Source: a virus | Virus record (IMG/VR): IMGVR_UViG_3300046517_000503 | Coordinates: 1 to 25,403 of that record | Strand: one strand, 5' to 3' | Length of the DNA: 25,403 nt | Part shown: one piece after another, positions 1 to 25,403 of the stretch | Numbering within the stretch: the first letter of the stretch is position 1 | Layout: every line of letters begins with the position of its first letter | Position numbers and translations under genes: made by a program | Notes under the pieces: model-generated | What the model was told of the DNA's origin: nothing | Seen by the model: the letters and a program-made list of their open reading frames with translations, nothing else | Databases searched by the model: none

Positions 1-15
1 AGAAAAGGATATCAA

Positions 16-453
16 ATGCATGGAAGAGATCCATTTTATATCCCCAAAGAGAAAATCCCAGAAGGATGGGAATATGTATGGGGTCGTATGAGTTATGATG
101 GCGGTCGCCCCGATATGGCCCGCGAACTAGAACTCAATCGAACCGGATGGACACCCGTCCCCCCAGAACGACATCCCGACTTGGTCCCAAAAGACTATAC
201 TGGCAGAATAAATCAGTCAGTTAGTTGTATCCAGATTAATGGTCTTCTCTTATTAGAGAGGCCTGAGATTTTTGGAATTGAAGATAGGGCTCGTCGAGAG
301 GCGATGAATGACAACCTGGTAGGTTCTATTAAGGGGTTGAAGAACTTCTTAGGAGAAGAGAATGTTCCAGGCTTACGCATTAATAGTAAGGTGGACTTTA
401 CTCAAGAACGGGGAGTCATAGGACGACGAGTGTTAGGTCCCAATAGCTTTTAA
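16..453 (+). CDS. Conserved phage head-region protein, function unknown
   Basis: A 145-residue soluble protein without signal peptide or membrane segment. An AAAAGGA ribosome site lies six bases before the ATG, so this start is well supported although the window opens just upstream. The N-terminus (PFYIPKEKIPEGWEYVWGR) is the kind of sequence seen in small proteins encoded just ahead of the decoration and capsid genes of podovirus-like phages; that recognition is from memory and gives no biochemical function. The middle holds a run of charged residues (EDRARREAMND) and the C-terminus is basic. It is the last gene before a strong terminator, so it probably ends the packaging/portal transcript that begins left of the window. 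A head-assembly or scaffold-related role is possible but only inferred from position. Confidence 0.75.
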   Translation: MHGRDPFYIPKEKIPEGWEYVWGRMSYDGGRPDMARELELNRTGWTPVPPERHPDLVPKDYTGRINQSVSCIQINGLLLLERPEIFGIEDRARREAMNDNLVGSIKGLKNFLGEENVPGLRINSKVDFTQERGVIGRRVLGPNSF

Positions 454-460
454 TTAAATG

Positions 461-498
461 AGGCAAGCGATTTATATTGTTTGCCTTTTTTATTTTTA
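461..498 (+). terminator. Rho-independent terminator
   Basis: Eight bases after the preceding stop codon, AGGCAA pairs with TTGCCT (481-486). The stem extends inward through G-T, C-G, G-T, A-T and T-A pairs to a four-base loop, giving about 11 base pairs. A T-rich tract (TTTTTTATTTTT) follows at once. This is a classic intrinsic terminator and separates the upstream gene from the decoration/capsid operon. Confidence 0.8.
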
Positions 499-507
499 TG
501 CTATCAT
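481..507 (+). promoter_or_regulatory. Candidate promoter (extended -10) for the capsid operon
   Basis: TATCAT at 502-507 is preceded by TG at 499-500 with one base between, which is an extended -10 element. Upstream matches to a -35 are poor: TTGCCT at 481-486 gives a 15-base spacer and TTGTTT at 477-482 a 19-base spacer. It sits directly behind a terminator and about 175 bases ahead of the decoration gene, which is where a promoter is needed. The call rests on position plus the -10 match only. Confidence 0.4.
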
Positions 508-682
508 AGTGTCAAGTTGGATACTAACCAGCTTAGAGTGTACCAAATCTCTATAAACTAAGGTAGCGGTAACCATACCTCCATCGTGTTCATGCACGTT
601 AGACCATTAGGCGGACCTGAGCCTTTAAACGGTCGGGCAGTGACGCCCAGTAGTAATTAAATGGATTTAACGAGGTAGTAAC
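508..682 (+). promoter_or_regulatory. Structured 5' leader of the decoration/capsid transcript
   Basis: A non-coding stretch of about 175 bases with several short hairpins in series: CGTG/CACG (585-598, loop TTCATG), AGGC/GCCT (609-624, loop GGACCTGA) and GGGC/GCCC (635-648, loop AGTGAC). A ribosome site GAGGT is at 672-676. No credible reading frame is present. The second hairpin shows GGA in its loop, the arrangement preferred by CsrA-family proteins. The third recurs before the capsid gene. Its function as a regulatory leader is inferred. Confidence 0.45.
635..648 (+). repeat. Hairpin repeat copy 1 (GGGCAGTGACGCCC)
   Basis: A 14-base element with GGGC/GCCC arms, located 34 bases before the decoration-gene start. 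It differs by one base from the element at 1370-1383 that lies in the same place before the capsid gene. Confidence 0.6.
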
Positions 683-1360
683 ATGAGCAATGGTACGGGT
701 TATAACGCTCCACGCGGGCTGATTCCTAGACAATATTTAAACGGTTCTCTCTACACAGGTCAAACTTCTCCTTACAACATAATTTCTGGCTTAGCGGCCA
801 ATATAGCCACTGGCGATCCTGTTTATTGGGATAACGCGACTGGCGGTATTACATTAGCAACCGCTGGGTCTACCCATCGAATACTTGGTTCATTTCAGGG
901 TGTTAGATATACCGACACATCTGGAACGGTTCAGTTCCTTCCTAATTGGGCTTCCGGAACTGCAACATTAGGTTCAATACCTGCTCAAGCTTTTATAACT
1001 GACGATCCATTTATTCTATACGACATACAAGTCGCATCAGGCGCAGGTGGAACAGTTGCTGCACCGTCTATTTTGATCGGAAACCTCGGATTAAACATGA
1101 ATCTGAACGTAGCCCAAGGAACAGCTTATAACGCTGTTGCTGGTGTTGTTCCTGCTTCAAATCCTGCGGCTGGAACTCCATTGAATGGTCAATCCGTTTG
1201 GTATTTGGATTCCAACGTAGCACCTGCTGCGGACGCAACCTATCAAGTGACGCTCATTCGATTTACCCCAGTTTCTGGAAACATTTCAGGGCTAGTTTTT
1301 AATAACGTTCTATGTCTTATCAACATACATGCGTTTAGGGCTGGCGTAGCTGGGTTTTAA
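683..1360 (+). CDS. Probable capsid decoration / head structural protein
   Basis: A 225-residue protein rich in Gly, Ala, Thr, Asn and Val, with predicted beta character and no membrane segment. The opening (NAPRGLIPRQYLNGSLYTGQT) followed by a GDPVYW segment matches the pattern of head decoration or structural-cement proteins that podovirus-like phages encode immediately ahead of the major capsid gene; this is recognised from family pattern, not from a search. The start has GAGGT six bases upstream. Only 47 bases separate it from the capsid gene and they contain a copy of the hairpin also found before this gene, so the two are probably coexpressed. It would bind the outer face of the capsid lattice. 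A minor capsid protein is the alternative. Confidence 0.65.
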   Translation: MSNGTGYNAPRGLIPRQYLNGSLYTGQTSPYNIISGLAANIATGDPVYWDNATGGITLATAGSTHRILGSFQGVRYTDTSGTVQFLPNWASGTATLGSIPAQAFITDDPFILYDIQVASGAGGTVAAPSILIGNLGLNMNLNVAQGTAYNAVAGVVPASNPAAGTPLNGQSVWYLDSNVAPAADATYQVTLIRFTPVSGNISGLVFNNVLCLINIHAFRAGVAGF

Positions 1361-1369
1361 GGTTTTTTA

Positions 1370-1383
1370 GGGCAGTGAAGCCC
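1370..1383 (+). repeat. Hairpin repeat copy 2 (GGGCAGTGAAGCCC)
   Basis: Second copy of the 14-base GGGC-loop-GCCC element, one base different from copy 1, placed 24 bases before the capsid ATG and just ahead of its AAAAGGAG ribosome site. Same position relative to the start codon as copy 1. Confidence 0.6.
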
Positions 1384-1407
1384 GTAACGATTAAAAGGAG
1401 TTTTTAA

Positions 1408-2310
1408 ATGGCAATTAACACAACTCAGATAGCGTCACTTTTGCGACCTGGTCTGTCTGCGGTGTTCGGTGATTATCCATTCTACCCAAGTCAATGGTCG
1501 GAACTGTTTGAAGTTTACGAATCTGACAAGGCAGTAGAATACGAAACCGAAATGAGAATGCTGGGATTAGCTAGTATTCGACCCGAAGGTTCGCCTACTG
1601 AGTCCGACATTATGGGACAACGCGTAATCTCGACGTACATCAATCGTTACGTCGCATTGCAGTTCCAAATAACTCGTGCTGCTGTAATGGATAACCTGTA
1701 CAAGACGAAATTCCCATTGATGGTAAAAGCTTTGAAGAAATCGATGGCACAAACGAAAGAAGTTTTGGGTGCTGCCATTTTCAACAATGCCTTTAGTTCT
1801 TCATTCCCTGGGGGAGATGGTGTTTCTCTCTGTAATACAGGTCACCCAATTGATACGGGTGTTTATGCAAATAAACCATCCGTTGATGTGGACTTTAATG
1901 AAGCTTCACTTGAAAGTGCATTGATTACCACTCAACAGTTCAAAGATCAAGCGGGTCTCATTGTGATGACGAAAGCGCAGAAGTTGCTTGTGTCACCACA
2001 AGGTCAATTTGTTGCGGAGCGCGTTTTGGGTTCTGCGTTCAGAACGAACACTCCCAATAATGACGTGTCAGCTGTCTACAATGGTTCGTATCTTCCAAAA
2101 GGCTGGGTTTGTAATCAGTACCTAACAGCAAACAATGCTTGGTTCTTGGTCACTGATGCAGTTGACGGACTAAAACATTTTGTTCGGGAAAAGATTGAGA
2201 CTGACGTATATACCGATTTCCAAACTGATAATCTTTTGGCCAAGGCAGTCGAACGCTATTCCTTCGGGTGGTCAAATCCACGTGCGGTTTACGGAAGTAA
2301 TGGTCCTTAA
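1408..2310 (+). CDS. Major capsid protein (Mu gpT-like / HK97-fold type)
   Basis: A 300-residue protein that forms the icosahedral head shell. It has the layout of Mu-type major head subunits: an N-terminal region ending in YESDKAVEYETEMRMLG, a long helical spine region (about residues 80-125, AAVMDNLYKTKFPLMVKALK), a HPIDTG loop near residue 147, and a C-terminal half with an LIVMTKAQKLLVSP strand-helix and the ending ERYSFGWSNPRAVYG, typical of such capsid proteins. No protease or scaffold domain is fused. A strong AAAAGGAG ribosome site lies seven bases before the ATG, fitting high expression. It follows the decoration gene and is followed by a perfect 11-bp hairpin that may protect the mRNA 3' end. 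The call as capsid is strong; the exact family name is from memory. Confidence 0.85.
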   Translation: MAINTTQIASLLRPGLSAVFGDYPFYPSQWSELFEVYESDKAVEYETEMRMLGLASIRPEGSPTESDIMGQRVISTYINRYVALQFQITRAAVMDNLYKTKFPLMVKALKKSMAQTKEVLGAAIFNNAFSSSFPGGDGVSLCNTGHPIDTGVYANKPSVDVDFNEASLESALITTQQFKDQAGLIVMTKAQKLLVSPQGQFVAERVLGSAFRTNTPNNDVSAVYNGSYLPKGWVCNQYLTANNAWFLVTDAVDGLKHFVREKIETDVYTDFQTDNLLAKAVERYSFGWSNPRAVYGSNGP

Positions 2311-2315
2311 TTTGA

Positions 2316-2344
2316 TGAGTGGGTTATAAATTGTAACCCACTCA
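2316..2344 (+). promoter_or_regulatory. Perfect 11-bp hairpin after the capsid gene, no U-tract
   Basis: TGAGTGGGTTA pairs exactly with TAACCCACTCA around the seven-base loop TAAATTG. After a two-base bulge the stem can be lengthened by five further A-T pairs using bases 2309-2313 and 2345-2349. No T-run follows, so it is a weak terminator at best. An mRNA stabiliser or processing site that raises capsid message over downstream fibre message is more likely. Confidence 0.55.
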
Positions 2345-2374
2345 AATTGACTTACCTTATAAGGGGTATATGTA

Positions 2375-4138
2375 ATGGCACAGTTACTAAATTTTAATAC
2401 GCCAGACACACGCACTGCTTCAATATTAATTGGAGATCCGGTTCAGGCAACCGCTGGTTCGCCAGACGGTCTGCCCACCATGACAGCTTCAGCTGGCGTA
2501 AACGTCTCTGCCTGTATTGAACTTCAATCAGTTACCTCTGCACTCTTGTTAAGTCGAATGACGACAACGCAGATGAATGCCATTGTTACTCCTTCTAATG
2601 GGATGTTGATTTACAACACCACAACCAATCTCTTAACTGCTTATATAAATGGTGCATGGACCGCCGTTGAATCTGGTGGAGCAGCTCCAACATTTACCAC
2701 TGTAACCAGCGGTTTAGGAACCGCAGCGGCTCCTAGCTACACATTCACAGGTCGTACAGATGTAGGGCTCTATAGTAGCGCTGCACATACACTTGATTTA
2801 ACTGCTAACGGAACTCGTCAAGTATCGATTATAGGTACAGCGGTAGCCGTTGATTACCTGACAATTGCTGGTGGTGCAGCCGCATCAAATACAGTAACGA
2901 TTGCTGCTACTGGTACAGATGCAGCGGTTGGCATTACCTTTACTCCAAAAGGAACCGGAGCGCTTTTAAATGCCGTCGGTGCGGTTGCAACGCCAAGTTA
3001 TGCGTTCACCGGAGATCTGGGTGCTGGCATGTGGCACAGTGCTGCCAATACATTGGACTTCTCTGCTAATGCGGCTAGACAATTACAACTGATTGGAACT
3101 GCCGTTGCCGTTGATTACCTCACAATCACCGGTGGAGCAACTGGAACAAATACCGTAACCATTACCACAGCGGGTACCGATACAAATATTAGTCTCACCT
3201 TAACCCCTAAGGGAACAGGCGCTCTCTTAAATGCTGTAGGAGCTGTTGCAACGCCAAGTTATGCCTTTACCGGAGATGCTGGTAGTGGTATGTGGCAAAG
3301 TGCTGCAAGCGTACTTGATTTTTCTACGACTGGCGTACGTTCATTCCAGATAACAGATACATTATCATCCGTTAACTGGGTATCCGTGACGGGTGGCGCT
3401 ACTGGAACAGGGCTTTCAACCGGTGTTGGATTTACTGCGAATGGTACTGATACGAATATTGATATTAGTGTTACGCCTAAGGGAGCGGGCAACCTCTCTG
3501 TTAGAGGTGCCACCACTGCTGGTTCTATTGCTTTATGGAACCAAGCTAATACGTTCCAAACAATCATTTTAGGTGCGGCAGTTGCTTCAAACCTTACTTG
3601 GACATGGCCTCTTACAGATGCAACGGTTCCAGCGGGCGCTACGACAACCGCGATTCCAATGTCCTCAAACGCTGCTGGTGTTCTCTCATTCTCGAATACT
3701 GGATTAATCTATGCTACCGGCACATTAACCGCCGGCAATATTAACAGCATGTTTACGACCGGTATTCAGTTGATAGCAACCCCTGGTTCTGGAAAAGCGA
3801 TTATTGTTCAAAACTTTATTTTAGAAATTATTGGTGCAACAAGCTTTGCTGCCGGTGGTGTGGTTTACCTTAACTATAGCACCACAGGTCATGGTACTAC
3901 TTTAGCATCACAGATTATGCCGGTAACCGCTGTCACAGCGGCGAGCTCTAATAATACGATTGCCAGCGCATTGGGAATGATTAGTAATACGGTCACTCCA
4001 GCTGCTGAAGGTGTTCAATTGGTTAGTACTTCAGTTGCTAATCAACCTGTTTGCATCACTAACGCCACTCAATTGTTTACAACCGGTACAGGAACAGCTA
4101 ACTGGTATCTTTGGTACATGATTGTTCCAGTAACATAA
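2375..4138 (+). CDS. Tail/head fibre protein with three 87-residue tandem repeats
   Basis: A 587-residue fibre-type protein, very rich in Thr, Ala, Gly and Ser. Residues about 1-100 hold a module (SPDGLPTM, then LLLSRMTTTQMNAI and YNTTTNLLTAYINGAW) that recurs in two other fibres of this window and is probably the virion attachment end. Three tandem repeats start at residues 120, 207 and 294, each opening with PSYxFTG and closing near TPKGxG, so the period is exactly 87 residues (261 bp). They probably build the shaft of a trimeric fibre. The C-terminal 200 residues (starting about LTWTWPLTDA) form a different domain, likely the distal tip. AAGGGG lies eight bases before the ATG. Its place next to the capsid gene leaves open whether it is a head or a tail fibre. 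Confidence 0.75.
   Translation: MAQLLNFNTPDTRTASILIGDPVQATAGSPDGLPTMTASAGVNVSACIELQSVTSALLLSRMTTTQMNAIVTPSNGMLIYNTTTNLLTAYINGAWTAVESGGAAPTFTTVTSGLGTAAAPSYTFTGRTDVGLYSSAAHTLDLTANGTRQVSIIGTAVAVDYLTIAGGAAASNTVTIAATGTDAAVGITFTPKGTGALLNAVGAVATPSYAFTGDLGAGMWHSAANTLDFSANAARQLQLIGTAVAVDYLTITGGATGTNTVTITTAGTDTNISLTLTPKGTGALLNAVGAVATPSYAFTGDAGSGMWQSAASVLDFSTTGVRSFQITDTLSSVNWVSVTGGATGTGLSTGVGFTANGTDTNIDISVTPKGAGNLSVRGATTAGSIALWNQANTFQTIILGAAVASNLTWTWPLTDATVPAGATTTAIPMSSNAAGVLSFSNTGLIYATGTLTAGNINSMFTTGIQLIATPGSGKAIIVQNFILEIIGATSFAAGGVVYLNYSTTGHGTTLASQIMPVTAVTAASSNNTIASALGMISNTVTPAAEGVQLVSTSVANQPVCITNATQLFTTGTGTANWYLWYMIVPVT
2732..3514 (+). repeat. Three in-frame 261-bp tandem repeats within the fibre gene
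   Basis: Repeat units begin at 2732, 2993 and 3254, spaced by exactly 261 bases. Near-identical DNA (GTTGCAACGCCAAGTTATG) opens units two and three, while unit one is more diverged. Each unit encodes PSYxFTG, xGMW or xGLY, LDF/LDL, TITGGA-like and TPKGxG motifs. Homologous recombination between units could lengthen or shorten the fibre in frame. Confidence 0.7.
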
Positions 4139-4172
4139 TAGGAATCTTTAACTTAGGAAATAGGAGATATAT

Positions 4173-4424
4173 ATGGACAGTATGATTCAGAAGATTGAAT
4201 CGCACATTAAGACTTTGCAAGAAACGTTAGACAAACAAACGTCTAGGGTTAGTGAATTGGAGAGAGAGAGAAATATTGCTATTGCAGATATTCAAAAATT
4301 GAATGGTGCCATTGTTGCGTATCAGGATTCCGTTAATCTTATGAAAGGTTCTGTTTCAGAGCTAGACCTGAAAAAGGTTCCGCCAGTTGTTGAACCTGAA
4401 GTAGTAGAGGGTGAAATCGTCTAA
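4173..4424 (+). CDS. Small coiled-coil protein
   Basis: An 83-residue acidic protein. Residues 1-65 form a continuous amphipathic helix with heptad spacing (MIQKIESHIKTLQETLDKQ, then VSELERERNIAIADIQKL), strongly suggesting a coiled-coil oligomer. The tail (VPPVVEPEVVEGEIV) is Pro/Glu/Val-rich and flexible. A TAGGAGA ribosome site precedes the ATG by seven bases. The next gene starts directly after its stop codon (TAAATG), so the two are coupled. It is not recognised as a known family. A fibre-assembly chaperone or a small virion linker would fit its position between a fibre and another structural gene, but this is inference. Confidence 0.65.
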   Translation: MDSMIQKIESHIKTLQETLDKQTSRVSELERERNIAIADIQKLNGAIVAYQDSVNLMKGSVSELDLKKVPPVVEPEVVEGEIV

Positions 4425-5147
4425 ATGGCAAGACCAACAGTTTATACATGGCCAGCAGCAGTAACTACAGCCGTTTGTTTGGCACAAGGCAAACTTGCTG
4501 CGGGTAATCTTATTATCAATGGTACGTTAGCTGTAACGGCTAGTGCACCCGATGCAAATGCTGTTACTCCTTATGCTATTTGGCCCGGTATATCCAGAAC
4601 GGTTAGTTTGACTACCGGTGGTGGCGCTAATTTAAGCGGTGTCAATTTTACGATTACTGGGACGTATAAAGGAGCTGCTCAAACTGAGACGCGTGTTGGT
4701 CCCAATAATAATACGGTTTACACAACCGCATTATTTGATACGGTTACTTCTGTTAGTATTGATGCAACCTTAGGAGGCGGCAATACCGTTTCTGTTGGAA
4801 GTGGTACGACCGGTCAAACACAATGGTTCGAATATAATCATAACGCATCTGTTTGCGCGATGATGGTAGCCGTTATTGTCACTGGAACTATTAATTATAC
4901 GTTTCAGGGAACGTTAGATCCTGTTGGTCCTCAATTTGCTACACCTAATACATTCCAACCAATCTATACCATGATTAGCCAAACGGCGAGCGAAGCTTTG
5001 CCATTGGGTGTCTATGCGGTAAACGTTAGCGGTGGAACAGATAGTCCTATTTATGCACCCACCCCTGTTAAACATTGCAACGTTCTTATTAATTCAGCAA
5101 CGAATGGAACATTGGTCGCAACCTTTTTACAGCAAGGAGTGACTTAA
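4425..5147 (+). CDS. Beta-rich probable virion structural protein
   Basis: A 240-residue protein rich in Thr, Val, Gly and Asn, with predicted beta-sandwich character and no membrane segment or signal peptide. The start (MARPTVYTWPAAVTTAVCLAQ) lies immediately after the upstream stop, and the next gene begins immediately after its own stop, so it is tightly coupled. An internal run (ISRTVSLTTGGGANLSGVNFTITGTYKG) resembles the repetitive beta strands of phage decoration or tail proteins. No catalytic motif is seen. A minor head or tail protein is the likely role from composition and neighbourhood; I cannot name the family. Confidence 0.65.
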   Translation: MARPTVYTWPAAVTTAVCLAQGKLAAGNLIINGTLAVTASAPDANAVTPYAIWPGISRTVSLTTGGGANLSGVNFTITGTYKGAAQTETRVGPNNNTVYTTALFDTVTSVSIDATLGGGNTVSVGSGTTGQTQWFEYNHNASVCAMMVAVIVTGTINYTFQGTLDPVGPQFATPNTFQPIYTMISQTASEALPLGVYAVNVSGGTDSPIYAPTPVKHCNVLINSATNGTLVATFLQQGVT

Positions 5148-5390
5148 ATGACAAGCCGAGCTAAGAAAGAATACATGAAGGAATGTATGGCTGAAGGCGG
5201 AATGGCAGAGGGCGGAAAATGGATCCAAGGAGCCATTAAACATCCCGGAGCCCTTCATCGTAAACTACATGTTCCTAAAGGTGAAAAGATTCCTGCTAAG
5301 AAACTTGCAAAAGCCACGCATTCTAAGAATAAAACCTTACGTAAAGAAGCGATATTGGCTCGCACATTAAAACGTCTACATCATGGATAG
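5148..5390 (+). CDS. Small basic conserved phage protein (KWIQGAIKHPGAL type)
   Basis: An 80-residue, strongly basic protein. The N-terminus contains an EGGMAEGG segment. The core motif WIQGAIKHPGAL followed by GEKIPAKKLAKA and a LARTLKRLHHG ending belongs to a small protein type that recurs in many phage genomes, often as a stand-alone gene or at the end of larger structural proteins. Its function there is unproven; DNA or virion interior contact is plausible given the charge. AAGGAG lies eight bases before the ATG and partly within the upstream gene, whose stop codon directly abuts this start. Confidence 0.7.
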   Translation: MTSRAKKEYMKECMAEGGMAEGGKWIQGAIKHPGALHRKLHVPKGEKIPAKKLAKATHSKNKTLRKEAILARTLKRLHHG

Positions 5391-5406
5391 AGAAGGATGA
5401 GTAAAA

Positions 5407-6462
5407 GTGACTACATCTGGTACCTATGCATTCTCCTCACCACAAAGTGTTGAGTTAATCGAAGACGCTTTTGAGCGTATAGGTATTCCTAGTTCTCTTC
5501 TTGAAGGCCAAAAGATAAATGCAGCTAAGCGATCGCTTAATTTCATATTAAGTGATTTAGTCAATAAAGGCTTAAACCTCTGGACTGTTCAACAGTTCAT
5601 GTTAAACCTAGTCCCTAATCAAGCCTCTTATACGATGCCACCTAATACGATTCGTGTATTAGAAGCAACCATCAGACAATCTCAACGCAATCTTGGCGGT
5701 ACTCCATTTACCTCTGCGGGGGGTAATGCGGCTAATGCTTTTGATAATAATCCAGCGACGGCTTGCACTCAAACGGCCCCTAATGGATATATCAGTTATA
5801 ACTGGAATACCGCTTCTTATACGATTGCGCTCGTGGGTGTTCAATCTAATGCGACATTAACGTATACGCTGGTATTTGAATACTCTAATGACAATGTGAA
5901 TTGGTTCCAAGTGGGTTCTGCTCCGGCTCAAACCTATACGGTTGGTCTTATTACGTGGTTTGTTGTAACAACACCCACTAACGGAGCGTTATTTAGAGTT
6001 CGTGAGACGGGTGGGTCGACGTTGAATGTTCAGGAGCTTTTTTTTAATACAGCTCTCACTGATTGGATTATCACTCCATTGTCTCGTTCTGAATATGTGT
6101 CTTTGCAGTATAAGAATCAGACGGGGCGTCCTACGAGCTTCTATTTAGATAGACAGATAGTGCCTATTTTGAACGTATGGCCTGTGCCAACCCCTCAATA
6201 CAATAATTTGTATTTTACGGCGACTCAAGCGATTCAAGACATTGGGCAGTTGACGAATAATCCTCAGGTACCGGCCAGGTTCTTAGAATCTATTACTGCG
6301 ATATTGGCATATAACTTAGCCGTAAAATATAGCTTGCCTATGGACAAGATTCAGATGTTAAAAGCATTAGCAGATCAAGTAATGAGTGCTGCTAGCAAGT
6401 CAGACATTGAGAAGGTACCGCTTAGAATTTACGGAAACTATCAAGGATGGTCTGACGTATGA
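5407..6462 (+). CDS. Tail adaptor / head-tail connector with inserted discoidin-like domain
   Basis: A 351-residue protein. Residues 1-91 (SPQSVELIEDAFERIGI, FILSDLVNKGLNLWTVQQ, PPNTIRVLEA) and residues about 217-351 (PLSRSEYVSLQYKNQTGRP, DRQIVPILNVWPVP, FLESITAILAYNLAVKY) together form a continuous adaptor of the type that joins portal to tail in podoviruses (P22 gp4-like role). Residues about 92-215 interrupt it with a beta domain carrying AFDNNPATAC, a YTLVFEYSNDNVNWFQVG strand pair and ALFRVRETG, a pattern like F5/8 C (discoidin) modules. The start codon is GTG, chosen because AGAAGGA precedes it closely and the ATG at 5397 is out of frame and opens only a very short frame. The stop overlaps the next start (ATGA). 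The adaptor call is fairly firm; the discoidin call is moderate. Confidence 0.72.
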   Translation: MTTSGTYAFSSPQSVELIEDAFERIGIPSSLLEGQKINAAKRSLNFILSDLVNKGLNLWTVQQFMLNLVPNQASYTMPPNTIRVLEATIRQSQRNLGGTPFTSAGGNAANAFDNNPATACTQTAPNGYISYNWNTASYTIALVGVQSNATLTYTLVFEYSNDNVNWFQVGSAPAQTYTVGLITWFVVTTPTNGALFRVRETGGSTLNVQELFFNTALTDWIITPLSRSEYVSLQYKNQTGRPTSFYLDRQIVPILNVWPVPTPQYNNLYFTATQAIQDIGQLTNNPQVPARFLESITAILAYNLAVKYSLPMDKIQMLKALADQVMSAASKSDIEKVPLRIYGNYQGWSDV

Positions 6463-6872
6463 CGTGGCGTCCGCATGGCAAACATGTACAAATTGACCCG
6501 AGCTCTCCGAGAGGCCTTGGAATCTGTGATTACACAGGTTTTGTGCATATGCATAAGGATTTGGTACGTCAGATGGAATGGCGTGGAAACGCTTTGATTT
6601 GGACGGGACTTTATGTAGGGAAAGATTATGCAGATAAGCCTAATGAGCAGAATAGGCCGCCTATATTGCCACCAGACCCGGTTCCCTTCCTATTCCCTCG
6701 TCCTCAGCAGACAACCAATATTACTTGGAGTTCAGGTCTTGGATTGCCTTGGAATCAATTGAATGAATATACCTGGGGAACTTGGGGAACCATTATTGAT
6801 GGTGCTCCGGCACCTAATGGAAACATAAGGCTTCAAAATTTGCAACAGACTAATTTTATGGGTACAACATGA
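6459..6872 (+). CDS. Conserved tail-region protein, degenerate zinc-ribbon type
   Basis: A 137-residue protein that starts inside the adaptor stop (ATGA) with AAGGATG upstream, so it is translationally coupled. It resembles a small protein found next to adaptor genes in many podovirus-like phages, whose usual pattern is CDxCGF, a helix, then CxxC and DKPNPQxRP, ILPPDPVP. Here the backbone is retained (GICDYTGFVHMHKDLVRQMEW, DKPNEQNRPPILPPDPVPF), but only one of the expected four cysteines remains, so zinc is probably not bound. The C-terminal third is a W/N/G-rich tail (WGTWGTIIDGAPAPNGN). A structural role in the connector is inferred from neighbours. Confidence 0.6.
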   Translation: MTWRPHGKHVQIDPSSPRGLGICDYTGFVHMHKDLVRQMEWRGNALIWTGLYVGKDYADKPNEQNRPPILPPDPVPFLFPRPQQTTNITWSSGLGLPWNQLNEYTWGTWGTIIDGAPAPNGNIRLQNLQQTNFMGTT

Positions 6873-7228
6873 CAAATTTAGTTCTTAAAGACCCAGAGCA
6901 AACCTTTGGGGACGTAATAACTCTTACCAATAATGGTCAAGGGCTAACTCCTGCTCTCTCTAATGTTCAAGACGGTCTTGGTAATAATAGCACCATGCAA
7001 TTAGCAACGACTTCCGTGAACTTTAATCGATCCGGCGCTAATACTTTTCAATTAGATGGGACTGCTGTAACAGCCCCTGTCGTCAGTATTAATTCTATGT
7101 GCGCAACAGTACCGACATTATTACCTTTAACGGCAGACCCCGCAGGCGCAAACGGCATGATTTATTACAACACAGCCACTAATCATATACGAGTTTACGT
7201 AAATGGTTCTTGGCAGACTTTACTATAG
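6869..7228 (+). CDS. Short fibre-like protein
   Basis: A 119-residue Asn/Thr/Leu-rich protein beginning at an ATGA overlap with the previous stop. It combines an N-terminal stretch (GDVITLTNNGQGLTPALSN, TTSVNFNRSGANTFQLDG) with a C-terminal module (GANGMIYYNTATNHIRVYVNGSW) that matches the YNTTxxxxxxYxxGxW module in the N-terminal parts of the fibres at 2375, 7238 and 9175. It looks like a minimal fibre or an anchor piece without a shaft or tip. A base-plate-like socket protein for the longer fibres is possible but inferred. Confidence 0.6.
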   Translation: MTNLVLKDPEQTFGDVITLTNNGQGLTPALSNVQDGLGNNSTMQLATTSVNFNRSGANTFQLDGTAVTAPVVSINSMCATVPTLLPLTADPAGANGMIYYNTATNHIRVYVNGSWQTLL

Positions 7229-7237
7229 GAAAATATT

Positions 7238-9175
7238 ATGGCAATTAATTTAATTTCTGGCGGAGTAGTTCCAACAGCCTTCCTTATCGGAGACTATGGT
7301 CAAGCGCCTGGTGGCTCTCCTGATTCAGTAGCCACCATAACGCAAGCAGGCGGAAAAGCCGTCTCTGCTGGATTAGAAATCCAATCAGTTCTTGGTGGAT
7401 TGTTATTGCCTCGCATGACAACGACCCAACGTAATGCCTTAAATGCAACGAATGGGTTGATGGTTTACAACACAACCAGCGATACCTTCGATGTCTATCA
7501 AGCAGCCGCTTGGACTCAAATTACTAATACATTTGATACCGCTCAGTTCATATTAGGTACTGCAAATGCGACATTCCCTAGCGCTCAAAGTTTAGGCGCT
7601 CTTACAACAGGGCTTTTAAAGAATACCGTATCCGTAAGCGTCGGTACATTAAGCAAAGCCGTTGCCGGAACGGATTATTATTCGCCCGGTAATCCCACAA
7701 CAATCATTGATACAGGAAGCACCCCAACAACTGACAACCTCTTTGTTGGTACATCTTGCGGTAATATTTCTGCTACTGGAATTCAAAACACGGCCCTTGG
7801 TGTCAACTGCTTAACCGGAATCACTTCTGGAAATAATAACGTATGCATTGGATATCAAGCCGGAATTTCTATTCTTGGGGTCAGCAATAATGTTTTAATC
7901 GGAACGCAAGCGGGGAAAAATGTTGTTAGTCCTGCAAACGTATTAATTGGTTATCAATCTGGGGAATTAATAGCTAACATCGGTGGTGGAAACGTAGGCG
8001 TTGGATATCAATCATTGGTATTAGCAACGAGCGCTCTGGATACAGTCGCTATAGGAGGAAGCGCTGGCGCCCTTCAAACAACCTATACTAATTGCACATT
8101 TATCGGGGTTGGCACTGATGCTTCTGTGAACAATCTTACAAATGCGTCAGCCATTGGGGCTTTTGCGTCTGTCGCCATCAGTAACGCAATGGTGTTGGGG
8201 AATAATGTCAATGTGGGAATAGGAACCTCTTCGCCTTCAGAATTTTTACACGTTTCTGGTGGTAATATTAGAATCGACAGCGCCAACTCCTTAAAGCTTT
8301 TTAATGCTGCGAGTACTTTTTTCTCTGCCCTTAAGAGCGCTAATGTTGGTTCAAACATTACCTGGACATTACCATTAACAGATTCTGCGAATTATCTGAA
8401 ATCAGATGGTGCGGGAACACTTTCTTTTGGAGCCATAACAACCTTAAGCACAGTAAGTGGCGTTGCTCCCTTCTCTGGTGTGATAGCAAACTATGCATCA
8501 ACCTATACTACTGGAACAGCTAGCCAATCAACGACCACCATTACGGGATCTGGCACGACATTTACAGTCGCAATGGTAGGAGGCGTCATTGTATTTGCTA
8601 ATGGCACTTATGGGTTCATTACTGCCTTCGGAACTACGACATCGCTTACGGTCGACAGTTCCCAAACTGAAGCGGGTCAGGCCTATACGATTTATTACAA
8701 CGGTCTTATCTCTGACAATCTAGGAAATGCGGGTGCTAACAACTTGTACTTCAACGGAAATGGTATTGCCTCTTATGTTCCAGCACCGCTCAACTACTAT
8801 GAGACAGCCGTATTAAGTGGTAACTGGACAGGGCCTGTCACTGTTGCTGGCAATGTGTATCTTACGAGAGTTGGAAACGTTGTCACTGCGAGAATTCAGA
8901 AGGTAAGCGGAACGAGCGGCAGCACTACCATGTGGACGTTTGGTGTTCTCGTTCCGGCAAGATTTTTGCCCACAACAAATGCGAATGGAGATTTATTCTT
9001 TCCCTATGTGGCTTCTTTGAATGCCGTTATATCAATATCGGTCATACGTCTTTACACTCAAACCGCAACGATTGGAACGTTGATCGCAAGTTATGGGTCT
9101 AATGATCTTGGTAATTTTACTAGCGGCCAAGCATCGGTTATTGAAGAATCTGCGATTTCATGGGTGGTTCAATAA
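7238..9175 (+). CDS. Long tail fibre A with YadA-like beta-roll and variable tip
   Basis: A 645-residue fibre. Residues 1-95 are the shared attachment module (SPDSVATI, GGLLLPRMTTTQRNALN, YNTTSDTFDVYQAAAW). Residues about 185-325 hold short repeats of the form NVxIGxxAG (NVCIGYQAG, NVLIGTQAG, NVLIGYQSG, DTVAIGGSAG), the pattern of left-handed beta-roll heads of YadA-type trimeric adhesins. NVGIGTSSPSEFLHVSGG (about 325-342) is a common fibre connector. Residues 411-522 form a conserved shaft region, and the last 120 residues (YLTRVGNVVTARI, FGVLVPARFLP) a beta-sandwich tip, probably receptor binding. AGGA precedes the ATG. The stop overlaps the next fibre's start by one base. No intramolecular chaperone domain is seen. 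Confidence 0.8.
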   Translation: MAINLISGGVVPTAFLIGDYGQAPGGSPDSVATITQAGGKAVSAGLEIQSVLGGLLLPRMTTTQRNALNATNGLMVYNTTSDTFDVYQAAAWTQITNTFDTAQFILGTANATFPSAQSLGALTTGLLKNTVSVSVGTLSKAVAGTDYYSPGNPTTIIDTGSTPTTDNLFVGTSCGNISATGIQNTALGVNCLTGITSGNNNVCIGYQAGISILGVSNNVLIGTQAGKNVVSPANVLIGYQSGELIANIGGGNVGVGYQSLVLATSALDTVAIGGSAGALQTTYTNCTFIGVGTDASVNNLTNASAIGAFASVAISNAMVLGNNVNVGIGTSSPSEFLHVSGGNIRIDSANSLKLFNAASTFFSALKSANVGSNITWTLPLTDSANYLKSDGAGTLSFGAITTLSTVSGVAPFSGVIANYASTYTTGTASQSTTTITGSGTTFTVAMVGGVIVFANGTYGFITAFGTTTSLTVDSSQTEAGQAYTIYYNGLISDNLGNAGANNLYFNGNGIASYVPAPLNYYETAVLSGNWTGPVTVAGNVYLTRVGNVVTARIQKVSGTSGSTTMWTFGVLVPARFLPTTNANGDLFFPYVASLNAVISISVIRLYTQTATIGTLIASYGSNDLGNFTSGQASVIEESAISWVVQ

Positions 9176-11136
9176 TGGCTATTAATTTAGTTTCATACGG
9201 AATAGAAAATACTGCGTTCTTAGTTGTTGACGCTGGTCAAGCACCGCGTGGTTCTCCAGATAGTCTTCCAACCCTAACGATTGTAGGCGGAAAACCTGTA
9301 TCAGCCGCTTTAGAGATTCAATCAACGTTAGGCGGGCTATTGATTCCCAGAATGACAACGACTCAAAGAAATGCATTGAATGTCGTTAATGGGTTCATGA
9401 TTTACAATAAATCAACCGATACATTTGATATCTATCAAGCGGGTTCTTGGAGTTCTATTAGTGATGCAGCGCTTGATACTTCTGCTCAGTTCATATTAGC
9501 AACCGCGAATGTCTTATTTACGAATGCTCAAAGTATTGGAGCGTTGACGACTGGTCTTCTTAAAAATACGGTATCTTTATCTACCGGGACCTTATCGACC
9601 GCTGTCGCTGGAACGGACTATTATTCTCCTGGTAATCCGACTACGATTCTCGACGATCATACTAGGCATAACTTATTCGTTGGAACGTCATGCGGTAATA
9701 GCTCGGAGTCTGGGAATCAGTGCGTTGGGCTTGGAATCAATACTTTAACCGGATTAACATCTGCTGTTTCAAACGTTGGCATTGGCTATCAGGCTGGTGT
9801 TTTTATACATGCCGCTAGTAATAATGTTTTGCTTGGTACTCAGACGGGAAATCAGAATGTAACATCCACATCTGCAGATCATGTATTTATTGGATATCAA
9901 AGCGGAAAGCTCGCTGGTAGTTCTGCGCTTTTCAGCGTCGGCATAGGATATCAAACTTTTGTATCATCTACATTTCCAAATAGTTGTGTTGCGATAGGAT
10001 GGAGCGCTGGCGCCCTCCAAACAAATTATCAACTCTGTACATTTGCCGGGACTGACGCAGATGCTTCAGCTTCTTCATTGACCCATACAACTGCTATCGG
10101 AAATGGCGCATCTGTTGCCATTAGTACTGCGTTAGTGTTAGGCAATGGCTCTATTAACGTAGGGATAGGTACGAGTTCGCCCGCGGAATATCTACACGTT
10201 TCTGGTGGTAATATCCTCATAGATCCAGCGGGCAATAACGGCATCGGTCTGAAATTATATAATGCTGGGAATACCAATTACTCTCAACTAATAAGCGCCG
10301 CTGTTGCATCCAATATTACCTGGACATTACCCATAGCAGATGCAGCGTTTGCATTACATTCTGATGGATCTGGAACACTTAATTTCCAAACCCCAACATT
10401 AGGAACCATTACAGGACTTGCCGCATTCTCTGGCGAGATAGCAAATTATGGTTCTAATTATGCCGCTGGGAACGCAAGTCAATCTACAACGACTGTTACC
10501 GGCTCAGGTACGACATTCACAACAGCAATGGTAGGAGGTTTAATAGTATTCTCAAACGGCTCCTATGGATTCATAACAGCCTTTGGAAGCACAACCTCAT
10601 TAACCGTCGATACTTCTCAGACCGTTACCTTGCAATCCTATATCATTTATTACAATGGATTGATATCAGATAACCTTGGGAACGCGGGCGCTAATAATCT
10701 TTACTTCTCAGGTAATGGTATAGCGTCTTATGTTCCAGCACCATTGAATTATTATGAGACAGTTACTTTAACAGCGAGTTGGACCGGCCCTCGTACAGTA
10801 ACAAATCAGACTATTTATTTAACTCGTATTGGTAATGTTGTGACAATGCGTATTTCGGTAGTCGATAATATCGCCGCCAATGCGACTGCTCCCTGGGTTT
10901 TTGGTTCTGTTATACCCGCAAGATTTATACCAGCCAATCCGATTGGGGATTTGTATATGGTATATAACTCTGTTTCTACCGGCTTCAATAGATTAAGCAT
11001 TATGACGATAAATTTTGTTACAGGTCCTGTCGGAACGATTACCGCTTATACGGGGAATACGGGCCTTGCTAGTTTTCAGAGTGGCGATAACCCTATCAAG
11101 ATAGATGAATATGGAATTTCATGGACGTTAGGATAA
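9175..11136 (+). CDS. Long tail fibre B, paralogue of fibre A
   Basis: A 653-residue fibre with the same order of parts as its left neighbour: attachment module (GGLLIPRMTTTQRNALN), beta-roll repeats (NVGIGYQAG, NVLLGTQTG, HVFIGYQSG), NVGIGTSSPAEYLHVSGG, a shaft, and a tip (YLTRIGNVVTMRI, FGSVIPARFIP). Shaft residues such as NGLISDNLGNAGANNLYF are identical between the two, whereas the tips differ strongly. The ATG at 9175 (TAATG overlap with the previous stop) is preferred over the in-frame ATG at 9160 because it begins MAINL like the paralogue. Synonymous sites in shared stretches are widely different, so the duplication is old or was exchanged from another phage. Receptor binding is the inferred job of the tip. 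Confidence 0.8.
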   Translation: MAINLVSYGIENTAFLVVDAGQAPRGSPDSLPTLTIVGGKPVSAALEIQSTLGGLLIPRMTTTQRNALNVVNGFMIYNKSTDTFDIYQAGSWSSISDAALDTSAQFILATANVLFTNAQSIGALTTGLLKNTVSLSTGTLSTAVAGTDYYSPGNPTTILDDHTRHNLFVGTSCGNSSESGNQCVGLGINTLTGLTSAVSNVGIGYQAGVFIHAASNNVLLGTQTGNQNVTSTSADHVFIGYQSGKLAGSSALFSVGIGYQTFVSSTFPNSCVAIGWSAGALQTNYQLCTFAGTDADASASSLTHTTAIGNGASVAISTALVLGNGSINVGIGTSSPAEYLHVSGGNILIDPAGNNGIGLKLYNAGNTNYSQLISAAVASNITWTLPIADAAFALHSDGSGTLNFQTPTLGTITGLAAFSGEIANYGSNYAAGNASQSTTTVTGSGTTFTTAMVGGLIVFSNGSYGFITAFGSTTSLTVDTSQTVTLQSYIIYYNGLISDNLGNAGANNLYFSGNGIASYVPAPLNYYETVTLTASWTGPRTVTNQTIYLTRIGNVVTMRISVVDNIAANATAPWVFGSVIPARFIPANPIGDLYMVYNSVSTGFNRLSIMTINFVTGPVGTITAYTGNTGLASFQSGDNPIKIDEYGISWTLG

Positions 11137-11140
11137 GTAT

Positions 11141-11785
11141 ATGGTAATGACATATAACTCGTTAGTTCAGCAGGTTCAAGATGAGCTTGATAGATACGAT
11201 ACGCTATTTGTATCCTACATTCCTAATTTGATTTATCAAGCAACAGACCGAATCAATGCCGATTTAAAAAATATTGGATTGGAACAATATGTCACCGGTA
11301 CTTTTATTGCTAATGCTATTAACGGGGGTTCTGTTATTCCAAAGCCTGCTAGATGGAGAAGAACCATAACTTTTAATTATGGAACAGGTGTTGGAAATAA
11401 TGTTGTCACTCCCATACTGCTTAGAACGTATGAGTTTTGTCGTAATTATTCACCGAATGCATCCGTATCAGCCCCACCCCTTTATTATGCAGATTATGGG
11501 TTTTACAACTATTTAATTGTGCCAACACCAGACCAGGCTTATCCATTTGAATTGGCCTATTTAGAAGTCCCGGAGACTATCACAGCGAATGTTCAAACCA
11601 ACTGGATTACGAACTATGCACCGAGTCTTTATTTGTATGCAGTGTTATTAGAGGCGGTTATTTATTTGAACTTTCCAGAGCGTATCCCTTCAATGCAAGC
11701 TGAATACGAGAAACGATTGGCTCCATTAGCGGCTCAAGACCAGGAAAGAAAGCTCGACCGCGAAACCAGTATAAGGGCGGATTAG
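11141..11785 (+). CDS. Second tail adaptor-like structural protein
   Basis: A 214-residue protein with an N-terminal helical part (MTYNSLVQQVQDELDRYDTLFVSYIPNLIYQATDRINADLK) and a C-terminal helical part (APSLYLYAVLLEAVIYLNFPERIPSMQAEYEKRLAPLAAQDQERK) around a beta middle with a W-R-R-T-I-T-F strand. This layout matches ring-forming adaptor proteins that link the portal to the tail in podovirus-like phages. AGGA lies seven bases before the ATG at 11141; a second ATG two codons on is less well placed. It lies between the fibres and the gp10-like nozzle gene, with one base between its stop and the next start, which supports a tail-machine role. The exact family is not recognised. Confidence 0.65.
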   Translation: MVMTYNSLVQQVQDELDRYDTLFVSYIPNLIYQATDRINADLKNIGLEQYVTGTFIANAINGGSVIPKPARWRRTITFNYGTGVGNNVVTPILLRTYEFCRNYSPNASVSAPPLYYADYGFYNYLIVPTPDQAYPFELAYLEVPETITANVQTNWITNYAPSLYLYAVLLEAVIYLNFPERIPSMQAEYEKRLAPLAAQDQERKLDRETSIRAD

Positions 11786-11786
11786 T

Positions 11787-13322
11787 ATGTCGACTCCTCA
11801 AGATAAAGTCTTTGCTCTTCACTTCGCCCCTGGGATACAGAGGGATGGTACGGGATTTTCCAGTCAATATTGGACGGATGGACAATGGGTTCGGTTCTGG
11901 GCAGATGGTAGTGGGGTCCCAAAACCAAGGAAAATGGGAGGATATGCTCAGTTAACAACGATTGATAATATTGCTCGTGGTAGCTATGTTCAGCCTAATC
12001 CGCCTAATTTTAATGTTTATATTGGTGACCAGGATGAGTTGTTTTATATCCCGATAGATCAGTTCGGAACCGCCCTCGGTCCAGAAGTGGGCAGAACTCC
12101 TGCCTTATATATCCCTAATGTCAATAATGATTGGCAGTTTGATACCATGTATTCAACCATTAATAATTCCAGCATATTAGTAGCTTTTGCTGCCCCAAAT
12201 CTCGCTTCTGTTGCAAGCAATGTGGATGCAGCAGTTTATTACGGAGATTCTCTTGCTAATACGCCTCTCATTCCAACCGGATTTAATGTATCAGGGGGTA
12301 TAGTCGTATTGTCTCCATTTTTAGTGATGTATGGAAATGATGGGAATATTATAGTATCGAATCCTAACGATCCAACCACTGAATTCTTCACCGCCAGAGT
12401 CACAAACTCTAAAATTGTCTTTGGATTGCCAGTTAGAGCCGGTAACTCAAGCCCCGCCGGTCTATTTTGGAGCTTAGATAGCCTTATCCGTATGACTTTC
12501 GTGGGGGGAACTGAGATATTCAATTTTGATACCGTAACCGCAGAAAGCTCTATTCTCTCTAGCAGAGGAATTATTGAATACGATAATGAATACTTTTGGG
12601 CAGGGATTGATCGATTCTTATTTTATAATGGTGTGGTTCAAGAATTACCCAATGATAAATCCTTAGACTTTTTCTTTGCAAATGTGAATTATGCACAACG
12701 TCAAAAAGTATGGGCAACAAAAGTAACGAGCGCTGGTGAGATTTGGTGGTTTTTCCCAACCGGTAATAACGTAGAGTGCAATCATGCGGTTATCTATAAT
12801 AGACGTCTTAAGTGTTGGTATGACACAGCGATTAATAGAAGTGATGGTTATTTTGACCAAACCTTTGCAAGTCCTATCTGGACCGATAATGTGGCATCAG
12901 GGGGTGAATATCCTGTTTGGATCCACGAAACCGGTGTAGACCAAAACGTCGGAAACGTCCTAACCGCCATCGATTCCTTCATTCAAAGCGGAGATATCGC
13001 CTATTGCGCTAATGGCCCCGGCGGTCAACGCATCGGCCTTGATAGATGGGTCTATCTGACCCGAGTCGAACCCGACTTCCTCCAAGATGAGAACTTAACT
13101 TTAACAGTGACAGGCCGAGATTATGCAATCTCAAATCCCGCTGTTTCTACTCAGAATCCCTATGTAATTACACCTACAACAGTCAAGGTAGATATGAGAG
13201 AGCAGGCTCGAGAGATGAGGCTTAAGTTTGAGAGTAATGCCATTGGTGGCGATTACTTTATGGGACAAGTGCTTTTGGTAGCAAGGATTGGGGATGGTAG
13301 ACAAAGTGGTACAAGTCCTTAG
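11787..13322 (+). CDS. P22 gp10-like tail nozzle / packaged-DNA stabilisation protein
   Basis: A 511-residue beta-rich protein. The N-terminus carries FAPGIQRDGTGFSSQYWTDGQWVRF and KMGGY, which is the usual opening of P22 gp10-type proteins. The centre has beta-propeller-like blades, with the characteristic SSRGIIEYDNEYFWAGIDR and FLFYNGVVQEL strands (about residues 257-290) and FFANVNYAQRQKVWATK. The C-terminus ends in a beta domain (VKVDMREQAREMRLKFES, GDYFMGQVLL). In P22 this hexameric protein plugs the end of the adaptor ring and holds packaged DNA in the head. Length is close to that family. AAGGGCGG precedes the start. A perfect 10-bp hairpin follows the stop. The call is by motif pattern, not alignment. 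Confidence 0.8.
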   Translation: MSTPQDKVFALHFAPGIQRDGTGFSSQYWTDGQWVRFWADGSGVPKPRKMGGYAQLTTIDNIARGSYVQPNPPNFNVYIGDQDELFYIPIDQFGTALGPEVGRTPALYIPNVNNDWQFDTMYSTINNSSILVAFAAPNLASVASNVDAAVYYGDSLANTPLIPTGFNVSGGIVVLSPFLVMYGNDGNIIVSNPNDPTTEFFTARVTNSKIVFGLPVRAGNSSPAGLFWSLDSLIRMTFVGGTEIFNFDTVTAESSILSSRGIIEYDNEYFWAGIDRFLFYNGVVQELPNDKSLDFFFANVNYAQRQKVWATKVTSAGEIWWFFPTGNNVECNHAVIYNRRLKCWYDTAINRSDGYFDQTFASPIWTDNVASGGEYPVWIHETGVDQNVGNVLTAIDSFIQSGDIAYCANGPGGQRIGLDRWVYLTRVEPDFLQDENLTLTVTGRDYAISNPAVSTQNPYVITPTTVKVDMREQAREMRLKFESNAIGGDYFMGQVLLVARIGDGRQSGTSP

Positions 13323-13323
13323 C

Positions 13324-13348
13324 AACTGCCGAGGATTACTCGGCAGTT
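13324..13348 (+). promoter_or_regulatory. Perfect 10-bp hairpin after the nozzle gene, no U-tract
   Basis: AACTGCCGAG pairs exactly with CTCGGCAGTT around loop GATTA, two bases after the stop codon. No T-run follows, and the next gene starts 16 bases later without a clear ribosome site. It may stabilise the upstream message or limit translation of the small gene, rather than end transcription. Confidence 0.55.
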
Positions 13349-13364
13349 CAATTGGTGTACATCA

Positions 13365-13592
13365 ATGGTAATTCCATTAGATATTCCACTACAAAAATGG
13401 GCTGATTCGTTAGTCATAGATTTTCCTAACGATAACATACCATTGCTGTATAATGAATCGAATTGGAGAACGTGGGGGAATTTTTTAGTAGAGGAAAACA
13501 GTTTTTTATCGAATTACGCGCCGTCGACTAAGAGCTTTCGGGATTGGAAGCAATGGGCGATGGCGGTCTTCTTAACAATGGCGAACTTTTAA
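13365..13592 (+). CDS. Small conserved Trp-rich phage protein
   Basis: A 75-residue protein with five tryptophans. The order IPLQKWADSL, DFPNDNIPLLYNESNWRTWG, FLVEENSF, APSTKSFRDWKQWAMAV matches a small protein type often encoded near tail-adaptor/nozzle genes of podovirus-like phages, function unproven. The start is chosen because family members begin with a short hydrophobic segment before the KWAD-like motif; there is no good ribosome site, which is unusual in this window, and a strong hairpin lies just ahead. The next gene follows after 12 bases. Confidence 0.65.
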   Translation: MVIPLDIPLQKWADSLVIDFPNDNIPLLYNESNWRTWGNFLVEENSFLSNYAPSTKSFRDWKQWAMAVFLTMANF

Positions 13593-13604
13593 AAGGAACT
13601 TAAT

Positions 13605-14600
13605 ATGTCATGGTTATCTGATATTTTCAGTCCAATCGGCGACGCACTATCTACTGTTGGTAACGGCATTTGGTCCGGCATTAAAGATGTTGGGCAGGCG
13701 TTTGCGCCTGCGATGGGCACTATAGGCGGTCTTGCGGGGACAGCTTTAGGCGGTCCAGCGGGAGGTATGTTGGGAGGGTCCCTCGGCAACATGGTCGGAG
13801 GCCTCTTCGGTGGTGGAGGAGGAGGTGGCGGCGGAGGACAGCAGCAACAACAACAACAAAGTATGCCCCAGTTTGGTCAGCAAATGGGTGGTGGCTTTGG
13901 TAATTGGATGCAAAACCAAATGAACCCCTATATGCAAGGAATGGGAGGAAATACACCTTTTAACCAAATGGCACCTCAGTTTGGGCAGAACATGGGTCAA
14001 CAATTTGGTAATTGGATGAACAATCAATTATCACCTTACTTTGGCAATATGGATTTAGGGAATAGATTTGGTGGATATGGACAGCAAGCTGGAAATTGGT
14101 TTAACAATCAATTTGAAAATGCTCTTCCTCAGTCTATGCAAGGAATGGGATATTCCTCACCCAGTAGTGTATTTAGAGATGTAGGTGAAAGGGGTGGTCG
14201 ATATATGGGTGGTGGCGAAGGCTATATACCTGTAGCACCACAAGCACCTCAAGCGCCTGAATTCACGCAAGGTGGCTATTATGGGATTCCACAAGCTCCG
14301 CAAGCACCAGAAGCTCCCAACTTCCCACGAGGTGGTTACTACGGTCGTTCTGGCCAATCAGATATGGGTCCTCCCCCTAGCTATGAACAAGCAGTGAATG
14401 ATTATGCTAGACAATATGGTCGTTCTGGGCCTGCTGTTCCTAGAGCACCTGAAGCGCCACAAGCCCCTGAGTTTACGCGTGGGGGATATTACGGACGGGG
14501 TACTCCACAAACGGCTGATTTCTCAAGACGTGGTGGATATGCACGGGGTGGTCGGGTAGGAAGTAGTTTAAGTGATTATATGGGTATGAGTTATGCCTAA
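13605..14600 (+). CDS. Gly/Gln-rich low-complexity internal virion (ejection) protein
   Basis: A 331-residue protein. Residues 1-68 are a glycine-zipper hydrophobic stretch (MGTIGGLAGTALGGPAGGML and on) able to insert into membrane. Residues 69-78 are ten glycines and 79-85 seven glutamines. Three imperfect units follow (QFGQQMGGGFGNWMQNQ about 89-105, QFGQNMGQQFGNWMNNQ about 125-141, GYGQQAGNWFNNQ about 157-169). Then three APxAPxAPxF-plus-GGYYG units occur near 211-227, 231-247 and 281-297. PPPSY is at 256-260. The protein is probably disordered. It opens the block of ejection-type genes, and AAAAGGA precedes the ATG. A role in genome delivery across the envelope is inferred from place and composition; no family is assigned. 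Confidence 0.6.
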   Translation: MSWLSDIFSPIGDALSTVGNGIWSGIKDVGQAFAPAMGTIGGLAGTALGGPAGGMLGGSLGNMVGGLFGGGGGGGGGGQQQQQQQSMPQFGQQMGGGFGNWMQNQMNPYMQGMGGNTPFNQMAPQFGQNMGQQFGNWMNNQLSPYFGNMDLGNRFGGYGQQAGNWFNNQFENALPQSMQGMGYSSPSSVFRDVGERGGRYMGGGEGYIPVAPQAPQAPEFTQGGYYGIPQAPQAPEAPNFPRGGYYGRSGQSDMGPPPSYEQAVNDYARQYGRSGPAVPRAPEAPQAPEFTRGGYYGRGTPQTADFSRRGGYARGGRVGSSLSDYMGMSYA

Positions 14601-14609
14601 GGGAATGAT

Positions 14610-16019
14610 ATGACACATTTTTATGCTCATGGTGGACATGTAGGCGCAGATCCTAGAAAGCGTGATGCATTACGTCATAGAAGTGCTGTTCATCCTGGAC
14701 CGAAACATCATAATTCTCCGGCACATTTGAGATATTTTGCAGATGAACTTCGAAGGAAAGGTCATGGGCAAGATCAAATCCTTGCTCACATTAATCCTGA
14801 AGAAGCGATGGAGCTTGGATTATCGCATGGTTACAACATTAATCCTCAAACTGGATTACCACAATTTGGATTTTGGGATAATGCTAAGAAATTCTTACCT
14901 GCCGTCGGTGGATTGATAGGAAGCATGCTGTTTCCTCCTTTAGCACCAGGACTATTACCTGCCACTCTATCGGGACTCGGAGGAGCAGCCGTGGGTGGTG
15001 CCCTTGGTGGAACCTTAGGAGGTGCGATAGCCAATCCTGAAGCTCCATTTAGAGGCACACTGCCGGGTCTGGGAGTAGGCGCAGGGGGACATTTATTAGG
15101 CTCTATGTTAGGCCTTGGAGGCAGTGGTGCGGGTGCTATGGGACAAATGGGTGGCGGCGCAGGTAGATTATTAGGAGGCGCTACCAGTCCAATGATGGCA
15201 ACAAACACTCTATCCTCTCTGATGGGTAAACAAAATAGTGGAGCACCACAACAATTAGCTGAACGAACTGCTGCCTTCAATTCTTTACAAAAATCTGCAC
15301 AAGTTCCAGAAAATACGGGATTCTTTGGCTCAATAGGCAATGGAATGAGAAGTTTTGGAAATAGCATTCTGAATAATCCATTACAAAGTGCATTATTAGG
15401 AACCGCTCTTTATGGAACTATTCATGAAGGAGAGCGGGCTAGGAAGCATAAAGAGAAGACGCCTCATCAAATAATGAATGAGATGAATCCTTATGCCCCA
15501 GAGAACTATAAACGTAGCAGAATTAAAAGAAGACGAGTATTACAACCGGGGGATGTGGGTTACGATCCAGAAAATCGTTATTACGAAGATACTAACCCAG
15601 AGATTGAATATTATGCAGAAGGTGGTTATGTTGAAGGGGATTCTGGTGGTCAAGATGATGATGTAAAAGCAGAACTTAAACCCGATGATTACATTATGGA
15701 TGCAACGACTGTGAGCCTTGCAGGAGACGGTAATTCAATGTCCGGGGCAAAGCGTATTAAGCAAGAAATAGAAGATAAATTTGCTCGAGGTGGAATTACT
15801 CGGGATTATCCACACAGTCATAAAATGAAGCCCATAGATGCGAGGCTTTCACCGGGAGAATATCGTATTCCCAATCATGTGGTGAAAGCGGTTGGAAAAG
15901 GAGATCCGAAGGAAGGCGCTAAGGTATTGGATAAAATGAGAAACAATCTTAGAAAGCATAAAGGAGTTAAGAAATTTCTTCCTCCTAAATCTAAGCCTTT
16001 AACGGCTTATATGAGGTAA
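14610..16019 (+). CDS. Internal virion / ejection protein with glycine zipper and C-terminal GEYRIP motif
   Basis: A 469-residue protein. The N-terminal 90 residues are His-rich and include ILAHINPEEAMELG and INPQTGLPQFGFWD, a motif pair seen in many phage internal proteins. Residues about 95-205 are a Gly/Ala-rich glycine zipper (LSGLGGAAVGGALGGTLGG) that could span a membrane. The C-terminal part carries EGGYVEGD, LKPDDYIMDATTVSLAGDG and LSPGEYRIPNHVVKAVGKGD, the repeating GEYVIP-type signature of phage ejection or tape-measure-region proteins, and ends in a basic tail (RNNLRKHKGVKKFLPPKSK). AAGGGA precedes the ATG. Delivery of phage DNA through the envelope is the likely job; a tape-measure-like role is the alternative. 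Confidence 0.65.
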   Translation: MTHFYAHGGHVGADPRKRDALRHRSAVHPGPKHHNSPAHLRYFADELRRKGHGQDQILAHINPEEAMELGLSHGYNINPQTGLPQFGFWDNAKKFLPAVGGLIGSMLFPPLAPGLLPATLSGLGGAAVGGALGGTLGGAIANPEAPFRGTLPGLGVGAGGHLLGSMLGLGGSGAGAMGQMGGGAGRLLGGATSPMMATNTLSSLMGKQNSGAPQQLAERTAAFNSLQKSAQVPENTGFFGSIGNGMRSFGNSILNNPLQSALLGTALYGTIHEGERARKHKEKTPHQIMNEMNPYAPENYKRSRIKRRRVLQPGDVGYDPENRYYEDTNPEIEYYAEGGYVEGDSGGQDDDVKAELKPDDYIMDATTVSLAGDGNSMSGAKRIKQEIEDKFARGGITRDYPHSHKMKPIDARLSPGEYRIPNHVVKAVGKGDPKEGAKVLDKMRNNLRKHKGVKKFLPPKSKPLTAYMR

Positions 16020-16022
16020 CGT

Positions 16023-17657
16023 ATGTATGGAATGAATCAATCGAATTTACCTGCTCATCTAGAGGGTGCTTTAAGACGCATTGCAGAGGAAGCTGAGCTT
16101 TTAAGACGAAGACAATATCAGCCTTATATTCCGCCTGAATTTCGTGCACCGGGTGCGCCCCCTGCTCCACCTCCGCCTCCCAATCAAAGAGCGCCTGCGC
16201 CTATGTCTCAAGCTGCGCCTCAGCCACCGGTTGTCGTTGCTCCCGCTTCTCAGGCTCAACCTCCACGGTCTGCTGCTCAACCCTCTCGTATTCCAGTTCG
16301 AAGGGGAATGACAAATGCTGAGGTTATGCAAGCGCTCGCAAGACCTGTACGTCCTAGAGTGGCTCCTACGCCAGTGCCAGCTAGAGGGGGAAGCGTAGAT
16401 ATTTTTCAGAATATGAGAGCTCCTACTAGAGCCGCTCCTACTCCTCCTGCGCCAACGCAAGCGCCCGCATTATCTCCGGCAGCATTAGCGAGAGATCAGG
16501 CAAGGAATGCCGCCCAACGAGAACAGGCTCTTGATTCCATTAAAAGAGAAGATGAGTTAAGAATCGCAGCGGCTAGAATGCGTTTTCAAGCTGATTCATG
16601 GGCGCAACATCCAGAACATGGAGCACTCGCTCATTTGGGATTCGGTTCAGAGGCAAACCCTTATGCACGTGAAGCCACTGCTTTAGAAGCTCAAGTAGCA
16701 GAATTAGCAAGAGCCAATGCACCCTCAAGATTAATGCTTGAGCAGGTTCCAGAAGCCTCTGTTGCAAGATTGATGAGAGAGAGGGAAAGATTACAAGGAG
16801 CAAAAACCACTGAAGAATATCTTAGAATTCTTCAAGAATTAAGAAGTAGCGCAGTCAATGAAGCGTTAGCACATCCAAGACCCATGGGTCCACAACGTGA
16901 GTTTGGTTTACCTGAAGCTCAAAGTGCACGCCTTGCTCCTATCCCAGAAGATATGATGTCTGCTATGAAATTAGGGAGAGAGATGAATACTATTGCTCCC
17001 TATCAGAATGCGGCAAAACAGCATGCGGAACGTGCAGCTCTTTTTTCATTTCCAAGAGAATATCGAGACTACATGAATCCCTATCAACAAGCGGTTGTAG
17101 ATAGGATTAGAGAAGAAGGGGTTAGAACCTTAAGAGAACATATGATGCCGCAACTTGAATCAACCTTTATTGGAAGAGGTCATCATGGTTCATCCAGACA
17201 TCAACAACTTGCTGAAAGAGCAACCCGAGATATGTTAAATGAAATAACAGGACAACAATCCAAAGCATTACATAAAGGATATTCGGAAGGCGCTCAAATC
17301 CAAGGTGCAGATAGAGCTCGTCAATTAGAAGCTGCGAGACAACTGGGTCAATTAGGACAACAAGCGCATACCAGTCGATTAGCCGATATTGGTACGTTAG
17401 AGAATCAGGCCAGATATCTTCAGAATTGGGATCAACTACGTCGCAACATGGCTTATGAACAATATCAACGTGAAGAAAATGCGCCGTGGGAATCTCTTGA
17501 AAGACAAGCCGCTATTCTCCATGGAATGCCTTATCAAGCTCTTACAAGCCGTAGAAGCTATGAGATGCCTGCGGAATCTACTTATGTTCCGTCCACAATG
17601 GGTAATATTGGTCAATTGGCGATGCAACTTGCGGGTCTTAATAGGATGAATCAATGA
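16023..17657 (+). CDS. Internal virion protein, Pro/Ala-rich N-terminus and helical C-terminus
   Basis: A 544-residue protein. Residues about 38-165 are a disordered Pro/Ala/Gln linker (APGAPPAPPPPPNQRAPAP and similar). The rest is mainly helical and charged. From about residue 350, MNPYQQAVVDRIREEGVRTLREHM, FIGRGHHGSSRHQQLAERAT and the alternating Gln/Ala/Leu repeats after it (ADRARQLEAARQLGQLGQQA) follow a pattern common in phage internal virion proteins that begin with MNPYQ. GAGGT precedes the ATG, three bases after the previous stop. Its stop overlaps the following start. It is likely part of the ejected core; enzymatic motifs are not seen. Confidence 0.6.
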   Translation: MYGMNQSNLPAHLEGALRRIAEEAELLRRRQYQPYIPPEFRAPGAPPAPPPPPNQRAPAPMSQAAPQPPVVVAPASQAQPPRSAAQPSRIPVRRGMTNAEVMQALARPVRPRVAPTPVPARGGSVDIFQNMRAPTRAAPTPPAPTQAPALSPAALARDQARNAAQREQALDSIKREDELRIAAARMRFQADSWAQHPEHGALAHLGFGSEANPYAREATALEAQVAELARANAPSRLMLEQVPEASVARLMRERERLQGAKTTEEYLRILQELRSSAVNEALAHPRPMGPQREFGLPEAQSARLAPIPEDMMSAMKLGREMNTIAPYQNAAKQHAERAALFSFPREYRDYMNPYQQAVVDRIREEGVRTLREHMMPQLESTFIGRGHHGSSRHQQLAERATRDMLNEITGQQSKALHKGYSEGAQIQGADRARQLEAARQLGQLGQQAHTSRLADIGTLENQARYLQNWDQLRRNMAYEQYQREENAPWESLERQAAILHGMPYQALTSRRSYEMPAESTYVPSTMGNIGQLAMQLAGLNRMNQ

Positions 17658-18874
17658 TGACACCTGCTCAAGAAATGATGAGACAAATGTTAATGCAGCA
17701 GCAACAGCAGCTTCAGCAGAACCCTATTAACCAAGGAACCTTACAAGGGATGCAAGCGGCTAAACAATCTATTCAGATGGATGAAATGGATAAGAATAGA
17801 GCCATGGGTCTTGGAATGTTTAACATGGGAACTCATCTGGGTAACCAAAATCTTAAGTTTGGTGAACGTCCTCGGGATGCATTCCAATTAATATCGCATG
17901 CGCTTCCTCATGGTGTAGAAGCTTATCTAGGAGAAGAGGATAGAGCTAAAAATCTGAATGCCACCTTATTGGCTCGTCAAATGGAACAGCAAGAGCGTAA
18001 AAGAAGAGAGGAATTAAGGCTTGCTCAAATGGGTTATAAAATGGAACGTGAACAGACCAAGGAAGCTCAAGATAAGGCTTATAAAAAGCGATATCTCGAT
18101 ATTATGGCGGGTAGAGCTGGATTAAATGAAGGTGCACAGGAAGCGCCTCAACGTATGGTAGAGTTTAATGATAAGAAGATAGACTTGAGTAAATATTCTC
18201 CTATTGAGACGCCTGCTCAATTAAATGCCTATTCCAAGGAATCAAGAGTTTGGGGTCAGGTAGTTAAAGACATGAAAAGTATTAAAAAAGACTTAGATAA
18301 GATGGAGAAAATGACAGAGAAAAATATTTTTGCGCCTTATGGTTCTGTTTTTAAAGAATTACCCAATATTGGTAAAGATTACGTATCAAGATTGGCAGGG
18401 CCTGAGACAGAAAATGAAAAACTTCAAGATATTAATAAAGAAGTCACCTTAAGAGGAGATTTAATCTCTAAGTTTACATCCTTAGAGCCTATCTTAGAGA
18501 GAGCATCAAAAGGGGGTGTTCCTGATGCGCAGATGTTGGCAAGATTTAAAGATTTACGTGTTTATTTATCTAAAGATGAACCTATAGACAGATTGCAATA
18601 TAGATTAAAAAGGCTATTGGAAGATGCTGAAGATAGAGAATTATCCTCTAAAGCCTCTCTTAAATTTAAACATGAAATTGATTCTCTTAAAGGCGGAGAA
18701 GGGAAAGAAGCAGCAGAAGAAGCTATCGATATGGATTCATTGATAAACAATTTACGTTCTCGATCTCCAACCTTTGCAAAAATGTCTGATGAAGAGGCTA
18801 GAAAATGGATTGAGCAGGGTAATTATGACAAAACCCATCAGTTAATGAGAATTTCTGAAGGATCTGCTAAATGA
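17654..18874 (+). CDS. Internal virion protein with Met/Gln-rich N-terminus and coiled coil
   Basis: A 406-residue protein starting at an ATG that overlaps the previous stop (ATGA). Residues 1-45 are Met/Gln-rich (QEMMRQMLMQQQQQLQQN). Residues about 98-150 form a long charged helix likely to be a coiled coil (LLARQMEQQERKRREELRLA). The C-terminal half is helical and Lys/Glu-rich, ending in DSLINNLRSRSPTFAKMSDE. No membrane segment is seen. Its start and stop overlaps tie it to both neighbours in the ejection-protein block. The family is not recognised; a core or scaffold-like internal protein is a reasonable inference. Confidence 0.6.
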   Translation: MMTPAQEMMRQMLMQQQQQLQQNPINQGTLQGMQAAKQSIQMDEMDKNRAMGLGMFNMGTHLGNQNLKFGERPRDAFQLISHALPHGVEAYLGEEDRAKNLNATLLARQMEQQERKRREELRLAQMGYKMEREQTKEAQDKAYKKRYLDIMAGRAGLNEGAQEAPQRMVEFNDKKIDLSKYSPIETPAQLNAYSKESRVWGQVVKDMKSIKKDLDKMEKMTEKNIFAPYGSVFKELPNIGKDYVSRLAGPETENEKLQDINKEVTLRGDLISKFTSLEPILERASKGGVPDAQMLARFKDLRVYLSKDEPIDRLQYRLKRLLEDAEDRELSSKASLKFKHEIDSLKGGEGKEAAEEAIDMDSLINNLRSRSPTFAKMSDEEARKWIEQGNYDKTHQLMRISEGSAK

Positions 18875-21528
18875 CGAATTTTGATGATTTGAACAATCAA
18901 ATAGCCCGAGAGCTTTCACAAAGTAATAGCTTTAAATCGTCTGAGTCTGATATCAATACAGAAATTGCCAAAGAGTTATTAGATTCAGAACGTAAACCGT
19001 CTCAAAAAAAATCGGCAGGAGAACCTCCTATTAGTCGCTTTATTAAAGAGGGATTAATTTCTGGTGCTATTAATGTCGTTGATTTACCTCAAGATATAAT
19101 TTCATTAGTGGGAGAGTTGCCGCTTGTTCCTAAGGTTGAATTACCGAGAGCCGCTCCCTATATAAAAAAGGGTTTAAAGCATTTAGGGGTAGAATTAGAT
19201 ACAGAGCCTAAAACATTTCAGCAGAAAGCCGCACGTCATGGATCTGAATTTGGCGCAGGCATGATAACGTCTGGTAGTCTTGGTAATTTAATGAAGCTAG
19301 TTGGAATGGCAAAACAAATTCCAGGATTAGTGAATGTTTCTAAATTATTTGGGAATCCTTCTGGCGCTAAAGAGCTTGCAAAAATGGGTGCATTAGGTTC
19401 TGGAATAGGAACGATAGCGGCAGGCGCAGAGGAATTAGGAGCCACTCCATTAGGGGCTAATATAGGGGCAGCGGTTGGTTTACCGCTATCTATGGCGGCT
19501 TCGAGATATGGTGCAAAGAAGGTTGGTAAAGGATTAGGAACTGTATTTTCAAAGAAGTATAGAGAATCTGCGCAAAAAGGAGCGGTTAATAAAGAGGTGG
19601 GTGAATATTTAAGATCTGTGGTTGGAGAAGAAAACATTCCTAAGGTTTTAGAGAAACTATCGGAAACTGAAGAGCTTATTCCAGGCTATAAAGGAACCGT
19701 TGCTGAGAAAACAGGAAATGTGGGCCTCGCGCAATTAGAAAGAGCCAAAAGGGGTCATTATGCCCCTATTTCAGAACAAAAAGCTCTAGATCAAGCATCT
19801 ATCCAAGAAGCCATGGAAAAATTAGCCCCAACAGAACATGGTTTATTTGAAACAAAAGAGAGCATAGGAGAATTGGAAAGAGGACTTGAATCGAAAGCAC
19901 GTGAAGCTGCGGAAGAATTTTCACATAGGGTTACTCCCAAAGAAGCGGGAGAGGAAATTAGAAAGACAGTTTCAGAGAAATTGGGTAAACATGAAGCTGA
20001 AAGAGAACGTGTGACAAAACCTCTTTATGAAGCGGTTGAAAAGTCTAAGGAACGTATTGCTCCTTCAAAAACAGAATCACTTATTGAAAAGAAAATGGAG
20101 ATAGCGCGAAAAGGATCTAAGCTTAGGAATCATTTAGAAAAAATAAAGAATATGCTTCCGACTAATATAATGTATGAGCCGACCGCACAAGAAGCAAAGG
20201 AAATGATTTCAAGCGGAGAATATAAAAAGTTTACAGGTAAGAAAATGACCATCCCTGAAGGGAAGCATCCTTTACCTCAAGAGGTAAATCAGACTATTAA
20301 GGAAATAGATAATTATATTGGAAGCGCTAAGTCTTCTGGTGAAAATGAGCTTGCGAGAGAATTGCAGGAAGTAAAAAATGCAGTCTTAGAAGATTTAGAA
20401 TCTGTTCCCATAGTTAAAGAAGCTCGCGCCGCTTATCATGAATATTCTAAGCCAATCAGTGAAATAACTGAACATAGAACAATAGGGAAAATTGTTAAAA
20501 GAGATAAATATAATAAGGAATATACTATTGGGGAAGCAGAAATACCCAATACGATTATTAATAAATCGATGGGTTCTATTAAAGATGCTGACGACTTATT
20601 GTCGCAGATTGGGCATGAGAAAAAGACTGTTAAATCCGTTGAGGGATACATTAACAATGAAATATTAAATGATGTCACAGATGCCTTTGGAAATGTAGAT
20701 GTTAAGAGGCTTGAGTCCTGGAAGAGAAAGAATCCAGGAGCATTTAAGATATATCCTCATTTAGATACGAAATTAAAGAATCTACAAAATGCGCAAGGAT
20801 TGGTGAACCATGCGAAAGTTCAAGGAATGAAAGAGACCGATTCTTATTTCAAAGGAGCATTTAAGGCATTTACTGGAGAAGATCTAAACCAATATGTTCC
20901 TAAATTACTGCAAGGTCCACATAGAATAGAGAAAGTCAGGGAAGCTGTTAAGCTCGTGAAAGAAACGGGTTCTGATGCAGCCATGGAAGGATTAAGACGA
21001 GGATTTGTAAATGATATCAATAATTCTATTGGACTATCCTCTATTGGAGCAAAGGGGGTAAATAATATTAGTTACGATGCTTATAGAAAATATTTGACTC
21101 AAAATAAGGGAGCTTTAAAGGAAGTATTTAATAGAGATCAAATGGATATCCTTGACAGAATGGAAAAAGTGTTGAAGAGAAGAACATTTGCGGAAACAGG
21201 TGGTGGCGCTATAGGATCTCCAACCGCCTCTAACGCCGTTATATTGGATGCCGCCTCTGGAATGACAGCGACAGCATTAAAATGGGCTGTGGGTAATATC
21301 TGGGGCGGTCAAAAGATTTTGGATTTCTTAGGTAAATTGCATAATAAAGTAAAGATAGATGCAAGAAATGAACTTATTAATAGAGCTCTATTGGAACCAG
21401 AGACTGCAAAGTTTCTCTTAACACCTCTCAAGGAAAAAGGACTAGCAGAGAAAATAAAGGAATTTACTACCAATAAATCTTATATGCTCGTTCCAATTTT
21501 ATCATCCAAGGAGGAAGAAAATGAGTAA
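18871..21528 (+). CDS. Large internal virion / DNA-ejection protein
   Basis: An 885-residue protein, the largest in the window. An N-terminal acidic stretch (1-60) is followed by a hydrophobic, Gly/Ala-rich region (about 65-220, with GALGSGIGTIAAGAEELG and ANIGAAVGLPLSMAAS) that may contact membrane. A long Lys/Glu-rich helical body (about 230-740) and a C-terminal Ala/Gly-rich segment (AASGMTATALKWAVGNIWGG, about 790-810) complete it. No lysozyme or transglycosylase motif is visible, unlike T7 gp16. Size, position after three other internal proteins and composition support an ejection protein that forms a conduit for DNA; this is inference. The start overlaps the previous stop by ATGA, and AAGGAGG for the next gene lies within its 3' end. 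Confidence 0.6.
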   Translation: MTNFDDLNNQIARELSQSNSFKSSESDINTEIAKELLDSERKPSQKKSAGEPPISRFIKEGLISGAINVVDLPQDIISLVGELPLVPKVELPRAAPYIKKGLKHLGVELDTEPKTFQQKAARHGSEFGAGMITSGSLGNLMKLVGMAKQIPGLVNVSKLFGNPSGAKELAKMGALGSGIGTIAAGAEELGATPLGANIGAAVGLPLSMAASRYGAKKVGKGLGTVFSKKYRESAQKGAVNKEVGEYLRSVVGEENIPKVLEKLSETEELIPGYKGTVAEKTGNVGLAQLERAKRGHYAPISEQKALDQASIQEAMEKLAPTEHGLFETKESIGELERGLESKAREAAEEFSHRVTPKEAGEEIRKTVSEKLGKHEAERERVTKPLYEAVEKSKERIAPSKTESLIEKKMEIARKGSKLRNHLEKIKNMLPTNIMYEPTAQEAKEMISSGEYKKFTGKKMTIPEGKHPLPQEVNQTIKEIDNYIGSAKSSGENELARELQEVKNAVLEDLESVPIVKEARAAYHEYSKPISEITEHRTIGKIVKRDKYNKEYTIGEAEIPNTIINKSMGSIKDADDLLSQIGHEKKTVKSVEGYINNEILNDVTDAFGNVDVKRLESWKRKNPGAFKIYPHLDTKLKNLQNAQGLVNHAKVQGMKETDSYFKGAFKAFTGEDLNQYVPKLLQGPHRIEKVREAVKLVKETGSDAAMEGLRRGFVNDINNSIGLSSIGAKGVNNISYDAYRKYLTQNKGALKEVFNRDQMDILDRMEKVLKRRTFAETGGGAIGSPTASNAVILDAASGMTATALKWAVGNIWGGQKILDFLGKLHNKVKIDARNELINRALLEPETAKFLLTPLKEKGLAEKIKEFTTNKSYMLVPILSSKEEENE

Positions 21529-23974
21529 TTACACTAATATTTTTGGTGGTGCTGTCATCAGTACTTCCAATACCTCTGGGATAGAATTAGCCTTAACCGG
21601 AAACATCACGTTGAGCTGGCCAACCCAGTTCCAGGATGTAAATACCACTGTCAATAGCATCATGGATGTCACGGCAAGTGGTGTATTTAACATTACAATG
21701 CCAGATGCTACTCAGGCCAGCACTTTCCAGACTATATTATTCAATAACGTAGGAGGTGTTAATACCTTTCATGTGCTGAATAATGGAGGAGGAACGCTTT
21801 TAACATTAACCGCAGGACAATCTAGCTTGCTATGGTTATATGATAACTCTACGGTTAATGGTTCTTGGAGAACCTCTCCTTTCGGAGCAGGGGGTCCAAC
21901 GGTTACCTCTATTGCTGCAACTTCTTCTAGTACAGATTTAACAATCACGGGTTCCCCCATCACCTCTGCTGGAACGCTGACCTTTGGATTGGCTCAAGAT
22001 TTAGCTTCTCTCACAGGATTTGTAAATTCAACAGGAATTGCCGCTCGTACAGCCGCCAATACTTGGGCATTAAGGACTCTTACAGGTACTGCTAATCAAA
22101 TAGCCGTCACCAATGGGACTGGGGTTGCTGGAAATCCAACGCTTGCGCTTGCTGCAACCATTACGGGTATTACTTCCCTTACCGCCGGGCATATAGTCAT
22201 CAGTGCCAATACGATTGGTACTACGAATGCTGGAACCATTACATTAGGAGATGTCTTGGTTATACCAGAAATCTATGGTGTTCAATTTGATGCGACGAAC
22301 GGAACAAACTTCAATCTATTAGTCTCTGGGAATCAATCTTTCAATCAGAGCTATATATGGCCAACAACGGCCCCAATTGGTGGGCAAGTACTACAGTATG
22401 GAGGAGCCTCTGCTCTTCAATGGGCTACCATCACCACATTCGGTGGTCCAAGCACAACGAACGCTATCGCCAAATATACTAACATTACCGGTAGTCTTGG
22501 AAACTCTGGTGTCTTGATAGATGCCTCCAATAATGTAACAGGAGTTAATTCTCTTGCAGCAGCGAACATTGATATCGGGGTTTCTGGGGCAAATATATTA
22601 TCCACAGTGACGGGCGTCTTAAGTATCATTCCCTCTGGTTCCAATAATGTTCAAATAGGGGTTGCTAGCGGTGTCCCCAATAATTTAATATTAATGAATG
22701 GTTCCGCCCTTATTTTAAATGAACCCGCCAGCTCTGGAACCAACTTCAGCTCGTTTATACAACCTGCATTAAGTTCTAACATAAATTACTCACTCCCTGT
22801 CATTGGTCCCGGGGTTGGTAATACTCTAAGAACCATCGGAACCGTAGCCTCTCCGATATTAGAATGGAGCGACTCAGTCGATAATCCTAACTTCCTAATC
22901 AATGGAAGTATGTCTGTTTGGCAACGAGGAACATCTTTTACAAACTCTACATTCTTTGTAAACAACAATAACGTTTATACCGCTGACTGTTGGAAGCTAC
23001 AATCGAATGGAAATAATGTTGTCTCTGTCTCTCGTGATACAGGACCTATTAACTTAGTTGCTAGTTGTCCTTATTCCTGGAAAGCAACGGTTGTCGCTGC
23101 TAATACAAAGTTTGGAGTTGCTCAGTTTATTGAGTATAAAGATACGCAAAGTATTAATGGATTTGTTACATCGCTTGGATTTAGCGCTAAAGCCTCTGGT
23201 ATTACAAACTTAAGAGCTTCCTTAATCCAATGGTCTGGAACAGCCGATGTGCCAACCAGTAATATTGTGAGTGCTTGGAATGGCTCTGGAACCAATCCAA
23301 CATTGGCTGCTAATTGGACCTATGTTCCGTTGGCAACTGGCTCTCTGGTTAATATTCCCGTCACCACTTCTTTTGCTAATTACACTACCAATCCAGACGG
23401 CTTGCATTATTTTAGTATCCCAACCGGTGGCACTAATAATCTTGCTGTATTCATATGGGTTGACGATACAACAATCGCTATGAATTCAACCTTGAATTTA
23501 AGTGCCCTTAAGTTAGAGCAGGGAGAATATTCTACTCGATTTATAGCATCCCTTTTCCCAGAAGAGTTAAGAAATAGTAAGAGAATTTTCTTACAAGATT
23601 TACCGTATGGAACCTCAACAGGTACAGCAACCTTTCCAGCCACTCCCACAACCCCTGTTGTCGGAGAATCCGGTTGTTACTGGCCCGTGACAACTACCAT
23701 TCTTACGGGAGTGGCCTATGCCCGCATTGATTTTGAGGTTGAGATGAGGACAACCCCTACGTTAGTTACTTATCCCTATACCACGACGACTAATACCAAT
23801 AGATGGTCAGATAATACGGGTACTGATTTAGCGGCCTTATCTGCTTCAATCTATGCATTAGATAGTAAAGGGGCATTGATTTATAACAACATAACAGCGG
23901 CAGGCACTATAACGACGGCTGGGAATAGTACCCTTATTGGACATTGGTATGCAGATTCAGGATTTAATTCATAA
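21521..23974 (+). CDS. Receptor-binding tail fibre with carbohydrate-binding-like C-terminal domain
   Basis: An 817-residue Thr/Ser/Asn/Gly-rich fibre that starts eight bases inside the previous gene, behind a strong AAGGAGG. It lacks the MTTTQRNAL attachment module of the other fibres, so it is anchored differently. The shaft (about 150-450) includes GTANQIAVTNGTGVAGNPTL, a common tail-fibre motif. Residues from about 454 carry NPNFLINGSMSVWQRGTSF and YTADCWKL, the opening of a beta-sandwich domain found at fibre ends of many phages and prophages, thought to bind surface carbohydrate. The last 130 residues form another beta region with STLIGHWYADSGFN at the end. It is the likely main host-range determinant. 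The call rests on motif pattern; host receptor unknown. Confidence 0.78.
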   Translation: MSNYTNIFGGAVISTSNTSGIELALTGNITLSWPTQFQDVNTTVNSIMDVTASGVFNITMPDATQASTFQTILFNNVGGVNTFHVLNNGGGTLLTLTAGQSSLLWLYDNSTVNGSWRTSPFGAGGPTVTSIAATSSSTDLTITGSPITSAGTLTFGLAQDLASLTGFVNSTGIAARTAANTWALRTLTGTANQIAVTNGTGVAGNPTLALAATITGITSLTAGHIVISANTIGTTNAGTITLGDVLVIPEIYGVQFDATNGTNFNLLVSGNQSFNQSYIWPTTAPIGGQVLQYGGASALQWATITTFGGPSTTNAIAKYTNITGSLGNSGVLIDASNNVTGVNSLAAANIDIGVSGANILSTVTGVLSIIPSGSNNVQIGVASGVPNNLILMNGSALILNEPASSGTNFSSFIQPALSSNINYSLPVIGPGVGNTLRTIGTVASPILEWSDSVDNPNFLINGSMSVWQRGTSFTNSTFFVNNNNVYTADCWKLQSNGNNVVSVSRDTGPINLVASCPYSWKATVVAANTKFGVAQFIEYKDTQSINGFVTSLGFSAKASGITNLRASLIQWSGTADVPTSNIVSAWNGSGTNPTLAANWTYVPLATGSLVNIPVTTSFANYTTNPDGLHYFSIPTGGTNNLAVFIWVDDTTIAMNSTLNLSALKLEQGEYSTRFIASLFPEELRNSKRIFLQDLPYGTSTGTATFPATPTTPVVGESGCYWPVTTTILTGVAYARIDFEVEMRTTPTLVTYPYTTTTNTNRWSDNTGTDLAALSASIYALDSKGALIYNNITAAGTITTAGNSTLIGHWYADSGFNS

Positions 23975-23987
23975 AGGATTTAAGGAC

Positions 23988-24203
23988 ATGTTAATTTTAA
24001 ATAGATATGCAGGACAATCTATTACGATATATTTGGAAGATGGTCGTGAGATAGATATCAAGGTTTTAGATATTATTGGTAAAAACAATAAGTTTGCAAA
24101 GATAGGGATTGATGCTGCGAAGAGTATCAAGATTATCAGAGATGAGCTTATTACACAAGAGATGCAAGATGATATTTCCGTGCTTTCTGTTCTTTCTGGT
24201 TAA
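23988..24203 (+). CDS. csrA: CsrA/RsmA-family RNA-binding regulator, phage-encoded
   Basis: A 71-residue CsrA homologue. The start (MLILNRYAGQSI) matches the CsrA N-terminal strand and keeps Arg6. IGIDAAKSIKIIRDELI lines up with IGVNAPKEVAVHREEI of E. coli CsrA and keeps the second RNA-contact residue as Arg51 (E. coli Arg44). A small insertion (YLEDGREI) lies between the first strands, and about ten extra residues follow at the C-terminus. CsrA dimers bind GGA motifs in mRNA leaders and block or protect messages. The ATG at 23988 is chosen because it gives the exact family N-terminus; an in-frame ATG at 23937 lies inside the fibre gene and is rejected. Two GGA motifs (23976-23978 and 23984-23986) overlap its own ribosome site, which may allow self-control. 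It follows the fibre stop by 13 bases and would be cotranscribed with the late genes. Confidence 0.88.
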   Translation: MLILNRYAGQSITIYLEDGREIDIKVLDIIGKNNKFAKIGIDAAKSIKIIRDELITQEMQDDISVLSVLSG

Positions 24204-24699
24204 CATTCTTTATCTCAGACTGTTTTAAATCAAAAGCGATTTGATAGATACCTTCCAAATCATCAATTAATTGAGAATTAAATGTATCTTCTTCTTTATA
24301 TTTATACCCCATCATTATCTTAGATTCTTCTAAGAACCTTCTGTTTACCTCTTCCCAAACCGGAATAGCTTCTTTTAAGATACCCAAACCCCTCTCAGTA
24401 ATCTCAAAAAAACGAGATCTCTTATCATCTTTCCGAATCCAGGAAATATACCCGTACTTTAACAAAATCTGAGCATTTCTAAGTAAGGTCGTTCTATCCA
24501 TCCCTAAGAAAGCAGAGAGTTGCGTCAGATTTCTTTGGGTTGATTTGGTTAACTCAAGTAATATGGTAAAATGAAATATAGTGAGCCTAATCTCATTCTT
24601 TTTCAAAAGCTCATGATTAAAAAGAGAAGCCACGGCCCTCTGTAACTTTATTACATTGAACGCTACACATTGTTTATTTAGGTAACTATAGTCTTTCAT
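24151..24699 (-). CDS. MarR-type winged-helix transcriptional regulator
   Basis: A 182-residue leftward protein. After an N-terminal helical part (VIKLQRAVASLFNHELL), the helix-turn-helix LTQLSAFLGMDRTTLLRNAQILLKYGYI and the wing WIRKDDKRSRFFEITERG are clear MarR features, including the Asp-Arg wing signature. The long C-terminal helices (EEVNRRFLEESKIMMGYK and after) should dimerise. No effector site can be read. The ATG at 24699 is preferred; a TTG at 24738 would overlap the upstream gene, and neither has a good ribosome site. It is 13 bases downstream of the ribbon-helix-helix gene and forms a unit with it. Its 3' end overlaps the convergent csrA gene by 53 bases. It may control the divergent promoter at 25080. 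Confidence 0.8.
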   Translation of the reverse strand: MKDYSYLNKQCVAFNVIKLQRAVASLFNHELLKKNEIRLTIFHFTILLELTKSTQRNLTQLSAFLGMDRTTLLRNAQILLKYGYISWIRKDDKRSRFFEITERGLGILKEAIPVWEEVNRRFLEESKIMMGYKYKEEDTFNSQLIDDLEGIYQIAFDLKQSEIKNVNQKEQKARKYHLASLV

Positions 24700-24712
24700 T
24701 ACGTGTATGTTA

Positions 24713-25051
24713 TCACTTATAAGTAATAGAATCAACAATATGGTCTTTTTTTAATTCTTCCTCTAAAATAAGAATCAACAAGTCTCTCCCCGTCATATCG
24801 AACTTTTTAGCCTTTTCTTTAATGTCTTGCCATTCTTTAATATAATCAATGTTCACCTGCTTCTTCTCAATGTCTACCCCCCTAATAACAGGCGAATCAA
24901 TCAAAGATAAATTTTTCTTGACAGCATTCACCACTAATCGTTTAAATAGCGTATTAAATTTCATACCGTTAGAGTTAGCTAGTTTTACTATATCAGAATG
25001 TAATCTTGCGGGAATATGAACCGTTATCATTTTACGTATTCGTTTCTTCAT
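24713..25051 (-). CDS. Ribbon-helix-helix (Arc/MetJ-type) DNA-binding protein
   Basis: A 112-residue leftward protein. Residues 8-47 fit a ribbon-helix-helix fold: strand MITVHIPA, helix RLHSDIVKLANSNG, turn, helix FNTLFKRLVVNAVKKN. The N-terminus is basic (KKRIRK). The C-terminal half (IKEWQDIKEKAKKFDMTGRDLLILILEEEL) is helical, possibly a second dimerisation part. An AGGGAG ribosome site precedes the ATG on the minus strand. Such proteins bind palindromic operators as dimers, often near their own promoter; an inverted repeat lies 23-57 bases upstream of this start, overlapping the divergent promoter. A role in repression of the early gene is inferred. It could also be an antitoxin, but no toxin gene is adjacent. 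Confidence 0.7.
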   Translation of the reverse strand: MKKRIRKMITVHIPARLHSDIVKLANSNGMKFNTLFKRLVVNAVKKNLSLIDSPVIRGVDIEKKQVNIDYIKEWQDIKEKAKKFDMTGRDLLILILEEELKKDHIVDSITYK

Positions 25052-25073
25052 ATATGTGTATTCTCCCTTTAAA

Positions 25074-25108
25074 ACTATATTGACAAATGTAAGTATATTG
25101 TATATAGT
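25074..25108. promoter_or_regulatory. Inverted repeat / candidate operator over the divergent promoter
   Basis: ACTATAT at 25074-25080 is exactly complementary to ATATAGT at 25102-25108, with 21 bases between. A further ACAA/TTGT pair inside fits with a two-base offset. The arms coincide with the start of the -35 and with the -10 of the rightward promoter, so a dimeric or tetrameric repressor bound here would block it. The product of the adjacent regulator genes is the likely ligand, by position only. Confidence 0.45.
25080..25108 (+). promoter_or_regulatory. Strong sigma70-type promoter, rightward
   Basis: TTGACA (25080-25085) is a perfect -35 and TATAGT (25103-25108) a good -10, separated by exactly 17 bases. 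The transcript should start near 25115 and run into the gene at 25150. It points away from the two leftward regulators. Confidence 0.75.
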
Positions 25109-25149
25109 AGTCTTGTAGATATCAATAAGCTTCTAAGGAGGATAATACC

Positions 25150-25403
25150 ATGAAGAACTTATCAGGAGTTAACGAACTTTATTATTATGGTGTGTTAGAT
25201 AATATGTCAGATGATTTTCAGGGGGATAGGGATATGATAGAGAATAACGAAAGTCCAAATTGTATTTATAGCTCTGCTATTAGAGTACAATCAGATGACA
25301 TACTTTCTTCATTAACCCATATGTTTTCTGACTTTATACAAAAGAGAGTCACACTCATGGATGCATTAGGCCTTCATCCAACTCCTGTCTCTTATACAGA
25401 GAT
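25150..25403 (+). CDS. Unrecognised gene, 3' end outside the window
   Basis: An open frame starting at ATG 25150 runs to the window edge without a stop (84 complete codons seen). The start has an ideal AAGGAGG eight bases upstream and follows a near-consensus promoter by about 40 bases, so strong early expression is expected. The visible sequence begins MKNLSGVNELYYYGVLDNM and continues acidic (DDFQGDRDMIENNESPN), then DDILSSLTHMFSDFIQKRV. I do not recognise a family; no helix-turn-helix or catalytic motif is evident in the visible part. It is the first gene of a rightward unit likely controlled by the two leftward regulators. Confidence 0.7.
   Translation, partial: MKNLSGVNELYYYGVLDNMSDDFQGDRDMIENNESPNCIYSSAIRVQSDDILSSLTHMFSDFIQKRVTLMDALGLHPTPVSYTE

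Follow-up and report, generated by a model that had tools for sequence, protein, structure and literature searches.

Here, we describe two adjacent genes for putative fibres, A and B, in an uncultivated phage represented by a 25,403-base IMG/VR virus record, the whole of which is referred to below as the window (coordinates of the features in Table 1). The gene order is major head protein, the protein at 2375-4138, SU10-type adaptor 1, two conserved genes of 137 and 119 aa, A, B, SU10-type adaptor 2 and a virion structural gene (11787-13322), and PF24175 places both adaptor genes that flank the fibres in the SU10 adaptor family with scores above the cut-off. A and B are full-length paralogues with 403/640 aligned residues identical (63%), so the initial annotation's description of tandem paralogous fibres holds. 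The homologous start of B is the ATG at 9175, and the mechanically called reading frame begins at 9160. Two further IMG/VR contigs (54,134 and 20,658 bases) carry the pair, each with one mismatch in the aligned part and zero within A or B, which makes an assembly artefact unlikely, although these contigs may belong to the same population rather than to independent phages.

Table 1. Features of the fibre locus and its surroundings in the 25,403-base window.
Feature	Coordinates	Strand	Remarks
Further protein carrying the N-terminal domain of A and B	2375..4138	+	immediately follows the gene for the major head protein
SU10-type adaptor gene 1	5407..6462	+	PF24175 3.7e-06, 28 bits (just above the cut-off of 27)
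Small conserved gene ahead of the fibres	6869..7228	+	119 aa; in L016 and L112 forms a fusion with the first fibre
Fibre A	7238..9175	+	645 aa; open reading frame; paralogue of B; same place holds a single fibre in L012
A N-terminal domain	7238..7528	+	residues 1-97; profile of 12 seeds
A linker, repeat-rich beta shaft (putative) and following block	7529..8437	+	residues 98-400
A 74-residue module	8486..8707	+	residues 417-490
A neck	8708..8809	+	residues 491-524; 32/34 identical to B
A tip (putative)	8810..9172	+	residues 525-645; predicted knob-type head
Fibre B	9175..11136	+	653 aa; start codon (ATG at 9175) and stop codon of A overlap as TAATG
B N-terminal domain	9175..9465	+	residues 1-97
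B 74-residue module	10441..10662	+	
B neck	10663..10764	+	
B tip (putative)	10765..11133	+	predicted knob-type head
SU10-type adaptor gene 2	11141..11785	+	PF24175 1.2e-19, 72 bits

The N-terminal domain, likely a mounting domain, is common to A, B, the protein at 2375-4138 and the fibres of related phages, and this phage thus has several fibre-like proteins that share one N-terminal domain. Its profile matches A at 2e-41, B at 2.6e-42 and the protein at 2375-4138 at 4.7e-38 (all three are also seeds of the profile), and an independent BLASTP comparison of the last protein with A gives 1.2e-17. By eye, the C-terminal region of the 2375-4138 protein showed no evident likeness to the gene that follows the head protein gene in the phage records L104 (annotation: cement protein) and L103 and L105 (both annotated hypothetical). 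Residues 98-400 of A are probably a shaft, judging from their repeats, which by eye may resemble YadA-head-like trimeric repeats; with E up to 10 allowed, no curated repeat model in Pfam matched the shaft of A. Shaft and tip serve here as provisional names for parts of both proteins.

Database searches were largely uninformative. Fibre A had no match by tblastn against 50,697 phage records, and the tips, searched against the same records at E up to 10, gave only partial-coverage matches with E of 1 to 9. Pfam yielded nothing for the tips, N-terminal domain, shaft or 74-residue module, and PHROGs gave only weak matches for the tips (best 0.0017). A scan of viral contigs for the tips found only the two other contigs of this phage and the related contig L012, and a search for the host in genome contigs found no match for the head protein and two weak metagenome-assembled matches for adaptor 1.

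Gene order was inspected in a subset of 79 loci and in 7/18 loci of a second set. Between the 137-aa gene and adaptor 2, a stretch inspected in 13 contigs that contain both (the window, L004, L012, L016, L019, L024-L026, L029, L031, L112, L118 and L120), L025, L029 and L031 have no fibre-size reading frame, L012 has one, the window and L016 have two each, and the others have more or mixed arrangements. Tandem fibres with the common N-terminal domain recur in relatives: two adjacent genes that each start with the domain occur in the window and L118. L113 and L116 have such pairs as well, in sequence that showed no adaptor 2. In L025 a pair of this kind, 47% identical over 243 columns, precedes adaptor 1, a position that holds one such gene in other members. 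Likeness within the pairs of L113, L116 and L118 is limited to the start or part of the shaft and does not extend over the whole length, and a full-length collinear fibre pair is present only in the window among the relatives inspected. In L012, one fibre, C (931 aa), lies between the same neighbour genes.

In line with the initial annotation, divergence between A and B is not uniform, but its profile is a mosaic rather than a two-part division into shaft and tip. Identity is 65/97 in the N-terminal domain, 49/63 in the linker, 93/160 in the beta-repeat shaft, 50/76 in the next block, 9/16 in the 16-residue linker, 57/74 in the 74-residue module and 32/34 in the neck, and falls to 31/60 and 17/60 in the first and second halves of the tip. 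A single break fits best at aligned pair 549 of 640, with identity of 0.68 before it and 0.33 over the last 91 pairs, a contrast reached by 0/2000 block permutations. The shaft had been called nearly identical, which is true of the neck only; most parts outside the neck are 58-78% identical. Among the 34 neck codons, 14 are identical, 18 carry synonymous changes and 2 change the protein. The stretch given as an example, NGLISDNLGNAGANNLYF, lies partly in the neck and partly in residues immediately preceding it, at the edge of the best-conserved 34 residues, and is identical in protein between A and B with 16/54 nucleotides different. The last 120 aligned residues, described as clearly different, are indeed only 48/120 identical, but they are still clearly homologous, with the heaviest divergence in the last 60. 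Identity to B in the A tip is 23/42 over its first four predicted strands and 12/39 over its last four, strands 5 (2/9) and 6 (1/10) being lowest. Neither strands versus loops (35/81 and 15/43 identical) nor hydrophobic versus polar positions (24/50 and 26/73, p 0.19) shows a clear contrast, and the pattern of hydrophobic positions is kept at 93/124 tip positions, a value reached by 0/5000 shuffles.

Synonymous change is high throughout, including the conserved parts, just as had been remarked: NG86 pS between A and B is about 0.5-0.8 in every window of the alignment, and 130/215 fourfold sites differ, the level for unrelated sites (saturation) being about 0.72. Because the A-B value resembles that of eight backbone genes compared between this phage and L012 (420/695 summed), the duplication would be about as old as the split from L012, an estimate near the resolution limit of fourfold sites that agrees with the old duplication first suggested. 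Fourfold change is equal in the tip (15/25) and in the N-terminal domain plus shaft (115/190, the sum of two blocks), leaving recent gene conversion of the shaft unsupported. NG86 dN/dS is 0.5-0.9 in tip windows, and codon-model omega is about 0.07-0.12 in the tip and 0.025-0.033 before it, values that are unreliable in that branch lengths lie at or near their bound. The A-B comparison supports strong constraint ahead of the tip, another part of the first proposal. Positive selection on the tip finds no support, average dN/dS being below 1 by both methods with synonymous sites near saturation; because the tip average is below 1, adaptive divergence of the tips is something we infer at most.

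Comparison with fibre C separates stalk (residues 1-524) from tip. Where one of the three proteins departs from the other two, the columns number AB|C 101, AC|B 47 and BC|A 32 over residues 98-524, and 15, 19 and 16 in the tip, so that A and B group together in the stalk and not in the tip (Fisher test, p 0.0016 for residues 1-524 versus tip; 0.023 without module and neck). Amino-acid branch lengths for A, B and C are 0.16, 0.26 and 0.51 in residues 1-524 and 0.46, 0.59 and 0.47 in the tip, and proportional stalk and tip lengths are rejected (p 0.001-0.002 with WAG, LG and WAG+G4); on these grounds the tips of A and B both evolved faster than their own stalks, whereas the tip of C did not. This rate comparison rests on three sequences, and the tip boundary at residue 525 was set after viewing the A-B profile, a choice that works in favour of the contrast. 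C is also not clearly a strict orthologue, given fourfold differences of 122/182 from A and 123/171 from B, above the backbone level.

A star-like pattern in the tips beside a grouped pattern in the stalks could also arise if recombination had swapped or homogenised tips or stalks of A and B and so given them different ages. Modules do move in this clade: the 74-residue module is also inserted in the L012 homologue of the virion structural gene at 11787-13322, which in the window is without it, and the inserted copy is 47/74 identical to A and 48/74 to B and only 35/75 to the module of L012's own fibre. The equal fourfold change in tip and proximal parts argues against a recent swap, with little power for old events so close to saturation, and we consider such exchange unlikely, though worth keeping in view.

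The tips of A and B are predicted to be the same kind of knob-type head, differing in sequence, rather than new domains. The AlphaFold models (monomer predictions of modest confidence) have pLDDT 58.3 and pTM 0.55 with eight strands for A, and pLDDT 52.5 and pTM 0.49 with seven strands for B, both all beta except for one three-residue helical turn each; because the same three input sequences were used for both, their agreement is partly built in. In Foldseek, the top match is the fibre head of mouse adenovirus 2 for the A tip (8.3e-04) and reovirus sigma1 for the B tip (4.7e-05), and chains with E of 0.001 or below number 2 for A and 19 for B. VIA, which re-aligns Foldseek's own matches only, gives Z 9.0 and 3.2 A over 117 residues for the best row of A (mouse adenovirus 2 fibre, 5nc1), most rows for this tip being at Z 7 to 8, a range where the tool warns of chance likeness, and Z 11.8 for the top rows of B, with 4gu3 (4gu3_C, reovirus sigma1) at 2.6 A over 122 residues. 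Among the VIA matches listed, 50/50 for each tip are knob-type heads or their structural kin (adenovirus fibre, reovirus sigma1/sigmaC, lactococcal and listerial phage receptor-binding proteins, and virophage Zav_19). Sequence searches of solved structures returned nothing relevant, and the predicted fold, a C-terminal beta-barrel or double Greek-key head assigned with modest confidence, thus stands without sequence-match support. A common tip fold is half of what the initial annotation had said would count against divergent tips; the fold is the same in prediction, but 60% of the tip residues differ.

Our preferred reading, to which we give a probability of roughly 0.65, is that A and B are two receptor-binding fibres from a tandem duplication, with the same mount, shaft and neck and with diverged knob-type heads that provide two specificities. 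One fibre gene would have been duplicated in a phage with two SU10-type adaptor genes, both copies retaining the N-terminal mounting domain, repeat-rich shaft, neck and knob-type head, and the two may be co-translated through the TAATG overlap. Each tip would act as a receptor-binding knob, presumably in a trimer, and with heads diverged in sequence one virion, or alternative virions, would most likely recognise two different receptors or two variants of a single receptor.

That these fibres belong to the tail is itself probable rather than certain. The protein at 2375-4138 shares their N-terminal domain and directly follows the major head protein gene, as proteins of its type do in relatives as well, and A and B might on that account be head fibres or capsid decorations; their position between two SU10-type adaptor genes, in a conserved order, speaks for the tail and leaves the head location improbable to much the same degree as tip exchange. 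Somewhat less probable again is that one or both tips have drifted under relaxed constraint after duplication, as in a redundant fibre, and confer no second specificity. Omega in the tip, below 1 yet roughly threefold higher than elsewhere, with positive selection unsupported, fits relaxed constraint on the heads as well as it fits two specificities, and L012 and L004 manage with a single fibre gene that has this N-terminal domain; yet both tips keep an open frame, common conserved residues and the hydrophobic pattern already described, and A and B are both accelerated. Mixed trimers of A and B, an option that the initial annotation also raised and in which one fibre would bear heads of two kinds, would account for a near-identical neck with 18 synonymous codon changes that is only 14/33 and 15/33 identical to that of C, and the stop-start overlap would favour joint production of the two proteins, but the beta-repeat shaft is only 58% identical, a common mount or chaperone accounts for the neck equally, and the neck of C may have been replaced, so we hold this arrangement to be quite improbable. 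Obligate partnership of A and B in mixed trimers held by the almost invariant neck, with a single fibre bearing two kinds of knob whose contacts are both needed (AND-type host recognition), is comparably improbable.

The reading as two fibres with two specificities draws its interest from a clean duplication within one genome, in a clade whose fibre is without a relative in the annotated phage collection searched and which offers a one-fibre relative for comparison. If confirmed, it would show a phage gaining a second specificity while keeping the mount, and would add two predicted phage heads to the knob fold of adenovirus, reovirus and lactophage proteins. According to PMC7291167, the fold of the lactococcal and listerial phage heads is also that of sigma1 and the adenovirus fibre head, to which they have no sequence similarity. 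The receptor-binding proteins of lactococcal phages TP901-1, Tuc2009 and p2 and gp15 of Listeria phage PSA have a knob-type C-terminal head, as A and B do in prediction, although searches of solved structures found no sequence similarity between them. Between Tuc2009 and TP901-1, stem and neck are conserved and the head is changed (PMC7291167); there the two versions lie in two phages, whereas A and B lie in one genome. Ackermannviridae have several tailspikes per phage with conserved N-terminal domains (PMC11414711), and so resemble this phage in holding several receptor-binding proteins (a putative role for A and B) on conserved N-terminal domains, but their tailspikes recognise polysaccharide through a branched complex, whereas A and B resemble each other from end to end. 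Two fibre genes in one virus are described for HAdV-F40/F41, aviadenoviruses and LAdV-2 (PMC8156859), which like this phage have two fibre proteins per virus, with heads of the fold predicted for A and B; these viruses are eukaryotic and bear their fibres on the vertices of the capsid, with lengths that differ in HAdV-F40/F41, and the likeness is one of predicted fold and arrangement only. The kind of system is already known and unsurprising, and A and B would be a further case of it in a poorly known phage clade.

The fibre N-terminal domain is also found in a third protein of the window, encoded directly 3' of the major head protein gene; one such protein is kept after this gene in most relatives inspected, and the related contig L025 has two in tandem at this place. 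Another fibre-like protein matches tail fibre family phrog_4492 in its C-terminal half (7.1e-19), and a phage-borne CsrA-like protein is encoded in the window as well (PF02599, 45.6 bits against a cut-off of 27).

The 74-residue module that precedes the neck in the window fibres is inserted at residues 104-179 of a virion structural protein of L012, a related contig with a single fibre, on comparison with the window structural gene after adaptor 2. This copy is nearer to the window fibres than to L012's own fibre. Two other relatives have the first fibre fused with the small pre-fibre gene, and in L118 the fibre pair is followed by two more paralogues in tandem, which are 296 and 290 aa long and share 27% identity.

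Coordinates of fibre-related and neighbouring genes
Feature	Sequence	Position
Third N-terminal-domain protein	window	2375-4138
Structural gene after adaptor 2	window	11787-13322
Fibre-like protein	window	21521-23974
CsrA-like protein	window	23937-24203
Module-bearing structural protein	L012	10001-11746
Fused first fibre	L016	7992-12005
Fused first fibre	L112	2717-5767
Additional paralogues	L118	6128-7900
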